Below, in pieces: positions 1 through 64,000 of a stretch of 64,000 nucleotides of DNA (its first letter is position 1; each line of letters opens with the position of its first letter). The position numbers were made by a program, and so were the translations under genes. The notes beneath the pieces are model-generated. The model saw only the letters and a program-made list of their open reading frames with translations, was not told the DNA's origin and made no database searches. This DNA comes from Isoalcanivorax pacificus W11-5 (lineage in GTDB: Bacteria; Pseudomonadota; Gammaproteobacteria; Pseudomonadales; Alcanivoracaceae). The DNA lies in contig NZ_CP004387.1 of NCBI RefSeq assembly GCF_000299335.2, positions 1,488,001-1,552,000 on the forward strand, read 5' to 3'.

Positions 1-1
1 C

Positions 2-988
2 TCGGCCATCTGGCGCGGGCTGCACGCGGAAACCGTGTTCCTGTCCGTGGCGCCACTGTTCCATCTGCTCGGGATGCAGAACGGCATGAACCTGCCGATC
101 CTGCTCGGCGCCACCGTGGTCATGCTGCCGCGCTGGGATGAAGCCGCAGCGGCGCGGCTGATCGAGAAATACCGGGTCAGTTTCTGGTCGGCGACGCCGG
201 CCATGCTGGTGGATTTCTTCTCCAATCCGGCGCAGGAAGGCTACGACCTGTCCAGCCTGGCGCTGCTGGCAGGCGGCGGCGCCGCGATGCCGGAAGCGAT
301 CTCGCTGATGCTGCGTGACAAATACGGCATTTACTTCAATGAAGCCTACGGCCTGACCGAGACGGCGGCATTCCTGCACGGCAACCCGGTGCATCGGGGC
401 AAGCCGCAGTGCCTGGGTGTGCCCGCCTTCGGTGTGGATTCCCGGGTGGTGGACCCGGACACCCTGGAAGAACTGCCCGACGGTGAAGTGGGCGAACTGA
501 TCACCAGTGGCGACCAGGTGATGGTCGGCTACTGGAACAACGAGCAGGCCAACCGTGAAGCGTTTATCGAACGCGACGGCAGGCGTTTCTTCCGCACCGG
601 GGACCTCGCCTCGGTGGACGAGGACGGCTATTTCTTCATGCGTGATCGCCTCAAGCGGATGATCAGCGTGTCCGGCTACAAGGTCTGGCCGGCGGAAGTG
701 GAAAACGCCATGTACGACAACCCCGACATCCAGGAAGCCTGCATCGTCAGTGTGCCGGACCGGCGCAGCGGCGAAGCGGTGAAAGCCATCGTGGTGCTCA
801 AGCCCGGCCGGCGCGGCAGCGTCACCGAGCAGGACATCATCGGCTGGGCGCGGGAACGGATGGCCGTGTACAAGGCGCCGCGTCAGGTGGAGTTCCGCAG
901 CAGTCTGCCGCGCTCCGCCACCGGCAAGATTCTCTGGCGCGAGCTGCAGGAAGAACAGGCCCGCGCCGACCACAAGACCGGCAGTTGA
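2..988 (+). CDS. Acyl-CoA synthetase (AMP-forming), C-terminal part
   Basis: The reading frame is open at the left edge, so the true start and the ATP-binding P-loop lie outside the window. The part present has the adenylate-forming signatures in order: YGLTET, then RTGDLASVDEDGYFF followed by the hinge region DRLKRMISVSGYKVWP, and the C-terminal PRSATGKILWREL with the catalytic lysine. This family activates a carboxylic acid to its CoA thioester using ATP. The next gene starts 41 bases downstream on the same strand, in a row of acyl-CoA metabolism genes, so it probably activates the substrate of that pathway. The acid itself cannot be read from the sequence. Confidence 0.9.
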   Translation, partial: SAIWRGLHAETVFLSVAPLFHLLGMQNGMNLPILLGATVVMLPRWDEAAAARLIEKYRVSFWSATPAMLVDFFSNPAQEGYDLSSLALLAGGGAAMPEAISLMLRDKYGIYFNEAYGLTETAAFLHGNPVHRGKPQCLGVPAFGVDSRVVDPDTLEELPDGEVGELITSGDQVMVGYWNNEQANREAFIERDGRRFFRTGDLASVDEDGYFFMRDRLKRMISVSGYKVWPAEVENAMYDNPDIQEACIVSVPDRRSGEAVKAIVVLKPGRRGSVTEQDIIGWARERMAVYKAPRQVEFRSSLPRSATGKILWRELQEEQARADHKTGS

Positions 989-1029
989 ACACTGCCTCGC
1001 TACATAAAAACAAATCGGGAGTACCTGTC

Positions 1030-2007
1030 ATGATCTTGAGATCCCTGAACAGATTTTTCGCCGGCCTGATGGCCGTCACCCTGCTGGGCCTTTCCGGCCA
1101 GACCCTGGCCGAATACCCGGAGCGCACCATCCGCATCGTCGTGCCGTACCCGGCCGGTGGCGCCACCGACACGCTGGCGCGGCAGATTGCCCAGGGGCTG
1201 TCGGATGCCTGGGGTGAGTCCGTGATCGTCGATAACCGGCCGGGTGCCAGCGGTATCACCGGCGCCAATATCGTGGCCCGTGGGCGCAAGGACGGCTACA
1301 CGCTGCTGATGGGCATCACCGCCATGACGCAGTTGCCAGCGCTGTATGCCACGTTGCCGTTCGATGTGGACGATGACTTTGAACCGCTGAACGAAGTGGC
1401 CCGTTCCCAGAACCTGCTGGTGGTGCCGAAATCGATGAACGTGACCACGTTCGAGGAATTCGTTGCGCGCGTGAAGGCCGAGCCGGGTCAGCACAGTTAC
1501 GGCTCCTACGGCAACGGCACCTCGGCCCATATCCACGGCGAACTGCTCAAGCAGCAGACCGGCCTTGACCTGGTGCATGTGCCGTACCGTGGCTCTGCAC
1601 CGCTGATGACTGATGTGCTGGGCGAGCGCCTGAGCCTGGGCATCGTCGATGCCGGTTCGATTCGTCCGCACATGGACTCCGACCGTTTCAATGTCATTGC
1701 TGTCAGCGGTGTGGAACGTTCCGACCTGGTGCCCGAGGTGCCGACTCTGAAAGAACTGGGCCTGACCGGTTTCGAGCCGTATGGCTGGTTCGGCATGTTC
1801 GCACCGAGCGGTGTGCCGGATGACATTCTCGACACACTGTCTGCGGAGATTGCGCGCATCATCGCCACCGAGGAAATGGCTGACGTGATCCGTGGCTTTG
1901 GTCTGCGTCCGGTGGGCAGCGACCGCGATGGCTTCGCCGACACTGTCGACAGCGACCTCAAGGTCTGGACCAGCGTGATTCGCCAGACCGGCATCAAAAT
2001 CGAATAA
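1030..2007 (+). CDS. Tripartite tricarboxylate transporter (Bug family) substrate-binding protein
   Basis: A 325-residue periplasmic binding protein. The ATG at 1030 is chosen because it follows a GGGAG ribosome site and opens a clean signal peptide (MILRSLNRFFAGLMAV... ending near LAEYPE). The mature start YPERTIRIVVPYPAGGATD is the classic Bug/TctC opening, and VDNRPGASGITG and VPYRGSAP are further family landmarks. Bug proteins bind carboxylates and normally hand them to TctA/TctB membrane partners, but neither partner is encoded in this window. It sits between a synthetase and beta-oxidation genes, so the ligand is probably the acid that the synthetase activates. A paralogue lies at 9106-10089. 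Confidence 0.9.
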   Translation: MILRSLNRFFAGLMAVTLLGLSGQTLAEYPERTIRIVVPYPAGGATDTLARQIAQGLSDAWGESVIVDNRPGASGITGANIVARGRKDGYTLLMGITAMTQLPALYATLPFDVDDDFEPLNEVARSQNLLVVPKSMNVTTFEEFVARVKAEPGQHSYGSYGNGTSAHIHGELLKQQTGLDLVHVPYRGSAPLMTDVLGERLSLGIVDAGSIRPHMDSDRFNVIAVSGVERSDLVPEVPTLKELGLTGFEPYGWFGMFAPSGVPDDILDTLSAEIARIIATEEMADVIRGFGLRPVGSDRDGFADTVDSDLKVWTSVIRQTGIKIE

Positions 2008-2020
2008 GCAGGCAACCATT

Positions 2021-2854
2021 ATGAGCAACGCAAGCAACCTGGCTGCTGCCCTGGATTTCTCCGGCAAGCATGTTTTCATTGCCGGCGGCGGGAGCGGCAT
2101 TAACCTGGCGATCGGCGAGGCATTTGCCCGCCAGGGCGCCAGGGTGGTGCTGGTCAGCCGCACGAAAGAACGTATCGAAGCGGCCGCCGCCGGCCTGCGC
2201 GCTTTGGGCGCCGAGGCCCTCGGGCTGAGTGCCGACGTGCGCGACGCCGAGGCGATCCGTGCCGCGCTGGCCACGGCACATGAGACATTCGGCCCGATTG
2301 ACGTGCTGATCTCCGGTGCTGCCGGCAATTTTCTGGCACCGGCCGCCGGCATGTCGGCCAACGGTTTCCGTACCGTGATCGACATTGATCTCAACGGCAC
2401 CTTCCATGTGCTGCGCGGCGCGCACGAGTTCCTGCGCAAACCGGGTGCGGCGGTGCTCAATATCTCTGCACCGCAGGCGTTCAATCCAACTCCCTACCAG
2501 GCACACGTCTGTGCGGCCAAGGCCGGTATCGACATGCTCACCCGTGTGCTGGCGATGGAGTGGGGCGCGGAGGGTATCCGTATCAATTCGCTGGTGCCGG
2601 GGCCGATTGGTGACACGGAAGGCCTGCGCCGCCTGGCACCGTCAGCGGAGGCGCTGAAGGTCATGGAACAGACCGTTCCGCTGCGACGCCTGGGTAACAC
2701 CGACGAGATCGCCAACATGGCCACCGTGCTGTGTTCACCGCTGGCCAGTTTTGTCACCGGCGCAGTATTGACCGTGGACGGCGGCAGCTCGCTGCTCGGC
2801 GGCCGTGACTACACCGACGCCTACGCCGCTTCGCAGCGCGCGCGGGCACAGTGA
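2021..2854 (+). CDS. 2,4-dienoyl-CoA reductase-like short-chain dehydrogenase
   Basis: A 277-residue SDR. It has the cofactor loop GGGSGIN (residues 22-28), R47 after the second strand (suggesting NADPH), and AAGNFLAPA (100-108) where ordinary SDRs have NNAG. The usual YxxxK catalytic pair is VCAAK (V163, K167), so the tyrosine is missing. The following EWG, PGPIGDTEGLRRL and SPLASFVTGAVLTVDGG segments closely resemble animal peroxisomal 2,4-dienoyl-CoA reductase, which also lacks that tyrosine and makes 3-enoyl-CoA from 2,4-dienoyl-CoA. I infer the same reaction from remembered family sequences. It starts 13 bases after the binding protein, so it is probably co-transcribed. Confidence 0.82.
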   Translation: MSNASNLAAALDFSGKHVFIAGGGSGINLAIGEAFARQGARVVLVSRTKERIEAAAAGLRALGAEALGLSADVRDAEAIRAALATAHETFGPIDVLISGAAGNFLAPAAGMSANGFRTVIDIDLNGTFHVLRGAHEFLRKPGAAVLNISAPQAFNPTPYQAHVCAAKAGIDMLTRVLAMEWGAEGIRINSLVPGPIGDTEGLRRLAPSAEALKVMEQTVPLRRLGNTDEIANMATVLCSPLASFVTGAVLTVDGGSSLLGGRDYTDAYAASQRARAQ

Positions 2855-2861
2855 GGGACCT

Positions 2862-3644
2862 ATGGAAGCCACACGCTATTCCGTGGACAACGGCGTTGCG
2901 CTGCTGGAGCTGAACCGGCCCGAGCGCCGCAACGCCCTGAACGAAGTGATGCGCAACGAACTGCGTGACGTCGTCACGCAGTTGCGCGACGACCGCAACG
3001 TCCATGCGCTGATCATTACCGGGGCCGGTGATGCCTTCTGTGCCGGCGGTGACCTGAAAGGCATCGGCAGCGCCGGGCTGGATAATCAGGGCTGGCGCAA
3101 CCGCATGGCCGACCTGCACAACTGGCTGAAAGACCTCCTGGCACTGGACAAGCCCGTGATTGCAGCGGTCGATGGCCCGGCCTACGGCGCCGGCTTCAGC
3201 CTGGCGCTGGCGGCGGATTTCATCATTGCCACGCCACGGGCCCGGTTCTGCATGTCGTTCATGAAAGTGGGTGCCATTCCCGACCTCGGCGCCTTCTACA
3301 CCCTGCCGCGTATCGTCGGCCCACGCCGTGCAAAGGAACTGATGCTGTCCGCGCGCGAAGTGAAGGCCGAGGAGGCCCAGTCGCTGGGTATCGTCAACGA
3401 GATCGTGCCGGTGGAAACCTTACAGGCGCGCGCCCGGACGCTGGCTGAAAGCTTCGCCGGCGCCTCGCCGCTGGCCGTGTCGCTGATCAAGCGCGCGGTG
3501 ACGGCGTCCTCCATCAGCGACATGAACACCATGCTGGATATCGAGGCCATGTCGCAGGCGCTGGTGTTCGGGTGTGATTACCACCACGAAGCCATCAGCC
3601 GTTTTCTGAACAAACAGCCGCCGATGTTCAACTGGCCCGAATAA
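2862..3644 (+). CDS. Enoyl-CoA hydratase/isomerase family protein, probably isomerase type
   Basis: A 260-residue crotonase. The ATG at 2862 is preferred to upstream in-frame starts because it follows GAGGGACC, 7 bases after the previous stop. The oxyanion-hole region AFCAGGDLKGI (58-68) and PAYGAGFSLALAADF are present. By alignment from memory, the two glutamates that catalyse hydration in rat enoyl-CoA hydratase fall at S113 and F133, so both are absent. An aspartate is present at D141 in IPDLGAFYTLPR, the position used by PaaG-type isomerases. A delta3-delta2 enoyl-CoA isomerase would act directly after a 3-enoyl-CoA-producing dienoyl reductase, which is the preceding gene. Confidence 0.85.
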   Translation: MEATRYSVDNGVALLELNRPERRNALNEVMRNELRDVVTQLRDDRNVHALIITGAGDAFCAGGDLKGIGSAGLDNQGWRNRMADLHNWLKDLLALDKPVIAAVDGPAYGAGFSLALAADFIIATPRARFCMSFMKVGAIPDLGAFYTLPRIVGPRRAKELMLSAREVKAEEAQSLGIVNEIVPVETLQARARTLAESFAGASPLAVSLIKRAVTASSISDMNTMLDIEAMSQALVFGCDYHHEAISRFLNKQPPMFNWPE

Positions 3645-3664
3645 CGACGTAAAGGTACTCCGTC

Positions 3665-4582
3665 ATGTCAAATGCAGCTTTGCTGGAAGGAAAAGTAGTG
3701 GTGGTGACCGGTGCCGGTGGCGGCATCGGCCGTGACATCGCGCTGTCGGCCGCCGCCCAGGGCGCAAAAGTGGTGGTCAACGATATTGGCGCCTCGCTGT
3801 CCGGTGATGGCCTGGACGCCGGCCCGGCACAACAGGTGGTGGATGAAATTCGCGCCGCCGGGGGTGAGGCGGTGGCCAGCACCGACAGCGTCTCCGAGCC
3901 GCACACTGCGCAGCAGATCGTGACCGCTGCGCTGGACACTTTCGGCCGCATCGACGGTATCGTCAACAACGCCGGTATCCTGCGCGACCGCTTTTTTCAC
4001 AAGATGTCCGACCAGGAATGGGACGCTGTCATTCGCGTTCACCTGTACGGTGGCTATTACGTCAGCCGCGCTGCCGCGCCGCATTTTAAAGCGCAGGAAT
4101 CCGGTGCCTATGTGCACATGACGTCCACCTCCGGGCTGATCGGCAACTACGGCCAGGCCAACTATTCCGCCGCCAAGCTCGGCATTGCCGCGCTGTCGAA
4201 ATCCATCGCGCTGGACATGCAGAAGTTCAATGTGCGCTCCAACTGCATCGCGCCGTTTGCCTGGAGCCGCATGACCGGTTCGGTGCCGGCGGAGACCCCG
4301 GAAGAGAAACAGCGCGTGGAGCGCTTCAAGCAGATGACGCCGGCCAAGATCGCACCGCTGGCCGTCACGCTGATGAGCGACGCCAGCAAGGTCAACGGCC
4401 AGATCTTCGCCGTGCGTAACAACGAAATCATCCTGATGAGCCAGCCGCGCCCGGTGCGCTCCGTGCACCGCAGCGAAGGCTGGACGCCGGAAACCGTGCT
4501 GGAACATGCATTGCCGGCGCTGGAAGCCTCGTTCTTTGACCTGGAACGGTCCGGCGACGTGTTCTGCTGGGACCCGGTGTGA
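3665..4582 (+). CDS. SDR-family 3-hydroxyacyl-CoA dehydrogenase (MFE-2-like)
   Basis: A 305-residue classical SDR with TGAGGGIG (15-22), D40 at the end of the second strand (favouring NAD), NNAG (101-104), serines at 154/156 and the YSAAK catalytic pair (Y167, K171). The long loop after VVNDIGASLSGDG and the NNAGILRDRFFHKMSDQEWD segment are typical of the dehydrogenase domain of peroxisomal multifunctional enzyme type 2, which oxidises (3R)-hydroxyacyl-CoA. The C-terminal 60 residues extend past the usual SDR end. It lies 20 bases after the crotonase. The exact substrate and stereochemistry are inference. Confidence 0.85.
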   Translation: MSNAALLEGKVVVVTGAGGGIGRDIALSAAAQGAKVVVNDIGASLSGDGLDAGPAQQVVDEIRAAGGEAVASTDSVSEPHTAQQIVTAALDTFGRIDGIVNNAGILRDRFFHKMSDQEWDAVIRVHLYGGYYVSRAAAPHFKAQESGAYVHMTSTSGLIGNYGQANYSAAKLGIAALSKSIALDMQKFNVRSNCIAPFAWSRMTGSVPAETPEEKQRVERFKQMTPAKIAPLAVTLMSDASKVNGQIFAVRNNEIILMSQPRPVRSVHRSEGWTPETVLEHALPALEASFFDLERSGDVFCWDPV

Positions 4583-4596
4583 CGAGAGAGGCAACC

Positions 4597-4986
4597 ATGA
4601 CTGAGCAAACCACGGGCATCGAGATCGCCTGGCAACAAAAACTGGACGGCGGTGAATTCGTCATCCAGCAATGCGGCGAATGCAAGCGCCATGTGTTCTT
4701 CCCGCGCGAACTGTGCCCGCATTGCGGGGCCGACGCGCTGGGCTGGGTGGCCCCTGTTGGCCTGGGCACCGTGTACGCGGTGACCACCGTGCGCCGCGCG
4801 GCCGAGGCCGGCGGCGACTACAACGTGTCGCTGATTGATCTGGACGAAGGCGTTCGCCTGATGAGCCGCGTCGAGGGCGTGGACCCGGCGGAGGTCACGA
4901 TTGGCCTGCGGGTCAAGGCCCGTGTGGCAAAACAGGATGAGCGCGCTGTGCTACTGTTCGACCGCGCTGAAGGAGATGCCCGATGA
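4597..4986 (+). CDS. DUF35 zinc-ribbon/OB-fold protein, partner of the thiolase-like protein
   Basis: A 129-residue protein beginning at the ATG after GAGAGGCAACC. The rubredoxin-like zinc ribbon has four cysteines as CGEC (26, 29) and CPHC (40, 43), followed by a short OB-fold. These DUF35 proteins form complexes with thiolase-like enzymes; in actinobacterial steroid degradation ChsH2 pairs with the retro-aldolase Ltp2. The gene overlaps the next thiolase-like gene by four bases (ATGA), strong contextual support for a two-subunit enzyme. It is not itself expected to be catalytic. Confidence 0.88.
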   Translation: MTEQTTGIEIAWQQKLDGGEFVIQQCGECKRHVFFPRELCPHCGADALGWVAPVGLGTVYAVTTVRRAAEAGGDYNVSLIDLDEGVRLMSRVEGVDPAEVTIGLRVKARVAKQDERAVLLFDRAEGDAR

Positions 4987-6161
4987 GTCAGAACCTGAAA
5001 GCACTGCGCGGCAGCGTGGCGATCGCCGGTGTCGGCACCTTCGGTTGCGGCAAGACGCCGGGCTTCAGCGACATGGAGCTGCTGGCCGGTGCTGCCAAGC
5101 AGGCCGTGGCGGAAGCCGGCCTGACCATGCAGGACATCGACGGCCTCTGCACCGCCAGTGTCAGCGCGCCGATGTGGCCGATGCCGGTCATCGAGCATCT
5201 GGGCATCCGCCCGACCTTTATCGACGGCACCATGCTCGGCGGCTCCAGTTTTATCGCCCACCTGATGCCTGCCATGCTGGCGCTGCAAAGCGGCCAGTGC
5301 AACGCGGTGCTGGTCTGCTATGGCAGCGCGCAGCGTTCCTCGACGATGAACCGTCGCGAGATCAGCAAGACCCGTCGCATGCTTGATCCGCAGCCGTATG
5401 AGCATCCCTATGAGCCGATGCTGCCGCCGTCTGCCTACGCGCTGTCAGCGTCGCGGCACATGCATGAATTCGGCACCACACGCGAGCAACTGGCGGAAGT
5501 GGCGGTGGCCGCGCGCAAATGGGCACAGCTCAATCCGACCGCCTATGACCGCGACCCGCTGTCGATTGCGGATGTACTCAATGCGCGCATGATCTCCGAC
5601 CCGCTGACCGTGCGCGACTGCTGCCTGGTGACCGACGGCGGCGGCGCCTATGTGCTGGTGCGCGCAGACCGCGCGAAGGACATGCCGCAGAAGCCGGTGT
5701 ATCTGCTCGGCAACGGGACCGCCTGCTGGAACCGCCAGATTTCTTCGATGCACGATGTGACCACCACCGCGACGGTGGACTCTGGCCGCGCTGCCTTTGC
5801 CATGGCGGGGATGACTCCGGCAGACATCCAGGTCGCGCAGCTTTATGACGCCTTCACCATCAACACGATTCTGTTCCTGGAAGACCTCGGGTTCTGCAAG
5901 AAAGGCGAGGGCGGTGCCTTTGTGGCCAACGGCGCCATCGCACCGGGCGGCCGCCTGCCGGTGAATACCAACGGCGGTGGCCTGTCCTGGGGCCATCCGG
6001 GCATGTACGGCATCTTTGCGCTGATCGAGGCCGTGCGCCAGTTGCGCGGTGAATGCGGCGACCGTCAGGTAGCCGGCGTGCAGACGGCGCTTGCCCACGG
6101 CAATGGCGGTACCCTGTCGAGCCAGTCCACCGCTATCCTCGGTACCGCCGAGACTCTTTAA
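4983..6161 (+). CDS. Thiolase-like protein of the SCPx/Ltp2 type
   Basis: A 392-residue thiolase-fold protein translationally coupled to the DUF35 gene. Where degradative thiolases carry the nucleophilic cysteine, this protein reads GTMLGGSSF (82-90), with no cysteine. It keeps YDAFT (288-292) and GGGLSWGHPGMYG (331-343), the regions that hold the two catalytic tyrosines of Ltp2-type retro-aldolases (here perhaps Y288 and Y342). It could therefore split a 3-hydroxyacyl-CoA by retro-aldol cleavage instead of thiolysis. That function is inference; an ordinary or inactive thiolase remains possible. Confidence 0.87.
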   Translation: MSQNLKALRGSVAIAGVGTFGCGKTPGFSDMELLAGAAKQAVAEAGLTMQDIDGLCTASVSAPMWPMPVIEHLGIRPTFIDGTMLGGSSFIAHLMPAMLALQSGQCNAVLVCYGSAQRSSTMNRREISKTRRMLDPQPYEHPYEPMLPPSAYALSASRHMHEFGTTREQLAEVAVAARKWAQLNPTAYDRDPLSIADVLNARMISDPLTVRDCCLVTDGGGAYVLVRADRAKDMPQKPVYLLGNGTACWNRQISSMHDVTTTATVDSGRAAFAMAGMTPADIQVAQLYDAFTINTILFLEDLGFCKKGEGGAFVANGAIAPGGRLPVNTNGGGLSWGHPGMYGIFALIEAVRQLRGECGDRQVAGVQTALAHGNGGTLSSQSTAILGTAETL

Positions 6162-6169
6162 CATGATGC

Positions 6170-6189
6170 GCCCCGGCGCGTGCCGGGGC
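6170..6189 (+). other. Intercistronic GC-rich hairpin
   Basis: A perfect 8-bp stem (GCCCCGGC/GCCGGGGC) with a GCGT loop lies between the thiolase-like and acyl-CoA dehydrogenase genes, 16 bases before the latter's start. There is no run of T after it, so it is more likely an mRNA processing or stability element than a full terminator. Confidence 0.6.
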
Positions 6190-6205
6190 ATGCAGGAGAC
6201 ACAGC

Positions 6206-7360
6206 ATGATCCGCGACCAGGAAATGATGACCGCGTTCCTCGATACCGTGACCAGTTTCGTGCGCGAGGACCTGATCCCGAGCGAGGAAGAAGTCTCGGA
6301 CACCGATGCCATTCCCGAACATATCGTCAGGAAGATGCGCGACATCGGCCTGTTCGGCCTGACCGTGCCGGAGGAATTCGGCGGTCTGGGCCTGACCATG
6401 GAAGAAGAAAGCCTGGTGATGATCGAGCTGTGCAAGGCATCGCCGGTGTTTCGCTCGCTGATCGGCACTACTGTCGGGATCGGTTCGCAGGGCATCCTGA
6501 TGGACGGCACCGATGAACAGAAAGCCGACTGGCTGCCGCGCCTGGCCACCGGCGAGGTGATTGCCTCGTTCGCGCTGACCGAGCCGGGCTCCGGCTCTGA
6601 TGCGGCGTCGATCCGCACCAGCGCAGTACGCGATGGTGATGACTATGTGATCAACGGCACCAAGCGGTTTATCACCAACGCACCGCACGCAGGTGTGTTC
6701 ACGCTGATGGCGCGGACTAACCCGGAGGACAAGGGTGCCGGTGGTATCAGCGCCTTTATCGTCGATGCGAAAACGCCGGGCATCAGCCTCGGCAAGAAAG
6801 ACAAGAAAATGGGCCAGCGCGGGGCGCACACCTGCGACGTGATCTTTGAGGACTGCCGTGTGCCGGCCTCGAACATCATTGGCCTGAAAGAAGGCCGTGG
6901 TTTCAAGACCGCCATGAAGGTGCTCGACAAAGGCCGTATCCATATCGGCGCGGTGTGCGTCGGTGTGGCCGAGCGCATGCTGGAAGACGCGCTGAACTAC
7001 GCCATCGAGCGCAAGCAGTTTGGCCAGCGCATTGCCGATTTCCAGCTGGTGCAGGCCATGCTGGCCGACAGCAAGGCCGAAATCTATGCGGCAAAATGCA
7101 TGATTCTTGATGCGGCCCGCCGCCGTGACAACGGCGAGGAAATCAGCACCGAGGCGGCCTGCTGCAAGATGTTTGCCTCGGAAATGTGTGGCCGCGTCGC
7201 AGATCGCGCCGTGCAGATTTTTGGCGGCGCCGGTTATATGTCCGAGTACGGTATCGAACGCCTGTATCGTGATGTGCGCCTGTTCCGTATCTACGAAGGC
7301 ACCACGCAAATCCAGCAGATCGTGATTGCCCGCAACATGGTGCGCGCAGCGACGGCCTGA
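6206..7360 (+). CDS. Acyl-CoA dehydrogenase
   Basis: A 384-residue acyl-CoA dehydrogenase of normal length. Visible landmarks are FALTEPGSGSDA (flavin/substrate contact), VINGTKRFITNA, KMGQRGAHTCDVIFEDCRVP, and the C-terminal IYEGTTQIQQIVIARNM, whose glutamate is the usual catalytic base. It would use FAD and pass electrons to electron-transfer flavoprotein, making the 2-enoyl-CoA of the pathway. The ATG follows GCAGGAGACACAGC. It closes the beta-oxidation block; the hairpin just upstream may set its expression apart from the genes before it. Confidence 0.93.
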   Translation: MIRDQEMMTAFLDTVTSFVREDLIPSEEEVSDTDAIPEHIVRKMRDIGLFGLTVPEEFGGLGLTMEEESLVMIELCKASPVFRSLIGTTVGIGSQGILMDGTDEQKADWLPRLATGEVIASFALTEPGSGSDAASIRTSAVRDGDDYVINGTKRFITNAPHAGVFTLMARTNPEDKGAGGISAFIVDAKTPGISLGKKDKKMGQRGAHTCDVIFEDCRVPASNIIGLKEGRGFKTAMKVLDKGRIHIGAVCVGVAERMLEDALNYAIERKQFGQRIADFQLVQAMLADSKAEIYAAKCMILDAARRRDNGEEISTEAACCKMFASEMCGRVADRAVQIFGGAGYMSEYGIERLYRDVRLFRIYEGTTQIQQIVIARNMVRAATA

Positions 7361-7371
7361 TGCACTGCCGG

Positions 7372-7391
7372 CCCCGCCCGTCCGGGCGGGG
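7372..7391 (+). other. Intercistronic GC-rich hairpin
   Basis: A strong stem (CCCCGCCC/GGGCGGGG with loop GTCC) begins 11 bases after the acyl-CoA dehydrogenase stop. No T-tract follows, so transcription could continue into the permease gene. A role as partial terminator or transcript stabiliser is inferred. Confidence 0.55.
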
Positions 7392-7453
7392 CGTCCCCGT
7401 TGTACTCATAAGAGCAAAAAAGACCCGCGGTCCTGCCGCGAAGGGGAACCTCG

Positions 7454-8854
7454 ATGCACGCGCGCGTGTTGCTGCTGCCAGTCGTGATGGTGTCGACGCT
7501 GGTCTATCAATTGTCCGGCTGGGCGCCAGTGGCGCTGCCGGGGTATCTCGCGCTGGTGCTTTACCTGATCAGCGAATGGCCACGGCTGGCCCGTATCCCG
7601 CGTGCGGTACTGATTGCGGCGGCCGGTGTGCTGCTGCTGTTTGTCTGGCGCGCCGACGATGTCGCCGGCGGCCTGTTCACCGGCTTTAATCGTGCCGCCT
7701 GGTTTGCCACCTTTCTGGCCGCGTTGTCGTACCTGCGCGAAGCAGCGGAAACTTCGCGGCTGGTGCGCCAGTGCGGGCAGGTAATCATCAACCAGCCCCC
7801 GTCGAAGCGCTATGCCACGCTCAGTGCCGGTTCATTGATGATCGGCATTCTGCTGAACATGGCCGTGCTGAACCTGCTCGGGGTGATGGCGCGCCGTGCC
7901 AATACGCTGACCGCTGCCGGCGGCAATGTGGCGGTGCGTGAAGCGCGTACTCGGCGTATGTTCACCGCGATCACGCGCGGCTTTTCCACTTCCCCGCTCG
8001 GTTCACCGCTGACCATGACCATGGCAGTGATCCTGTCCGTGCTGCCGGATCTGAAATGGTGGCGGCTGTGGCCGCTTGGTCTGGGCGCCACGCTGCTGCT
8101 GATGCTGCTGGGCACGTGGCTGGATCGTGTCAGTGCGCCACGTCATCTTGCCGGCGCGGTGCCGCCGGTGGTGCAACCGGACATGCCGGGCCACCCGGTG
8201 TTGCGTTTTCTGGCACTGGTCGGTGCGGTGTTTGTGGCGGCGGTGCTGCTGGAGCAATGGCTGCACAAATCACTGACGCTGGCGATTCTGCTGGTGGCGC
8301 CGGCGGCGGCGCTGGTGTGGATGGTGATGCAGTACCGGCGTCGCGGCTGGGGCAGGGCGCTGCGCTTTGCACTGGCGCGGCTGATGCGGCGCGCACCGCA
8401 TCAGTTCAGCGGTTTGCGTGCAGAAACGGCGGTGCTCTGCGCCGGCGCGCTGATGGGCACGCTGATTGCGGCGTTGCTGCCGGTGGATGCGTTCGCCGGC
8501 TGGCTGGCCGACATGGGGTTGTATGGTGCGCCGGTGGCGCTGCTGGTGCTGGTGCTGATGACAGCGTTGCCCCAACTCGGCCTCAATCCGGTACTGGTGT
8601 CGACCATTCTCCTGGCGGCCATGGCGCAGCCGTCGATGTTTGGCCTGTCGGCGGAATTGCTGGCGCTCAGTGTGGCCAGCGGCTGGACACTGGCAGTGAG
8701 CTGTTCGCCGGTGGCGAGCACCATGCTGATCAGCAGCCAGCTGGTGCGTGTCAGCCCGCAGGTCATGGGCTGGCGCTGGAACGGCCTGTATGTGCTCTGT
8801 GGTGTGTGTGTCTGTGCACTCTGGCTGTTATTGCTGTCATGGCTGTGGTTCTAA
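7454..8854 (+). CDS. Polytopic membrane protein, possible carboxylate permease
   Basis: A 466-residue, very hydrophobic protein with about 11-12 predicted membrane segments and a good ribosome site (AAGGGGAACCTCG before the ATG). I do not recognise the family with certainty. Two motif-like stretches, one per half, recur: GFSTSPLGSPLTMTMAVIL and SCSPVASTMLISSQL, each ending a helical hairpin. This recalls the two-fold inverted repeat of ion-transporter-superfamily carriers (CitMHS/ArsB-like). It is not TctA: the TctA glycine-rich signature is absent. It lies between two Bug-type binding proteins that lack TctA/TctB, so it may be their membrane partner. That is inference. Confidence 0.7.
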   Translation: MHARVLLLPVVMVSTLVYQLSGWAPVALPGYLALVLYLISEWPRLARIPRAVLIAAAGVLLLFVWRADDVAGGLFTGFNRAAWFATFLAALSYLREAAETSRLVRQCGQVIINQPPSKRYATLSAGSLMIGILLNMAVLNLLGVMARRANTLTAAGGNVAVREARTRRMFTAITRGFSTSPLGSPLTMTMAVILSVLPDLKWWRLWPLGLGATLLLMLLGTWLDRVSAPRHLAGAVPPVVQPDMPGHPVLRFLALVGAVFVAAVLLEQWLHKSLTLAILLVAPAAALVWMVMQYRRRGWGRALRFALARLMRRAPHQFSGLRAETAVLCAGALMGTLIAALLPVDAFAGWLADMGLYGAPVALLVLVLMTALPQLGLNPVLVSTILLAAMAQPSMFGLSAELLALSVASGWTLAVSCSPVASTMLISSQLVRVSPQVMGWRWNGLYVLCGVCVCALWLLLLSWLWF

Positions 8855-8855
8855 T

Positions 8856-8872
8856 GCCGGGTGTTACCCGGC
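8856..8872 (+). other. Hairpin after permease gene
   Basis: A perfect 7-bp stem (GCCGGGT/ACCCGGC) with a three-base loop starts 1 base after the permease stop codon. Only GTAACAGG follows, so it is not a typical T-tract terminator. The rest of the gap to 9105 holds no gene; an AT-rich TATAAAAATAAA stretch near 9073-9084 may be promoter or leader sequence for the next binding protein. Confidence 0.5.
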
Positions 8873-9105
8873 GTAACAGGCGGCCTGATCATCGCTGAAA
8901 AACAGCGGATTCCACCGCTAATTTCCCCCTCTGGCCAGTGCCTGAAATTGCCTGCCGGTCTGTTTCGCTGTGCGCGGAACGGCTGGCAGCGCGCGCGGAC
9001 ATGTTTGGCCAATGTTTGCTGATACAAACCGCCATTGTGGGATCAGGGTGCCGTGCCCACTATCGTGATCATATAAAAATAAATTCATCCGCTGGGAGAA
9101 GTACC

Positions 9106-10089
9106 ATGCAAGCTGGACGTTTGAGTTTTTCGTTGTGCGCTGCGGTGTTGCTGGCCTGTGCCGGCCTGTTTTCCTCGCTGTCCGCCAGTGCCGACTACCC
9201 GGATAAACCGATTCGCGTGATTGTGCCGTTCCCGCCTGGCGGTGCCACCGATTCCCTGGCACGTGTGCTGGGCGATTTCATGTCCCGTGACCTTGGGCAA
9301 CCCATCGTGATCGACAACCGTTCCGGCGCCGGCACCATGATCGGTTCCGAAGCGGCGGTGAACGCACGCCCGGATGGCTACACGCTGCTGCTGACTATTT
9401 CGTCGCTGGTCCAGGCGCCGCACCTGCTGAGCAATCCGCCGTTTGATCCGGTTGAGGATTTCACGCCGGTGGCGCAACTGGTGACCACGCCACTGGTGCT
9501 GACAGTGCTGGGCGAATCCGGTATCGAAACGCCACAGCAACTGGTGCAGAAAGTGAAATCGGAACCGGGCCGGCATGTGTACGGCTCCTATGGTGCAGGC
9601 TCGTCCGGCCACCTGTACATGCACGCCTTTACCGAACAGACCGGCCTGGACTGGGTGCATGTTCCGTATCGCGGCGAAGCGCCGTCGGTGACGGATCTGC
9701 TTGGCGGCCAGATTACCGGTGTGATCATGTCCGGTGTTGGCGCGCTGCCGCATGTGCGGAGCGGGCGCATGAATGCACTGGCCGTCACAGGGCCGTACCG
9801 CATGCCGGCCATGCCGGATGTGCCGACCTTCAAGGAACTGGGCTATGAGCGCATGGACAACCGTGGCTGGTTCGGCCTGTTCGGTCCCAAGGGTGTACCC
9901 GCCGAAGTGGTGCAACGCCTTTCCGACAGCGCCACCAAGGCACTGGCGGACCCGGAAGTCGTACAGCGTATCGAAAACCTGTCGCTGATCATTGATCCGC
10001 TGCCGGCGGCGGAGTTTGCCCCGATCGTCAAGCGCGACAATGACATCTGGAGCGCCATCATCAAAGAAGTTGGCGTGAAACTGGATTAA
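9106..10089 (+). CDS. Tripartite tricarboxylate transporter (Bug family) substrate-binding protein, second copy
   Basis: A 327-residue periplasmic binding protein. The ATG at 9106 follows CTGGGAGAAGTACC and gives a signal peptide ending near SASADYPD. Family landmarks are YPDKPIRVIVPFPPGGATD, IDNRSGAGTMIGSE, VHVPYRGEAPS and the closing KEVGVKLD. It is clearly related to the protein at 1030-2007 but diverged. It starts a second unit with the following acyl-CoA synthetase, 13 bases downstream. As with the first copy, no TctA or TctB gene is nearby. The ligand is unknown; it could recognise a structurally related acid. Confidence 0.9.
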   Translation: MQAGRLSFSLCAAVLLACAGLFSSLSASADYPDKPIRVIVPFPPGGATDSLARVLGDFMSRDLGQPIVIDNRSGAGTMIGSEAAVNARPDGYTLLLTISSLVQAPHLLSNPPFDPVEDFTPVAQLVTTPLVLTVLGESGIETPQQLVQKVKSEPGRHVYGSYGAGSSGHLYMHAFTEQTGLDWVHVPYRGEAPSVTDLLGGQITGVIMSGVGALPHVRSGRMNALAVTGPYRMPAMPDVPTFKELGYERMDNRGWFGLFGPKGVPAEVVQRLSDSATKALADPEVVQRIENLSLIIDPLPAAEFAPIVKRDNDIWSAIIKEVGVKLD

Positions 10090-10102
10090 GGGTTCGCACA
10101 TC

Positions 10103-11659
10103 ATGTATCTGACCCAGGGATTGCACCGCGCGGTGCAGCAGTTTCCGGACCGCCTCGCGACCATCCAGGACGACCGGCGCACCAGCTACCGTGAACTCGG
10201 CGAGCGTTGCGCCCGGCTCGCCGGCGCACTGCAACGTGCGGGTGTGAAGCCCGGTGATCGTGTTGGCCTGCTGGCGCTGAATTCGGATTTCCATACCGAG
10301 TATTTTCTCGGCTGCTGGTGGGCGGGCGCGGTCTGTGTGCCGGTGAACACTCGCTGGAGCGAGCAGGAAATCATCTACTCGCTGGATGACAGCGATACCG
10401 CACTGTTGTTCGTGGATGATGCGTTCGCGCCGATGGCCGCCTCGTTGCTGCAGGGCGCCCGCGCGCTGCAGACCGTGGTGCATCTGGGGCAGGCCGAAAC
10501 ACCAGAGGGTGTGACGGCGTTCGGTGACTGGCTGCACGAGGCACCGCAGGTCGAGGACTGCCGTCGAGGTGGCGACGAGATGGCGACCATTCTCTATACC
10601 GGCGGCACCACCGGCTTTCCCAAGGGCGTGATGCTGTCGCACCGCAATCTGTGGAGTTCGGCGGTGGCGCGCATGGCCGAAGGCGAGCCGTTGCGGCATC
10701 ACGTCAGCCTGTATGTGGCGCCGCTGTTCCACACTGCCAGCCTGGGCAAGCTGATCTCGCAGATCATGGTGGCGGGCACCAGCGTGGCGGTGCCGGCGTT
10801 CCGGGTTGAGGAAGTGATGGCGCTGATCAGCCGCGAGCGCATCAACGATGTGGTGCTGGTGCCGAGCATGATCCAGATGATGCTCGATCATCCGGCCTTC
10901 GCGGACTACGACCTGGACTGCCTGGAACGGATTACCTACGGCGCATCGCCGATTGCGCTGGCGGTGCTGGAACGGGCCATGAAAGCGTTTCCGAAAGCGC
11001 AGTTCTCGCACGCCTACGGCATGACCGAAACGGCGCCGGTGATCAGCATCAATCCCTGGTTCAACCATCTGCCCGAGGCGTGGGAGTCCGGCATTGTGCG
11101 GTCCGCCGGGCGCGCCGGGTTGTGTGTGGAAGTGCGCATTGTTGATGAAGACGACAACGAAGTACCACGCGGCACGGTGGGCGAGGTGATTGCCCGTGGC
11201 CCGAACGTGATGCTGGGTTACTGGAAAAAGCCGGAGGCTACCGCCGAGGCCTTGCGCAACGGCTGGATGCACACCGGCGACGGCGGCTACATGGATGAGA
11301 ACGGCTACCTCTACATCGTCGACCGCATCAAGGACATGATCATTTCCGGCGGCGAGAACGTGTACTCCGCCGAAGTGGAAAACATTCTCGCGCGCCACGA
11401 AGCGGTGCAGGCCTGTGCCGTGATCGGCGTGCCCAGCGAGGCCTGGGGCGAGGCGGTGCATGCGGTGGTGGTGAAACGCGAAGGTGTCAGCGTGACGGCT
11501 GAAACGCTGCAAGCCTTTTGCCGTGAATGCCTGGCCGGCTACAAGGTGCCGAAGTCAGTGGAGTTCGTCGAGGCACTGCCGATGTCGGGCCCGGGCAAGG
11601 TGCTCAAGCATGTGTTGCGCGAGCCGTACTGGAAAGGGCGCGAGCGGCAGGTGTCCTAG
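10103..11659 (+). CDS. Acyl-CoA synthetase (AMP-forming)
   Basis: A complete 518-residue adenylate-forming enzyme. It shows the P-loop YTGGTTGFPKGVMLSH, the YGMTE motif, TGDGGYMDENGYLY with the hinge DRIKDMIISGGENVY, and a C-terminal PMSGPGKVLKH with the catalytic lysine. It should convert a carboxylic acid, ATP and CoA to acyl-CoA. It is paired with the binding protein just upstream, mirroring the synthetase/binding-protein pair at the left end of the island. Its stop codon TAG is half genome, half mobile element: TA belongs to the target site and G is the first base of the inverted-repeat element. Confidence 0.92.
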   Translation: MYLTQGLHRAVQQFPDRLATIQDDRRTSYRELGERCARLAGALQRAGVKPGDRVGLLALNSDFHTEYFLGCWWAGAVCVPVNTRWSEQEIIYSLDDSDTALLFVDDAFAPMAASLLQGARALQTVVHLGQAETPEGVTAFGDWLHEAPQVEDCRRGGDEMATILYTGGTTGFPKGVMLSHRNLWSSAVARMAEGEPLRHHVSLYVAPLFHTASLGKLISQIMVAGTSVAVPAFRVEEVMALISRERINDVVLVPSMIQMMLDHPAFADYDLDCLERITYGASPIALAVLERAMKAFPKAQFSHAYGMTETAPVISINPWFNHLPEAWESGIVRSAGRAGLCVEVRIVDEDDNEVPRGTVGEVIARGPNVMLGYWKKPEATAEALRNGWMHTGDGGYMDENGYLYIVDRIKDMIISGGENVYSAEVENILARHEAVQACAVIGVPSEAWGEAVHAVVVKREGVSVTAETLQAFCRECLAGYKVPKSVEFVEALPMSGPGKVLKHVLREPYWKGRERQVS

Positions 11660-11945
11660 GGCCTGTTCACACTCATTCCAATGGCCCTGTTGAGCCTGAA
11701 AACGCGCCGATCACCAGAAGTAGGCGCTTTAGGCGAGGCGCGAGGAGAGAAGTTTGGTGGACCCAAATGAACGACGAGCAACGCGGAGCGGCGCGTTCTC
11801 AGGCTCAACCCGAAGGGCTGGCCCTGTTTTGCCACCCCGCCGCGTTAGCCGCTGCTCATGTGGACCCGCCACACTACGCACCGGCTGCCTTGCGGGGCGG
11901 CAAAACAGGGCCAGCAGGGCCATTGGAATGAGTGTGAACAGGCCC
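11659..11945. mobile_element. MITE-like inverted-repeat element, 287 bp
   Basis: The ends are perfect 31-bp inverted repeats (11659-11689 and 11915-11945) beginning GGGCCTGTTCACACTC. A TA dinucleotide flanks both sides (11657-11658 and 11946-11947), as expected for a TA target duplication. Inside are two further inverted repeats, 11690-11709 with 11789-11808 and 11820-11840 with 11892-11912, each 20-21 bp with one mismatch, so a single strand can fold into a three-way junction. No transposase is encoded; short open frames inside are not credible genes. It looks like a non-autonomous element moved by a transposase elsewhere. The family is not assigned. Confidence 0.85.
11757..11867 (+). repeat. 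GTGGACCC repeat in both internal arms of the element
   Basis: The octamer GTGGACCC occurs at 11757-11764 and again at 11860-11867, each near the tip of one internal arm. In the first it sits in a mini-hairpin TTTGG-TGGAC-CCAAA, in the second in TGTGG-ACCCG-CCACA. The two arms may be diverged copies of one ancestral hairpin. Confidence 0.55.
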
Positions 11946-12646
11946 TAACGCAGTTGCCCGCCGGCTTCGGCAATGTAGTCGCGCAGCGCGATGCCGGCAT
12001 TGTCGATATGTCGTGCCATGGCCGCTGCGGCGGCCTTGGCATCGCCCTCGGTCAGGGCAGACAGAATCTCATGGTGCTCGCGGTTGGAGGCGGGCACGCG
12101 GGAGTGAATCTTCAGCGGGGTCAGCGGCGGCAGCCCCTGCCACAGGCTGGTGATGATCTTCAGCAACCGGGGTTGCCGCGCGGCTTCGTAGATCGCGTGG
12201 TGGAACTGCTGGTTGAGGGCCACGTAGCTGTCCACGTCGCCGCTGCTTTCGGTGGCGTCCATGGCCTGCTGCAACTGGTTCAGTTCGGCCAGGTCGGCCT
12301 TGCTCAGGTGCGGGGTGGCCAGGGCCACGGCGCGGGCTTCGAGCAGTGCGCGCAGGGAATAGATTTCTTCCACGTCCTCGATGGCGCAGGGCGTGACGGT
12401 GTAGATGCCGCGGCTGTCGGTCTCCACCAGGCCATCGGCCTGCAGGCGACGCAGCGCATCGCGCACCGGGATGCGGCTGGTGCCGAAACGGCCGGCCAGC
12501 TCCTCGTGGATCAGGCGGTCACCGCCGGCCATTTCGCCGCTGAGGATGGCCTCGCGCATGCGCAGGTAGACCTCCTCCTCGATGGAGCGACGGCGGACCG
12601 GGGTCAGGCTGGATGACTTGAGGCTGGATGATTTCGGGCTGGGCAT
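11945..12646 (-). CDS. GntR-family regulator, FCD (FadR) subfamily
   Basis: About 233 residues from the preferred ATG at 12646; another ATG at 12679 would add 11 residues but leave only 22 bases to the divergent thioesterase gene. The N-terminal winged helix reads RSIEEEVYLRMREAILSGEMAGG, then ELAGRFGTSRIPVRDALRRL, followed by an all-helical FCD ligand domain (LRALLEARAVALA, NQQFHHAIYEAA, EHHEIL). Such regulators usually repress catabolic operons and release DNA on binding an acid or acyl-CoA. It is the only regulator in this island, so it probably controls the flanking operons. Its TAG stop shares the target site of the inverted-repeat element. Confidence 0.9.
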   Translation of the reverse strand: MPSPKSSSLKSSSLTPVRRRSIEEEVYLRMREAILSGEMAGGDRLIHEELAGRFGTSRIPVRDALRRLQADGLVETDSRGIYTVTPCAIEDVEEIYSLRALLEARAVALATPHLSKADLAELNQLQQAMDATESSGDVDSYVALNQQFHHAIYEAARQPRLLKIITSLWQGLPPLTPLKIHSRVPASNREHHEILSALTEGDAKAAAAAMARHIDNAGIALRDYIAEAGGQLR

Positions 12647-12701
12647 GGCATGGCGTTCCGGGGCTGACAGAGCGGCCATAGATTAACACGAACTCGCGCG
12701 C

Positions 12702-13139
12702 ATGCCGCGCAGCGGGGAACGGGATACCGATGAGCTGGACAACCGAACACGAGATCGCCTGGAACGTACCAACCCGTTTCGCAAGTTTCTGGGTGTGTCA
12801 GTGAGCTTTGTCGACGGGGGCGTGGCGGAAGTCACGCTGCCGGTGCATGACCAGCTGTTGCAGGCCTACGGCATGGTGCACGGCGGCATCTACTGTGTGC
12901 TGATCGACACGGTGCTGGGCAGTGCGGTGCGCGGTGTCTGCGGGTTCGATTCGAAGCCGCTGACGGTGGACCTGAATGTCAGCTTCCTGCGCCCGTCGGG
13001 CAAGGGCGTGCTGACCGCCCGGGCGGAGATCATCAAGCCGGGCCGCAAGGTGCTGGTGGGCAATGCGGATGTGATGGACGAGCAGGGCAGGAAAGTGGCC
13101 ACCGGCCGCGGTTCCTTTCTGCTGAATACGCCGGCCTGA
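12702..13139 (+). CDS. PaaI-type hotdog-fold thioesterase
   Basis: A 145-residue single-hotdog protein. The motif MVHGGIYCVLIDTVLGSA (about residues 58-75) and the later LTVDLNVSFLRPSGKG are typical of PaaI/YbgC-like acyl-CoA thioesterases. It would hydrolyse stalled or surplus acyl-CoA of the pathway to free acid and CoA. It is divergent from the GntR regulator. The start at 12702 gives an N-terminal tail of about 20 charged residues; no better start with a clear ribosome site is seen. Confidence 0.85.
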   Translation: MPRSGERDTDELDNRTRDRLERTNPFRKFLGVSVSFVDGGVAEVTLPVHDQLLQAYGMVHGGIYCVLIDTVLGSAVRGVCGFDSKPLTVDLNVSFLRPSGKGVLTARAEIIKPGRKVLVGNADVMDEQGRKVATGRGSFLLNTPA

Positions 13140-13157
13140 GAGGGCCGACAGGCCCGG

Positions 13158-13184
13158 AGCCGCCGGCGTTGTGGGGCGGCTTTT
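13158..13184 (+). terminator. Rho-independent terminator after the thioesterase gene
   Basis: The stem AGCCGCC (13158-13164) pairs with GGCGGCT (13175-13181) and is followed by TTTT, 18 bases past the thioesterase stop. Confidence 0.7.
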
Positions 13185-13200
13185 GGCTGAATCATTCTGT

Positions 13201-13223
13201 ATACGGTGTTCCGTACACCGTAT
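13201..13223. promoter_or_regulatory. Palindromic operator candidate upstream of the porin
   Basis: ATACGGTGT (13201-13209) and ACACCGTAT (13215-13223) form a perfect 9-bp inverted repeat around TCCGT. It lies about 160 bases before the porin start and after the thioesterase terminator. The size and symmetry fit a GntR/FCD operator, and such a regulator is encoded 0.6 kb away. Which protein binds it is inference. Confidence 0.5.
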
Positions 13224-13384
13224 GCCGAATGCCGCCGAGAGTCCGGCGCTACGGCTCCGGCGGCGCGGAGGACGCATGCGGCTCGGGAGAGCACCCCGTC
13301 AGTGACGGGGGCACAGAGCGCGATGACGGCCTGTCACGACACAGGGGTTCGCCCCGGAAAATAAAAACACAGAGAGGATCACCC

Positions 13385-14632
13385 ATGTTCAATCCAGTCA
13401 GAAAAGCAGGCGGTGCTGTACTGCTCGGATCACTGGCGTTGTTGCCGCTGCCGGCACTGGCGCAGGACGGCGCAGACCTGCAACGGCAGATCGACGCGCT
13501 GCAGCAGGAAATCGACGCCATGCGCAGTGCGCTGCGCGAGCAGCCGGCGTCCGGTTCGGATCTGGTGCGCACCGCGCCGGGGGGCGGCATCCTGGTGGGC
13601 AACACCACGCTGAAATTCAGTGGCTATGTCAAAGCCGACATGTCCTGGTCCGACAACGGCTTCAGCAACGGCAAGAACTATGAAATTGTCACGGCCACGG
13701 CACTGAAGGCGCTGGACGAAAACAAGAGTGGCCGCTTTAGCCTCGGCGCCCGCCAGAGCCGGTTTGCGTTTGAGACGCTGACACCGATCGGTGACAAGCG
13801 CCTGAAGACGTTCGTGTCCTGGGATTTTTATGGCGAACACAGTGCCGCCAACGAATTCGTGTCCAACGGTTATGCGCCGCGCCTGCGTGAAGCGTACGGT
13901 GAATACGGCAACCTGCTGATCGGCCAGACCTGGTCCACGTTTACCGACCTGAACGGTATTGGCGAGCTGATCGCCTTCGGCCAGCAGTCCAACGTGAACT
14001 TTGTGCGGCAGACCATGGTGCGCTACACGGTGCCGTTCGAAGGCGGCATGTGGCAGGTGGCACTGGAAAATCCGGAAGACACCGGCGCGGACGAGCAGGA
14101 TACGCCGGACCTGATCACCCGCCTGACCTTCAAGGGCGGCTGGGGCCATGTGTCCGCCGGTGTGCTGGCGCGCAAACTGGCGCTGGATGACGGTGTCAAC
14201 CGCGACAGCCAGTGGGCCGATGCCTACAGCCTGACTGCCCGTTTCCCGACCATCGGCAAAGACGATATCCGCCTGCAGGTGAACTACGGCAATGTGGGCC
14301 GCTACATGGGCCTGCGTGCGTACCCGGATGCCATCGTCAACGGCGACCAGATCGAGGGCGTGGACGCCTGGGGCGCCTCGGTGTTCTACCGTCATTACTG
14401 GACCGACACCCTGCGCAGCACGGTGGCTTACTCCGCCTCGAAAATCCAGGACGCAGGCGACTACACCGGCACCACCACCACCCGATACGACGCCAGCTTC
14501 GTCAACCTGATGTGGTCGCCGTCGCCGCGCATGACCTACGGCGTGGAATACCAGTACTTTGATCTGGAAATGGCCAACGGCGGTACGCCGGACCTGACCC
14601 GTATTGCGATGTCTGCCCAGTTCAATTTCTAA
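13385..14632 (+). CDS. DcaP-like outer-membrane porin
   Basis: A 415-residue outer-membrane protein. The ATG at 13385 follows AGAGAGGATCACCC and opens a signal peptide cleaved near PALAQD. After it come a short coiled coil (DLQRQIDALQQEIDAMRSALRE region, about 29-50) and a barrel starting GNTTLKFSGYVKADMSWSD, ending in aromatic ...MSAQFNF, the terminal phenylalanine expected for BAM-inserted barrels. The N-terminal coiled coil plus barrel is the layout of DcaP trimeric porins, which pass dicarboxylic and other anionic compounds. It probably brings the island's acid substrate across the outer membrane. Confidence 0.87.
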   Translation: MFNPVRKAGGAVLLGSLALLPLPALAQDGADLQRQIDALQQEIDAMRSALREQPASGSDLVRTAPGGGILVGNTTLKFSGYVKADMSWSDNGFSNGKNYEIVTATALKALDENKSGRFSLGARQSRFAFETLTPIGDKRLKTFVSWDFYGEHSAANEFVSNGYAPRLREAYGEYGNLLIGQTWSTFTDLNGIGELIAFGQQSNVNFVRQTMVRYTVPFEGGMWQVALENPEDTGADEQDTPDLITRLTFKGGWGHVSAGVLARKLALDDGVNRDSQWADAYSLTARFPTIGKDDIRLQVNYGNVGRYMGLRAYPDAIVNGDQIEGVDAWGASVFYRHYWTDTLRSTVAYSASKIQDAGDYTGTTTTRYDASFVNLMWSPSPRMTYGVEYQYFDLEMANGGTPDLTRIAMSAQFNF

Positions 14633-14692
14633 GGTACCCGCTGTGTGGCCACCTGACAGAAGAGTGCGCTGATCTCACTGTCTTCCCTTTAT

Positions 14693-14718
14693 GCCCCGCG
14701 CCTGCGGGGCTTTTTTTT
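14693..14718 (+). terminator. Rho-independent terminator after the porin gene
   Basis: GCCCCGC (14693-14699) and GCGGGGC (14704-14710) form a perfect stem with a GCCT loop, followed by eight T. Confidence 0.92.
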
Positions 14719-14822
14719 CACGTCATTTACTTCCCGCAACATCCGGTAGCCAAATGTCACCTTGAACGCGCCGTGCGCCGGGTCCAGCATGGATAAAACG
14801 GGGCTGACTGCGGAGGTCCGTC

Positions 14823-15935
14823 ATGACTGCCACGACGCTGCAACCGGAGTGGACCGACAAGCGCCGCTATCTCTGGCTGCTCAGCACGCTGACCATGCTG
14901 CTGCCACTGGGTGCCATCCTGCTCGCCAATACCACCGGCAATGCCCTGTCCTGGTGGTTCGGGCCGATATTCGTTTTCGTCATGATTCCGCTGCTGGATA
15001 TGCTGCTGGGTGAGGAAACCGAGAACCCGCCGGAAGAGGTGGTGCCACGGCTGGAAAGTGAAACCTATTACCGCGTGGCGGTCTGGGTGGCCGTGGCCTT
15101 TCAATACTGGGCGTTCATCACGGCATGTTATGTGGCGGCCACCTACGTGCTGCCGTGGTACAGCTACCTGGGGTTCGCCATCACCACCGGCACGGCCATG
15201 GGCATCGCCATCAACACTGCGCATGAACTCGGGCACAAGACCAATGGCTTTGAACGCCTGCTGGCGAAGCTGGCATTGGCGCCGGTGTTTTACGGACATT
15301 TTTTTGTCGAGCACAATCGCGGCCATCATGTGCGCGTGTCGACACCGGAAGATCCGGCTTCCTCCCGTTTTGGTGAAACCTTCTACCGGTTTCTGCCACG
15401 CACGGTGTTCGGCAGCCTGCGCTCCGCCTGGCATCTGGAAGCGGAACGGCTGGCGCGGGAGAAAAAACCCGTGTGGCACTGGCAGAACCATAACCTGCAG
15501 GCCTGGGGCATGTCGGTGGTGTTGTGGGGCGGCTTGCTGCTCTGGCTGGGCTGGGGTCTGCTGCCGTTCCTGCTGATCCAGTCAGTGTTCGGTTTCCAGC
15601 TGCTGGAAGTGGTGAACTACATCGAGCACTACGGGCTGCTGCGACGCAAAAAAGACAATGGCCGTTATGAACCCTGCCGGCCGGAACATTCCTGGAACAG
15701 CAATCGCCGTGTGACGAATATTTTCCTGTATCAGTTACAGCGGCACTCCGATCACCACGCCTACCCGACACGCTCCTATCAATCGTTGCGGCATTTCGAT
15801 GAGGCGCCGCAATTGCCCGGCGGGTATGCGTCAATGATCGTGCTGGCCTGGGTGCCGCCGCTGTGGTTCTGGGTGATGGACAAGCGCGTGATCGACCATT
15901 ACGGCGGTGACCGTTCGCGCATCAATCAGGGCTGA
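14823..15935 (+). CDS. alkB: Alkane 1-monooxygenase (membrane di-iron hydroxylase)
   Basis: A 370-residue integral membrane hydroxylase. All histidine boxes of AlkB are present: HELGH (134-138), EHNRGHH (163-169), NYIEHYG (265-271) and LQRHSDHH (305-312), set among about six membrane segments. The enzyme oxidises the terminal methyl of n-alkanes using O2 and electrons from rubredoxin; no rubredoxin or rubredoxin reductase gene is in this window. The start follows GCGGAGGTCCGTC. The 3' end overlaps the convergent TetR gene by 10 bases. Chain-length range cannot be told from sequence alone. Confidence 0.95.
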   Translation: MTATTLQPEWTDKRRYLWLLSTLTMLLPLGAILLANTTGNALSWWFGPIFVFVMIPLLDMLLGEETENPPEEVVPRLESETYYRVAVWVAVAFQYWAFITACYVAATYVLPWYSYLGFAITTGTAMGIAINTAHELGHKTNGFERLLAKLALAPVFYGHFFVEHNRGHHVRVSTPEDPASSRFGETFYRFLPRTVFGSLRSAWHLEAERLAREKKPVWHWQNHNLQAWGMSVVLWGGLLLWLGWGLLPFLLIQSVFGFQLLEVVNYIEHYGLLRRKKDNGRYEPCRPEHSWNSNRRVTNIFLYQLQRHSDHHAYPTRSYQSLRHFDEAPQLPGGYASMIVLAWVPPLWFWVMDKRVIDHYGGDRSRINQG

Positions 15936-16588
15936 TCCGCTTCCAGCAGATGCCGGTTGACCGCCAGCAGCACGGTGCGGGCGGCGGCGACGACGCTTTC
16001 CGGTGATTCGCGGAAACCGCTGAGCATCCAGCGCATGGCCATGTTCACCAGTGCACCGATCAGCCCGGTGGCAATCATCATTTCGTCCACACCATGGGTG
16101 TCCTGGGCCGGATACAGGCCACGCCGGGTGGCGGCGAGAAACTCCGCGAAATCCTCCATCACCCGGCGATAGTGCTGGTCCACAGTGGGGCTGACACCGA
16201 GCACTTCCACCATCATCAGCCGGGCATGGCCGGGGTGGTCCCGCAGGTAGCTGAAGTAACTGTTCAGGGCGGCTTCGATCAGCGTGTCCGGCTGCGCCTG
16301 GTGCGCGCTCAGGCTGGTGCCGATGCGCTCGCGCAACTGGCCGATGATGTGCGCATAGGCTTCGCACAACAGCGCCTCGCTGTTGCTGAACGATTCATAG
16401 AAATAGCGCTCGGTGAGGCCGGCCTCGGCACAGACCGCTTTCACGGTGGTGGCGTGGTAGCCCTGGGTGCCGATCACCTGGATGCCGGCGTCCAGCAGCT
16501 TCTGGTGCCGCTCGGCGCGGCGTGCCTCGATGCTGACACCGCGGTAGGCGCGGCCCCGGCGAGGCTTGGGGGGAGTGGGTGTGCTCAT
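15926..16588 (-). CDS. TetR-family regulator
   Basis: 220 residues from the ATG at 16588, preferred because the helix-turn-helix then lies in the first 75 residues; an upstream start at 16636 would run through the operator sites. The N-terminal domain reads RRAERHQKLLDAGIQVIG, then ATTVKAVCAEAGLTERYFYESF, a standard TetR recognition region. The C-terminal ligand domain is helical. It is convergent with alkB and divergent from the monooxygenase gene, and two palindromes lie just upstream of its start, so it probably represses itself and the monooxygenase. The ligand is unknown, perhaps an alkane oxidation product. Confidence 0.9.
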   Translation of the reverse strand: MSTPTPPKPRRGRAYRGVSIEARRAERHQKLLDAGIQVIGTQGYHATTVKAVCAEAGLTERYFYESFSNSEALLCEAYAHIIGQLRERIGTSLSAHQAQPDTLIEAALNSYFSYLRDHPGHARLMMVEVLGVSPTVDQHYRRVMEDFAEFLAATRRGLYPAQDTHGVDEMMIATGLIGALVNMAMRWMLSGFRESPESVVAAARTVLLAVNRHLLEADQP

Positions 16589-16599
16589 GGCGGCAATGT

Positions 16600-16617
16600 T
16601 GACATGGCTTGTTGTCA
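16600..16617. promoter_or_regulatory. TetR operator candidate 1 (TGACA-N8-TGTCA)
   Basis: An 18-bp palindrome with 5-bp arms TGACA and TGTCA and an 8-base spacer, 12 bases upstream of the TetR start. The same pattern recurs at 16627-16644. Confidence 0.7.
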
Positions 16618-16626
16618 GAAGTAAAG

Positions 16627-16644
16627 TGACACGCACTATTGTCA
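16627..16644. promoter_or_regulatory. TetR operator candidate 2 (TGACA-N8-TGTCA)
   Basis: The second copy of the same arms and spacer, centred 27 bp from the first and 34 bases before the monooxygenase start. Two identical half-site pairs in a short divergent intergenic region strongly suggest a shared operator region. Confidence 0.7.
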
Positions 16645-16677
16645 GATTGGCAGGGTGCCTGCCGCACTGGAGTGACC

Positions 16678-18162
16678 ATGAGCGCAGCGAACAAGATCTC
16701 GAATAACAAGGCGACGCCAGACGTGGAAGTGGCCATCATCGGCACCGGCTTTGCCGGGCTGGGCATGGCGATCCGGCTGAAGCAGGATGGGCAGGACAGT
16801 TTTGTGCTGCTGGAACGCGCCGATGAGGTTGGCGGCACCTGGCGCGATAACCATTACCCCGGCGCGGCCTGCGATGTGCCGTCGCACCTGTATTCGTTTT
16901 CGTTTGCACCGAACCCGGACTGGTCGCGCAAGTACCCGACCCAGCCGGAGCTTTACCGTTATCTGCGCAAAGTGGCCAACGACCATGGCCTCTACCCGCA
17001 CATCCGCTTCAACAGCAATCTGGAAAACGCCACCTATGACGAGGCCAATGGCCTGTGGCGGGTGGTGACCGGCAGTGGCGACATCACGGCGCGTTCGCTG
17101 GTGATGGGCAGCGGCGGCCTGGCCGAGCCAAAGCTGCCGGATATTCCCGGCGTGGAAAGTTTCCAGGGCAAGACGTTTCACTCCTCGCGCTGGGATCATG
17201 ACTACGACCTGGCCGGCAAGCGTGTGGCGGTGATCGGCACGGGGGCCTCGGCAATCCAGCTGGTGCCGGAAATTGCCAAACAGGCAGGGCGTCTGGACGT
17301 CTACCAGCGCACACCGAACTGGATCATCCCGCGTAACGACCGCGCCTATCTGGATGCGGAGAAAACCCTGTTCCGCAAGTTGCCGCTGACCCGGCAACTG
17401 CATCGCGCGGCCATCTACTGGGGCCATGAGAGCCGGGTGATGGGGCTGGTGCTGAACCCGAAACTGATGACGCTGTTCCAGAAGCTGGCCGAGTGGCATA
17501 TCCGCCGGCAGGTGAAGGACAAGGCGCTGCGCGATATCGTGACACCGGACTACACCATCGGCTGCAAGCGCATCCTGATTTCCAATGACTGGTACCCGGC
17601 GCTGCAACAGCCGAACGTGGAACTGGTGACGGATGGCATCCGCGAGATTCGTGCGAACTCGATCGTCACAGCCGATGGCACGGAGCGTGAGATCGATGTG
17701 CTGATCTTCGCCACCGGTTTCTATGCCACCGAGAACCCCATTGCCGACCGGGTCCATGGCCGCGACGGTGAATCCCTGGCGCATGCGTGGCGTGACGGTG
17801 AGGAAGCGTATCTGGGCACGCTGGTGAATGGTTTCCCGAACCTGTATTTCATCATTGGCCCGAACACTGGCCTGGGCCACACCTCGATGATCTTCATGAT
17901 CGAAACCCAGGTGGATTACATCGCCCGCCTGCTGGCGCTGCGCAACAAGGCCGGCGGCAAGGTGCTGGAAGTGCGCCCGGAAGTGCAGGCGCGCTACAAC
18001 GAGAGATTGCAGGCGCGGCTGGGCAGCTCGATCTGGGCCACCGGTTGCGACAGCTGGTACAAGCACAAGAGCGGCAAGATCACGGCACTGTGGCCGGGCT
18101 TTACGTTCGAGTTCCGGCTGCGGGCACGGCGCTTCAATCAGCAGGACTATCTCATTGACTGA
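16678..18162 (+). CDS. Flavin-containing monooxygenase, Baeyer-Villiger/AlmA type
   Basis: A 494-residue FAD/NADPH monooxygenase. Visible are GTGFAG (22-27) for FAD, GGTW (52-55), the Baeyer-Villiger fingerprint FQGKTFHSSRWD (162-173) and a second nucleotide site GTGAS (187-191). Relatives oxidise ketones to esters; AlmA-type members are linked to long-chain alkane use. Next to alkB, it may handle subterminally oxidised or long alkanes, but the substrate is not proved by sequence. The ATG at 16678 follows GGAGTGACC. Confidence 0.9.
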   Translation: MSAANKISNNKATPDVEVAIIGTGFAGLGMAIRLKQDGQDSFVLLERADEVGGTWRDNHYPGAACDVPSHLYSFSFAPNPDWSRKYPTQPELYRYLRKVANDHGLYPHIRFNSNLENATYDEANGLWRVVTGSGDITARSLVMGSGGLAEPKLPDIPGVESFQGKTFHSSRWDHDYDLAGKRVAVIGTGASAIQLVPEIAKQAGRLDVYQRTPNWIIPRNDRAYLDAEKTLFRKLPLTRQLHRAAIYWGHESRVMGLVLNPKLMTLFQKLAEWHIRRQVKDKALRDIVTPDYTIGCKRILISNDWYPALQQPNVELVTDGIREIRANSIVTADGTEREIDVLIFATGFYATENPIADRVHGRDGESLAHAWRDGEEAYLGTLVNGFPNLYFIIGPNTGLGHTSMIFMIETQVDYIARLLALRNKAGGKVLEVRPEVQARYNERLQARLGSSIWATGCDSWYKHKSGKITALWPGFTFEFRLRARRFNQQDYLID

Positions 18163-18203
18163 AGGCTGCCTGACGAGGCCCTGACGACGCACTGACGATA
18201 GCC

Positions 18204-18235
18204 ACCGCGCCAGCGTATACTGGCGCGGTCTTTTT
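18204..18235 (+). terminator. Rho-independent terminator after the monooxygenase gene
   Basis: A perfect 10-bp stem ACCGCGCCAG/CTGGCGCGGT (18204-18213, 18220-18229) with a CGTATA loop is followed by CTTTTT. It ends 14 bases before the next start. Confidence 0.92.
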
Positions 18236-18249
18236 CAAGGTGTGCCGTG

Positions 18250-18495
18250 ATGCATGTGCCCTGGCAGGAAATTCCCGCAGAAACCCTCGACAATCTGATC
18301 GAGGAATTCGTCACCCGCGATGGCACCGATTACGGTGAAACCGAAATCCCGCTCACCACGCGCGTCGAGCAGGTGCGCCGGCAGTTGCGCCGGGGGGAGG
18401 CGGTGGTCTGGTTTGACGAGACCACCGAAAGCGTGTCGATTTTTTCCCGCCGGCAGTTACAGGAAATGGGGTTGAGTCCGGACAGCGACGGCTGA
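18250..18495 (+). CDS. yheU: UPF0270 (YheU-like) protein
   Basis: An 81-residue small acidic protein. MHVPWQEIPAETLDNLIEEFV followed by REGTDYGE-like RDGTDYGETE and the VRRQLRRGEAVVWFD segment match the UPF0270/YheU family, widespread in gammaproteobacteria and of unknown function. A GTG one codon upstream (18247) is an alternative start. It follows a strong terminator, so it must have its own promoter overlapping or between these elements. It is nearly tail-to-tail with the MAPEG gene, two bases apart. Confidence 0.88.
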   Translation: MHVPWQEIPAETLDNLIEEFVTRDGTDYGETEIPLTTRVEQVRRQLRRGEAVVWFDETTESVSIFSRRQLQEMGLSPDSDG

Positions 18496-18497
18496 GC

Positions 18498-18899
18498 TCA
18501 GAACACCATATGTGCCAGCGCTTTCCACAGCAGTTGCAGCGCCATCAACAGCATCACCAGCCAGCTCAATACGATGCCACCCTTGCGGGCGTTATTGGTG
18601 GTGTTGGGCTGCGCCAGCCCCCAGGCGTGCATCAGGCGGCCGATAAAAAACACGGCGCCATAGAGATGCAGCATCGCCGGGCTGGTGCCCAGGTTTTCCA
18701 GAATCCCCAGACCAATCAGCACGATCGGTATGTACTCGGCGGCGTTGCCGTGGGCGCGTACGGCCTGTTGCAGTGCCGGCTTGCCGCCGTCACCCAGTGA
18801 CACCTGGCCGCGCAGGCGGTTTTTCACCACGTTGGCGGCAAGCGCCAGCAGCAACAGCAGGAACAGGCCCGTGTAGAGGGCGGTAACGGTCAGCATCAT
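18498..18899 (-). CDS. MAPEG-family membrane protein
   Basis: A 133-residue, four-helix membrane protein. The helix with NVVKNRLRGQVSLGDGG, the RAHGNAAEYIPIVLIGLGILE segment and the FFIGRLMHAWGL segment are the hallmarks of MAPEG proteins (glutathione-dependent or eicosanoid enzymes in eukaryotes, unclear role in bacteria). The ATG at 18899 overlaps the mnmC stop as ATGA; a GTG at 18908 is possible. Translational coupling with mnmC is likely, with no obvious functional link. Confidence 0.87.
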   Translation of the reverse strand: MMLTVTALYTGLFLLLLLALAANVVKNRLRGQVSLGDGGKPALQQAVRAHGNAAEYIPIVLIGLGILENLGTSPAMLHLYGAVFFIGRLMHAWGLAQPNTTNNARKGGIVLSWLVMLLMALQLLWKALAHMVF

Positions 18900-20797
18900 G
18901 GCATCCACTCCGGTTGTTTTTTCCGTTGGCGAAGAATAAAGCGTGCCGGGGCCAGTGCGGCAAGCATTTCCTGATCCACCGGCACGGGTTCGTCATTGGC
19001 CAGCGCGGCGATCAGCTCGGCGCACAGCGGCGTGCCGGTGATGCCCCGGCTGCCGTGGGCAATGCTCAGGTACAGGCCGGGCTGTGGCGTGGACGGGTTG
19101 GCGCAGGCGTCGGGCACCGGGCCGGCCAGCGGCAGAAAATCGGTGCTCTGGCAGCGAAACCCCACGCGATGGCCCGCCAGGGCGGCGTCTGCACCGCCGA
19201 GGTCGGCGTGGTACGCCGGCAGATTGGCGGCCAGTTCGGCCAGGTTGCGGGCGTCGTCCCCGTCGCGTGGTGTGGCCTCCAGTTGATGCAGGTCGAAGGT
19301 GGCACCGACGCAATGCAGGCCATCCAGGGCCGGGGTCAGGTAGCCGCTGTGGCAGATCGCCTGTGACCAACGCTGGCTGGCCTCGGTGGCGCGGTAGTAG
19401 CTGACCTGGCCGCGGATGCGTTTCAGCGGCAGCCAGTGCAGGCCGGCCAGGCGGGTGGCGTCGGCGGCGTTGGCGATGATGACGATGTCGGCGTCGTGGG
19501 TGCGGTGACCGGTGCCGACCTGCCAGCCGGTTTGCGTTGCCGTGAGTGTCTCGACAGCCTCCGGCAGCACGGTGATATGCGGGTGGCGCAGCAGATGTTC
19601 GCACCAGCGTTGGGGACGCAGATAACCGCCGGCGGGCATTAACAGGCTGGCGTCAGGCCAGCCGCTGCCCGCTGGCCGCAGGACGTCGGCGGGCCACAGG
19701 CCGCTGTCCAGCGCAGCCTGTTGTTTGTCACGGTGACGTGCATCCGGTGGCAGTTGCAGCACGCCGGTCAGCGCGCCGTCATCAGGTTGCGATGGAAAAT
19801 CGTGCCGCGCCAGCCAGTGCAGGGCGTGCAGGTAGCTGCTCTGGTAGAAGCGGTTCTGCGGCGTGGCATGGGCGCTGGGGGTGGTGTAGACGACACCGGC
19901 CAGATTGCCGGAGGCGTGTTGCGCAATGCCGGCGGGGTCGCACACGGTCACCTGCCAGCCGCGTTCGGCCAGTGCGCGGGCGCTGGTGGCACCGGCGAGC
20001 CCGGCGCCGATAACCAGCGCATGGCCCGGCGTGCTGTGTGCCGGTTGCCAGCCACCGAGGAAGTGCCCGGTGAGCATTTCACGCTTGCGGCCGAAGCCGG
20101 GCACGCGGGCAACATCAAACCCCTGCGCGGCCAGCCCGCGCCGCACGAAGCCGGCGGCGGTGAAGGTGGCGAAGCTGGCGCCCGGCGCGCTCAGGCGGGC
20201 GAACTGCCGGAACAGGTCGTCGGTCCACATGCCGGGGTTGCGGGCCGGTGCGAAGCCATCGAGGAACCAGGCGTCGACACGCGCCTGTAGCTGGCCGAAA
20301 CGCACTGCGGCGTCACCGAACAGCAAGGTCAGGGCGATGCGGCGGTTGCCCAGCCACAGGCGGTGAAAACCGGGTGTGAGCGCCGGGTAATGCCGGGCCA
20401 GCTCTGCGCACAGCGGTGCAAAGGCGGGCCAGCCAGCGTGCGCGCGGGCCAGGTCTGCGTGGGTCAGCGGGTGTTTTTCCGCTGAGACGAAGTGCAGCAC
20501 GGCGTCGGCCGGCGCCTGTTGCAGGAACAGCGTGGCCGCGCAGAGAAAATTCAGGCCGGTGCCGAAGCCGGTTTCTGCGATCACGAATCGTGCGCGGGGC
20601 GGCAGGGCGGCAAAGCGTTCGGGTAACTGGTTGCCGTGCAGAAACACATGGGTGGTTTCTGCCGGGCCATCGTCGCGGGAAAAGTACGGGTCGTCGAAAT
20701 CCCGTGCCACGGGTGTGGTGTCCTGCCAGTCGATGCGGGCCGGTTGCAACGGGGCGAAGTCGTCCAAGAAAGCGTCCTGTATCGTGAGCCAGTGCAT
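18896..20797 (-). CDS. mnmC: Bifunctional tRNA 5-methylaminomethyl-2-thiouridine biosynthesis protein MnmC
   Basis: A 633-residue fusion. The N-terminal half is the methyltransferase (VIAETGFGTGLNFLCA SAM site, DAWFLDGFAPARNPGMW), and the C-terminal half is the FAD-dependent oxidoreductase (ALVIGAGLAGATSARALAERG). Together they convert the carboxymethylaminomethyl group at the tRNA wobble uridine to methylaminomethyl. The start MHWLTIQDAFL at 20797 matches the conserved beginning; longer upstream frames are not needed. Length is normal for the fused enzyme (E. coli about 668). Confidence 0.95.
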   Translation of the reverse strand: MHWLTIQDAFLDDFAPLQPARIDWQDTTPVARDFDDPYFSRDDGPAETTHVFLHGNQLPERFAALPPRARFVIAETGFGTGLNFLCAATLFLQQAPADAVLHFVSAEKHPLTHADLARAHAGWPAFAPLCAELARHYPALTPGFHRLWLGNRRIALTLLFGDAAVRFGQLQARVDAWFLDGFAPARNPGMWTDDLFRQFARLSAPGASFATFTAAGFVRRGLAAQGFDVARVPGFGRKREMLTGHFLGGWQPAHSTPGHALVIGAGLAGATSARALAERGWQVTVCDPAGIAQHASGNLAGVVYTTPSAHATPQNRFYQSSYLHALHWLARHDFPSQPDDGALTGVLQLPPDARHRDKQQAALDSGLWPADVLRPAGSGWPDASLLMPAGGYLRPQRWCEHLLRHPHITVLPEAVETLTATQTGWQVGTGHRTHDADIVIIANAADATRLAGLHWLPLKRIRGQVSYYRATEASQRWSQAICHSGYLTPALDGLHCVGATFDLHQLEATPRDGDDARNLAELAANLPAYHADLGGADAALAGHRVGFRCQSTDFLPLAGPVPDACANPSTPQPGLYLSIAHGSRGITGTPLCAELIAALANDEPVPVDQEMLAALAPARFILRQRKKQPEWMP

Positions 20798-20833
20798 TAT
20801 TATGCCCCACGTCTTCGTCTGGTGTGTGTGTCT

Positions 20834-21715
20834 ATGGTTGCTCAGATTTTCGGCATCATCGCCCCGGTCCTGGTCTGTGTGCTGATCGGGTTTGTCTGGG
20901 TGCGGCGCGGCCGTCCGTTCGATACCGGCATGGTGTCCTCGCTGGTGATGTATATCGGCGCGCCGTGCCTGATCGTGGCCACACTCAGCGCGGTGTCGCT
21001 GTCGCAGGCGGCGTTGCTGGAAGTGGCCGCTCTGTATGGCGCCGTGCTGGTGTTGACGGCGCTGGCGGCGTTGGCAGTGATCCGCCTCAGCGGGGTGTCG
21101 CTGCGGGTCTATTTCACCGCCATGACGTTTCCGAATGTCGGCAACATGGGCCTGCCGCTGTGCCTGCTGGCGTTCGGTGAGCAGGGGCTGGTGCTCGGGC
21201 TGGCCTGGTTCATGCTCAATTCCATAGGCCATTTCTCGCTTGGGGTGGTAGTGGTCAGCGGGCAGAGTTTTCTGCGCGAACTGTTCACCAATCCGGTGGT
21301 GGTGTCGGTGGCCATTGCCGTCCTGATGGTGGTCACCGGCTGGCGCTTGCCGGCGTGGCTGTTCAACACCGTGGAGCTGATTGGCGGCATGACCATCCCG
21401 ATGATGCTGATCACGCTCGGCGTCTCGCTCGGGCAGTTGCAGGTGGCCGGGCTGGGGCGCGCAACCGGGTTTGCGCTGCTGCGGTTGCTGATGGGGTTTG
21501 GCGTCGGTTTTCTGGTCTGTGAGCTGTTTGCGGTCGAGGGTGCGCTGCGGGGTGTGGTGCTGATCCAGTCGAGCATGCCGGTGGCGGTGTTCAATTATCT
21601 GTTTGCGCAGCGCTATCGGCAGGGGCCGCAGGAGGTGGCGGGCATGGTGGTGGTGTCCACCGCGCTCGCCTTTGTGTTGTTGCCGGTGCTGCTGGGGTAC
21701 GTGTTGCGGGGGTGA
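20834..21715 (+). CDS. AEC-family permease
   Basis: A 293-residue membrane protein with about ten segments. MVAQIFGIIAPVLVCVLIGFVWVRRG at the start, the central MTFPNVGNMGLPLCLLAFG and the last SSMPVAVFNYLFAQRY are typical of the auxin-efflux-carrier family (PF03547), transporters of small organic acids or amino acids. The ATG at 20834 is 36 bases from the divergent mnmC start. Its stop TGA abuts the stop of the convergent lipoprotein gene (TGATCA). The substrate is unknown. Confidence 0.9.
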   Translation: MVAQIFGIIAPVLVCVLIGFVWVRRGRPFDTGMVSSLVMYIGAPCLIVATLSAVSLSQAALLEVAALYGAVLVLTALAALAVIRLSGVSLRVYFTAMTFPNVGNMGLPLCLLAFGEQGLVLGLAWFMLNSIGHFSLGVVVVSGQSFLRELFTNPVVVSVAIAVLMVVTGWRLPAWLFNTVELIGGMTIPMMLITLGVSLGQLQVAGLGRATGFALLRLLMGFGVGFLVCELFAVEGALRGVVLIQSSMPVAVFNYLFAQRYRQGPQEVAGMVVVSTALAFVLLPVLLGYVLRG

Positions 21716-22363
21716 TCAGGGCGTATCAATGATGTCGGCATTGAGCCGGGCGATGGCCAGCAGGGCATCGCGCAGCAGCGCCTCGGTGGCCTCGGTGTGC
21801 CCGGAGGGCACGCTGGCGGTGGCCAGCACGAACACCGGAGGCAGTGCGGTCAGCTGCACCAGGGTGGTCAGCGTGCTGCTGCGGTAGCGCTGCGCCAGCT
21901 GTCCCCGGGCCACCGGGTAGCTGATGCCTTCGACGGTCACCAGGCTTTCGTCCATGGGCTGGACTTCCTGGGCACCATGGCGCAGGGCGCGCTCGATCAG
22001 TTGCTGGCGCTGCTGGCCGTACTGTCCGGCCACGGCACGGGTCGGTGTCATGGTGTCCCAGCCGCCGGGCAGCGGGAACAGCGTCAGGTCGATCAGGGTC
22101 TCGTTCTGCGCGTGACTGTAGCGCAGGATGCGCGTGCGCTGGCCTTCCAGCGTGGCTTCGCCCTGAAAGCGGTAGTCGCCCAGTTGTGGCGGCGCCTGCC
22201 AGGCGGTGAGATCCGTGTCGGCAGGCGGGATTTCCATCGGGATCTGGTCCAGGCTCGGGTAATCGCTGGCGTCGTCCGGGGCCATCAGGCAGCCGCCCAG
22301 CGCCAGGGCCAGCAGCGCGGCCGGCAGTAAGCGGCGTGTCGTGAAATGTGGCGGGTATGTCAT
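21716..22363 (-). CDS. Hypothetical lipoprotein
   Basis: A 215-residue protein with a lipobox signal sequence (LLALALGGC, cysteine near residue 25). The mature part has no motif I recognise; it is a mixed, soluble-looking domain (YRFQGEATLEGQRTRILRYSH, LVTVEGISYPVARGQLAQRY). It would be anchored to a membrane facing the periplasm. It is convergent with the AEC permease gene with no spacer. Function unknown. Confidence 0.78.
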   Translation of the reverse strand: MTYPPHFTTRRLLPAALLALALGGCLMAPDDASDYPSLDQIPMEIPPADTDLTAWQAPPQLGDYRFQGEATLEGQRTRILRYSHAQNETLIDLTLFPLPGGWDTMTPTRAVAGQYGQQRQQLIERALRHGAQEVQPMDESLVTVEGISYPVARGQLAQRYRSSTLTTLVQLTALPPVFVLATASVPSGHTEATEALLRDALLAIARLNADIIDTP

Positions 22364-22493
22364 GTTTCCAGAAGTCCACTGGCAACCGTATCAGTGGGCG
22401 TCAGTGTAGCCGTGCGGCGCGGCGATCGCAGTGCTGGCCGCGCCGAATTGCGACGGATGGCGCAGCCGGGGCGATTGGCAGGCGGGTTGTGCG

Positions 22494-22817
22494 TCAGAGC
22501 GCCAGTGCGTGCAGCACGTCCAGCAGCAGGGGCGGCAGCCAGGGTTCCAGCCACAGCAGGCCCGGAATCAGTGCCGCGAGCACCAGGCCGGTGCAGGCGC
22601 CGCGCTGGTGGGTGTACAGCGCCGCGCCCCCGGCGGTAAAGCCGGTCACGATCGCGCCATAGAACAGTGCCATACCGATCAGTTGCAGGCTGATGCTCAA
22701 TGTGGCCAGCAGCGCGCCGGCCAGGGTCAGCGCCCAGCTCAGCCACACCACCCGGGTGAAGACGGTGTGAGTGCCGGCGGTGTCACGATGCAGCAGGGAA
22801 GAAAGCACTCCAATCAT
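22494..22817 (-). CDS. Small integral membrane protein
   Basis: A 107-residue protein with about three hydrophobic segments (VVWLSWALTLAGALLATLS, IGMALFYGAIVTGFTAGGAAL and the C-terminal GLVLAALIPGLLWLEPWLP). I do not recognise the family. The start ATG at 22817 is divergent from the flavin oxidoreductase gene by 136 bases. Its reality rests on the hydrophobic pattern and on filling an otherwise empty gap. Confidence 0.65.
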   Translation of the reverse strand: MIGVLSSLLHRDTAGTHTVFTRVVWLSWALTLAGALLATLSISLQLIGMALFYGAIVTGFTAGGAALYTHQRGACTGLVLAALIPGLLWLEPWLPPLLLDVLHALAL

Positions 22818-22953
22818 GGCGTAATGTCCCGAAACGATAATTCCGTTATTGGCAGGGGATGCATAATGCAGGCCAGTTTGTGAACGGCGTGCGCCGCAGT
22901 CTGCCGCCCGCTGTTTGCGTAATCATGACAGCACCCGGATGGGGAGACATGAC

Positions 22954-24198
22954 ATGGCGCAAGATGTGACGTTGATCGCACAACCACTGACGCTGCCTTG
23001 CGGCGCGGTGCTGAAAAACCGGCTGGGCAAGTCGGCCATGAGCGAAACACTGGGCTCGCGCGACAATCGTGTGACGCCGAAACTGTCGCGGTTGTACCAG
23101 TGCTGGGCAGAAGGTGGCACGGGGCTGCTGGTGACCGGCAATGTCATGATCGACCGCCGCGCGCTCGGCGAACCGCACAATGTGGTGCTGGAAGACCGCC
23201 GCGATATGGCGGCGCTGCAGGCCTGGGCTCGTGCTGGCACACGCGATGGCGCGCACCTCTGGATGCAGCTCAACCATCCTGGCAAGCAGAGCCCGGTGCT
23301 GTTGTCACGGCAACCGGTGGCGCCGTCGGCGATCGGTTTCAGCAACCCGGCACTGAAACGGTTTTTTGCCACGCCGCGTGCGCTGACCGGCGAGGACATT
23401 CAGGACCTGATCCAGCGCTTTGCACGCAGTGCCGCCCTGGCGCGCGAGGCCGGTTTTACCGGCGTGCAGATTCACGGCGCGCACGGTTATCTGGTCAGCC
23501 AGTTCCTGTCGCCGCTGCATAACCAGCGTACCGATGAGTGGGGTGGCAGCCTGGAAAACCGCATGCGTTTCGTGTGTGAGGTGTACAAGGCGATCCGCGC
23601 CAGCGTGGGCAATGATTTCCCGGTCTCGATCAAACTCAACTCGGCGGATTTCCAGCGCGGTGGCTTTACCGAAGAGGAATCCATGCAAGTGGTGGAAACG
23701 CTCGGTGGCCTGGGCATGGACCTGATCGAGATTTCCGGTGGCACCTACGAAAAGCCGAGCATGGCCGGTCAGGGCGCGAAGGAAAGCACACGCCAGCGCG
23801 AGGCGTATTTCCTCGACTACGCAGAAAAAGTACGTGCCCGCGTCAGCACGCCGCTGATGGTGACGGGCGGTTTTCGCACCACCGAAGGCATGGTCGCCGC
23901 GCTGCAAAGTGGCGCCACCGATGTGGTGGGCCTGGCACGGCCACTGGTGCTGGCACCGGCGCTGGCGCACGATGTGTTGTCCGGCCAGGCGGTGATCAGT
24001 GAGGTGAAGCCGATTCGCACCGGGCTGAAGCCGGTGGATGACATGGCGATGATGGAAGTGTCCTGGTACACGCTGCAACTCGACCGGATCAGCCGTGGCA
24101 AGGCACCGCAGGCAGATGCCTCCGGGCTGGGGTCGCTGCTCAAGGTGCTGGGCGTGGTGGGCTGGCGACGACTGCGCATGGGGCGCATGCGCGCCTGA
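22954..24198 (+). CDS. Old Yellow Enzyme family NADH:flavin oxidoreductase
   Basis: A 414-residue FMN-dependent TIM-barrel oxidoreductase. The ATG at 22954 follows GGGGAGACATGAC. VLKNRLGKSAMSETLG near the start, WMQLNHPGKQSP, the catalytic-region VQIHGAHGYLVSQFLSP, and TGGFRTTEGM near the phosphate site mark the family. Members reduce enoates, dienoyl-CoA or nitro compounds. The protein lacks the extra iron-sulfur and NADPH domains of FadH, so it is a stand-alone OYE. It is probably co-transcribed with the SDR gene 30 bases downstream. Confidence 0.9.
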   Translation: MAQDVTLIAQPLTLPCGAVLKNRLGKSAMSETLGSRDNRVTPKLSRLYQCWAEGGTGLLVTGNVMIDRRALGEPHNVVLEDRRDMAALQAWARAGTRDGAHLWMQLNHPGKQSPVLLSRQPVAPSAIGFSNPALKRFFATPRALTGEDIQDLIQRFARSAALAREAGFTGVQIHGAHGYLVSQFLSPLHNQRTDEWGGSLENRMRFVCEVYKAIRASVGNDFPVSIKLNSADFQRGGFTEEESMQVVETLGGLGMDLIEISGGTYEKPSMAGQGAKESTRQREAYFLDYAEKVRARVSTPLMVTGGFRTTEGMVAALQSGATDVVGLARPLVLAPALAHDVLSGQAVISEVKPIRTGLKPVDDMAMMEVSWYTLQLDRISRGKAPQADASGLGSLLKVLGVVGWRRLRMGRMRA

Positions 24199-24228
24199 TC
24201 AGAACAGCGGCAGGGCAGGGAGCGGAGC

Positions 24229-25023
24229 ATGGACGTATTCAGGGGCAAGCGGGCACTGGTCACTGGCGCGTCCAGTGGTATCGGCGCGGCCATGGCACTG
24301 CAACTGGCGGCGGCGGGCTGTGATCTGATTCTGGTGGCGCGACGCTCCGGGCGGCTGCATGAGATGGCGCTGCGTTGCAGCGAGGCCGGTGCCGCGCACG
24401 GTATCGAATGCGAAGTGATCGCCATGGATCTGCTGGCGCATGATGCGGCCCACACGTTGCACCGGCAATTGCGCGAACTGGACCTGCCGATGGACATCCT
24501 GATCAACAATGCCGGCTTTGGCTTTCAACAGCCGCTGCTGGCGCTGCCGCTGAACGATCACCTGCGCATGATCGACCTGAACGTGCGTACCCTGACGGCG
24601 CTCACGCATCTGTTCGCCGCCGACATGGTGGGGCGTGGCCAGGGCTGGATTCTTCAGGTCGGGTCGGTGGCGGGTTATCTGCCGATCCCCGGCATGGCCA
24701 CGTATGCGGCCACCAAGGCGTACGTGGTGAGTCTGGGGCGCGCGCTGGCGGAGGAGCTGCGGCCGCAGGGGGTTGTCGTCAGTACGCTGGCGCCCGGCGG
24801 CACCGAGACGGAATTCTCTGAGGTCGCTGGCCAGCGCATCGAAGGCTACAAGAAAGCCGCATTGATGAGCGCGGAGCGGGTGGCGCGCGACGGCCTCCAC
24901 GGGCTGGCGCGTGGCCGGGTTGTGGTCGTGCCGGGCATGTTGTACAAGAGCTCGGTCGGTGGCGCGCGTTTGCTGCCCGAACGCTGGTTGACCCGACTGG
25001 CCGGGCGAGTGATGAAGGACTGA
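24229..25023 (+). CDS. SDR-family oxidoreductase
   Basis: A 264-residue classical SDR with TGASSGIG near residue 12, NNAGFGF, and YAATKAY as the catalytic Tyr/Lys pair. The sequence RRSGRLHEMALRC after the second strand suggests NADP. It resembles DltE/YqjQ-type SDRs acting on fatty or keto substrates; the substrate is unassigned. It follows the OYE gene closely. Confidence 0.88.
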   Translation: MDVFRGKRALVTGASSGIGAAMALQLAAAGCDLILVARRSGRLHEMALRCSEAGAAHGIECEVIAMDLLAHDAAHTLHRQLRELDLPMDILINNAGFGFQQPLLALPLNDHLRMIDLNVRTLTALTHLFAADMVGRGQGWILQVGSVAGYLPIPGMATYAATKAYVVSLGRALAEELRPQGVVVSTLAPGGTETEFSEVAGQRIEGYKKAALMSAERVARDGLHGLARGRVVVVPGMLYKSSVGGARLLPERWLTRLAGRVMKD

Positions 25024-25064
25024 TCGCCACCGGCCCTCTGTGACGGGCTGTGGAGCGGCAGTGT

Positions 25065-27278
25065 ATGGCACGGACGCGGATCCTTCTGATCTGTCAGATT
25101 TCCTTTCTTTTTCTCCTGTCCCCGGCGCACGCGGCGCCGGAAGTGGCGCCTGGCGAGCGTGTCGGGCTGGTGCTGTCCGGTGGTGGCGCACGGGGGTTCG
25201 CCCATATCGGTGTGTTGCAGGCGCTGGAAGAAAACAATATCCCCGTGCACGCCATTGCCGGCACCAGCATGGGGGCCATTGTTGGCGGGCTGTATGCCTC
25301 GGGCAAGAATGCCGCCGAAGTGGAGCAGGTGGCGCGAACCACCGACTGGGCCTACGCCTTTACCGACCGCTCTCCCCGCCGCGACCAGCCTTACATTTTT
25401 CGCCAGCTCGATGCCGGGCTGGCGGCCGATTACCGGCTCAACATCCGTGACGGGGCCATCGTGCTGCCGCGTGGTGTGATCCAGGGCCAGCACCTGACGC
25501 AGATTCTGGACCAGTTGTTTGCCGACATTGACCGGGTCACCTCGTTTGACCGGCTGGCGATTCCGTTTCGTGCGGTGGCCGCTGACCTGGTGACCGGGGA
25601 GCAGGTGGTGATGTCGCGCGGGCGGCTGAGCACAGCGGTGCGCGCCAGCATGTCGATCCCGGGTTTGCTGGAACCGGTGGAGTGGGACGGCAAGCTGCTG
25701 GTGGACGGTGGCATTGCCAATAATCTGCCGGTGGATGTGGCGCGCGCGATGGGAGTGGACCGGCTGATCGTGGTGGACGTGGGCACGCCGGCGCGTACAG
25801 CCGATGAAATCCAGTCGGTGGTGGATGTGGTTGATCAGCTGACCGGCCTGCTGGTGCGCAGCAATAGTGATGCGCAGCAGGCAACGCTGACCGGGCGGGA
25901 TATCCTGATCCGCCCGCAGCTTGTCGGGGTGACCAACTCCAGTTTCGGTGCCGTGGATGAAGCCATGGCAGCCGGCTATGCCGCCGCTATCCAGACGCTG
26001 GCGGCGAACGATTTGCTGGGCGATACGGTGCCGGTGACGGCGCCGCCCCGGGAAGGTGAAACCGGGCGCACGCCGGTGATCGATTTTATCGAGGTGGAAA
26101 ACGACGGCCCGGTGCATGACCGGGTGATCCGCAACCTGCTGCGGCAGAAAGCCGGCCAGCCGCTGGATACGGTGCGCCTGCAGGAAGATATTTCCGCCAT
26201 CTATGGCCTGGATTATTTCCGCGACATCCGATACCGGGTCATCGAACGTGACGGGCAGACCGGCCTGCGGCTGGTCTGCCGGGTGCGGCATGAGGGCAGC
26301 AATTTCCTGCGCGTCGGGTTGCGTGTCAGTGATGACTTTCGCGGCAACTCCGATTTCGGTCTCGGTGCCAGCCTGCGCCTGGCGGGGCTGAACCGGCTGG
26401 GGGGCACCGCCTTCATGCGCGCGGACATCGGCACCACGCCACGGCTGGAAGCGCGTTTTGTGCAGCCCTTAGATTTCCGCATGCGCTACTTCATTGAGCC
26501 GCAGTTGCTGTATCAGGCGGATCGCATTGATCTGTTCGATGAGGCGGTACAGGAGGAAGCGCTGGCCAGTTACCAGCGCCGCGAGCGGCAGGCGGGGCTG
26601 GCCATCGGCAGGCAGCTGTTCCGGCAGCGCGGTGAGGTACGCGCCGGTATGGTGCGCAAGTGGGGGGATCTGGATTTTCGTGGTGGCCTGTCGCTTGGCG
26701 AAGGCGATTATGACGATGCCTACAGCCTCGCACGGATAGGCTGGGACACCCTGGATGATCTGGCGTTTCCCACCCGTGGCACGCGCTGGGCGGCAGAGTG
26801 GCAATGGCATGAGCCGTCGCTCGGTGCCGACAACACATTTCGTCGTTTTGTCGGGGAAGCGACCTTCGCCATGACCTGGCGCCGCTATACCTTTTTGCTG
26901 GAAGGCGACCTCAGTGTGAGTGATTCCGATCAGGTGGATATCGCCAACCTGATCCCGATCGGTGGTTTCCTCGAACTCTCCGGGCTGGGGCCGCGCAGCC
27001 GCTGGGGCCAGCACCGCGCACTGACGCGGCTGGTGGCGCTGACCCCGCTGGGGCCGGACACGCCATTGCCAGCACCGGTGCCGCTGTTTGTCGGCGCCTC
27101 GCTGGAACGGGGCAATGTCTGGGAAACGCGTGACGATATGGGGGCCGGCAATGCCATCTCCGCCGGCAGTGTGTTCCTCGGCGCGGACACGCCGGTGGGG
27201 CCGGCGTATCTTGCTGTCGGTGTGGCACAGGGCGGCGATTACGCGGTGAACCTGTTTCTCGGACAATTGTTTCGCTAG
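25065..27278 (+). CDS. Patatin-like phospholipase with POTRA and beta-barrel (type Vd autotransporter, PlpD-like)
   Basis: A 737-residue protein. A signal peptide (cleavage near AHAAPE) precedes a patatin domain with GGGARG (39-44), nucleophile motif GTSMG (S68) and the aspartate of DGG (D214), the Ser-Asp dyad of patatins. A POTRA-like region follows at about 330-400 (VIDFIEVENDGPVHD..., LQEDISAIYGLDYFRDIRY) and then an Omp85-type barrel to the C terminus, ending with LGQLFR. This is the layout of Pseudomonas PlpD, a lipase delivered to the cell surface. The ATG at 25065 is preferred over a GTG at 25050. Confidence 0.9.
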   Translation: MARTRILLICQISFLFLLSPAHAAPEVAPGERVGLVLSGGGARGFAHIGVLQALEENNIPVHAIAGTSMGAIVGGLYASGKNAAEVEQVARTTDWAYAFTDRSPRRDQPYIFRQLDAGLAADYRLNIRDGAIVLPRGVIQGQHLTQILDQLFADIDRVTSFDRLAIPFRAVAADLVTGEQVVMSRGRLSTAVRASMSIPGLLEPVEWDGKLLVDGGIANNLPVDVARAMGVDRLIVVDVGTPARTADEIQSVVDVVDQLTGLLVRSNSDAQQATLTGRDILIRPQLVGVTNSSFGAVDEAMAAGYAAAIQTLAANDLLGDTVPVTAPPREGETGRTPVIDFIEVENDGPVHDRVIRNLLRQKAGQPLDTVRLQEDISAIYGLDYFRDIRYRVIERDGQTGLRLVCRVRHEGSNFLRVGLRVSDDFRGNSDFGLGASLRLAGLNRLGGTAFMRADIGTTPRLEARFVQPLDFRMRYFIEPQLLYQADRIDLFDEAVQEEALASYQRRERQAGLAIGRQLFRQRGEVRAGMVRKWGDLDFRGGLSLGEGDYDDAYSLARIGWDTLDDLAFPTRGTRWAAEWQWHEPSLGADNTFRRFVGEATFAMTWRRYTFLLEGDLSVSDSDQVDIANLIPIGGFLELSGLGPRSRWGQHRALTRLVALTPLGPDTPLPAPVPLFVGASLERGNVWETRDDMGAGNAISAGSVFLGADTPVGPAYLAVGVAQGGDYAVNLFLGQLFR

Positions 27279-27486
27279 CGGCGTTTTGATGGCAGCCATT
27301 TACGGTTGAATGTGACAGGCGTCATGCGCTGGACAGGGCCTCGGTGTAATGATGTTCACTGACCTGCCATTCGTCTGATTTACCTAGGCCAATGCCCGAT
27401 TTGTTATCGTGATTGGTGCTTTGTTCGTATAATTCCCGCCGCTTCAATGCCGATTATTGGCTGGCCAAATTATTAGCTGGAAGAGC

Positions 27487-27960
27487 ATGAACCGATTTCC
27501 GCGCCTCGTCCTGACCACGCTGTTATGTGCCGTTGCCGCGACGGCAGCACACGCCGACGTGCATCCGGTACTGGGGCGTGCCCTGTGCCTGGCTGCCGCG
27601 CAGGACAGCGCACTGGGCCCGCAGGTCGAGGTGTTGCTGGATCGTGGCGTGCTCGATTATGCCGACGTGCCGCAGGTGTTGAACCTGCCCTGTGAGGCCG
27701 GTCGCAATCTGATGCAGACCATTGTCAGCGGCCTGCACGCGGAGAACCTGGAGTACGTGGTGATCGATCTGGGACTCGACCCGGATGCGCCATTGCTGGA
27801 GATGGCCGGCGAACGGCTGACCCTGCAACAGTTTCTGCAACACAGTGTCGTGGCCGGTGAGCCCGCCGTGCAGCGTTTCGCCCGCGATTACCTGCGTGAC
27901 TTCCGTGATGCGGAATTCAACCCGAACCTGGTCGTCAGCGCGCTGATGCCCCACCGCTGA
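27487..27960 (+). CDS. Hypothetical exported protein
   Basis: A 157-residue protein with a signal peptide (MNRFPRLVLTTLLCAVAATAAHA, cleavage before DVHP). The mature domain has two cysteines (ALCLAA and NLPCEAG) that could form a disulfide. No family is recognised. It has its own upstream region of about 200 bases, with a possible -10 TATAAT at 27428-27433, and is followed by a clear terminator, so it is a single-gene unit. Confidence 0.75.
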   Translation: MNRFPRLVLTTLLCAVAATAAHADVHPVLGRALCLAAAQDSALGPQVEVLLDRGVLDYADVPQVLNLPCEAGRNLMQTIVSGLHAENLEYVVIDLGLDPDAPLLEMAGERLTLQQFLQHSVVAGEPAVQRFARDYLRDFRDAEFNPNLVVSALMPHR

Positions 27961-28012
27961 CAGACCCGTCCCGCTTTTGTTCTGTTTCTGCCTGAGAGCA
28001 GTTTAGATACGC

Positions 28013-28040
28013 CCCCGGCCTACCCACCGGGGTTTTTTTT
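28013..28040 (+). terminator. Rho-independent terminator
   Basis: CCCCGG (28013-28018) pairs with CCGGGG (28027-28032), followed by eight T. It ends the hypothetical exported protein gene. Confidence 0.88.
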
Positions 28041-28113
28041 GTCTCGATGCTGCCCTGGCAAGGTCCGTCATCCGTTGTTGATGTTTCATGTCTGCATGCC
28101 GTCAGGGCGGGGC

Positions 28114-28142
28114 TTGGTGCTGGCTGTTCATGGTGTTATCAT
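28114..28142 (+). promoter_or_regulatory. Sigma-70-type promoter candidate for the toxin-antitoxin pair
   Basis: TTGGTG (28114-28119) and TATCAT (28137-28142) are separated by exactly 17 bases, about 30 bases before the TumE-like start. Confidence 0.5.
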
Positions 28143-28172
28143 CTGGTCACAACATGAGCAAGGATGCCGGTC

Positions 28173-28535
28173 ATGACCAAGGACCCCGGACTGGAGGCGC
28201 TGCTGGACCTCCATGGGCAAACCTTCGTGGAAGACGGAGGCTACTGGTACAAGATCGAAGCCTGGAGAGTGGCGCCCTCCACGGAAAGACCGCACGGCAT
28301 ACGCTACAACCTGACGTTCCACAACAAATGGAACCAGCGGTTGTTCGGTTTCGACAACGCGCATGCTGTGGCAGAGAAAGCGGGTGGCAGGTTCAGCGGG
28401 CGCCGGATGGTGTATGACCACCGGCACCTGTCGCCGCAGGATAAAGGTACTCCATACGGGTTTTCATCGGCGCAGCAGTTGCTGACGGATTTTTTTGACG
28501 AAGTGAACCGCTTTATGCAGGAGGTCGGGCAATGA
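28173..28535 (+). CDS. TumE-like (DUF6516) toxin of a toxin-antitoxin pair
   Basis: A 120-residue protein. The ATG at 28173 is preferred to one at 28164 because AAGGA lies at the right distance. The pattern of a short beta-rich domain, WYKIEAWRV, RYNLTFHNKWNQRLFGFDNAH and a basic YDHRHLSPQDKG motif fits the TumE/DUF6516 group, described as toxins partnered by HTH antitoxins. The gene overlaps the downstream HTH gene by four bases (ATGA), as toxin-antitoxin pairs do. Assignment is by remembered family pattern, not by search. Confidence 0.72.
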   Translation: MTKDPGLEALLDLHGQTFVEDGGYWYKIEAWRVAPSTERPHGIRYNLTFHNKWNQRLFGFDNAHAVAEKAGGRFSGRRMVYDHRHLSPQDKGTPYGFSSAQQLLTDFFDEVNRFMQEVGQ

Positions 28536-28894
28536 AAGCATTGAACATCGGCATCATGCCCAGGGAGCAGTTCCAGCGCAGGGCGTTGTTGATCGCCTCG
28601 GGCAAGCTCAAGCCGAAAAGGGATGAGCCGAAAATCTGGTTCGGTTCCATCAAGTCACTGAGCCAGGTGCTCAGCGAGCAGAACATGCTGCTGCTCAAGC
28701 TGATCTGTGAGCACCAGCCGGAGACGCTGATGGAACTGGCGGAACTCAGCGGGCGGCATCGCGGCAACCTCAGCCGCACGCTGAAAACCATGGAACGCTA
28801 CGGCATCGTGGAACTGAAGCGACAGCGGCACACTATCAAGCCCATTGCCAAGGCCAGCCAGTTCACTATCCATTACGACATTCACTGCGCCTGA
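28532..28894 (+). CDS. TumA-like HTH antitoxin
   Basis: A 120-residue protein with a winged-helix domain in its second half: LKLICEHQPETLMELAELSG, then RHRGNLSRTLKTMERYGIVEL. This MarR/ArsR-like arrangement is typical of the HTH antitoxins paired with TumE-like proteins. A strong ribosome site (AGGAGG) lies inside the toxin gene, 9-14 bases upstream, consistent with the antitoxin being made in excess. It probably also represses the operon. Confidence 0.75.
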   Translation: MKALNIGIMPREQFQRRALLIASGKLKPKRDEPKIWFGSIKSLSQVLSEQNMLLLKLICEHQPETLMELAELSGRHRGNLSRTLKTMERYGIVELKRQRHTIKPIAKASQFTIHYDIHCA

Positions 28895-28927
28895 GCACGT
28901 CATTCAGGGCAGGCCAGGCGACGATGA

Positions 28928-29857
28928 TCAACCATTCTCCTTGAGCCAGATCGCCAGGGCGCCTTTGTCGGAAATCGCCAGTTTCTGGTAAATCCTTGCC
29001 AGGTGGGTGCGTACCGTCGTAGGGGAGATGCCCAGCATCCTCGCCACTTCCTTGTGACTGTTTCCGGCCGCATAGGCCCAGGCAGTTTCCAGTTCCCGTG
29101 TGCTGAGTGACACCGGTGGTGTGATGCCTGCGCGGACAAGCAGGCGGTTATGAAAGCGTTCTGCATTCAGCGACAAGTGACGATTCCGGTAGTGCCCGGT
29201 TTGCCACAGGGCCTTGTTGACCTCATCGGGAAGGAACTGGCCGGCCTGCCGGCCCCATTCACTGACAAGCAGCTCTGAAAATTCAGGCAGTGATGCGTGC
29301 AGCAGGCCGCGCTGGTCGATAAAGGCGGCGGGGGCCTGGTTGGCGCGCAGGCAATGCATGTCGTTATGGCGGGCGGCCAGAAACAGGTGCTGGGTAATGA
29401 TGTTCTTGGCTTCGGTCTCCTGGCGGCTGAAGGTGTTGCTGCGGTTTTCCCGTGCCAGGGTGACAAAGATGTGAAGGCCGGTCTGCGGGTCCAGTTCCAT
29501 GGTGGAAATCATCTGCCGGGCATAATACAGCCCCCAGTGTTCGTTGTAGGCCCGGCTTCGGCGGAATTCGGGAAGCTGTTCGATGGACCAGGTTCTGCCC
29601 GTGTTGCCAATGACCAGATTGGCGTACGGATCTTCGTGCTTCACGGCTTCCCAGGTATCGAAGAGCGTGTCGGTCTGGTCCAGTATGGTCGCCATGTGCA
29701 GTTGGCGGCTTTCGCCATTTCCTGCGCCCCAGATGGCGAAATCGAAATCAATATGCTGGCGGATTTCCGCTAGTGTCCAGCGGTGAAATTCTGCGGGGGG
29801 AAGGTGCATGCTGGCGTCGTGAATGGCGAGGATGAAATCGCCCATTTTGTGGTGCAT
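28928..29857 (-). CDS. LuxR-family transcriptional regulator
   Basis: A 309-residue protein. The C-terminal 60 residues are a LuxR/GerE helix-turn-helix (LSTRELETAWAYAAGNSHKE, VARMLGISPTTVRTHLARIYQKL). The N-terminal 230 residues form an unassigned sensor-like domain with aromatic-rich segments (FDFAIWGAGNG, YNEHWGLYY), possibly GAF- or PAS-like. No receiver domain is seen. It is transcribed away from the glycine-rich lipoprotein gene and could control it; that link is inference. Confidence 0.88.
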   Translation of the reverse strand: MHHKMGDFILAIHDASMHLPPAEFHRWTLAEIRQHIDFDFAIWGAGNGESRQLHMATILDQTDTLFDTWEAVKHEDPYANLVIGNTGRTWSIEQLPEFRRSRAYNEHWGLYYARQMISTMELDPQTGLHIFVTLARENRSNTFSRQETEAKNIITQHLFLAARHNDMHCLRANQAPAAFIDQRGLLHASLPEFSELLVSEWGRQAGQFLPDEVNKALWQTGHYRNRHLSLNAERFHNRLLVRAGITPPVSLSTRELETAWAYAAGNSHKEVARMLGISPTTVRTHLARIYQKLAISDKGALAIWLKENG

Positions 29858-30220
29858 AAGACGTTATCCCTTGTCTCGTCGATCAACAACCAATAAGCCT
29901 CCGAACAGATTCTGCATGCTTGATGCACATTGCCAGTCGGTGGCTTCAGGGCTCTGCGACGGCAGAGATTGGCTGGATCTTACCCTTACCTGGATGGCCG
30001 GCAGTGTAATGCATTTGCAGGATAACGGTAAACGACACCGGCAAATTAGTATGTGGCTCCGCGAGAAAATCCGATAGCTGGTATTTTCGGAGAAATAAAA
30101 AAGTCCGCGCTCAATGGCGCTGTTCAGCCGGGATGCAGGAATGTTTTCAGCGACGGGGCGCACTGCGCCCGCCGAGCTGCCCTGCGGCTGAAGCCATGCG
30201 GAATTCAAGGGAGTTGCAGT
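29858..30220. other. Divergent intergenic region, no gene seen
   Basis: This 363-base gap separates the LuxR regulator from the lipoprotein gene. It holds a small inverted repeat TGCAT-GCTTG-ATGCA (29913-29927), close to the regulator start, and a bulged hairpin at 30057-30092 (CTCCG...AAAAT pairing with ATTTTCGGAG). Either could be regulatory. Open frames inside lack a ribosome site and family features. Confidence 0.5.
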
Positions 30221-31993
30221 ATGAAAATGCGCGTGAAGATGACAGGCATGTTGTCACTGATGCTGGTCGGGGCAGCCCTGACGGGGTGTGGCGGCGGTTC
30301 CGGTGGCGGTTCCGGCGGTGGCGCCAATGGACCGGGGGACGGCGCGAATCTGCCGAGGCTGTCCGGCCTGGAGGGCGATGCGGACAATCACGACAGGCTT
30401 TATTTCACCCACGGCACGACCGGTGCGGATGACAGGGGAAGCTCCATTCTGTATGCCCTTGACGTGAACGCCCCGGACACATCGCAGGCGGTGAACCTCA
30501 CTATTGAGGAGGTCTACAACACGCAGGATCTGGGTGCCCACGCGTATGTTCCGCTTTATGAAGCCGACATCGATCCCGCGGACGGCAGCGTCGAAAACTA
30601 TCGGGTAACGGATATTCTGTTTCTGCACAATCGCGAGGACGGCAATCAAACATCGGAAGGTTTTGCGCGCGCAAGCCTGGACGGGGCAGCCGATGCGGCC
30701 GTCAGGGTGTCCTCGGAAAGCTACCTCACGGCGAGCCTGAGCGGTGCCTATACGCTGATCTGGCAAAATTATACGGAGGCCGATGATGCCGAGGTGTCCT
30801 ATAACCTGCCTGGCAACAAAAGCCATGTGAGAGCGAATTTTTCCGGCACGGATACGCCTTATTATTTTTCATCGAATGTGATCAAGCAGGTCGCGGCTGT
30901 GGGGCACGTCGGCAGTAGCGGGGACCGGCGTTACATTGCACTGACCAATGATTCGGGCACGCAGTGCGCCGGGGGATACTTCCTGACTGTTGCCAGCACC
31001 CTGAATGCAGGGGGCACGTCCTATGGCGCCAGTAACTATCTGCCCGACGGCAAGGAAGCCTTCGCTGCCGGGCCGCTGGGCGGTCCCCTGCGCGACGGCA
31101 GCCAGTATCTGGTCATCAAAACCCTGGCGCCCGGGGATTGCGCATCGGAAACGGCTCTGTGGCGCTATGACCCTTCGCGCCCCTGGGCTTCCAGCCTGAG
31201 CCAGGTGCTGGATGACAACGGCGCCCCTCTTATTTTCCCTGACAGCCTGGGCGGCGGCCCGCTGATGCCGGAGCCTCGCCACCTGGCCCGCGAGGGAGAT
31301 GTCGTGTACTTCGGCATCACCAGCATTCTCCAGGTCGGCACGCAGGATCTGTATCGGGTGGAAGGAGACAGCTGGTCGCTGCTGTCCGACGATGAAGACA
31401 ATCTCGGCGCCCATACCGGGTTTGTGGTCACGGGGGCGGGGCGTGTTGCGGTGTCCGCTGGCAGCACGGTGGTGAGCTGGAAGGCAGACGGCAGTGACCG
31501 TCAGGTGCTCGATAACACCGTGGCCGACTGGTTGGGCGCACTGCATACCGAGGTGCTGGGCAGCCGGGACGGCTGGATTTTCTACAACCGCGCCAGTATC
31601 AGTGGCCAGGACAATGCCGTGGCCATGAAGATCGACGGCAGTGATTCGCTGGTGATTGCCGGCGGCCAATGGGTGGGGGCATCGTCCTCCGGCAAGGGGG
31701 AAGCCATCGGCAACATGACCGAACTGAGCGAAGTGTTCCTCTGGCATGGACGGCAGATTGCCGCTGTCAGTGCCGCCGACCCGAAGGCCGGCATGGTGGT
31801 ACTGGGTGAGCTCGATGCCGCGCCGGAAAACGTCGTGATGTACGGATTGGCCCCGGGCCCGCACCGGCTGATACAGGTGCATGCCGATGAGGACACGGCG
31901 ATTGTGTATTACGTGAATACCCGCGAGGCAAACTCGCTGCGCAGGAACAGTGTGCCCGGCGCGGGGTATCAGAGGCCGGTGGACGGTTTCTGA
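30221..31993 (+). CDS. Glycine-linker lipoprotein of unknown function
   Basis: A 590-residue lipoprotein. The lipobox VGAALTGC is followed at once by a glycine/serine linker (GGGSGGGSGGG) that would hold the domain off the membrane. The long mature part has repeated strand-rich stretches (RHLAREGDVVYFG, SRDGWIFYNRASISG) and looks like a beta-propeller or similar repeat fold, but I cannot name it. The ATG follows AAGGGAGTTGCAGT. A 17-residue spacing between some repeat-like segments is not regular enough to define units. Confidence 0.78.
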   Translation: MKMRVKMTGMLSLMLVGAALTGCGGGSGGGSGGGANGPGDGANLPRLSGLEGDADNHDRLYFTHGTTGADDRGSSILYALDVNAPDTSQAVNLTIEEVYNTQDLGAHAYVPLYEADIDPADGSVENYRVTDILFLHNREDGNQTSEGFARASLDGAADAAVRVSSESYLTASLSGAYTLIWQNYTEADDAEVSYNLPGNKSHVRANFSGTDTPYYFSSNVIKQVAAVGHVGSSGDRRYIALTNDSGTQCAGGYFLTVASTLNAGGTSYGASNYLPDGKEAFAAGPLGGPLRDGSQYLVIKTLAPGDCASETALWRYDPSRPWASSLSQVLDDNGAPLIFPDSLGGGPLMPEPRHLAREGDVVYFGITSILQVGTQDLYRVEGDSWSLLSDDEDNLGAHTGFVVTGAGRVAVSAGSTVVSWKADGSDRQVLDNTVADWLGALHTEVLGSRDGWIFYNRASISGQDNAVAMKIDGSDSLVIAGGQWVGASSSGKGEAIGNMTELSEVFLWHGRQIAAVSAADPKAGMVVLGELDAAPENVVMYGLAPGPHRLIQVHADEDTAIVYYVNTREANSLRRNSVPGAGYQRPVDGF

Positions 31994-32004
31994 AGCGGCT
32001 TTGG

Positions 32005-32039
32005 GGGAGGGTGAGTTTTGCCTTGGGCGCCACCCTCCC
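32005..32039. terminator. Possible bidirectional terminator hairpin
   Basis: A 9-bp perfect stem GGGAGGGTG/CACCCTCCC (32005-32013, 32031-32039) lies between the convergent lipoprotein and dnaE2 genes. There is no clean T-tract on either side, so its termination strength is uncertain. Confidence 0.5.
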
Positions 32040-32066
32040 TGCTGCACTTTCCTCAATGGTGCTACA

Positions 32067-35000
32067 TCAGTGGAAATCCCGCGAACGGGTTTTCAGTTCA
32101 GCGAGGGCATGGCTCTCGTCGAGGATTTCGCCGGCGATCACATGGATCACGCCTTCTTCGGTTTTTTCCAGCGTGCCTTTCACCACCAGTAACTGGCCGC
32201 TGAGAATCGCCTTGCGGCAGCGTTCCTGCAGTGTGCGCCAGACGATCACGCTGGTATTGCCGGTTTCATCTTCCAGTGTCAGGAACAGCACGCCCGAGGC
32301 GGTGCCGGGGCGCTGACGATTGGTGACCACGCCGGCCACGCGCACGAAGCGGCCCTGATTGAGACGCCGCAGGTCGCGGGCGCTCTGGCAGCGGTCGAAC
32401 GGCGTGCGGTGGCGCACCAGCGCCATCGGGTGGCGGCCCAGGGTCAGGCTCAGGCTGCGGTAATCAGCCAGCAGATTGTCCACTTCCGAAGGTGCATCCA
32501 GGCGCACGCCATCACGCAGGTTGCTGCTGTGCACAGGCTGGTCGAACAGCGGTGGGGGTTCCTGCACGGCGAGGATTTCCCACTGGCCCTGGTGGCGGTG
32601 GCCGGTGAGCCGGGCGATGGCGTTGGCGGCAACCAGCGCCTCGCGTTCACGGCGGTTCAGGCGCGCACGGGCGCACAGATCGGCCACATCGGTAAAGCGT
32701 GCGGCGCGGCGGGCCTGCAGGATGCGTTGCGCGGCGTCTTCATTGAAGCCGCTGATCTGCCGCAGGCCGACACGCACGGCCGGCTGCATGCCCAATGGCT
32801 GGCGACGGGTATCTTCCAGGGTGTAGTCCCAGTGGCTGTGATCCACGCACGGCGGGCGCACTTCGATGCCGTGCCGGCGGGCGTCCTGCAACAGTTGTGA
32901 TGGCGAATAAAATCCCATCGGCAGGCTGTTCAGCAGGCCACAGTAGAACGCGCTGGTGTGATGTCGCTTGAGCCAGGCAGACAGATACACCAGCAGTGCA
33001 AAACTGGCGGAATGCGATTCAGGAAAACCGTAACCGCCAAAGCCTTTCATCTGTTCGAAAATCCGTTCGGCGTAGTCGGGACTGTAGCCGTTGCCGAGCA
33101 TGCCGTGGATCACCTTGTCGCGGAATTGCAGCAGCTCGCCACTCTTGCCCCAGCGTGCCATGGCACGCCGCAACTGGTCGGCTTCGCCACCGGTGAAGTT
33201 GGCGGCCACCATGGCCATCTGGATCACCTGTTCCTGAAAAATGGGAATGCCGAGCGTCCGGCAGAGTACGTTTTCGATGCGCTGGTCCGGGTAATCCACC
33301 GCTTCAAGCCCGGCCCGGCGACGCAGGAACGGATGCACCATGTCGCCCTGGATCGGGCCGGGCCGCACGATCGCCACCTGGATCACCAGGTCATAAAACC
33401 GGCGCGGTTTCAGGCGCGGCAGCATGCTCATCTGTGCGCGGGATTCCACCTGGAACACGCCGACGCTGTCTGCCTTGCAGAGCATGTCGTAGGTGGCCGG
33501 GTCTTCCGCCGGAATGTCCTGCACGGTCAGCGGCGTGCGCCCGGCATCCATGCGGTAGCGGTTGATCACGCCGAGCATCTTGCGGATTGCGGTGAGCATG
33601 CCCAGGGCCAGCACGTCCACTTTCATCAGGCCGAGGGCTTCGAGATCGTCCTTGTCCCACTGGATGATGGTGCGGTCCGGCATGGCGGCGTTTTCCACCG
33701 GTACCAGCGTGGCCAGCGGCGGCTGGCTGATGACGAAACCGCCGACATGCTGGGACAGGTGACGCGGGAAGCCGAGCAGTTCGACCACGCGGGCCTGGAA
33801 CAGCCGCGCAAGATGCGTGTCTTTCAGGCCCGCTTCGCGGAAACGCTCGGGCAGGGTTTCCGGTTTGTCCCACCAGGCCAGCTGTTTGCTGAGCAGCGCC
33901 AGCCGGTGCTGGTCGAATCCCAGGGCACGGCCGACATCGCGGATCGCGGAGCGCAGCCGGTAGCTGATCACGGTGGCAGCCAGCGCGGCGCGCTCGCGGC
34001 CGTATTTGCGGTAGATGTACTGGATCACTTCCTCGCGCCGCTCGTGTTCGAAATCCACGTCGATATCCGGTGGCTCGTCGCGTTCGCGGGACAGGAAGCG
34101 TTCGAACAGCAGCTGGCTGCGCGAGGGGTCCACTTCGGTGATGCCCAGGCAGTAACAGACCGCAGAGTTGGCCGCCGACCCGCGCCCCTGGCAGAAGATA
34201 TCCTGGCTGCGGGCAAAAGCGACAATGTCGTGCACGGTGAGGAAGTAATACTCGTATTCCAGCTCGCGGATCAGGGTGAGTTCCTGTTCGACCTGCCTGC
34301 GCACGGCGGCGGGCATGCCTGCTCCGGGCCAGCGCCGGGCGGCGCCGGCGTCCACCAGTTGCCGCAGATAAGCGGCGGCTGTCAGACCCTCGGGTACCAC
34401 TTCGCGCGGATAGTGATACCGCAGCGTATCGAGCCGGAAGGTGCAGCGCCCGGCGATGCGCAGGCTTTCCTGCAGCAGCGCCGGCGGGTAGATCGCACGC
34501 AGCCTGGCCAGCGGCCGCAGATGACGCTCGGCATTGGCGAAGCGCAGTGAACCGAGTGTCTGGACGGTGGTGTGGTGCCGCAATGCGGTGAGGACATCCA
34601 GTAACGGTTGCCGCTGCGGGTCATGCATGTGGACGTCGTTGCAGGCCACCATCGGCAGGTGGTGGGTGCAGGCCAGTTGATACAGCTGCTGGTACAGCGC
34701 GGCGTCGTCGGTGTCCTGCAACAGGGCGCAGCCGATCCACAGGCGGTCGGGAAACAGGTCGCTGAGCCAGCGCAGTTCGGTGTCATGGTGGGAGGCGTCC
34801 GGGCCGGGCAGCCACAGGCACAGCAGGTGTGCGCTATGGGCGGCGAGCATGTCGGGCGTGACACGGTACTGGCCCTTGTCGCTGTCGCGGCGGGCGAGGG
34901 TGATCAACTGGCACAGGTTGGCGTAGGCGAAGTTGTCCGGGGCCAGCAGGATGACCTGGGGGGCCGGCTCGCCAGTGAGGCGGACGCGGCTGCCGATGAT

Positions 35001-35180
35001 CAGGTGCAGCGGTGTATCACGTGCCGCCTGCCAGGCACGCACGACACCGGCCAGGGAGCATTCATCGGTGATGGCCAGCGCGCTGTAGCCCAGCGCCAGG
35101 GCGCGGTGCACCAACTCTTCGGGCTGGCTGGCGCCGGTCAGGAAGGTGAACGAAGTGGTGACATGCAGCTCGGCGAACAT
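32067..35180 (-). CDS. dnaE2: Error-prone DNA polymerase DnaE2
   Basis: A 1037-residue C-family polymerase starting MFAELHVTTSFTFLTGAS, the usual DnaE2 opening of the PHP domain. The catalytic region GRGSAANS... and PDIDVDFEHERR is present, followed by the HhH and OB domains (VRVAGVVTNRQRPGTASGV). Length is normal for DnaE2, shorter than DnaE. It carries out mutagenic translesion synthesis with ImuA and ImuB, which lie 11 kb away here rather than adjacent. An in-frame extension to a GTG at 35366 exists but has no domain features. A LexA box lies at 35382-35397. Confidence 0.95.
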   Translation of the reverse strand: MFAELHVTTSFTFLTGASQPEELVHRALALGYSALAITDECSLAGVVRAWQAARDTPLHLIIGSRVRLTGEPAPQVILLAPDNFAYANLCQLITLARRDSDKGQYRVTPDMLAAHSAHLLCLWLPGPDASHHDTELRWLSDLFPDRLWIGCALLQDTDDAALYQQLYQLACTHHLPMVACNDVHMHDPQRQPLLDVLTALRHHTTVQTLGSLRFANAERHLRPLARLRAIYPPALLQESLRIAGRCTFRLDTLRYHYPREVVPEGLTAAAYLRQLVDAGAARRWPGAGMPAAVRRQVEQELTLIRELEYEYYFLTVHDIVAFARSQDIFCQGRGSAANSAVCYCLGITEVDPSRSQLLFERFLSRERDEPPDIDVDFEHERREEVIQYIYRKYGRERAALAATVISYRLRSAIRDVGRALGFDQHRLALLSKQLAWWDKPETLPERFREAGLKDTHLARLFQARVVELLGFPRHLSQHVGGFVISQPPLATLVPVENAAMPDRTIIQWDKDDLEALGLMKVDVLALGMLTAIRKMLGVINRYRMDAGRTPLTVQDIPAEDPATYDMLCKADSVGVFQVESRAQMSMLPRLKPRRFYDLVIQVAIVRPGPIQGDMVHPFLRRRAGLEAVDYPDQRIENVLCRTLGIPIFQEQVIQMAMVAANFTGGEADQLRRAMARWGKSGELLQFRDKVIHGMLGNGYSPDYAERIFEQMKGFGGYGFPESHSASFALLVYLSAWLKRHHTSAFYCGLLNSLPMGFYSPSQLLQDARRHGIEVRPPCVDHSHWDYTLEDTRRQPLGMQPAVRVGLRQISGFNEDAAQRILQARRAARFTDVADLCARARLNRREREALVAANAIARLTGHRHQGQWEILAVQEPPPLFDQPVHSSNLRDGVRLDAPSEVDNLLADYRSLSLTLGRHPMALVRHRTPFDRCQSARDLRRLNQGRFVRVAGVVTNRQRPGTASGVLFLTLEDETGNTSVIVWRTLQERCRKAILSGQLLVVKGTLEKTEEGVIHVIAGEILDESHALAELKTRSRDFH

Positions 35181-35381
35181 CGCGACAGGCTCTTTGTGCA
35201 GTGCACCTTGCGCGCTTTGCACGCAGGGGCCACGTGGTGCACAGGACGCATGCGGTGCCCATGACGCACGACGGCAGGAAATGGGACCGGGAGCAAGCGC
35301 CGTCCCTGGCGCTGGGGAGATCGTCACGGCGTGGTGTTGCAGTACCACAGGAATCCGTGTGCTCACCGGACGCCCAGATTA

Positions 35382-35397
35382 CTGTCCTTATGGACAG
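35382..35397. promoter_or_regulatory. LexA (SOS) box of dnaE2
   Basis: CTGTCCTTATGGACAG matches the CTGT-N8-ACAG gammaproteobacterial LexA consensus exactly. It lies about 200 bases upstream of the dnaE2 start chosen here and just past the end of the HPP gene. Confidence 0.85.
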
Positions 35398-35401
35398 TAC
35401 G

Positions 35402-36004
35402 TCAAGTGTCCGGCGTGTGCTTCGACCAGACCGGATAGGGAATGCCGGCCAGGCGATTGATGACCATGGCCTGGATCAGCAGCAGCACCACGCCGGCCAG
35501 CAGCACTTCGATCTGGTGCAGGCTGGTCATGGTGCCCAGCGCCACCATCAGCGAGGTGGCGGCGGCGGGTGGGTGTACCACGCGCAGCAGCACCATCAGG
35601 AAGCAGGTGGTGCCCAGGGCCAGGCCGGCGGCGGCCACACGGGGCAGCTCCACCCCGTTGAGCATGGCAGAGGGCTCATCCAGCAGGCCGAAGGTGGCCA
35701 GGCTGAGCCAGCCCACCAGCGCGCCGACCAGGTGGCCACAGAGCACGTTGCGCGGCGAGGAGGCTTCTGCCAGCGGCAGGTAGAACAGCAGGAAGGCGGT
35801 GGCGCCCAGCGAGGGGAAGATGAAGGCTTCCTGGCTGATCAGCGCGATAAAGGCGATCAGGGCAATGCTGACACCCGCATTGATGAAGTTGAACCCGGCC
35901 AGCACCAGGCGCGGGTTGAAGCGCTCGCTCCAGCGTTCCAGATGAAAGTGCTTCAGCAGGCCGGTGACGACTTGCCAGCGCAGGCGATCGTTGCGTTCAC
36001 TCAT
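35402..36004 (-). CDS. HPP-family membrane protein
   Basis: A 200-residue membrane protein with four to five helices. The family signature is visible in FIFPSLGATAFLLFYLPLAEASSPRNVLCGHLVG and LRVVHPPAAATSLMVALG, containing the HPP triplet. Cyanobacterial and plant relatives transport nitrite in plastids; bacterial function is less certain. The ATG at 36004 is preferred to an upstream start. It points toward dnaE2 on the same strand but the LexA box between them indicates separate control. Confidence 0.9.
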   Translation of the reverse strand: MSERNDRLRWQVVTGLLKHFHLERWSERFNPRLVLAGFNFINAGVSIALIAFIALISQEAFIFPSLGATAFLLFYLPLAEASSPRNVLCGHLVGALVGWLSLATFGLLDEPSAMLNGVELPRVAAAGLALGTTCFLMVLLRVVHPPAAATSLMVALGTMTSLHQIEVLLAGVVLLLIQAMVINRLAGIPYPVWSKHTPDT

Positions 36005-36105
36005 GGAGGATTCGTGAGGCCATGGGGTGAGGGGAGGCGGCATCATACCGCAACGCTGACAGGCAATGCAGGGGGCAGGCCCCGCAAAGCGGGGCGCGGG
36101 GCAGG

Positions 36106-37131
36106 TTACTTCAGCAGTGCCAGGGTGCTGTCGGCGAACCAGAAGCCTTCCAGGCGGCGGCGCAGGGTGTCCTGCAGGATGCCGCGCTCCTTGAGCACCT
36201 CGATGATCGGCGGTGCGTAGCGCAGGGCTTCGTCGAGGACCATTTTCTTGTCCACGCCCATTTCGCCGATCAGTTTGTCCAGGGCGGTGTCGCCGTACTT
36301 CTCGAAGAAGAAATCCACCCCGGCATCAAGCAGGTTGCCGAAATAGCGGGTGGCGCGGAACTGCTTCCAGGCTTCCAGGCCGGTGACCATGGCATCTTCC
36401 AGTTCGTCGCGGGTGACATAGCGGCGCAGGGTGGCGACTTTCTGTTCCTTGATCTCGTCCCAGAAATCCAGCATTGCCTGGCGAAACTCACCGCTCTCGA
36501 TGGCCTTTTCCAGCCGTTTCTCGCTCTGGCGAATGATGCTGCGGGTATTGTGGGCAATGTATTTCTTGATGTTCTGCTCGGCGGATTTTTCCAGGCCCGG
36601 GGCCGCCTTGCTGACCACCGACTTGCCCAGCTTGAGCATCGAGCTGGCGCCGGGGATGCTGCCGGCCATGTTGGTGCCCTGGGTGATGAAGCCCTGGATG
36701 CCGCGGTACAGCATGTCGGAGATCAGGTTGATGGTCAGCGGGCTGCCGGCGATCTCGCTGATCAGGCGCTGGCGCAGCGCGTCCATTTCCAGCACGACGT
36801 CCAGCAGCTCGGCCACTTCCTGGTCGCTGATCAGGTCTTCGAAGCTGTTCTTGTCGTGGCCGGGGTGGTTGTACAGGCGGTCAGCGATTTCACCGATCAG
36901 TTCGGGAATGGCGCCGGAGATGTCCATTTCCACGGCATAGCGGCGCGCGGTGTGGCGCACCTGTTCCGCGCTCACCACGTCGTTCAGGCGCAGCGTTTTC
37001 ATCACCTTGAAGGCGATGTCGATTTCCTCTTTGGCCAGCTTCTTGAACTGTTTGGGGTCGAGCTGGCTGATCAGGTAGTCCACCTGGGCATTGAGCAGTT
37101 GTTCGGCCTTGGCGCGCTGCGTGTCCGTCAT
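36106..37131 (-). CDS. Conserved hypothetical helical protein
   Basis: A 341-residue protein starting at the ATG at 37131 (MTDTQRAKAEQLLNAQVDYL). It is rich in charged amphipathic helices, with no signal peptide; one weakly hydrophobic stretch (about residues 125-150, LISDMLYRGIQGFITQGTNMAG) could contact membrane. I do not recognise a domain. The upstream part of the open frame is low-complexity and rejected. It is a single gene between HPP and the divergent DUF2157 operon. Confidence 0.78.
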   Translation of the reverse strand: MTDTQRAKAEQLLNAQVDYLISQLDPKQFKKLAKEEIDIAFKVMKTLRLNDVVSAEQVRHTARRYAVEMDISGAIPELIGEIADRLYNHPGHDKNSFEDLISDQEVAELLDVVLEMDALRQRLISEIAGSPLTINLISDMLYRGIQGFITQGTNMAGSIPGASSMLKLGKSVVSKAAPGLEKSAEQNIKKYIAHNTRSIIRQSEKRLEKAIESGEFRQAMLDFWDEIKEQKVATLRRYVTRDELEDAMVTGLEAWKQFRATRYFGNLLDAGVDFFFEKYGDTALDKLIGEMGVDKKMVLDEALRYAPPIIEVLKERGILQDTLRRRLEGFWFADSTLALLK

Positions 37132-37374
37132 GATCGCTGTCCTGTGATGTGCCGGATGGGGATAGGGCCGCAGCATAGAGCCTGCTCGCCATGCGGGCGT
37201 TGGCCGCAGTGACGGGCAAGCCGGTGAGGGCTGGTCAGGGTGAGCAGGAGGCGCTGTGGTGGGCTGTGGGGCAGAAAGGCGACGTGGCCTGCATTCTGTC
37301 CCGATGCGAAACACTGGCCTGCCAGCCGGTTACCGGGCAATCTTGCAGCAACGCCGTGGAGAAGGAAATCACCT

Positions 37375-38700
37375 GTGCGCGTGATGCGTTTATTCAAGGG
37401 CGAACTGGTACGCGAAGTGCGTGGCTGGGTCGACGCGGGGCTGATCGAACCCGCCCAGGGCGAGGCCATTCTGGCGCGCTATGACCGTTCATTATCGGAT
37501 GTGGAAAAGCCGGCACTGGGCTACCGGGTGCTGTCGGCGTTGGCGGTGCTGTGCGGCGGCGCGGCCCTGCTGCTGTTGCTGTCGCACAATTGGGATGAGC
37601 TGTCGCGGGCCGGGCGCATGCTCGGCCTGATCGGCTTTACCGCGCTGCTCAATGGCATGGGCCTGCTGCGCTGGATGCGCGGGCAGCGCGACAACGCGGT
37701 GCTGTGGCTGTTTGCCGGCGGCATTGCCTACGGCGCCAGCATCATGCTGATCGCGCAGATCTATCATCTGGGGGAGCATTATCCCGATGGCCTGTTGTGG
37801 TGGGCGCTGGGTGTGCTGCCGATGGCCTGGCTGACGGCCAGCCGGCTGCTGCACCTGTTGCAGTTGTCGCTGGCCGCCTTGTGGATGTTTACCGAATTCC
37901 CGTTCAGTTTTCCGTGGCTGATGCCGCTGTTTATAGGGGCTGCGTTGTATCAGGTGCTGTATCGCAAGCGCCTGGGCGTGCTGCTGGTCAGTGCGCTGGT
38001 GCTGGCCGTGATCTGGCTCAATGGCCTGTACCAGTGGTGGATGCTGCGCTGGCAGGACTGGCGCATGTATGACGAATGGGTCGAGCACCTGGGCCTGACA
38101 ATCGTGCTGTGTCTGTTGTTGGCCGCCCTGGCACTGACCCAGCGTGATCACCCGCTGCGTGGCCGGCGGGCGGACGCAGCGCTGGTGCTGGGCTGGCTGG
38201 GGCGCCTGGGCCTGATGTTGCTGCTGGTGTTCAGTTATCCGGCGGCCTGGCGCGAATTCGGCGAGGACTGGCTGTTCCATGGCGCGCCGGTGTGCTGGCT
38301 GCTGATGGCCGTGGTGGTGATCAGTGCGGTGCTGACCCGCTGGATGAGTGCGCGCACGCGGCTGGGGCTGCTGGGTGTGGTGCTGCTGGTGGCTGCGGCG
38401 CTGCTGCTGCCCCTGTCTGTGCCGCCTGCGCGGCTGGCGGTGCCGATGGCACTGCTGATCAACCTGGTGTTGCTGGCGATCGGTATTGCGCTGATTTTTT
38501 CCGGCCTGAACCGGCGTCTGGCAAAGCGCTTCTATGGCGGCATCGTGCTGTTGCTGGCGGTGGTACTGATGCGCTATCTGGATCTGATAGGAGACTACCT
38601 GAGCAGTGCGCTGCTGTTTGCGGTGGCAGGGGGCGTGTTGTTCGCCGCTGCGCGTTTCTGGCGCAGTGCGATGGCGCGGGAGGTGGCGAATGAGCACTGA
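37375..38700 (+). CDS. DUF2157 membrane protein
   Basis: A 441-residue membrane protein. The GTG at 37375 is chosen because GAAGGA ends 8 bases before it; the ATG at 37384 would be too far. The soluble N terminus (FKGELVREVRGWVDAGLIEPAQGEAILARYD) and the first helices (VLCGGAALLLLLSHNWDEL) are the DUF2157 signature, followed by about 13 more helices. Function is unknown. It overlaps the GDYXXLXY gene by 11 bases, a pairing commonly seen for this family. Confidence 0.88.
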   Translation: MRVMRLFKGELVREVRGWVDAGLIEPAQGEAILARYDRSLSDVEKPALGYRVLSALAVLCGGAALLLLLSHNWDELSRAGRMLGLIGFTALLNGMGLLRWMRGQRDNAVLWLFAGGIAYGASIMLIAQIYHLGEHYPDGLLWWALGVLPMAWLTASRLLHLLQLSLAALWMFTEFPFSFPWLMPLFIGAALYQVLYRKRLGVLLVSALVLAVIWLNGLYQWWMLRWQDWRMYDEWVEHLGLTIVLCLLLAALALTQRDHPLRGRRADAALVLGWLGRLGLMLLLVFSYPAAWREFGEDWLFHGAPVCWLLMAVVVISAVLTRWMSARTRLGLLGVVLLVAAALLLPLSVPPARLAVPMALLINLVLLAIGIALIFSGLNRRLAKRFYGGIVLLLAVVLMRYLDLIGDYLSSALLFAVAGGVLFAAARFWRSAMAREVANEH

Positions 38701-39262
38701 TACGCTGCACACGTTGACCGAAAAACCGATGAACTGGCGTAGCGGATTGCTGGTGCTGGCGGCGCTGCTGCAACTGGCGATTCTGGCCGGCGTGTACCTG
38801 GGGGCGAAATACCCGGTCTGGACCGGCGAGCCGGTGACGCTGCGCGTGGTGCCGGTGGACCCGCGCGATCTGTTCCGGGGCAATTACGCCCGGCTCAATT
38901 ATCAGGTGTCGTCGTTGCCGGCCTCGCTGCTGCCCGACAACGAAACCCTGCGTGAAGGCCAGCGTGTGTACGTGACGCTGACGCCCGGTGACGACGGCTT
39001 CTGGCAGGCCAGCGCGCTGAGCGCGGAGCGGCCGGCGCAGGGCACGGTGTTGCGTGGCCGGGTGCTGTGGGTCAGTGGTGAGCAGTATGCGCTGCGCTTC
39101 GGTATTGAAGCCTGGTTCGCGCCGAAAGAAAAAGCACTCGCACTGGAAGACACCCTGCGCGAAGGTGGCGCCGCGCAGGTGATGCTGGCGGCGAATGGCA
39201 AGGCGGCGCTGGTGGCGGTGGGCGAGCGGCCGTCAGAGTTCGTGGACAAGCAACAGCAGTGA
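38690..39262 (+). CDS. GDYXXLXY-domain protein
   Basis: A 190-residue protein with an N-terminal membrane anchor (GLLVLAALLQLAILAGVYLG) and a periplasmic domain. The domain's name motif appears as FRGNYARLNY. It starts with ATG after GGGAGGTGGCGA, inside the end of the DUF2157 gene. The two proteins almost certainly act together, in an unknown envelope role. Its 3' end overlaps the convergent pirin gene by 30 bases. Confidence 0.88.
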   Translation: MSTDTLHTLTEKPMNWRSGLLVLAALLQLAILAGVYLGAKYPVWTGEPVTLRVVPVDPRDLFRGNYARLNYQVSSLPASLLPDNETLREGQRVYVTLTPGDDGFWQASALSAERPAQGTVLRGRVLWVSGEQYALRFGIEAWFAPKEKALALEDTLREGGAAQVMLAANGKAALVAVGERPSEFVDKQQQ

Positions 39263-39898
39263 CGCGCTGTCGGCGTCCAGTATCAGGTCGTCGCCGATAA
39301 AGAGGGTTTCCGCTGCCAGGTGGTGTGTCTGTTCGCCTTCGGTGACACGCACGCTGCCGTAGACCAGATAACCCAGCATCCGTCCGGGCTGGCCGGCCTG
39401 CCGGCCTGCGCTGGCGCGCCATACGTCGATGCGCGTATCACCGCTGTATTTCCCGTAGACCGCCGTGCGTTCATCCGGCGCCGGCCGGCAGACCCGGTAA
39501 CGGGGCGGGCCTTCGTGCCGCCGTGGCTGCAGCCAGAGCTGGATCATGTGCGTGCCGCTGTCGTTCGGGTTGATTTCGTTGTGGCGAAAGCCGTACGCGC
39601 CAGCGTATTGCACCTGCACGTCGCCGGCTTCGAGCACTTCGCCGTCTCCCAGGCTGCCTTCATGGCGCACGCGGCCGCGCACCACCACCGAGATGATGTC
39701 CACGGCGCTGTGTTCATGGGCGCGCGTGCTGCCGTGCGGCAGAAAAATGGCGTCGGCCAGGTACACCAGCTGGCCCAGCCCTTCGCTGCTGTCCGGCAGG
39801 CGCTGGTCGCCGAAGCGACGGGAATCCATCACGTAGAGACGCTCGCGCAATCCGGCGAAGCCATCCAGGCTGAGTGCGTCGCGGGTCAGGGTGTACAC
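39233..39898 (-). CDS. Pirin-family protein
   Basis: A 221-residue bicupin. The GTG at 39898 is chosen because AAGGAG sits 6 bases upstream. DAIFLPHGSTRAHEHSAVDIISVVV carries the metal-binding histidines of the N-terminal cupin, and INPNDSGTHMIQLWL is the pirin core. Bacterial pirins of this kind (YhaK/YhhW type) are linked to quercetinase-like or redox-sensing roles. The upstream in-frame extension overlaps the AraC gene and has no pirin features. AraC lies just upstream on the same strand with a 10-base gap. Confidence 0.87.
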   Translation of the reverse strand: MYTLTRDALSLDGFAGLRERLYVMDSRRFGDQRLPDSSEGLGQLVYLADAIFLPHGSTRAHEHSAVDIISVVVRGRVRHEGSLGDGEVLEAGDVQVQYAGAYGFRHNEINPNDSGTHMIQLWLQPRRHEGPPRYRVCRPAPDERTAVYGKYSGDTRIDVWRASAGRQAGQPGRMLGYLVYGSVRVTEGEQTHHLAAETLFIGDDLILDADSASLLLLVHEL

Positions 39899-39908
39899 AG
39901 CATGCTCC

Positions 39909-40919
39909 TTAGTCGGGGGCGCCGTGCTGGCGGCGCCAGCGCCCGGGGGTGACGCCATGCCAGCGGCGGAAGGCGCGGGTAAGGGCGCTCTGTTCGGAAA
40001 AGCCGAGCAGCAGTGCCACGTCACTGAGGGTCAGGGTGTGATCCGCCAGGTATTCGGCGGCCAGTCCCGAGCGGGCGTGATCAAGAAATTGTTGCCAGCT
40101 GACGCCGTGCTCGCCGAGCCGGCGTTGCAGCGTGCGGGATGACATGTGCAAGGCGCGGGCCATGTCCGGCAGGCCGGCGCGACCGTCGGTCAGCAGGCGC
40201 GGCAGGGTCTGCCGCAGGGCGCGGTCGAAGGCGTCGGTGTCCGGCAGCGCCGTGAGCAGGGCCTGTGCCTGGCGATCGAGCAGTGCGCGCAGGGCCGGAT
40301 CGCGATGGGGCATCGGCATGGCCAGCAGACGGGTGGGGAAGCGCACGCGCACATGGCTGTCGTTGAACTGCACCGGGCATTCGAAAAAACGCCTGTAGGC
40401 GTCGGCGTCCCCGATGCGTTGTGGCGCACCGACAAAGGTGACCAGTGTCGGGGCGGGTGCCGGGGGCGGTAGCTGACGTCGCAGAAAGGTCACCAGGGCG
40501 GCGATGGCGGTGCCGTCGGCCAGTTGCCCCAGCGGTACCGATGCGGCCGGCCAGCGCAGTTCGGTGTCGTCGCCGCTGACTGCCACTTCCGCCAGGCTCA
40601 CACCGTAGAACAGCCGCTCATAACGCTGGTAGGCCAGCATCGCTTCGCCGAGCGTATCGGTCGCCAACACCAGATAGCCCAGTACCCCGACGTGGTGGGG
40701 CTGCACACCGGTGCCGATGGACAGTTCCGGCGCTGCCTGCGAGGGCACCCGCGTGACCGCCTGCTGTAACAGCGTACGCCAGACGTCCACAGGCACGCTG
40801 TCATCCGGGGCGTACTGGGCCAGGGTGGCGCGGATGTCCGGCGCCGGCAGCGACTGGGTGTCGAGCCAGTCGGTCAGCAGGCGGGTCCAGGCACCGGTCA
40901 GGCGTAGCAGCGTGCTCAT
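39909..40919 (-). CDS. AraC-family regulator, arabinose-operon-unlike (Arabinose_bd) type
   Basis: A 336-residue regulator with an N-terminal Arabinose_bd-like domain and a C-terminal AraC DNA-binding domain (MARALHMSSRTLQRRLGEHG, LADHTLTLSDVALLLGFSEQSALTRAFRRWHGVTPGRWRR). Relatives of this layout (OruR/ToxR-like, AlkS-unrelated) control catabolic or virulence genes. It lies directly upstream of the pirin gene and divergent from the membrane hydroxylase gene, either of which may be a target. Confidence 0.9.
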   Translation of the reverse strand: MSTLLRLTGAWTRLLTDWLDTQSLPAPDIRATLAQYAPDDSVPVDVWRTLLQQAVTRVPSQAAPELSIGTGVQPHHVGVLGYLVLATDTLGEAMLAYQRYERLFYGVSLAEVAVSGDDTELRWPAASVPLGQLADGTAIAALVTFLRRQLPPPAPAPTLVTFVGAPQRIGDADAYRRFFECPVQFNDSHVRVRFPTRLLAMPMPHRDPALRALLDRQAQALLTALPDTDAFDRALRQTLPRLLTDGRAGLPDMARALHMSSRTLQRRLGEHGVSWQQFLDHARSGLAAEYLADHTLTLSDVALLLGFSEQSALTRAFRRWHGVTPGRWRRQHGAPD

Positions 40920-41045
40920 GGTGTGTCACCGGGCTTGCGGAGGACAGGGTGGCATCGATTGTCAAAAATAAGGCGCTGATGGTCAATAAGGCAGGGACGG
41001 ACGGGGTAACAATGAGCGTCATCACAACAAGACGGGAGGCCGGTC

Positions 41046-42014
41046 ATGTCCCTGTTCGACATGTTCATGGCAATGCTTCACCAGAGTGGCCTGCTGGCAT
41101 TGCGCGACCTGCTGCCGGCCTGGCTGGCGCTGGATCTGCGGCAACTGATTTTCGTGGTCGTCACGCCGGTGTTCATTGGTGTCACGGTGTGGGAATACCG
41201 CCGTATCCGCCATGATCCGGCGCTGTTCAATGTGCCGGAGGCGATCCGCAATTTCATGCTCGGCATGGGGTATCAGGTGACGGAGCTGCTGTTTGCCGGT
41301 GTGCTGATGTTCCCGGTATATGCGTTCGTCTACCACCACCGGCTGTTCGATCTGGAGCTGAATGTGTGGACCGGGCTGCTGGTTTTTGTCGGCACCGATT
41401 TTGTCTATTACTGGATGCACCGTACCAATCACCGGGTGCGCTGGTTCTGGGCCTCGCACGTGGTGCATCACTCCTCGGAACGGATGAATTTCTCCACCGC
41501 CATGCGCCAGAGCGCGCTGAATATCTTCAATGGCCAGTGGTTGTTCTATGTGCCGATGATCTGGCTTGGCTTCAATCCGGTGTGGATCGGTGTGGCCTAT
41601 GCGCTGTCGCTGGTGTACCAGTTCTTTATTCACACCACGCTGGTGACACGGCTGCCTGCGGTGATCGAGTTTTTCTTCAATACGCCCAGCCATCATCGTG
41701 TGCACCATGGCCGCAATCCCGGCTACATCGACACCAACTACGGCGGCATCCTGATCATCTTCGACCGGCTGTTCGGCACCTTTGCTGATGAGCGCGAGAA
41801 GGAACGCATTCACTATGGTGTCACCCAGCCACCGCCGGCCCAGGACCTGATCACGTTGTGGACGCACGAGTATCAGGCTATGTTTCGGGACATGACGAAA
41901 CGGGGCGCCGTCTGGCAACGCCTGCAACATCTGTGGCGGCCACCGGAGTGGCAGCGGCCCATGGCGAGGGAGAATGTGTGTGGCGAAGGAAGCAAGGATC
42001 GCGTTACTGATTGA
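41046..42014 (+). CDS. Sterol desaturase/fatty acid hydroxylase family protein
   Basis: A 322-residue di-iron membrane enzyme. The histidine boxes are in order: DFVYYWMHRTNH, HVVHHSSERMN and HHRVHHGRNPGYID. Four or so membrane helices surround them. The family hydroxylates or desaturates lipids; the precise substrate is not evident. The ATG follows a good GGGAGGCCGGTC site. The coding end overlaps the next gene by about 40 bases, so the two are translationally linked. AraC is divergent 126 bases away. Confidence 0.9.
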   Translation: MSLFDMFMAMLHQSGLLALRDLLPAWLALDLRQLIFVVVTPVFIGVTVWEYRRIRHDPALFNVPEAIRNFMLGMGYQVTELLFAGVLMFPVYAFVYHHRLFDLELNVWTGLLVFVGTDFVYYWMHRTNHRVRWFWASHVVHHSSERMNFSTAMRQSALNIFNGQWLFYVPMIWLGFNPVWIGVAYALSLVYQFFIHTTLVTRLPAVIEFFFNTPSHHRVHHGRNPGYIDTNYGGILIIFDRLFGTFADEREKERIHYGVTQPPPAQDLITLWTHEYQAMFRDMTKRGAVWQRLQHLWRPPEWQRPMARENVCGEGSKDRVTD

Positions 42015-42714
42015 CTGTGACAACGTCAGTTATCGTTCCGCGGAAGGGGTGCTGGATGAACTGTCGAAGTACGGCAAGGTGAATGTGCGGCACGCTTACG
42101 GCAACTGGAAAAGCGAACAGCTCAAGGGCTGGGAAGAACAGTTGCACCCGCTGGCGATCAAGCCGATCCAGCAGTTTGCCTACACCACCGGCAAGAACGC
42201 CACCGATGCGGCCATGATCATCGACGCGATGGATATTCTCTACGCCGGCAACGTGGACGCCTTTGCGCTGATGACCAGCGACAGCGACTTCACCCCGCTG
42301 GTGATGCGGCTGCTGGCGGAAGGCAAGCTGGTGTACGGGTTCGGCGCAAAGAAAACCCCGCAGCCGTTTGTGAAAGCCTGCTCGCAGTTTATCTATACCG
42401 AGAACCTGGAAAAGGACGAGGAAGACGACGACACCGAGGCGGACCTGCTGGCGAAACGCAAGTTGCCCCGGGCAAAGCTGCGCAATGATGCCGGGCTGGT
42501 GCGCCTGCTGCGCAATGCGGTGGCGCAGTCCGCCGAGGAGGATGGCTGGTCGAATCTGAGTCGTGTCGGGCAGTACATCTCCAACAACGCTTCCTTTTCG
42601 CCCGTGAATTACGGCTACAAGAAACTCAGCGATCTGATTCGCGCGAGTGACCTGTTTGCGATTGAAATGCGCAACGGCACCTTGATGTATATCCGCGACG
42701 CGCGCGCAAAATAG
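41974..42714 (+). CDS. NYN nuclease-like protein with C-terminal OST-HTH/LOTUS domain
   Basis: A 246-residue protein. The N-terminal NYN (PIN-like) domain has the acidic residues LLIDCDNVSYR, NATDAAMIIDAMD and MTSDSDFTPLVMRL, the expected metal-binding pattern of this RNase fold. After an acidic linker (DEEDDDTEADLL) comes an OST-HTH/LOTUS-like RNA-binding domain (GWSNLSRVGQYISNN...NYGYKKLSDLIRAS). The start could be ATG 41974 or GTG 41980; the latter has the better ribosome-site spacing. It overlaps the hydroxylase gene. Confidence 0.88.
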   Translation: MCVAKEARIALLIDCDNVSYRSAEGVLDELSKYGKVNVRHAYGNWKSEQLKGWEEQLHPLAIKPIQQFAYTTGKNATDAAMIIDAMDILYAGNVDAFALMTSDSDFTPLVMRLLAEGKLVYGFGAKKTPQPFVKACSQFIYTENLEKDEEDDDTEADLLAKRKLPRAKLRNDAGLVRLLRNAVAQSAEEDGWSNLSRVGQYISNNASFSPVNYGYKKLSDLIRASDLFAIEMRNGTLMYIRDARAK

Positions 42715-42738
42715 GGGGCCGGCTGGCCCCCTGTGCTT

Positions 42739-43161
42739 TCAGGACGCAAAGGTCGTATAACCCTCTTCCGAGATCGGCCAGAAAGGATTGTGCGCCACCT
42801 CCCACATATGCCCGTCCGGGTCGGCGAAATAGCCGGCATACCCTCCCCAGAACGTCGCCTGCGGTGTTTTCACCGCCTCCGCACCGGCGGCCAGGGCCTG
42901 CTGGTAGACCGTATCCACTTCGTCACGATCCAGCGTGTTGTGGCCCAGCGCACAGGTGCTGCTGCCAGGCTGGTAGGGTCTTGTGCTGTCCTGCGCATAG
43001 GCATCGCGCTGGAACAGCGACAACACCATGCCGTTGATCTGGAAGAACAGCACCTGTTCGTTTTCAAACGCGGGTTGCCAGCCGAGGCCGCCGCAATAGA
43101 ACGCCTTGCTGCGGGCAATGTCGGCGACGGACAGGGTGATGACGGAAACACGTTGCTGCAT
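42739..43161 (-). CDS. VOC-family (glyoxalase/bleomycin-resistance fold) protein
   Basis: A 140-residue protein starting at the ATG at 43161. VITLSVADIARSKAFYCGGLGW opens the fold and GYFADPDGHMWEVAHNPFW is the usual closing metal-edge strand (E of WEVA). The family uses a divalent metal for varied lyase, dioxygenase or binding functions; none can be chosen here. The longer upstream open frame is low-quality sequence and rejected. Confidence 0.87.
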   Translation of the reverse strand: MQQRVSVITLSVADIARSKAFYCGGLGWQPAFENEQVLFFQINGMVLSLFQRDAYAQDSTRPYQPGSSTCALGHNTLDRDEVDTVYQQALAAGAEAVKTPQATFWGGYAGYFADPDGHMWEVAHNPFWPISEEGYTTFAS

Positions 43162-43376
43162 GGGACACCTCTCATGACATACAGAAAAACCGGCGGGCCC
43201 TGTGGCACGCCGGGGATGTATGTCGCGGGGCGGGACAAGAAACCCGTCAGAATCCCTGGGCGGGATGGCCGGACTAACCGACACCGGCCTGTCTTTTTCG
43301 ACAAGGGGAATTCTGGCATTGCCCGGGAAGGGGCTCAAGGGGAGGCGCCGGCGTCCCTGTCCGGCGCCAGGGGAGA

Positions 43377-44333
43377 TCAGTCCAGGCGCACGAACGGCGT
43401 CAGGGTGTCGTCCACCCGTTGTGACAGTTGCGCGTCGTCCAGTGTCTGATGCGACAGGTCGTTGGCGCGTTGCAGCAGGGCCATCAGGTGCGAGCCTTCG
43501 AAGTCCTGGCTGTCTGGCTGTGCCAGGCCGACGGTCTCGTTGTCGTTGAGCAGGGCGTCCCACTTGTCCCGCACAGCGGCCCAGAAGCGGCTGGTCTTTT
43601 CCCAGTAGCTGGCGGCCGGCGACAGATCGAAGGTGTCATCGCGGGTGTAGGTATTGGTGCCCACTTCGTGTGCCAGGTACTGATCGTTGGCGCGGTTGAA
43701 CTTGTAGCTGTCCTGCTCGTGTACCCAGCCAGTGGGCGTGATGGTGTGGCGGTTGGTGCTCACCAGCACGTCATAGTCGTTGCGGGTGGTGTGTTCACGG
43801 CGTGGCAGGGGGCGCCAGGTGACGTCTGAGGTCCAGGTGGAAATGCCGTGGCCATGTTCCCAGCGACCGATGCCGGCGTAGCGCGGGCTGTCGTCCACCT
43901 GCCAGACGGTCTGCACCCATTTGCCGGCGGCGTCTGCCGGGCTGATGTGGCGCTGTGTCCAGCGGTAGTCGCCGGCGTAGGCCCAGAAGTCCGTGGCCTG
44001 GTAGGTCCAGTCCTGGCGCCAGTGTTTCACCACATGGCCGCGCTCGGAGACCAGAATGTGTTGCAGCACGATGTGCTCGGGAGTGTCTTCCACCACCAGC
44101 ACCAGTTCGTGAGCCTCGGAGGTATGGCTGTCGTGCAGGTGGTAGTCCGGGGCCAGCGCCAGGTTTTCCAGGAAGTCGAAGGTCACCGCGTAATGGCCGG
44201 CCATGGCGAGAATGGCCTGGCGGTCACGCTCACGGTCGGCGGTATCGGTGGTGTCGAGGGCCGGGGTGGTGGCGCAGGCGGCCAGGCCCAGCAGGGCGGT
44301 ACTCAGCAGCAGCCGCGAAAGCAGGTGTGCCAT
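43377..44333 (-). CDS. DUF6607 family lipoprotein
   Basis: A 318-residue protein starting after AAAGGACCTGCTGAC. A lipobox signal (LLGLAAC, cysteine near residue 20) precedes a tryptophan-rich domain (HWRQDWTYQATDFWAYAGDYRW, GRWEHGHGISTWTSDVTWRPLPRREHTTR), which fits DUF6607. This family often occurs with iron or haem uptake genes, and a Fur-like site is present upstream. Function unknown. Confidence 0.82.
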   Translation of the reverse strand: MAHLLSRLLLSTALLGLAACATTPALDTTDTADRERDRQAILAMAGHYAVTFDFLENLALAPDYHLHDSHTSEAHELVLVVEDTPEHIVLQHILVSERGHVVKHWRQDWTYQATDFWAYAGDYRWTQRHISPADAAGKWVQTVWQVDDSPRYAGIGRWEHGHGISTWTSDVTWRPLPRREHTTRNDYDVLVSTNRHTITPTGWVHEQDSYKFNRANDQYLAHEVGTNTYTRDDTFDLSPAASYWEKTSRFWAAVRDKWDALLNDNETVGLAQPDSQDFEGSHLMALLQRANDLSHQTLDDAQLSQRVDDTLTPFVRLD

Positions 44334-44388
44334 GTCAGCAGGTCCTTTCTGGTACGGGGTAGGAGAAAGGGCGCATCTTTCCATTAAT

Positions 44389-44407
44389 GGGAATTGTTAT
44401 CAATAGC
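44389..44407. promoter_or_regulatory. Fur-box-like site upstream of the DUF6607 gene
   Basis: On the minus strand the 19-mer GCTATTGATAACAATTCCC matches the GATAATGATAATCATTATC Fur consensus at 13 of 19 positions by my count. It lies about 55 bases upstream of the DUF6607 start. Confidence 0.5.
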
Positions 44408-44433
44408 AGTTGTGAATATTTCTGATCTGTGGC

Positions 44434-45960
44434 TCAGAACAGCCCGTGCAGAAACCAGCCTGCGTCACAGCGGTATAGCCAGCACAGGGCCTGGTTGCCG
44501 GGGTGGCGGGCAAGGAAGTAGTCGCGTTGGCGGGGCTGTTGCCACCAGTGGCTGCTCAGGGTGCGGTCCGGGCCGAGCAGGGCCAGGGGGGCGCCGCGCC
44601 AGCGAGGCTGGCCATCACTGCCGGTGCTCAGCGGCTGGGGTGGATCGAACAGCCACAGGGGTTGCCGGGCATGCGGCGGTTGTGCGGGCGCGATGCTGGC
44701 CGCAGGGCGCAGGGGATCGGTCAGTGCCTGGGCCAGCTCCGGCAGGTGCTCATCGCACTGGCGCACCTGGCGCAGGCTCAGGCCGGGCAGGCTGGCAAGC
44801 TTTTCCAGCAGGGCATGGCGTCCGGCGCGCTCGCCGGGGTCGTGGAACAGGACGTGGCTGGTGCCCTCGATCCGCTCCGGGCGGCTGGCAGTCAGCACCA
44901 GACGCAGCACGGGGGCACGCAGGCGGTGTTGCTCCAGATGCCGACCGGTGAGCGTGAGCCAGGTGGCGGCATCACTGCCGGGCCGGGTGCGGCGCACGAT
45001 CAGCGGCGGCGCTTCACCCAGGTGGTCGGTCAGTTGCCAGCGGATACTGCGCACGGCCTGGTGGCGCCAGTGCAGGTGGCTTTCCAGTTCTGCCAGTTGG
45101 CGTTGCATCAGTGGCAACAGGGATTGCTGGTGGGTGATCGGTTCTTCGACATCGTACTGGCTGCGGAAACGGGCGGGTGGCGTGACGGATTCGCGCGGGT
45201 CGGGGCGCTCGCCGAGCAGCCGTTCCAGCCAGTGCAGGAAGGGTTTGCCGAAGCGCCGGCCCAGCGCCGGGCGGGGCAGGGCGATCAGCGCCGCGAGACT
45301 GTGGAAACCCGGTGCCAACAGTTTGTCTTTCAGGGTGCTGTGCAGCGGCAGGAGGTCCAGGGACAGGCTGGCCAGCGCCAGCGAAAAGACATCGCGCAGG
45401 TCCGGGCCGGCGGGGTCTGGTCCCAGCCGGCTGCGGTGCAGCGCCTGCAGGCTGACATCCGCCGGGACGTGGCTCAGCGTCCAGGCGGCCAGCGGCGTAT
45501 GGCCCAGCCCGGCCTGCCAGTCCAGCGGGCCGTCGGACAGACGGGTGAACAGGGCCACCAGCAGGTTTTCGCTGCCCCGGAACAGCCGCAGGCTGCCGCC
45601 GAGATCCAGCAGCAGGCCGGGGGACGTGGTCAGGTCGTCGGTGCCGGGCTGCTGACCCTGTTCGGCCACGCAGGGCTGGTGCAGGGCTACGCCGGGCGTG
45701 AACCGCAGCAGTTGCCAGGCCAGTTGCTGCAAGTGTTGCCGCTCCGCTGCGAGGTCGCGCTGGCAGACGCGCAGGCCGTCGCACAGGGCGTGAGCGGTGG
45801 CCAGCTTCATGCCGGGTGTGATGCCGGCGGCGTGGCTGAGTGGACAGGCCAGCAACACCCGCTGTCGCCCGGCCAGTACCGCCGGGGTCTGTGCATCACT
45901 GTGCAGCGCTTCCAGCGGCAGTTGTGGCAGGCGAACGGCACACCAGAGTGGCTCGGGCAT
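44434..45960 (-). CDS. imuB: ImuB, Y-family polymerase-like mutagenesis factor
   Basis: A 508-residue protein of the Y-family fold (MPEPLWCAVRLPQLPLEALHSD..., ACPLSHAAGITPGMKLATAHALC, LLLDLGGSLRLFRG). The acidic catalytic residues of active Y-family polymerases are not visible, as expected for ImuB, which acts as an adaptor between ImuA, the beta clamp and DnaE2. It starts 2 bases after the imuA stop, on the same strand. Confidence 0.9.
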   Translation of the reverse strand: MPEPLWCAVRLPQLPLEALHSDAQTPAVLAGRQRVLLACPLSHAAGITPGMKLATAHALCDGLRVCQRDLAAERQHLQQLAWQLLRFTPGVALHQPCVAEQGQQPGTDDLTTSPGLLLDLGGSLRLFRGSENLLVALFTRLSDGPLDWQAGLGHTPLAAWTLSHVPADVSLQALHRSRLGPDPAGPDLRDVFSLALASLSLDLLPLHSTLKDKLLAPGFHSLAALIALPRPALGRRFGKPFLHWLERLLGERPDPRESVTPPARFRSQYDVEEPITHQQSLLPLMQRQLAELESHLHWRHQAVRSIRWQLTDHLGEAPPLIVRRTRPGSDAATWLTLTGRHLEQHRLRAPVLRLVLTASRPERIEGTSHVLFHDPGERAGRHALLEKLASLPGLSLRQVRQCDEHLPELAQALTDPLRPAASIAPAQPPHARQPLWLFDPPQPLSTGSDGQPRWRGAPLALLGPDRTLSSHWWQQPRQRDYFLARHPGNQALCWLYRCDAGWFLHGLF

Positions 45961-45962
45961 GT

Positions 45963-46889
45963 TCAGTGCTCCTGGTCCACCGCCCGGCGCCTGCGCCGCC
46001 GGGCCGCAGCGGGCGGCGTCTTGGGCGCCACGGGGGCGGCAGCGGGCAGCGGCACATCGCCGGCGGGGCGGCCCGGCAGGTCCAGCACGGGGGGCGCGGC
46101 AGCCTTGCCGGGCAGGCCGAGACGGTATTCCGGTGGTTCCTGCGGCGGCTCGGGACGCGGCGTGATGGCCGGCAGAGTGGGCGAGTGCGTATCCATATGG
46201 GCCGGCGTGGCCGCGTGCGCCGGGGCAGTCGCCGGCTGGCGCAGCGAGGGAGGAAACCAGGCCAGCGTCATCTGCTGCCCGGCCCAGCCACCAGGCTGCT
46301 TGATGATCTCCAGCTGCACGTCGGCTTCAGGTTGTTGCACTGGCGTCAGGCCCAGCCGCAGTGGTGCCGGGGAGCTGTGATGGCGGAAGTGGCTGTCGCG
46401 TATGGCGACCAGCCAGCAGCGACCCTGCTGGGCGGCGAGGTGCAGGCGGCGCAGCAGGCGCGGGTCCCGTTCCTGGCGGGGCAGCCACACCAGCATGGCC
46501 GTTACGGCATCGGAGCTGGCGGCTTCCAGGCAGGCACGCCGCAGCAGTGCCGGCTGGTTTGCCGGGGCCGTGAGCAACAGCAGGCGTTCCAGTGGAATGC
46601 CTGCGGCCTGCCAGGCGGCTGCGCCAGGGAGCGCCGGGGGATTGGCCAGCACCACCAGGCCTTCATCGCCTGTCCGGGCCAGGGCAGGCAACAGCAGGCG
46701 CAAGGGGCACAGTGCCTCGCACAGTATTTCCGTCAGGCCATGGGCTGGCCAGCCGCCGTGGTGCAGGGCACTGTCCAGCGCGGCGAAGCCGGTGGGCCGT
46801 GCCGTGGGCCGGCTTGCGCCGGCACTGTCGCGGCCCCGCCAGATGTCCGGGCGGTGCAGCAGTGACTGGAGTGGGGGCTGGGTAGGCAT
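45963..46889 (-). CDS. imuA: ImuA, RecA/SulA-like mutagenesis factor
   Basis: A 308-residue protein whose N-terminal part (PTGFAALDSALHHGGWPAHGLTEIL, LVVLANPPALPGAAAWQAAGI) is the ImuA/SulA-like domain. The last third is proline/alanine-rich and ends with a basic RRRRRR tract. With ImuB and DnaE2 it forms the SOS mutasome. A LexA box sits 12 bases upstream. It starts the imuA-imuB operon. Confidence 0.9.
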   Translation of the reverse strand: MPTQPPLQSLLHRPDIWRGRDSAGASRPTARPTGFAALDSALHHGGWPAHGLTEILCEALCPLRLLLPALARTGDEGLVVLANPPALPGAAAWQAAGIPLERLLLLTAPANQPALLRRACLEAASSDAVTAMLVWLPRQERDPRLLRRLHLAAQQGRCWLVAIRDSHFRHHSSPAPLRLGLTPVQQPEADVQLEIIKQPGGWAGQQMTLAWFPPSLRQPATAPAHAATPAHMDTHSPTLPAITPRPEPPQEPPEYRLGLPGKAAAPPVLDLPGRPAGDVPLPAAAPVAPKTPPAAARRRRRRAVDQEH

Positions 46890-46901
46890 GGCTTCATGAT
46901 A

Positions 46902-46917
46902 CTGTCTGTATGGACAG
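46902..46917. promoter_or_regulatory. LexA (SOS) box of imuA-imuB
   Basis: CTGTCTGTATGGACAG matches CTGT-N8-ACAG exactly and differs from the dnaE2 box at only two of 16 positions. It lies 12 bases upstream of the imuA start. Confidence 0.88.
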
Positions 46918-47010
46918 TATCATAGGGGTGGCGATTGCCGAAAACGGGCAGTGCCGGAGGGGGAAAGCCGATATGCTGCCATGCTTTCCCTTTGTGCTTC
47001 AGGAGTGACC

Positions 47011-47385
47011 ATGAGCGACGCTCAGTCCGCCGGTCTGCAGGCGCGCCGCGAGGTGATGGGTGATGACTTTGTTGACCGTGCCCTCGGCAATGCCACCGAT
47101 TTCACGCAGCCGCTGCAGGATTTTCTCAATGAACATGCCTGGGGTGGCGTCTGGACCCGGGCCGGGCTGGATCGACGCACCCGCAGCCTGGTCACACTGG
47201 CAGCCCTGACGGCGCTGAAGTGCCCGCAGGAGCTGAAAGGCCATGTGCGTGGCGCGCTGAACAATGGCTGCAGTGTGGAGGAAATTCGCGAAACGTTATT
47301 GCATTGCGCGGTCTACGCGGGCGCGCCGGCCGCCATTGATGCCTTCCGGGCGGCGCAGGAAGTCATCGACGCCGCCCAGGCATGA
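47011..47385 (+). CDS. Carboxymuconolactone decarboxylase family protein
   Basis: A 124-residue alpha-helical protein starting after CAGGAGTGACC. RRTRSLVTLAALTALKCPQELKGHVRGALNNGCSVEEI and LLHCAVYAGAPAAIDAFRAAQE are the PcaC/CMD signature. PcaC proper decarboxylates 4-carboxymuconolactone; many paralogues have redox or unknown roles. No other protocatechuate genes are adjacent, so the function is open. It is divergent from imuA. Confidence 0.9.
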   Translation: MSDAQSAGLQARREVMGDDFVDRALGNATDFTQPLQDFLNEHAWGGVWTRAGLDRRTRSLVTLAALTALKCPQELKGHVRGALNNGCSVEEIRETLLHCAVYAGAPAAIDAFRAAQEVIDAAQA

Positions 47386-47391
47386 CATGCA

Positions 47392-47423
47392 CGCCGCTGC
47401 CTGCTTCAGGACAGGCGGCGGCG
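47392..47423. terminator. Convergent hairpin between CMD and lipoprotein genes
   Basis: CGCCGCTGCCTG pairs with CAGGCGGCGGCG (one G-T wobble), forming a 12-bp stem with an 8-base loop right after the CMD stop. No T-tract follows on either strand. Confidence 0.5.
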
Positions 47424-47428
47424 CGGGT

Positions 47429-48787
47429 TCAGGGTGTCTGGCTGAAGAACAGGTATTCGAGAATACGTTCCTGCGGCAGGTAACCGTCCGCATGGCTCAG
47501 TGGTTCGGTGTGGTAGGAACTGTAGATCACCTGGCCGTCACCGTGGCTGAACTGGTAGGTCATTAGCGCGCTGGTTTCCCCCGGGAATCCGTACGCGGCC
47601 ACATCGGCGCGCACCAGTGGCGTTACGCTGGTTTCATCCAGGGGCTTGAGCAGGTGCCAGCCTGACAGGAAGCCGGCCAGGGTCACGGCAGTGCCATCGA
47701 TGCAGTCGTCTCCGGCACAGGTCACGTTGGTCAGCCAGTCGGCCAGTGCCACATCCACCACCGTCGCGTTGAGCGTCTCCAGTGTGTCGCCACTGGTCAG
47801 CGCGGGCGCCACATCACCATGAAATGCCTCCACCCATTCGCTGGCCCAGTCAGTGGCATACAGCACGCCGCCTTCTGCCACGAACTGTTGCAGGATGGTC
47901 TGCCAGTTGACGTTGTCGGGCAGGTCGGCGCCGCAGTTCACGTACACAATGTCATAGCCGAACAGGCGTGGCTGGCCGTCCTGGCTGGCGAACAGCTCGG
48001 TAACATCCGGATAGCTGGTGGGCAGTACACCATTGCCGTCGTACAGATCGAACGTTTCCGTGCCCAGTTCCAGGCCATCACCGCCACTGAGGTCGCAAGG
48101 AAAATCCTCGCCCAGTTCCTGCTGGAGGCAGTCACAGAGTTCGGTCGGGTCCTCAATGGCCTGGCAGTCTTCAAGGCTGGCCGGTGCAGCGAGCAGGCTG
48201 CTGCGTGTCACGGGGGAGTGGACATGACGATGGCCGTGAGTCAGCACCGCAGCGCTACGCGCGGCCAGGCCGCTGCTGCCGATTTCGCCCATGCCCATTT
48301 TGGCGAGCAGGTCTTCAATGCGGTCGTAATCGCCAGTGACCACGGCAATGCGCGCTGCGCCGGCAGCGGTGTCATTGTCGAAGGCCACAGGGCCGAGCTG
48401 GCCTGGGTTGGAACCGTTCAGGGCCAGCGTATGGGTCAATGACCAGGCCCCCTTGCGGGCATGCAGTACGCTGCCGGGGGGCAGGTCGGTCACTTCGAAG
48501 CTGAATTGGCCGTCGGCGCCGGAGCAAGTCCACTCACTGGCGTTGTCCGGGGCCGGGCAGTCCTGCGCAACGGCTGCGCGCGCATCAATGGCGATACGGG
48601 CATCGTTTTCGCTGATATGCAGTGTGGCGCCAGCGATGGGGGTGCTGCCATTGGGGGCAACCAGTGTGCCGGTAAGGGTGCCGGTGTAAGGTTCAGCCGG
48701 AGCGCTGTTGCCGCCTCCGCTCCCTCCGCCGCCACCGCAGGCGGTCAGTCCGGTGACCGCCAGAATCAGCCATATCTTCCTTTGCAT
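47429..48787 (-). CDS. Glycine-linker lipoprotein, second example
   Basis: A 452-residue lipoprotein starting at the ATG at 48787. The lipobox TGLTAC is followed by a glycine-rich linker (GGGGGSGGG). The early part (GTLTGTLVAPNGSTPIAGATLHI) resembles a carboxypeptidase-regulatory-like or Ig-type beta domain. Cysteine-rich acidic segments follow (CQAIEDPTELCDCLQQELGEDFPCD), and a later segment (FVAEGGVLYATDWASEWVEAF) resembles ThuA/GATase-like folds. Function is unknown. Confidence 0.78.
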   Translation of the reverse strand: MQRKIWLILAVTGLTACGGGGGSGGGNSAPAEPYTGTLTGTLVAPNGSTPIAGATLHISENDARIAIDARAAVAQDCPAPDNASEWTCSGADGQFSFEVTDLPPGSVLHARKGAWSLTHTLALNGSNPGQLGPVAFDNDTAAGAARIAVVTGDYDRIEDLLAKMGMGEIGSSGLAARSAAVLTHGHRHVHSPVTRSSLLAAPASLEDCQAIEDPTELCDCLQQELGEDFPCDLSGGDGLELGTETFDLYDGNGVLPTSYPDVTELFASQDGQPRLFGYDIVYVNCGADLPDNVNWQTILQQFVAEGGVLYATDWASEWVEAFHGDVAPALTSGDTLETLNATVVDVALADWLTNVTCAGDDCIDGTAVTLAGFLSGWHLLKPLDETSVTPLVRADVAAYGFPGETSALMTYQFSHGDGQVIYSSYHTEPLSHADGYLPQERILEYLFFSQTP

Positions 48788-48886
48788 GCCTCGCTCCTTT
48801 TTTACAACAGCGCTGTATTTCGCCATCAGTGATGGACGGGGATCTTTTTAAAGGAGCAGGGCATGAAAGACACGTAAGCATGTCTT

Positions 48887-48906
48887 ACTGGTAGTGTGCT
48901 ACCAGT
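48887..48906. terminator. Hairpin at the end of the CYTH gene
   Basis: ACTGGTAG (48887-48894) and CTACCAGT (48899-48906) form a perfect 8-bp stem with a TGTG loop, straddling the CYTH stop codon. A second small hairpin (AAGACA/TGTCTT) follows on the CYTH strand. Probably a terminator. Confidence 0.45.
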
Positions 48907-49360
48907 CTCGGAACGGGCGCTGGCTCAAGGCGCTGTTGAAATAACGCGGGTCATCAGTGACTTCCTCGCCGGCCCAGGCAGGCAGCGTCAGGGCGGCCTG
49001 TTCGTCCGGCAGTTCCACTTCGGCCACGACCAGGCCGTCGTTGTCGCCATGGAACACGTCCACTTCCCAGACAAACGCCGCGACCGGCAACCGGTAACGG
49101 GTTTTTTCGATGCGGCCGGCCGGGCAAAGTGCGAGCATGTCGCGGGCGTCGTCCACGGGCACGGGGTACTCGAACTCAGCGCGCCGGGCGCCTTCGTTGC
49201 GACCCTTGACGGTGAGGAAAGCGCGTTCACCGGCGATGCGCACCCGCACGGTAGCTTCCGGGGTATGGCTCAGATAACCCTGGCTCAGATATTCGCCGGC
49301 CTGGCCGGCCAGCATGGCGGTATCACGCACCAGGAACTTGCGTTCGATTTCCACACCCAT
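48899..49360 (-). CDS. CYTH-domain protein (triphosphate tunnel metalloenzyme)
   Basis: A 153-residue protein starting MGVEIERKFLV at 49360, giving the EIERKF signature at the N terminus. TVRVRIAGERAFLTVKGRN and EKTRYRLPV, WEVDVFHGDNDGLVVAEVEL supply the alternating charged tunnel residues. CYTH proteins hydrolyse triphosphates or make cyclic AMP; small bacterial ones like this usually act as inorganic triphosphatases. A TTG 6 codons upstream is a weaker start. Confidence 0.92.
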   Translation of the reverse strand: MGVEIERKFLVRDTAMLAGQAGEYLSQGYLSHTPEATVRVRIAGERAFLTVKGRNEGARRAEFEYPVPVDDARDMLALCPAGRIEKTRYRLPVAAFVWEVDVFHGDNDGLVVAEVELPDEQAALTLPAWAGEEVTDDPRYFNSALSQRPFRDW

Positions 49361-49491
49361 GGGGTACCTCGCGTTCAATCCGGCAGTGGGGAAGTGAGTG
49401 TAGCGGATTCATCCGGCGGCGGCTGTCTGTTGAATAAATGACATTCATCATCTATTTTTGACGCTTTCCCGATGCAGGCAGTGAGGGTGGC

Positions 49492-50442
49492 ATGATGCGG
49501 ATTCTGGTGGTGGGCGCCGGCGGTGTCGGCGGTTATTTTGGTGCGCGACTGTTACAGGCCGGGCGGGATGTGACCTTTCTGGTACGGCCTGCCCGGGCCG
49601 AAGTGCTGGCCCGCGACGGCCTGACCCTGCACAGCCCGCTGGGCGATTTTCATCATCCGGCCCCGCCGCATGTCACCCATGACGCGCTGACGCCGTTTGA
49701 TCTGATCCTGCTGAGCTGCAAGGCCCGCGACCTGGACAGTGCCATGACAGCGATGGCGCCGGCGGTGGGGCCGGACAGCCTGATCCTGCCGCTGCTCAAC
49801 GGCATGGCACACCTGGATCGTCTGTGCGAACGGTTTGGCGAACAGGCGGTGCTGGGCGGGCTGTGCATGATTTCCGCCGACCGCAATGCGCAGGGCGGGA
49901 TACTGCATTTCAATGACGTCGCGCATCTGGTATTCGGTGAACGCGCCGGCGGCTATTCCGCGCGCTCCCGCGCTGTGGCCGCCGTGCTGGACGGTGCCGG
50001 GTTTACCGTCAGCCATGCCGACGACATTCTCCAGGCAATGTGGGAAAAATGGACCTTTATCGCCACCCTCGCCGGGCTGACCTGCCTGATGCGTGGCGCA
50101 GTGTGCGACATGCTTGCCGCCGGTGCCGCGCCGCTGATGCAGCAGATGCAGGCGGAGTGTGAAGCGGTGGCGGCACAGGCCGGTTTTCCGGTGCGTCCGG
50201 CGGCGCACGAGCGGCTGGCCGGGGTGCTGGGCACCAGCGATTCCACACTGACGGCGTCCATGTTGCGTGATGTGGAGCGGGGCCTGGAAAGCGAAGGTGA
50301 GCATTTGCTTGGCGAGCTGCTGGCGCGCCGTGATCCGGGTACTGTCCCGTCGCCGGACACGTCGCTGTTGATGATCGCCTGTGCCCACCTGCGCACCTAT
50401 GAAGCCCGCCGCCGTCGCGGTGACCTGCCGGGAGCGAACTGA
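49492..50442 (+). CDS. 2-dehydropantoate 2-reductase family protein (PanE-like)
   Basis: A 316-residue NADPH-dependent reductase with GAGGVGGYFGARLLQAG at the N terminus, LLSCKARDL, and EKWTFIATLAGLTCLMRGAVCDM at the catalytic lysine region. Ketopantoate reductase makes pantoate in pantothenate synthesis, but many family members reduce other 2-oxo acids. Coupling to a TetR regulator and an MFS transporter suggests a dedicated, non-essential role rather than the core PanE. The stop overlaps the next start by one base (TGATG). Confidence 0.87.
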   Translation: MMRILVVGAGGVGGYFGARLLQAGRDVTFLVRPARAEVLARDGLTLHSPLGDFHHPAPPHVTHDALTPFDLILLSCKARDLDSAMTAMAPAVGPDSLILPLLNGMAHLDRLCERFGEQAVLGGLCMISADRNAQGGILHFNDVAHLVFGERAGGYSARSRAVAAVLDGAGFTVSHADDILQAMWEKWTFIATLAGLTCLMRGAVCDMLAAGAAPLMQQMQAECEAVAAQAGFPVRPAAHERLAGVLGTSDSTLTASMLRDVERGLESEGEHLLGELLARRDPGTVPSPDTSLLMIACAHLRTYEARRRRGDLPGAN

Positions 50443-51035
50443 TGCCACGGGTCAGCCGCAAGCAGAGCGAAGCCAACCATGACGCCATCTGCGATGCCGC
50501 AGCGCGGCTGTTCCGCGAGCGCGGGCTGCAGGGCATCAGCGTCGCCGAGGTGATGTCTGCCGCCGGGCTGACGCACGGCGGTTTCTACGGCCATTTCGAT
50601 TCCAAGGAAGCGCTGGCGGCGCAGGCCTGCTCGCGTGCCTTCGGGCAGGCAAAAGAACGCTGGGCCAAACGTCACGCGCCGTTTCGCAAGCCGTCGCGCG
50701 CACGGCTGGCAACAGTGGATCATCATTTGTCCGTCAGCAGCCGCGATGCACCGGGTGAAAGCTGTCCCGTGGTCGGTTTCGCCGGCGATGTGGCGCGCGA
50801 GCCGGATGACAGCCCGCTGCGTGATGCCTATACCGAGGGCCTGAAGCACCTGCTGGCCGAATTCACCGCACTGAGCGATGGCCGGGACATGTCCAGCCGT
50901 CGTCGTCAGGCACTGGCGGATTTTTCCATGATGATCGGTGCGCTGGTGTTGTCGCGCGCCACGCGCGGCGATGCGCTGTCAGAAGAATTGCTTGATGCCG
51001 CCCGCAAGACCTTGCACGCACAGGAACGCTCATGA
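50442..51035 (+). CDS. TetR-family regulator
   Basis: A 197-residue regulator with an N-terminal HTH (AICDAAARLFRERGLQGISVAEVMSAAG then LTHGGFYGHFDSKEALAA), the AefR/NemR-like TetR pattern, and a helical C-terminal domain with two cysteines (ESCPVVGF is one). It sits inside the reductase-transporter operon, coupled on both sides, so it probably regulates that operon. Confidence 0.9.
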   Translation: MPRVSRKQSEANHDAICDAAARLFRERGLQGISVAEVMSAAGLTHGGFYGHFDSKEALAAQACSRAFGQAKERWAKRHAPFRKPSRARLATVDHHLSVSSRDAPGESCPVVGFAGDVAREPDDSPLRDAYTEGLKHLLAEFTALSDGRDMSSRRRQALADFSMMIGALVLSRATRGDALSEELLDAARKTLHAQERS

Positions 51036-52246
51036 GCACATCACAACGTACTTTTCTCGGTGTCATGATCGGCGGCGCGGTGGTGCTGGCCATTGCGCTG
51101 GGGGTGCGCCACAGTTTCGGGCTGTTCCTGTCGCCGATGAGCGATGACTATGGCTGGGGCCGGGAAACCTTTGCCTTCGCCATTGCCATCCAGAATCTGG
51201 TCTGGGGGCTGGCGCAGCCTTTTACCGGCGCCTTCGCGGATCGTTTTGGCGCCGGCCGGGTGATCCTGGTCGGTGCCGTCCTCTACGCACTGGGTTTGTG
51301 GGGCATGAGCGGTGCGGCGACGCCACTGATGCTGACCCTGAGCACCGGTATGCTGATCGGGCTGGCGCTGTCGGCCACCTCATTTTCCGTCATTCTCGGC
51401 GCCGTGGGGCGAGTGGTGCCGGATGCGCAGCGGCCGATGGCCATGGGCCTAGTGTCCGCCGCCGGTTCGCTCGGCCAGTTCCTGATGTTGCCGGGCGTGC
51501 TGGGCATGATTCGCGGTATTGGCTGGCAGGGCGCGCTGATCGGGCTGGCGATCCTGGCCCTGATGATGCTGCCGTTTGCCGCCATGGTGCGTGTGCGCGC
51601 CGCGCCGCCGTTGCAGAACACGCCGGCGCAGACGCTTTCCCAGGCACTGGGCGAAGCCTTCTCGCGCCCGGATTTCTGGCTGCTGTCGCTGGGTTTTTTC
51701 GTGTGCGGTTTCCAGCTGGTGTTTATCGGCCTGCATCTGCCGGCCTATCTGGTCGACCAGCAATTGCCGGCCACAGTCGGCACCACGGTGCTGGCGCTGG
51801 TGGGGCTGTTCAACATCGTCGGCACCTGGCTGGCCGGGTGGCTCGGCAGCCGCCTGTTCCGCGCCGGATTGCTGGCGTGGATCTATCTGCTGCGCAGTGT
51901 GGTGATCGTGCTGTTCCTGTGGCTGCCACTGACACCCTGGAGCGCCTATCTGTTTGGCATGGCCATGGGCGTGCTGTGGCTGTCCACGGTGCCGTTGACC
52001 AACAGCATCGTGGCGACCATTTTCGGTGTGCGGAACCTGTCCATGCTGGGCGGTATCGTGTTCCTGTTTCATCAGGTCGGTTCGTTCGCGGGCGGCTGGC
52101 TGGGTGGCTACCTGTTTGACCGCACCGGCAGTTATGAACTGGTGTGGCAGATTTCCATTGGCCTGGGTGTGCTGGCGGCGTTGCTGAACATGCGGGTGAC
52201 CGAACGGCCGGTGGCGCGCATCCAGGCGATGCAGGAGGCGGGATGA
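51032..52246 (+). CDS. MFS transporter
   Basis: A 404-residue, 12-helix major facilitator. The first loop region GVRHSFGLFLSPMSDDYGWGRETFAFAIAIQNLVWG and FTGAFADRFGAGRVILVGAV with the MFS D-R pattern are typical of the monocarboxylate/oxalate-formate branch. It overlaps the TetR gene by four bases and the next mini-gene by four bases. It may export or import the acid acted on by the upstream reductase. Confidence 0.9.
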   Translation: MSTSQRTFLGVMIGGAVVLAIALGVRHSFGLFLSPMSDDYGWGRETFAFAIAIQNLVWGLAQPFTGAFADRFGAGRVILVGAVLYALGLWGMSGAATPLMLTLSTGMLIGLALSATSFSVILGAVGRVVPDAQRPMAMGLVSAAGSLGQFLMLPGVLGMIRGIGWQGALIGLAILALMMLPFAAMVRVRAAPPLQNTPAQTLSQALGEAFSRPDFWLLSLGFFVCGFQLVFIGLHLPAYLVDQQLPATVGTTVLALVGLFNIVGTWLAGWLGSRLFRAGLLAWIYLLRSVVIVLFLWLPLTPWSAYLFGMAMGVLWLSTVPLTNSIVATIFGVRNLSMLGGIVFLFHQVGSFAGGWLGGYLFDRTGSYELVWQISIGLGVLAALLNMRVTERPVARIQAMQEAG

Positions 52247-52362
52247 GCCTGACGGGCAAGCTGATCATCGGTGGCCTGGTGGCGCTGCTGTGTGCACTGG
52301 GCTGGTGGGGCTGGCAGCAGGGGGGCGTCTGGTTGCTGCTGTCGCATCTGTCCCTTTGCTAG
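52243..52362 (+). CDS. 39-residue single-pass membrane protein
   Basis: A tiny open frame starting ATGA over the MFS stop, with GAGGCGGG as ribosome site. It encodes MSLTGKLIIGGLVALLCALG followed by WWGWQQGG and a short hydrophobic tail: one membrane helix with an aromatic belt. Coupling and composition support it as a real mini-protein, perhaps a transporter accessory. It has no recognised family. Confidence 0.5.
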   Translation: MSLTGKLIIGGLVALLCALGWWGWQQGGVWLLLSHLSLC

Positions 52363-52366
52363 TTTG

Positions 52367-52765
52367 CTAACTGTCCAGTGCAAGCTGGTCGAAACTGAGT
52401 GACAGCCCCAGCGCCTGGACCCGTGCCAGCAGATCGGCTGGCAGATAGAACGCCGGGTCGTCCATGAAGAAATACTGCGAGACACCGATGCCACACCGGT
52501 AACGCTCCCGCAGTGCGGGCAGGCGGTCGCCCAGCCGTTCCAGTTTCAGTATCAGGCGCTCGAAATGATCACGGTGGCTGGCGTGCTGGTCGAGGTTGCT
52601 GGAGAGAATCCAGCGGCTGTCCAGCCGTCGTACCTCGGGCAGCAGGCTGCTGTAGGCATCACCGGCGCACCAGCTGTCGTCGGGGGTGATGCCGGCCAGC
52701 AGTGAAATGGCCTGCGGCGGTTCATCGAAGCCGAACACGGCGAAATAAACGTGGTGTTCCGTCAT
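52367..52765 (-). CDS. DUF4279 domain protein
   Basis: A 132-residue protein with the DUF4279 pattern: HHVYFAVFGFDEPPQAISLLAGITPDDSW at the start, WILSSNLDQHASHRDHFERLI in the middle and GIGVSQYFFMDDPAFYLPADLLARVQALGLSLSFD at the end. The fold is small and alpha/beta; function unknown. Similar proteins are sometimes found as immunity-like factors, but nothing nearby looks like a toxin. It is convergent with the MFS operon. Confidence 0.87.
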   Translation of the reverse strand: MTEHHVYFAVFGFDEPPQAISLLAGITPDDSWCAGDAYSSLLPEVRRLDSRWILSSNLDQHASHRDHFERLILKLERLGDRLPALRERYRCGIGVSQYFFMDDPAFYLPADLLARVQALGLSLSFDQLALDS

Positions 52766-52794
52766 CGGTTGGCCCGGCGTAAAAAAGACAGCGC

Positions 52795-53331
52795 CTATTG
52801 TGGCCGCAGATCGCGGTTCACCACCAGTTCATCCACCGGAAAATCCAGACCGGCGGCGATCTCCACCATGTGCCGGTAATCGCTGTTGCTGATTTCCGGT
52901 GTGCGTGCCAGTAGCCACAGATAGTCGCGGTCCGGCGTGCCGACCACGGCCCGCTGGTAGTCGGCGTCGACATGGACAATCCAGTAATCGCCCGCTGGCA
53001 ACAGGCGGGTCAGCCAACTGTCGAAACGCACCTTCAGGCGTGCATGGGTGTCATCCATGCTGGTGGCAGTGCCCTCGATTTCCCGGCTGTCGCCCTGCTG
53101 CAGGCAGCGGTTGAGCACGGCCAGGGTGCCGTCGTTGTTGAGGGTGTAGAGGGCGGTGGCGTCGTAACAGCCACGCTGGAAAAAGGCCGGCAGGCGGGCG
53201 ATTTCGTACCAGAGGCCGGTATAGCGTGCGAGATCTACCTGCTCCATCACCGGCAGGTCCGCCGGCTTGCCACCGCAGCCGGGCAGCAGTGTTGCCAGCA
53301 TCATCATCACTGCGAGCCTCCGTGCCTGCAT
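52795..53331 (-). CDS. blc: Bacterial lipocalin
   Basis: A 178-residue outer-membrane lipoprotein. The lipobox TLLPGC (cysteine about 19) precedes YTGLWYEIARLPAFFQRGC, the lipocalin GxW motif region, and YLWLLARTPEISNSDYRHMVE near the end. Blc binds fatty acids or lysophospholipids and is induced under envelope stress in E. coli. It is a single gene, divergent from ccmA. Confidence 0.92.
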   Translation of the reverse strand: MQARRLAVMMMLATLLPGCGGKPADLPVMEQVDLARYTGLWYEIARLPAFFQRGCYDATALYTLNNDGTLAVLNRCLQQGDSREIEGTATSMDDTHARLKVRFDSWLTRLLPAGDYWIVHVDADYQRAVVGTPDRDYLWLLARTPEISNSDYRHMVEIAAGLDFPVDELVVNRDLRPQ

Positions 53332-53483
53332 GCTGAACCCTCCCTTTGCCGTGACGGGGCCACTTTAGCAGAGCGTCGTCACGGCTCAGTGTGAATCCTG
53401 TAACTGCGCGACGTCATGGGCACCCCGGCGCAGCGTGCTATACTGCGCCGCCGCCGAAAACGCCCCTGTGAGCCCGTGAGTGA

Positions 53484-54113
53484 GTGCCCGTGACACAGCC
53501 ATCCCCGTTACTGCAAGTAGAGGCCCTGGCCTGCGAGCGCGATGAGCGCCTGCTGTTCAGTGAGCTCGGCTTCTCTGCCTGTGCGGGAGACATCTGGCAG
53601 GTGGCTGGCCCTAATGGCGCCGGCAAGACCACGCTGCTGAGAATTCTGGCCGGCCTGCACGGATTCCACGATGGTCGCGTGCGCTGGCAGGTGCCCGGCG
53701 CACAACGTCGCGATGCCCACGACCAGATCCTGTTTCTTGGCCATTTACCGGGCCTGCGCGAAGAACTGACGGCGGAAGAAAACCTGCGCTGGCTGTGTGC
53801 GCTGCATCAGCAGCCGGTATCGGATATTCCTGCGGCCCTGGCGGCGGCCGGGCTGGCCGGTTATGCAGACGCCCCCGTGGCGGCGATGTCCGCCGGACAG
53901 AAGCGGCGCGTGGCGCTGGCGCGATTGTGGCTGCCGGGCAAGGCGGTATGGATTCTGGATGAACCCTTTACGGCCATTGATGTGCAGGGCGTGGCCCAGA
54001 TCGAGGCGCGTCTGCGCGAGCATGCGGCCGGCGGGGGGCTGGTGTTGTACACCTCGCACCATCGGCTGGCCGACGATATCCGTCAGATTCATCTCGGCGG
54101 AGGTGCGCGATGA
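53484..54113 (+). CDS. ccmA: Haem exporter ATP-binding protein CcmA
   Basis: A 209-residue ABC ATPase with Walker A GPNGAGKTT (42-50), the LSGGQ-like MSAGQKRRVALARL and Walker B AVWILDEPF. It energises CcmB-CcmC for release of haem-CcmE during cytochrome c maturation. The start could be GTG 53484 or GTG 53490; ribosome site is weak. It is the first gene of the ccm run. Confidence 0.93.
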   Translation: MPVTQPSPLLQVEALACERDERLLFSELGFSACAGDIWQVAGPNGAGKTTLLRILAGLHGFHDGRVRWQVPGAQRRDAHDQILFLGHLPGLREELTAEENLRWLCALHQQPVSDIPAALAAAGLAGYADAPVAAMSAGQKRRVALARLWLPGKAVWILDEPFTAIDVQGVAQIEARLREHAAGGGLVLYTSHHRLADDIRQIHLGGGAR

Positions 54114-54778
54114 GTGCCTTTGGCGCCACCCTGCGGCGCGAATTGCTGCTTGGCGTGCGTACCCCGGCAGAGATCATCAACCCGCTGTTCTTTTTTGTGG
54201 TGGTGGTGAGCCTGTTCCCGCTGGCGCTGAGCCCGGCACCGGACACCCTGCGCCTGATCGCTCCCGGTGTGGTCTGGGTAGCGGCGCTGCTGGCGGTGAT
54301 GCTGTCGCTGGACAGTCTGTTCCGCCGTGACGAAGAATGCGGCGCGCTGGAACAATTGCTGGTGGCGCCGGGCGAGCTGTACCTGCCGGTGCTGGCGCGG
54401 TTGCTGGCCCACTGGCTGCTGACCGGCCTGCCGCTGGTGCTGGTGGCGCCGCTGCTGGGCTACATGATGCAATTGCCGGTCACAGTGCTGGACACGCTCT
54501 GGCAAAGCCTGCTGCTGGGGACACCGGCGCTGACGGTCATTGGTGCCATTGGCGCGGCCTTGACGGTGAGCGTACGCCGCGGTGGTATCCTGCTGGCGCT
54601 GCTGGTGCTGCCCTTGTATGTGCCGGTGCTGGTGTTCGGGGCCGGTTGCGTCGGCCGGGCACTGGAGGGCATGGCTACCGGCAGCGTGCTGGCGATCCTG
54701 GCGGCCATGACCATGCTGGCCATCAGCCTCGGGCCGTTTGCGGTGGCCCTGGGGTTGCGCATTTCCAGCGGCGACTGA
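54110..54778 (+). CDS. ccmB: Haem exporter permease CcmB
   Basis: A 222-residue, six-helix membrane protein with LRRELLLGVRTPAEIINPLFFFVVV and SLDSLFRRDEECGALEQLLVAP, the CcmB signature. It forms the membrane part of the CcmAB transporter that releases haem-loaded CcmE. It overlaps ccmA by four bases (ATGA). Confidence 0.94.
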   Translation: MSAFGATLRRELLLGVRTPAEIINPLFFFVVVVSLFPLALSPAPDTLRLIAPGVVWVAALLAVMLSLDSLFRRDEECGALEQLLVAPGELYLPVLARLLAHWLLTGLPLVLVAPLLGYMMQLPVTVLDTLWQSLLLGTPALTVIGAIGAALTVSVRRGGILLALLVLPLYVPVLVFGAGCVGRALEGMATGSVLAILAAMTMLAISLGPFAVALGLRISSGD

Positions 54779-54836
54779 GGCACCTTATTTTCGATCCGGG
54801 CCTGCCGGGTCAGACGTGGTGACAACGGGAGAACAG

Positions 54837-55769
54837 ATGACACAGGCAGCCCGGCCGGTTCCCGGTCATTTTTATCTCAGCAGTGTGCTGGGGCTTGTGC
54901 TGGTGGCGGTGCTGTATGCCACCTGGCAGGCGCCGCTGGCCAGCCGTATCGCCTGGCTGGGAGGTGGCTATGTGCTGGGCGTGCTGTTCTACCTGGGCGC
55001 GGTGCGCCGCCCGGACTGGTATTGGCAGACGCTGGTGCGCTGGTATCACCAGCTTGGTTCGCCGCGCTATTTCTACCGCCTCAGCGGGCAGTGGCTGCCG
55101 TATCTGGTCGTGCTCAGTGCCGGCATGCTGATGGTCGGCATGGTCTGGGGCCTGGCGTTTGCGCCGCCGCACCATGAACAGGGCAACAGCTATCGCATCA
55201 TCTATCTGCATGTGCCGGCCGCCAGTGGTGCGCTGATGGGTTATTCAGCCATGAGCCTGGCCGGGCTGGTGGCGCTGGTCTGGCGCCTGAAAATGGCGGA
55301 GATCGTGATCAAGGCGATTGCGCCGTTTGGTGCCGTGCTGGCGGCGGTGGCGCTGATCACCGGCGCCATCTGGGGGCGGCCCACATGGGGCACCTACTGG
55401 ATCTGGGATGCACGGCTGACTTCCATGCTGATCCTGTTCTTCATGTACCTGGGCGTGATTGCCTTGCAGAACGCGATCAGTGACCCGCGCCAGGCAGGCC
55501 GTGCGGCCAGTCTGCTGAGCGTGGTGGGCCTGATCAACGTGATCATCGTGCGGTACTCGGTGGACTGGTGGAACAGCCTGCACCAGGGCAGTTCCATGAG
55601 CATGTTCGGCGCCGGTGGCAGCTCGATTCATCCGAGCATGCTGGCGCCGCTGCTGATCTCCATGTTCGGGACCTATTTCCTGTTCGCGGTGACGGTACTG
55701 ATCCGCACACGCACCGAAGTGCTGTGGCGGGAGCGCCGCAGTGCCTGGGTGAAGGAGGAACTGAGCTGA
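54837..55769 (+). CDS. ccmC: Haem handling protein CcmC with N-terminal extension
   Basis: A 310-residue protein, about 60 longer than usual CcmC. The standard part begins near residue 70 ([22 protein letters not shown]) and includes the tryptophan-rich haem motif [18 protein letters not shown]. The extra N terminus holds two hydrophobic segments ([18 protein letters not shown] and [17 protein letters not shown]). The ATG at 54837 follows GGGAGAACAG; starting further in would need a non-standard start without a ribosome site. It loads haem onto CcmE. Confidence 0.93.
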
Positions 55770-55954
55770 TGTATTTCGAATCTTTCCCGGCGTTGTGGCA
55801 GATGGGCATCCACGGCCCATACGTGTGGAGCGCCTTCGGCATCGGCCTCGGGCTGATCGCGGTCAATGTGATCTGGGCGCTGGTGCACGGCCGCAATGTG
55901 CGCCGCACGCTGCAACGACAGCTTCAACGACAGGCAATGCAGGAGAAATCATGA
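55769..55954 (+). CDS. ccmD: Haem exporter subunit CcmD
   Basis: A 61-residue, single-helix membrane protein ([21 protein letters not shown]) with a basic tail, the usual CcmD size and layout. It stabilises haem-CcmE with CcmABC. Its ATG overlaps the ccmC stop by one base. Confidence 0.9.
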
Positions 55955-56439
55955 ATCCGGTACGCAGGCAACGTCTGCTGATTGTGCTTGGGGCGCTCAC
56001 GGGTGTGGCGCTGGCGGCAGGGCTGCTGCTGTATGCGATTTCGGACAACATCAATCTGTTCTACACGCCACAGCAGGTGGTCAATGGCGAGGCGCCCGTG
56101 GGCCAGCGCATGCGGGTTGGCGGGCTGGTCACCGCAGGCTCGGTGCGTCGCGACCAGGAAAGCCTGAAAGTGCAGTTTGACCTCACCGACGGTATCGGCA
56201 CCTTCACGGTCTACTATCAGGGCATCCTGCCGGACCTGTTCCGCGAAGGGCAGGGCATTGTCGCCAACGGCACCCTGACCAGCCGTGAGAGCTTCGAGGC
56301 CACCGAGGTGCTGGCCAAGCACGATGAAACCTATATGCCGCCGGAGGTACAGGACGCGCTGGAGCGTGCCGGGCATCCCGGTGCGGCCGGCAAGAACGCT
56401 GATGCCGGTGAGGGCAAGGCCGGCGCCAGTTACTACTGA
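55951..56439 (+). CDS. ccmE: Cytochrome c-type biogenesis haem chaperone CcmE
   Basis: A 162-residue protein with an N-terminal anchor helix and OB-fold. The haem-attaching histidine is H124 in [12 protein letters not shown], with the tyrosine that also contacts haem. It passes haem to CcmF for attachment to apocytochrome c. No ccmF, ccmG or ccmH follows; a terminator comes directly after. Confidence 0.95.
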
Positions 56440-56457
56440 GCCTTGCCGTATGCGAGA

Positions 56458-56497
56458 AAGCCGCGTCGCCACAGCAGTGGAACGCGGCTTTTTTTTG
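56458..56497 (+). terminator. Rho-independent terminator of the ccm operon
   Basis: AGCCGCGT (56459-56466) and ACGCGGCT (56482-56489) form an 8-bp stem followed by eight T, just after ccmE. Confidence 0.9.
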
Positions 56498-56712
56498 AGT
56501 CACGAGAAAACCGGTACCCGGGTGGGCATGAGAATGCGAAACCTGCCACGTCCATGCAGGCGGGCTTCCGCAGGTCTCCCTGAAGACCCTTTTTCCCCTT
56601 GGTATGCCCGGCTCATCCTGCTGCCGGAACCCTTTTTTCATGACTATCCATTTGAAAATAAAAGATATTTAGTGGAAATAACCGGAATCAATCACCGCGA
56701 TCAGAAAATACT

Positions 56713-56727
56713 TGATAATCGTTATCA
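56713..56727. promoter_or_regulatory. Fur box upstream of bfd
   Basis: TGATAATCGTTATCA matches the 7-1-7 Fur core TGATAATNATTATCA with one mismatch, and lies about 47 bases before the bfd start, where it would block the promoter under iron-rich conditions. Confidence 0.85.
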
Positions 56728-56774
56728 TTACGCCTACTATCCCAAACATCGGAACACAGCGTGAGAAGCATCAA

Positions 56775-57008
56775 ATGTACGTCTGTCTCTGCAAGGGCAT
56801 CACTGACGGCCAAATACGGGAAGCAGTCGACCAGGGCTGCGACAGTTTGCGCGATCTTCGTCGGGAACTCGGGGTGGCAAGTCAGTGTGGCAAGTGCGCC
56901 CGTCAGGCGCGTGGGGTGATTCGGGAAGCCCGTACCGAATCGTCTGCGCCGGTTTATGCAGCAGCAACGTCGGCCCAACCGGTGATGTTTATCCCGCAAC
57001 CGGCCTGA
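56775..57008 (+). CDS. bfd: Bacterioferritin-associated ferredoxin
   Basis: A 77-residue [2Fe-2S] protein starting MYVCLCKGITDGQIREAV. Cysteines CLC (residues 4, 6) and CGKC provide the four cluster ligands in the Bfd pattern. It reduces iron stored in bacterioferritin to mobilise it. A Fur box lies in its promoter, fitting expression when iron is scarce. The bfr gene follows 220 bases downstream, after a hairpin. Confidence 0.93.
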   Translation: MYVCLCKGITDGQIREAVDQGCDSLRDLRRELGVASQCGKCARQARGVIREARTESSAPVYAAATSAQPVMFIPQPA

Positions 57009-57039
57009 TGACTTTCTGACAATCTGTTTTCCGATCCGG

Positions 57040-57063
57040 CACACCAGGTTCAGGTCTGGTGTG
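57040..57063 (+). terminator. Hairpin after bfd
   Basis: CACACCAG (57040-57047) and CTGGTGTG (57056-57063) form an 8-bp stem. The following TCGTGTTGTG is only moderately T-rich, so it may be a partial terminator separating bfd from bfr. Confidence 0.5.
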
Positions 57064-57228
57064 TCGTGTTGTGTGCGAAGCGCACCTTTCCCCGTCGACG
57101 CTATTACGACCGCAAGTTATTCTTATTCCCTTTCCTGCTCTCGTTGGCCGTTGTTAATGCAAGGTTGCGCATAAGCGGTCACTCGCCAACAATAGTCGCC
57201 ACCCCGATAGACCCAATGGAGCTTGACC

Positions 57229-57708
57229 ATGCGTGGCGACGCGAAAGTGATCGAATATCTGAACAAGGCCCTCGGCAACGAGCTGGTCGCGATCAACCAG
57301 TATTTTCTGCATGCCCGGATGTACAAGGACTGGGGGCTGGAAAAGCTCGGCCACAAGGAATACGAAGAATCCATTGACGAGATGAAACACGCGGATCAAC
57401 TGATCCAGCGCATCCTGTTTCTCGAAGGCCTGCCCAACCTGCAGGATCTCGGCAAGCTGAAAATCGGTGAGCACACTCGTGAAATGCTTGAGTGTGACCT
57501 GAAGCTGGAGCACGAAGCCGTGCCGTTGCTGCGTGACGCCATCGAATATTGTGATTCGGTGAAGGATTTCGTTTCCCGCGACCTGTTCAATTCGATTCTC
57601 GAATCCGAGGAAGAACACATCGACTGGCTGGAAACCCAGCTCGGCCTGATCGATAAAGTGGGCCTGGAAAACTATCTGCAATCGCAGATGAAAGTCGAGG
57701 AAGACTGA
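57229..57708 (+). CDS. bfr: Bacterioferritin
   Basis: A 159-residue ferritin-like subunit. [21 protein letters not shown]-type helix [19 protein letters not shown] with the haem-ligand methionine (M52 by usual numbering) and the E/H ferroxidase residues in [12 protein letters not shown] are all present. It stores iron as a 24-subunit shell with haem between dimers. The ATG at 57229 follows GGAGCTTGACC and gives the standard [12 protein letters not shown] start. Confidence 0.95.
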
Positions 57709-58020
57709 CGTTTTTGCCCACACGGCATCGTTCCGAAAAGCCCTGGCCTGAACTGCCGGGGCTTTGTGTTTCTGGCGCTCGTTCAATGAACGTTATGCCA
57801 GCCGGACAGCCCATGACGGGCAGGCGGGCTTACCGCGACGCGGATTCTGTGGTTATCATATGAGCATCATTTAATAGCTGGCGGCTATCAGAACAGGCAA
57901 GCTGTTAGCTTTCGAATTCCAGCCCTCGCGCTGGCCAGCGGCATCCCGCCTGCCTCATGATAGGCGAGCGCCGTATCTGTCGGCCTGACGCGGACAACTG
58001 ATTTCAAGAATAGGTGCTGA
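57709..58020. other. Gap between bfr and the GntR regulator gene
   Basis: After the bfr terminator this 312-base stretch shows no credible gene. It has a small inverted repeat ATAGC-TGGCG-GCTAT near 57875-57889 and an AT-richer stretch around 57850-57875 that could hold the regulator's promoter. Confidence 0.5.
57737..57770 (+). terminator. Terminator after bfr
   Basis: AAAGCCCTGGC (57737-57747) and GCCGGGGCTTT (57755-57765) form an 11-bp stem with one G-T pair, followed by GTGTTT. Confidence 0.75.
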
Positions 58021-58740
58021 ATGAGTATGTCTGGGACACCTTCTCCATTTGATAAGGATGCCCGTCCGAAAACCCTGACTGACCAGGCTTATATGATGCT
58101 GCGTGCCGACGTGATCGCCGGCCGGCTCAAGCCGGGGGCGAAACTGCGGGTAGAGCAGTTGCGCGGGCAGTACGAGGTGGGCGCCACACCCTTACGTGAG
58201 GCGCTGAGCCGGCTCAGTGCGGACGGGTTCGTGATTTCCGAGGGCCAGCGCGGCTTCCGCGTGGTGCCGATGAGCGTGGCGGATCTTCAGGACATCACCA
58301 ATGTGCGCATCCTGATCGAGACCGAGGCACTGCGGAACAGTCTGACCAATGGCAACGAAGCCTGGGAGGAACGGTTGGTGGCGGCGTATTACCGGCTGTC
58401 CAAGCTCGAAGCGGGCGAGGGCAACTACAGTGCCCGCGAGCGTGCCAACGAGGAATTCCACGCGGCCCTGCTGTCCGGCTGCAACTCGCCGCTGCTGTTG
58501 CGCATGCATCGCACCCTGTATGACCAGCACAAGCGCTACCGCAATATCTCGCTGATGACGGTCAACGTGCCGCGTGATGTGCATGAAGAGCACCGGGCGA
58601 TCTATGATGCGGCACTGGCACGCCGGATCGACGATGCCTGCGAGGCAACCCGGTTGCATGTGCTGCGCACCATGGAAGTCACGCTGGATGTCTTCCGCAA
58701 GGCAGAAGCCGAGGAGGCGAAGGCTGCCCGACAAGCCTGA
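58021..58740 (+). CDS. GntR-family regulator, FCD subfamily
   Basis: A 239-residue regulator. The winged helix (LTDQAYMMLRADVIAGRLKPGAKL..., LRGQYEVGATPLREALSRLSADGFV) is followed by an FCD domain (VRILIETEALRNSL, RERANEEFHAALL, EEHRAIYDAALARR). It lies upstream of the TRAP transporter and dioxygenase genes, same strand, with its own terminator; it probably represses them until the aromatic acid is present. Confidence 0.92.
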   Translation: MSMSGTPSPFDKDARPKTLTDQAYMMLRADVIAGRLKPGAKLRVEQLRGQYEVGATPLREALSRLSADGFVISEGQRGFRVVPMSVADLQDITNVRILIETEALRNSLTNGNEAWEERLVAAYYRLSKLEAGEGNYSARERANEEFHAALLSGCNSPLLLRMHRTLYDQHKRYRNISLMTVNVPRDVHEEHRAIYDAALARRIDDACEATRLHVLRTMEVTLDVFRKAEAEEAKAARQA

Positions 58741-58765
58741 GTGTTCCCTTTCGTAACACATCTGG

Positions 58766-58797
58766 GCCGGTGTGGTGTCGCACCGGCTCTTTGTTTT
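58766..58797 (+). terminator. Terminator after the GntR gene
   Basis: GCCGGTG (58766-58772) and CACCGGC (58781-58787) form a 7-bp stem followed by TCTTTGTTTT. Confidence 0.75.
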
Positions 58798-59102
58798 CAC
58801 CGCACAGCAACACATTCCCTTTCTGCCAGCGTCCCTTCGCCTCCCGCAATCGCTCAGTTTTCATGGGCTGCGGCCGATAGACCGAGGGTGGGCTGGACCG
58901 GGGAAGCTGGCTTTGCCTAAGATGGTGTGGTGAATGGTATCACTTAGCCATCATGCAGTACCGGCAAGGCCGGGATGCCCTGTCTTCAGTCCGTATTTCC
59001 CACTGTCTCCGCACGGAACGTCTTCAAGTGATCATGTTAACTGATTGATATTATTGGCAAAAAATAAGTTTATCCATTTTGACATGTAATATATATATTT
59101 CA

Positions 59103-59130
59103 TTGAAAAATCGGTAAGTCTTGCTATAGT
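59103..59130 (+). promoter_or_regulatory. Sigma-70-type promoter candidate of the TRAP-dioxygenase operon
   Basis: TTGAAA (59103-59108) and TATAGT (59125-59130) are 16 bases apart, about 80 bases before the binding-protein start. Another -35-like TTGACA lies at 59079-59084 in the same AT-rich stretch. Confidence 0.6.
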
Positions 59131-59166
59131 CAGTTCAACAGGGTCATCGGAGCGCTACCGGCGGCC

Positions 59167-59187
59167 CGGTATTTCAAAAAAATACCG
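59167..59187 (+). other. Leader hairpin before the TAXI gene
   Basis: CGGTATTT (59167-59174) and AAATACCG (59180-59187) form a perfect 8-bp stem with a 5-base loop, 23 bases before the start codon. It could stabilise the transcript or be an operator. Confidence 0.5.
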
Positions 59188-59210
59188 ACAACAAAACGGA
59201 GAAGATAATC

Positions 59211-60215
59211 ATGACTCTGAAGAAGCCACTACTGGCCGTTCTGTTTACTGCAGTCGCCACGACACTGTCCGGCATGGCGCAGGCGGATACGTTGCGCCTG
59301 CTCACAGCTCCCACCGGTTCCATTGTGCATACCACCGGGTCTGCCATTGCCAGCGTCATTTCCCAGAAAACCGATTACACCATGCTCGCCGCGCCGATGT
59401 CGGGCCCGCAAATCTATGTGCCGCAGGTCGACGCCGGTCGCGCGCAGTTCGCGCTGCTGAACGCGGCGGATGCGCATGAAGCCTTCCATGGTGGGGTCGG
59501 TTACCGCGAGGCGTATCGCAACCTGCGTCTGGCTGCGGTGGGCTTCACCAACGAACTGGGTGTGATCGTGCGTCGTGATTCGGATATCCGTACCGGTGCC
59601 GATCTCAAGGGCCGTCGCGTCAGTGGCGTGTTCTCTGCCCACAAGACCTGCGAACAGCTCGCCTCCGCCCAGATGGCCAACTTTGGCCTGGATTGGGACG
59701 ACGTGAACGTGGTGCCGGTGACTCACTCGCGCACGGCCGTGCAGGCGCTGGGCGAAGGTCGTGTCGAAGCCGCCATGTGCGTGCCGCTGGGCCAGGCCAT
59801 CGTGCAGGAAATCAATGCACAGACGCCGATCCGCTTCATCAGCATGAACAATGACGACGCTGCGGTGGCACGTACTCGTGCTGCGTTTCCTGCTGGTGAA
59901 CTGGCGGGCTACAAAGCGGGCGCTTCCGTTGGCCTGATTGATGACGCCTATGTCTGGAGCTACCCGTTCTACCTGGCCGTGAACAAAGATGTGCCAGCGG
60001 ATCAGGTGTACGCCGTGGTCAAGGCGATCAGCGACAACATCGTCGAACTGCGTGGCATCAGCGGTGTTTTCAATCGCTGGATTCCGGAAGGCATGGTGAA
60101 TGCCGACCTCAATCTGCCGGTCCATGAAGGTGCCAAGCGTTTCTATGACGAGAAGGGCCTGTGGAACGACAACATCGAGAAGGCGAATGCCACCCTGCTG
60201 GAGGCAGCGCGCTAA
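59211..60215 (+). CDS. TAXI-family TRAP transporter substrate-binding protein
   Basis: A 334-residue periplasmic binding protein with a signal peptide cleaved near GMAQAD. LRLLTAPTGSIVHTTGSAIASVI opens the TAXI-type fold, and QVDAGRAQFALLNAADAHEAF and VNKDVPADQVYAVVKAISDN are further landmarks. It delivers a carboxylate to the fused permease encoded next. The neighbouring Rieske dioxygenase suggests an aromatic acid. A strong ribosome site (CGGAGAAGATAATC) precedes it. Confidence 0.92.
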   Translation: MTLKKPLLAVLFTAVATTLSGMAQADTLRLLTAPTGSIVHTTGSAIASVISQKTDYTMLAAPMSGPQIYVPQVDAGRAQFALLNAADAHEAFHGGVGYREAYRNLRLAAVGFTNELGVIVRRDSDIRTGADLKGRRVSGVFSAHKTCEQLASAQMANFGLDWDDVNVVPVTHSRTAVQALGEGRVEAAMCVPLGQAIVQEINAQTPIRFISMNNDDAAVARTRAAFPAGELAGYKAGASVGLIDDAYVWSYPFYLAVNKDVPADQVYAVVKAISDNIVELRGISGVFNRWIPEGMVNADLNLPVHEGAKRFYDEKGLWNDNIEKANATLLEAAR

Positions 60216-60256
60216 GACGCGGCTGTTTCCTTTCTGCTGGCAAGAGGTAACGAATC

Positions 60257-62257
60257 GTGAAAAACGAAGCTATACAGCGCAAGGTGGATGAAGATACCGG
60301 TGCGGCCGGCATCCGCCTGCAGGGGGGCTGGCTGTATCTAGCGCAGGCTCTGCTGGCTGCCATTCCGGTGGTGGGTATCCTGTACGCCTTTAGTGTGCCG
60401 TCCTATTTTGGATACGCCATTTGGGGAGAGCAGGCCTCACTGGCGGTGCTTGGCCTGGCGCTGAGTGCCACATTCCTGATCAAGCCGGCGCGTGTGTCGT
60501 CGGCGAATATCGGGCGGCCGCCGGTGTTCGACATGCTGTGTGCGCTGCTTGGCTTCGGTCTGTGTCTGCAGACTGCGATTCGTTACGAATGGCTGGTGTC
60601 GATCGGCTTCCTCGGTTTTGACGCGGAGTATTACGTCAATCTCGTGGCAGCCGCTCTGACACTGCTGTTGATCCTGGAGGCGCTGCGACGCCTCACCGGC
60701 TGGGCCATGGTGATCCTGGTTGCCGTGTGCCTGGTGTATGCGCTGTTTGCCGGCGATGTACCGGGCGTGCTGCGTGGCCAGACGCCGGACGTGGATTTCC
60801 TGCTGGGTTACCTGCACCTGGATTCTTCCGGTGTGCTGGGCACGCCGCTGGCGGTGGTGGTGTCCACGGTGATTGCCTATGTATTGCTGGGTAATGCACT
60901 GTTCCGTCTTGGTGGCGGTCAGTTGTTTCTGGATTTGCCGCTGGCGGCCATGGGCCGTTACCGTGGTGGCCCGGCCAAGGCGTCGGTTGTGGCGTCCTCG
61001 CTGTTCGGGTCCATTTCCGGCAGTGCGGTGGCCAACGTGGCGACCACCGGGATCGTGACGATTCCGCTGATGAAAAAATGCGGTTATAAACCGCAACAGG
61101 CCGCCGCGATTGAAGCGGTGGCGTCCACCGGTGGCCAGTTGCTGCCGCCGATCATGGGGGCGGCCGCCTTTATCATGGCCGAATTCCTCGGTATTCCTTA
61201 CGCAGAAGTGGCGCTTGCTGCGCTGGTGCCTGCGATCCTGTTTTATCTCGCGCTGCTGGTACAGATTCACCTGCATGCGGCGCGCAATGGCATCCGTCCG
61301 ATGACCGCCGAAGAGCGTCCCGACGCGCTGCGCACATTGCGCCGCTACTGGCCATTCCTGGCGCCGGTACTGATGCTGTTCTTCCTGTTGTTTGCGCTGC
61401 GCTGGTCGCCTGAACAAGCTGCCTTCGCCAGCCTGCTGGCCACGCTGGTGGCCGCGAAAATGGTGGGCGAGCATTCGATTGGCTGGCGTTCGCTGGTGGA
61501 CATTCTCGGCGCCACCGGTCGCAGTCTGCTGGAAATCGTCGCCATCACGGCCGCCGCCGGCATCATCGTCGGGGTGCTGTCCCTGACGGGCCTGAGTTTC
61601 TCCCTCGGGCTGAGTATTGCCGATGCCGCCGGTTCGCTGCCGTTGATGTTGCTGCTGATTACTGCCGTGGCGGCCATCGTATTCGGCATGGGCATGCCGA
61701 CTACCGCAGTGTACGTATTGATGGCGACGCTGGTGGCCCCGGCCCTGGTGGCCGCCGGCTTCAACCCGCTCGCCAGCCACCTGTTCGTGCTGTACTTCGG
61801 TGTGCTGTCGATGATCACGCCGCCCGTGTGCCTGGCATCGTTTGCCGCAGCATCCATGGCCGGCGCACCGTTCATGCGCTCGGGCTGGGAGTCGATGCGT
61901 TTCGGCGCCGTGGCGTTCATCGTGCCGTTTGTGTTCGTCGCCTATCCGGCGCTGCTGTTGCAGGGTGACATGAGCGGCGAGCAATGGCTGCGCACCGGCA
62001 TTGCCTTTTTCACTGCGATGTTCGGCTTCCTGATGATCGCGGCCGCCATCGAAGCCTATCTGTTCCGCCCCCTCAAGCTTACCGGCCGGTTGTTCGCGGG
62101 TATCGCCGGGGTATTGCTGATGATTCCGGAAGATGGCGCCCTGACCCTGTTTGACAACATTCCCACCGACACCATCGGCATGCTGATGGCCTTTGTGATC
62201 GCTGCGGTCACCTGGTGGCAATCAAAAAACGCTAAAGCCTGTGCGCTAGGCCATTGA
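60257..62257 (+). CDS. TRAP transporter fused permease (DctQ-DctM)
   Basis: A 666-residue membrane protein. The first 200 residues are the four-helix small subunit and the rest is the 12-helix large subunit, with GSISGSAVANVATTGIVTIPLMKKCGYKPQQAAAIEAVASTGGQLLPPIMGAAAF as the most typical part. TAXI binding proteins usually pair with such fused permeases. It starts with GTG after AAGAGG. It uses the ion gradient for uptake of the ligand bound by the protein encoded upstream. Confidence 0.94.
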   Translation: MKNEAIQRKVDEDTGAAGIRLQGGWLYLAQALLAAIPVVGILYAFSVPSYFGYAIWGEQASLAVLGLALSATFLIKPARVSSANIGRPPVFDMLCALLGFGLCLQTAIRYEWLVSIGFLGFDAEYYVNLVAAALTLLLILEALRRLTGWAMVILVAVCLVYALFAGDVPGVLRGQTPDVDFLLGYLHLDSSGVLGTPLAVVVSTVIAYVLLGNALFRLGGGQLFLDLPLAAMGRYRGGPAKASVVASSLFGSISGSAVANVATTGIVTIPLMKKCGYKPQQAAAIEAVASTGGQLLPPIMGAAAFIMAEFLGIPYAEVALAALVPAILFYLALLVQIHLHAARNGIRPMTAEERPDALRTLRRYWPFLAPVLMLFFLLFALRWSPEQAAFASLLATLVAAKMVGEHSIGWRSLVDILGATGRSLLEIVAITAAAGIIVGVLSLTGLSFSLGLSIADAAGSLPLMLLLITAVAAIVFGMGMPTTAVYVLMATLVAPALVAAGFNPLASHLFVLYFGVLSMITPPVCLASFAAASMAGAPFMRSGWESMRFGAVAFIVPFVFVAYPALLLQGDMSGEQWLRTGIAFFTAMFGFLMIAAAIEAYLFRPLKLTGRLFAGIAGVLLMIPEDGALTLFDNIPTDTIGMLMAFVIAAVTWWQSKNAKACALGH

Positions 62258-62302
62258 TTCAACAGCGTGCAGGCAAAAGAACAGCTCTGGAGGAAAACGA
62301 AA

Positions 62303-63688
62303 ATGTCGCAAAGCAATACACACAAGATCAGTGTCCGGCAGGAGCTTGACGGGCCAGCCATGGAAGCACTGCGCGAACGCGCCGCACGTATGGTGGACAG
62401 CCGTATCAGTGAAGGTGTGTACCGGGTTGACCGCAGCATCTATACCGATGAAGAGCTGCACGAACTGGAAGTACAGAACATCTTCGAGAAAGACTGGGTG
62501 TTCCTGTGCCACGAAAGCCAGATCCCGAACCCGGGCGACTATTATTCCACCTTTATCGGCCGTCAGCCGGTACTGGTGATCCGCGATAAAGAAGGCGAGA
62601 TCAACGCCTTCATCAATGCCTGCGCTCACCGTGGCGCGTTGCTGACCGAACGCCGGCAGGGCAACGCCACCACGCTGCGCTGCCGTTTCCACGGCTGGTG
62701 CTTCAACACCCAGGGCAAGTGCGTGCGGGTCAAGAACGAGAAGACTGGCTGGCCGGATGGCTTTGACAAGTCTGCCATGGGCCTCAAGCACATCGGCCAG
62801 GTGGGCAGCTACCGTGGCTTCGTGTTCGGCAGCCTGGTGGCCGAGGTGCCGACGCTGGAAGAACATCTGGGCGAAGCAAAGATCTTCATGGACATGCTTG
62901 CCGACCAGTCGCCGCAAGGTATCGAAGTGATCGGTGGCCATTCTGACTATGTAATTCGCGGCAACTGGAAAATGCAGGCAGAAAACGGCGTTGACGGTTA
63001 CCACGTCAGCACCGTTCACCGTGTGTTTGCGTCCACCGTGGCGCAGCGCGAAGAGCGCAACGGCCGTGACGGCATGGCAAAAACCGAAGCGGGCCGTATT
63101 GCCGGCATCGTGCCGACCGGCTGTTACGACCTGGACGGCGGTCACATGCTGATCTGGGCCGAGCGGGCCACGCCGGAAGTCGGTCCGTTGTGGGAAGGCC
63201 GTGAGGAACTGCTGTCCCGCCTGCCAGAGGCGCAGGTGGACTGGATGGTCGGTCGCGGTCGCAACCTGCTGCTGTTCCCGAACGTGCTGTTGATGGACCA
63301 GCCGTCCACGCAGATTCGTGTGTTCCGTCCGCTGTCCGTGGATCGTACGCTGGTCACCGTGTACTGCATTGCGCCGAAAGGCGAGAGCCAGGAAGCGCGT
63401 ACCGCGCGGATTCGCAAGTTTGAGGATTTCTACATGGTGACCGGCATGGCCACGCCGGACGACCTGGCTGCCCTGGAAGATTGCCAGACCGGCGCACTGG
63501 GTGAAGCGTCCCGCTGGACCGAGGTCACCCGAGGTATCAGCAGCATGGTCAATGGCCCCGACGAGGGCGCCAAGAAAATCGGGTTGAATCCGGTCAGCAG
63601 CAATCACGACTGGGATTTCGAAACACTGTATTACAGCTTCTACCGCAAATGGTTGAAGCAGATGACGGGTAAAGGAGAAAACAGCTGA
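62303..63688 (+). CDS. Rieske non-haem iron dioxygenase, large (alpha) subunit, BenA-like
   Basis: A 461-residue oxygenase component. The Rieske cluster ligands are C107/H109 in CAHRG and C127/H130 in CRFHGW; the mononuclear iron site has NGVDGYHVSTVH with bridging D231 and H234, H239. Length and N-terminal layout fit the benzoate/anthranilate/toluate 1,2-dioxygenase group. It dihydroxylates an aromatic acid together with the beta subunit and a reductase. The start ATG follows CTGGAGGAAAACGAAA. The substrate is not proved. Confidence 0.92.
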   Translation: MSQSNTHKISVRQELDGPAMEALRERAARMVDSRISEGVYRVDRSIYTDEELHELEVQNIFEKDWVFLCHESQIPNPGDYYSTFIGRQPVLVIRDKEGEINAFINACAHRGALLTERRQGNATTLRCRFHGWCFNTQGKCVRVKNEKTGWPDGFDKSAMGLKHIGQVGSYRGFVFGSLVAEVPTLEEHLGEAKIFMDMLADQSPQGIEVIGGHSDYVIRGNWKMQAENGVDGYHVSTVHRVFASTVAQREERNGRDGMAKTEAGRIAGIVPTGCYDLDGGHMLIWAERATPEVGPLWEGREELLSRLPEAQVDWMVGRGRNLLLFPNVLLMDQPSTQIRVFRPLSVDRTLVTVYCIAPKGESQEARTARIRKFEDFYMVTGMATPDDLAALEDCQTGALGEASRWTEVTRGISSMVNGPDEGAKKIGLNPVSSNHDWDFETLYYSFYRKWLKQMTGKGENS

Positions 63689-64000
63689 TGACCGCCATGC
63701 TCAATGATCAATCCCTGCGGGTGATGGAAGTCAGCGAACTGCTGGCGCGCGAGGCCGATCACATCGATCGCCGCGAGTGGAAAGAATGGGTCGATATGTA
63801 CACCCCGGACGCAGTGTTCTGGATGCCGGCCTGGCGCAACGAAGATGAAACCACCCAGGACCCGATGCAGGAGATCAGCCTGATCTACCTGCCGGATCGC
63901 GGCATCGAGGACCGGGTGTTCCGTTTCAGCTCCGGTGATTCCTACGCCTCGACACCGCTGCCGACCACCAGCCACTGCGTCGGCAGTGTGCGCGTGCTGG
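63688..64000 (+). CDS. Aromatic-ring-hydroxylating dioxygenase, small (beta) subunit, partial
   Basis: The first 104 residues of a BenB-like subunit, cut by the window end. LLAREADHIDRREWKEWVDMYTPDAVFWMPAW is the typical opening of the cone-shaped NTF2-like fold. It starts one base inside the alpha-subunit stop, after AAAGGAGAAAACAGCTG. The electron-transfer reductase and later pathway genes should follow outside the window. Confidence 0.9.
   Translation, partial: MTAMLNDQSLRVMEVSELLAREADHIDRREWKEWVDMYTPDAVFWMPAWRNEDETTQDPMQEISLIYLPDRGIEDRVFRFSSGDSYASTPLPTTSHCVGSVRVL

Follow-up and report, generated by a model that had tools for sequence, protein, structure and literature searches.

The window analysed here, a stretch of 64,000 nucleotides from Isoalcanivorax pacificus W11-5 (NZ_CP004387.1, positions 1,488,001 to 1,552,000 of the forward strand), carries two convergent genes, encoding an acyl-CoA synthetase and a GntR/FCD regulator, that are separated by a 287-bp element. 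This element, at 11659-11945, is bracketed by TA flanks in the sequence TCC-TA-[GGGCCTG...CAGGCCC]-TA-ACG and possesses perfect terminal inverted repeats of 31 bp, its first 31 bases being complementary to its last 31. No open reading frame of at least 100 aa lies wholly within the 287 bp, and the element thus contains no transposase gene. The features of the locus, in window positions, are as follows:

10103..11659, plus strand: acyl-CoA synthetase (AMP-binding by Pfam), full length, ending in TAG at 11659
11657..11658, no strand: left TA flank (target duplication, as judged from empty sites elsewhere), which with the next G forms the TAG stop of the synthetase
11659..11945, plus strand: non-coding element (MITE), 287 bp
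11659..11689, plus strand: left 31-bp terminal inverted repeat, GGGCCTGTTCACACTCATTCCAATGGCCCTG
11689..11809, no strand: hairpin arm A, with conserved loop AGGCGCGAGGAG...AACGC
11714..11735, no strand: 22-bp insert within arm A, among the copies aligned common to L002 only
11809..11817, no strand: small, strongly conserved hairpin CCCGAAGGG between arms A and B
11817..11915, no strand: hairpin arm B
11915..11945, plus strand: right 31-bp terminal inverted repeat
11946..11947, no strand: right TA flank, which, read on the minus strand together with the last C of the element, gives the TAG stop of GntR
11945..12679, minus strand: GntR/FCD regulator (by Pfam), full length, ending in TAG at 11945

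The first and last bases of the element complete the TAG stop codons of both convergent genes, and both proteins look full length. Specifically, the synthetase ends at the same residue as its 80% identical homologue in G003, and the last residue of the GntR protein (244) is reached by the alignments of all seven other loci with a GntR match. An earlier note on this DNA had proposed this arrangement, in which the G and C of an element lying between TAs finish both stops, and it is borne out by the sequence and the ends of the reading frames. The same note held that removal of the element and one TA would rejoin the flanks as TCCTAACG; the join was reproduced as claimed and constitutes the predicted empty site. 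Within the genus, the synthetase/GntR pair was found, besides the window, only in G004, which has the element too: its copy (L009) occupies the same site as the window copy (L001), in an alignment that runs through the flanks at 92.7%. In G003 and G001, of the same genus, no GntR match was present beside the synthetase in the stretch read (loci L060 and L068), and the frame that follows the synthetase there resembles, by eye, the hotdog/thioesterase-like frame at window position 12702. Six loci of other genera with the convergent pair (L061, L062, L063, L065, L066, and L067) are element-free, and their stop codons, all TGA bar one TAA, lie 6-34 bp apart without overlapping.

The predicted fold consists of a long outer stem bearing two hairpin arms, between which lies the small CCCGAAGGG hairpin. 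Folding energies on the two strands are -184.9 and -196.5 kcal/mol (z-scores of -13.9 and -15.8), with none of 200 shuffled sequences folding as well. Among 66 aligned copies, 97.8% of cells pair, compensatory changes occur in 57 of 84 pairs, the loops are near-invariant, and covariation reaches 0.431, compared with 0.133 in shuffles and at most 0.089 when the alignment is slid. The arms make a fold, as a cruciform or as RNA, that is both very stable and conserved in structure. Stem differences within 74 pairs of copies at least 95% alike, pairs that are not independent of one another, comprise 66 double Watson-Crick, 7 other double, and 212 single changes; these fit selection on the fold and arm-to-arm correction of quasi-palindromes at the DNA level alike. 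G-U cells number 195 versus 65 A-C cells, but as 111 of the G-U cells derive from two pairs (96-112 and 229-270), no claim is made for RNA over DNA. A scan of 11500-12100 for an intrinsic terminator, that is a GC stem with a T-run, found none, and the two-way terminator that the earlier note had thought possible has the strong hairpins as its sole support. The search for a structured RNA of Rfam returned six matches, all chance-like and below the gathering threshold. The 22-bp insert of arm A is present in two copies of the window's own genome (the window copy and L002) and absent from the orthologous L009 of G004.

Copies elsewhere, for which the earlier note had suggested a search, are numerous: five further full or near-full copies reside in the same genome, giving six with that of the window, and more exist in relatives. 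Matches were observed in 2 of 7 genomes of the genus, in 30 of 46 of the family, and, with the L098 copy as query against an even draw of the order, in 43 of 293 genomes and 23 of 118 genera, 10 of those 43 being family genomes. A stretch of the element is also present in NZ_AQOR01000026.1 (Alcanivorax sp. S71-1-4), and each of two queries matched three plasmid records in part, while no phage sequence matched the element queries. Ends were fixed for 93 copies, of which 87 possess a clear pair; this set is non-random, consisting of 80 hand-picked places, most among the top matches listed for the family, and 13 from earlier loci. A second set comprises 39 loci chosen from the order and other searches, of which L292 yielded no match and L291 a spurious pair, leaving 38 accepted pairs, L291 included.

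Of 20 stretches picked for shorter forms, 15 hold versions of 36 to 191 bp that retain the same ends, and the other five hold single ends. One of 58 bp (L222, in G035) has flanking letters identical to those of a full copy in G036 (L092). Three forms of about 175 bp (L230, L231, and L232) contain a single arm that is, by eye, inverted relative to the full element. Additionally, nine copies (L002, L020, L104, L139, L143, L144, L163, L164, and L166) are conserved-arm relatives with quite different, internally matched ends, and by eye give the impression that the arms have been joined to various ends.

Analysis of the flanks demonstrates a defined target. In the 87 clear-ended copies, TA is found on the left in 55, on the right in 58, and on both sides in 35, so that 52 lack it on one side or both; at least one side bears TA in 78 copies, which represent 67 distinct sites, 32 of them TA/TA. 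Among these 32 the target reads YTAR in 30 (CTAG 12, CTAA 9, TTAG 8, and TTAA 1, the rest being TTAT and TTAC). The corresponding background figure is 494 out of 7605 TAs over 463.6 kb, and in the second set YTAR accounts for 17 of 20 TA/TA sites. Empty counterparts were sought by comparing 14 joined sites with the 46 family genomes, 30 of the returned loci being read at the junction. Element-free relatives with a single TA exist for five of the 14 sites: L104, L110, L114, L117, and, as the best example at 98% identity, L159. For L110, the 96% identical relative also lacks 8 bp just beside the site, and its other relative has TGA. At L013 the relative has TAG at the same codon, shifted in the alignment (by eye), while the relatives of L098, L134, L142, and L157 have TGA stops only. 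No match crossed the junction of L088, L102, L129, or L156 in the 30 loci read; for the last three, crossing matches are listed at places outside those 30. Taken together, filled and empty alleles at these other loci show that insertion occurs at the TA of YTAR with the gain of one extra TA.

Two kinds of neighborhood were noted while these junctions were compared. At L142 and L104, the empty relatives display a TAATG or TGATG stop-start overlap at the site, such that in the filled site the ATG of the next gene possibly follows directly after the right end of the element. At L098, a terminator-like hairpin with a T-run lies, by eye, just downstream of the right flank, and the element appears to have been inserted between a stop codon and its terminator.

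With respect to the window, the TA rule permits a history of the locus to be reconstructed with some caution. The expected empty site TCCTAACG was not found in any locus read, and the overlap of the ancestral stops is for this reason inferred from the rule seen at other sites; empty sites, as the earlier note had envisaged them, were thus recovered at other loci and not at this one. Its proposal that the two stop codons had overlapped agrees with the TA rule, while the six pairs of other genera, with their separated stops, offer no example of it. By that rule, the ancestral convergent genes presumably had stop codons overlapping in CTAA, and insertion into these overlapping stops would be the simplest reading of the locus.

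The relationship between the element and stop codons extends well beyond the window. Open frames of 100 codons or more that terminate precisely in a TAG completed by the element number 45, of which 32 lie to the left of it and 13 to the right; they belong to 38 of the 87 copies, a few of which are mutual orthologues. There are 31 cases in which the opposite flank is TA, and in 30 of these the base that follows would complete TAA or TAG again, so that the ancestral TA belonged to a stop codon. Of 43 proteins scanned, the two of L009 being left out as orthologous to those of the window, 33 match Pfam and 10 do not, and several of the domains (RodZ_C, SIMPL, LemA, SURF1, and FabA) are complete and end near the C-terminus. 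In the second set (38 pairs, one spurious), 14 frames of at least 150 codons likewise end in a stop made by the element.

Sites were also classed with a home-made gene caller based on codon scores, which assigned 25 of the 67 distinct sites to stops; as it placed 31 in intergenic and 11 in coding sequence, stop codons are a preference and not a rule. The 32 TA/TA sites were called as 16 stops, 13 intergenic, and 3 coding. One site, L110, was called coding though its RodZ_C domain is complete, and the stop count is therefore conservative there; stops of two genes at once were called only for L001, the copy of this window, and L111. Among non-coding TA/TA sites, 16 of 28 are stops against 5.67 expected on background YTAR sites matched by 4-mer (p = 1.6e-5), with one further site (TTAC) falling outside the 28 as it does not match YTAR. 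When gene-end sides only are considered, 16 of 20 are stops against 6.29 expected for the same 4-mer (p = 9e-6). The left and right orientations differ in the family set (18 versus 5, p = 0.011), but this bias was not repeated in the second set (5 versus 9), and consequently no claim is made on orientation. These counts show that insertions of the element family are concentrated in stop codons; relatives in marine bacteria are often situated likewise, because the ends would rebuild a stop on landing. The earlier note had regarded the window insertion as having hit the one site that breaks neither gene: the genes are indeed intact, but the case is not singular, stop codons being a recurrent landing place of the family.

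A candidate mobiliser with matching ends, another object of search named in the earlier note, was found in a relative. Locus L292 of G231 consists of 808 bp with GGGCCTGTTCACACTAATT at both ends, situated between CTA and TAG; its ends agree with those of the window element in the first 15 bases and in 18 of 19 overall. It carries two overlapping reading frames, matching Pfam DUF4096 and DDE_Tnp_1, of which the first contains eight consecutive A before the overlap, suggestive of a programmed frameshift. Related transposases on three plasmids, of Caballeronia, Polaromonas, and Cupriavidus, have ends of TAGGGCGTGTTCACACTAA or close to it, and the four insertion sequence copies examined sit between CTA and TAG, for which a 4-bp CTAG repeat would fit as well. 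In size, frame organization, and flanks L292 resembles the IS427 group, and the likely mobiliser of the element is an IS5-family, IS427-like insertion sequence. A search with the N-terminal frame of L292 detected no transposase of this type in the window's own genome; across the 46 family genomes it gave a match at an E-value of 1e-5 or better in one, G025, where it marks a remnant. Among the matches listed for the five genomes searched for ends, no inward-facing pair 0.7-1.5 kb apart was seen by eye. With no transposase of this type detected there, mobilisation in trans is a proposal for the host of the window. The element is most simply a MITE of the insertion sequence type of L292, in a host now apparently without the corresponding transposase.

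The element therefore represents a new, structured, stop-codon-tolerant MITE family: it is short and without a transposase gene, bears terminal inverted repeats, shows a target duplication where filled and empty sites can be compared (at other loci), and is dispersed in many copies. The claim of the earlier note that a mobile element had entered without breaking either gene agrees with these dispersed copies, with the TA gained at other loci, and with the integrity of both genes; instead of the same 287 bp everywhere, with neither empty site nor further copies, both copies and empty sites were found, the latter elsewhere. The explanation preferred as a whole, with a probability of roughly 0.86, is that of a non-autonomous MITE that depends on an IS5-family transposase of IS427-like type acting in trans and is tolerated in stop codons. 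According to this explanation, YTAR would offer a stop on both strands, TAR in one direction and the complement of YTA in the other, and an element starting with G and ending with C, placed at its TA, would create TAG on either side bearing a gene end. By virtue of this G, C, and TA target, proteins would keep their exact C-terminus, and insertions in stop codons, being close to neutral, would survive while others were lost. Counting against the explanation are the failure to detect such a transposase in the window's genome, the failure to find an empty allele at this locus, the separated stops of the pairs in other genera, the 52 of 87 copies without TA on one side or both, and the intergenic and coding sites among the 67; nor are conserved loops and covarying arms something that a plain MITE would obviously require.

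These same features, the near-invariant loops and the compensatory changes in 57 of 84 pairs, together with a very stable fold on both strands, the many copies directly at gene ends, and the same-site copy common to G000 and G004, would be expected of an element kept as a two-way terminator or 3'-end stabiliser, with stop-codon copies enriched as useful and not merely harmless. This alternative is considered unlikely: no terminator-like site with a T-run was found, 9 of the 32 distinct TA/TA copies have no called gene ending towards them and 3 lie in coding calls, the orientation bias of the family is absent from the second set, and the 58-bp derivative in G035 shares its flanking letters with the full copy in G036. 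A true target preference of the transposition machinery, for instance for transcribed or terminating gene ends, would account for an excess of stops that persists against gene-end-side sites of the same 4-mer (16 of 20, with 6.29 expected); but the same pattern could arise if purifying selection removed insertions that fall in promoters or coding sequence or that cost a gene its downstream terminator, and such a preference is judged unlikely. Distinctly improbable is the broader suggestion of a widespread gammaproteobacterial mobile fold of which the arms, and not the ends, are under selection, and which in stop codons serves as a standard 3'-end module; were this so, the module would bear on processing, stability, or termination for host genes. 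The occurrence of the same arms with several different, internally matched end sequences is an observation relevant to this suggestion.

An IS630/Tc1-mariner-type MITE with TA duplication, like RUP, is very improbable. The IS630 family prefers a CTAG target, and both this preference and the TA duplication would fit that family too; however, DDE_3 matches occur in only 3 of 46 family genomes and in neither G000 nor G004, none of the four loci retrieved has matching ends as a pair, and an IS5-type transposase gene between matching ends does exist. That the element is a vertically inherited structured RNA gene, despite strong covariation and conserved loops, is extremely improbable, given that the sites are dispersed, that the empty sites, with their gain of a TA, refute this as a complete account, that shorter forms share the same ends, and that no Rfam family is matched at gathering score.

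In terms of the preferred MITE explanation, the combination of its end bases with the YTAR target would render stop codons a haven for the transposon: a stop on either strand would be rebuilt upon insertion, such that even two convergent genes sharing the site survive. The 67 distinct sites, some with empty alleles and with forms of 36 to about 350 bp, provide a natural set with which to ask how structured MITEs alter gene ends and why the hairpin arms covary.

Several properties of the element have precedents. Among the matches listed, a search of the open-licence literature yielded no recognised account of these elements or of any MITE with an excess in stop codons; the main text of a 2024 MITE review does not contain the term 'stop codon', and the stop codon mentioned in the excerpted account of MITEAba12 belongs to a truncated gene and is premature (PMC6382973). 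IS427-group insertion sequences of Paracoccus, as excerpted, are 832-865 bp in length (about 0.83-0.87 kb) with short terminal repeats and mostly 2-bp direct repeats, one having 4, and some contain two overlapping reading frames with a frameshift motif (PMC3281130). L292 is like the members so described in size, TA flanks, and two frames, and bears the ends of the window element, which itself differs in having no transposase and in its long paired arms. MITEPsy1 of Pseudomonas syringae is a 100-bp element with a 4-bp duplication that inserts at CTAG or YTAA and that its authors think possibly derived from the IS5-family ISPsy2 (PMC3189936). It is like the window element in small size, the link to IS5, and CTAG/YTAA targets, and unlike it in its ends; the excerpted description makes no mention of stop-codon insertion (PMC3189936). 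The excerpted account of RUP, Correia/NEMIS, and ERIC presents them as small repeats that terminate in TA and whose transcripts are highly paired; of these, RUP is linked to IS630-Spn1 and proposed to be moved in trans (PMC2229807). The window element is linked instead to an IS5-type insertion sequence, a distinction from RUP drawn between descriptions and not between sequences. An IS5-related MITE targeting CTAG or YTAA and TA-flanked structured repeats are thus already known. In Enterococcus faecalis, the palindromic EFAR repeats insert at stem-loops downstream of genes and replace the target hairpin, whereas insertion of the family described here adds a TA and preserves the sequence that follows.
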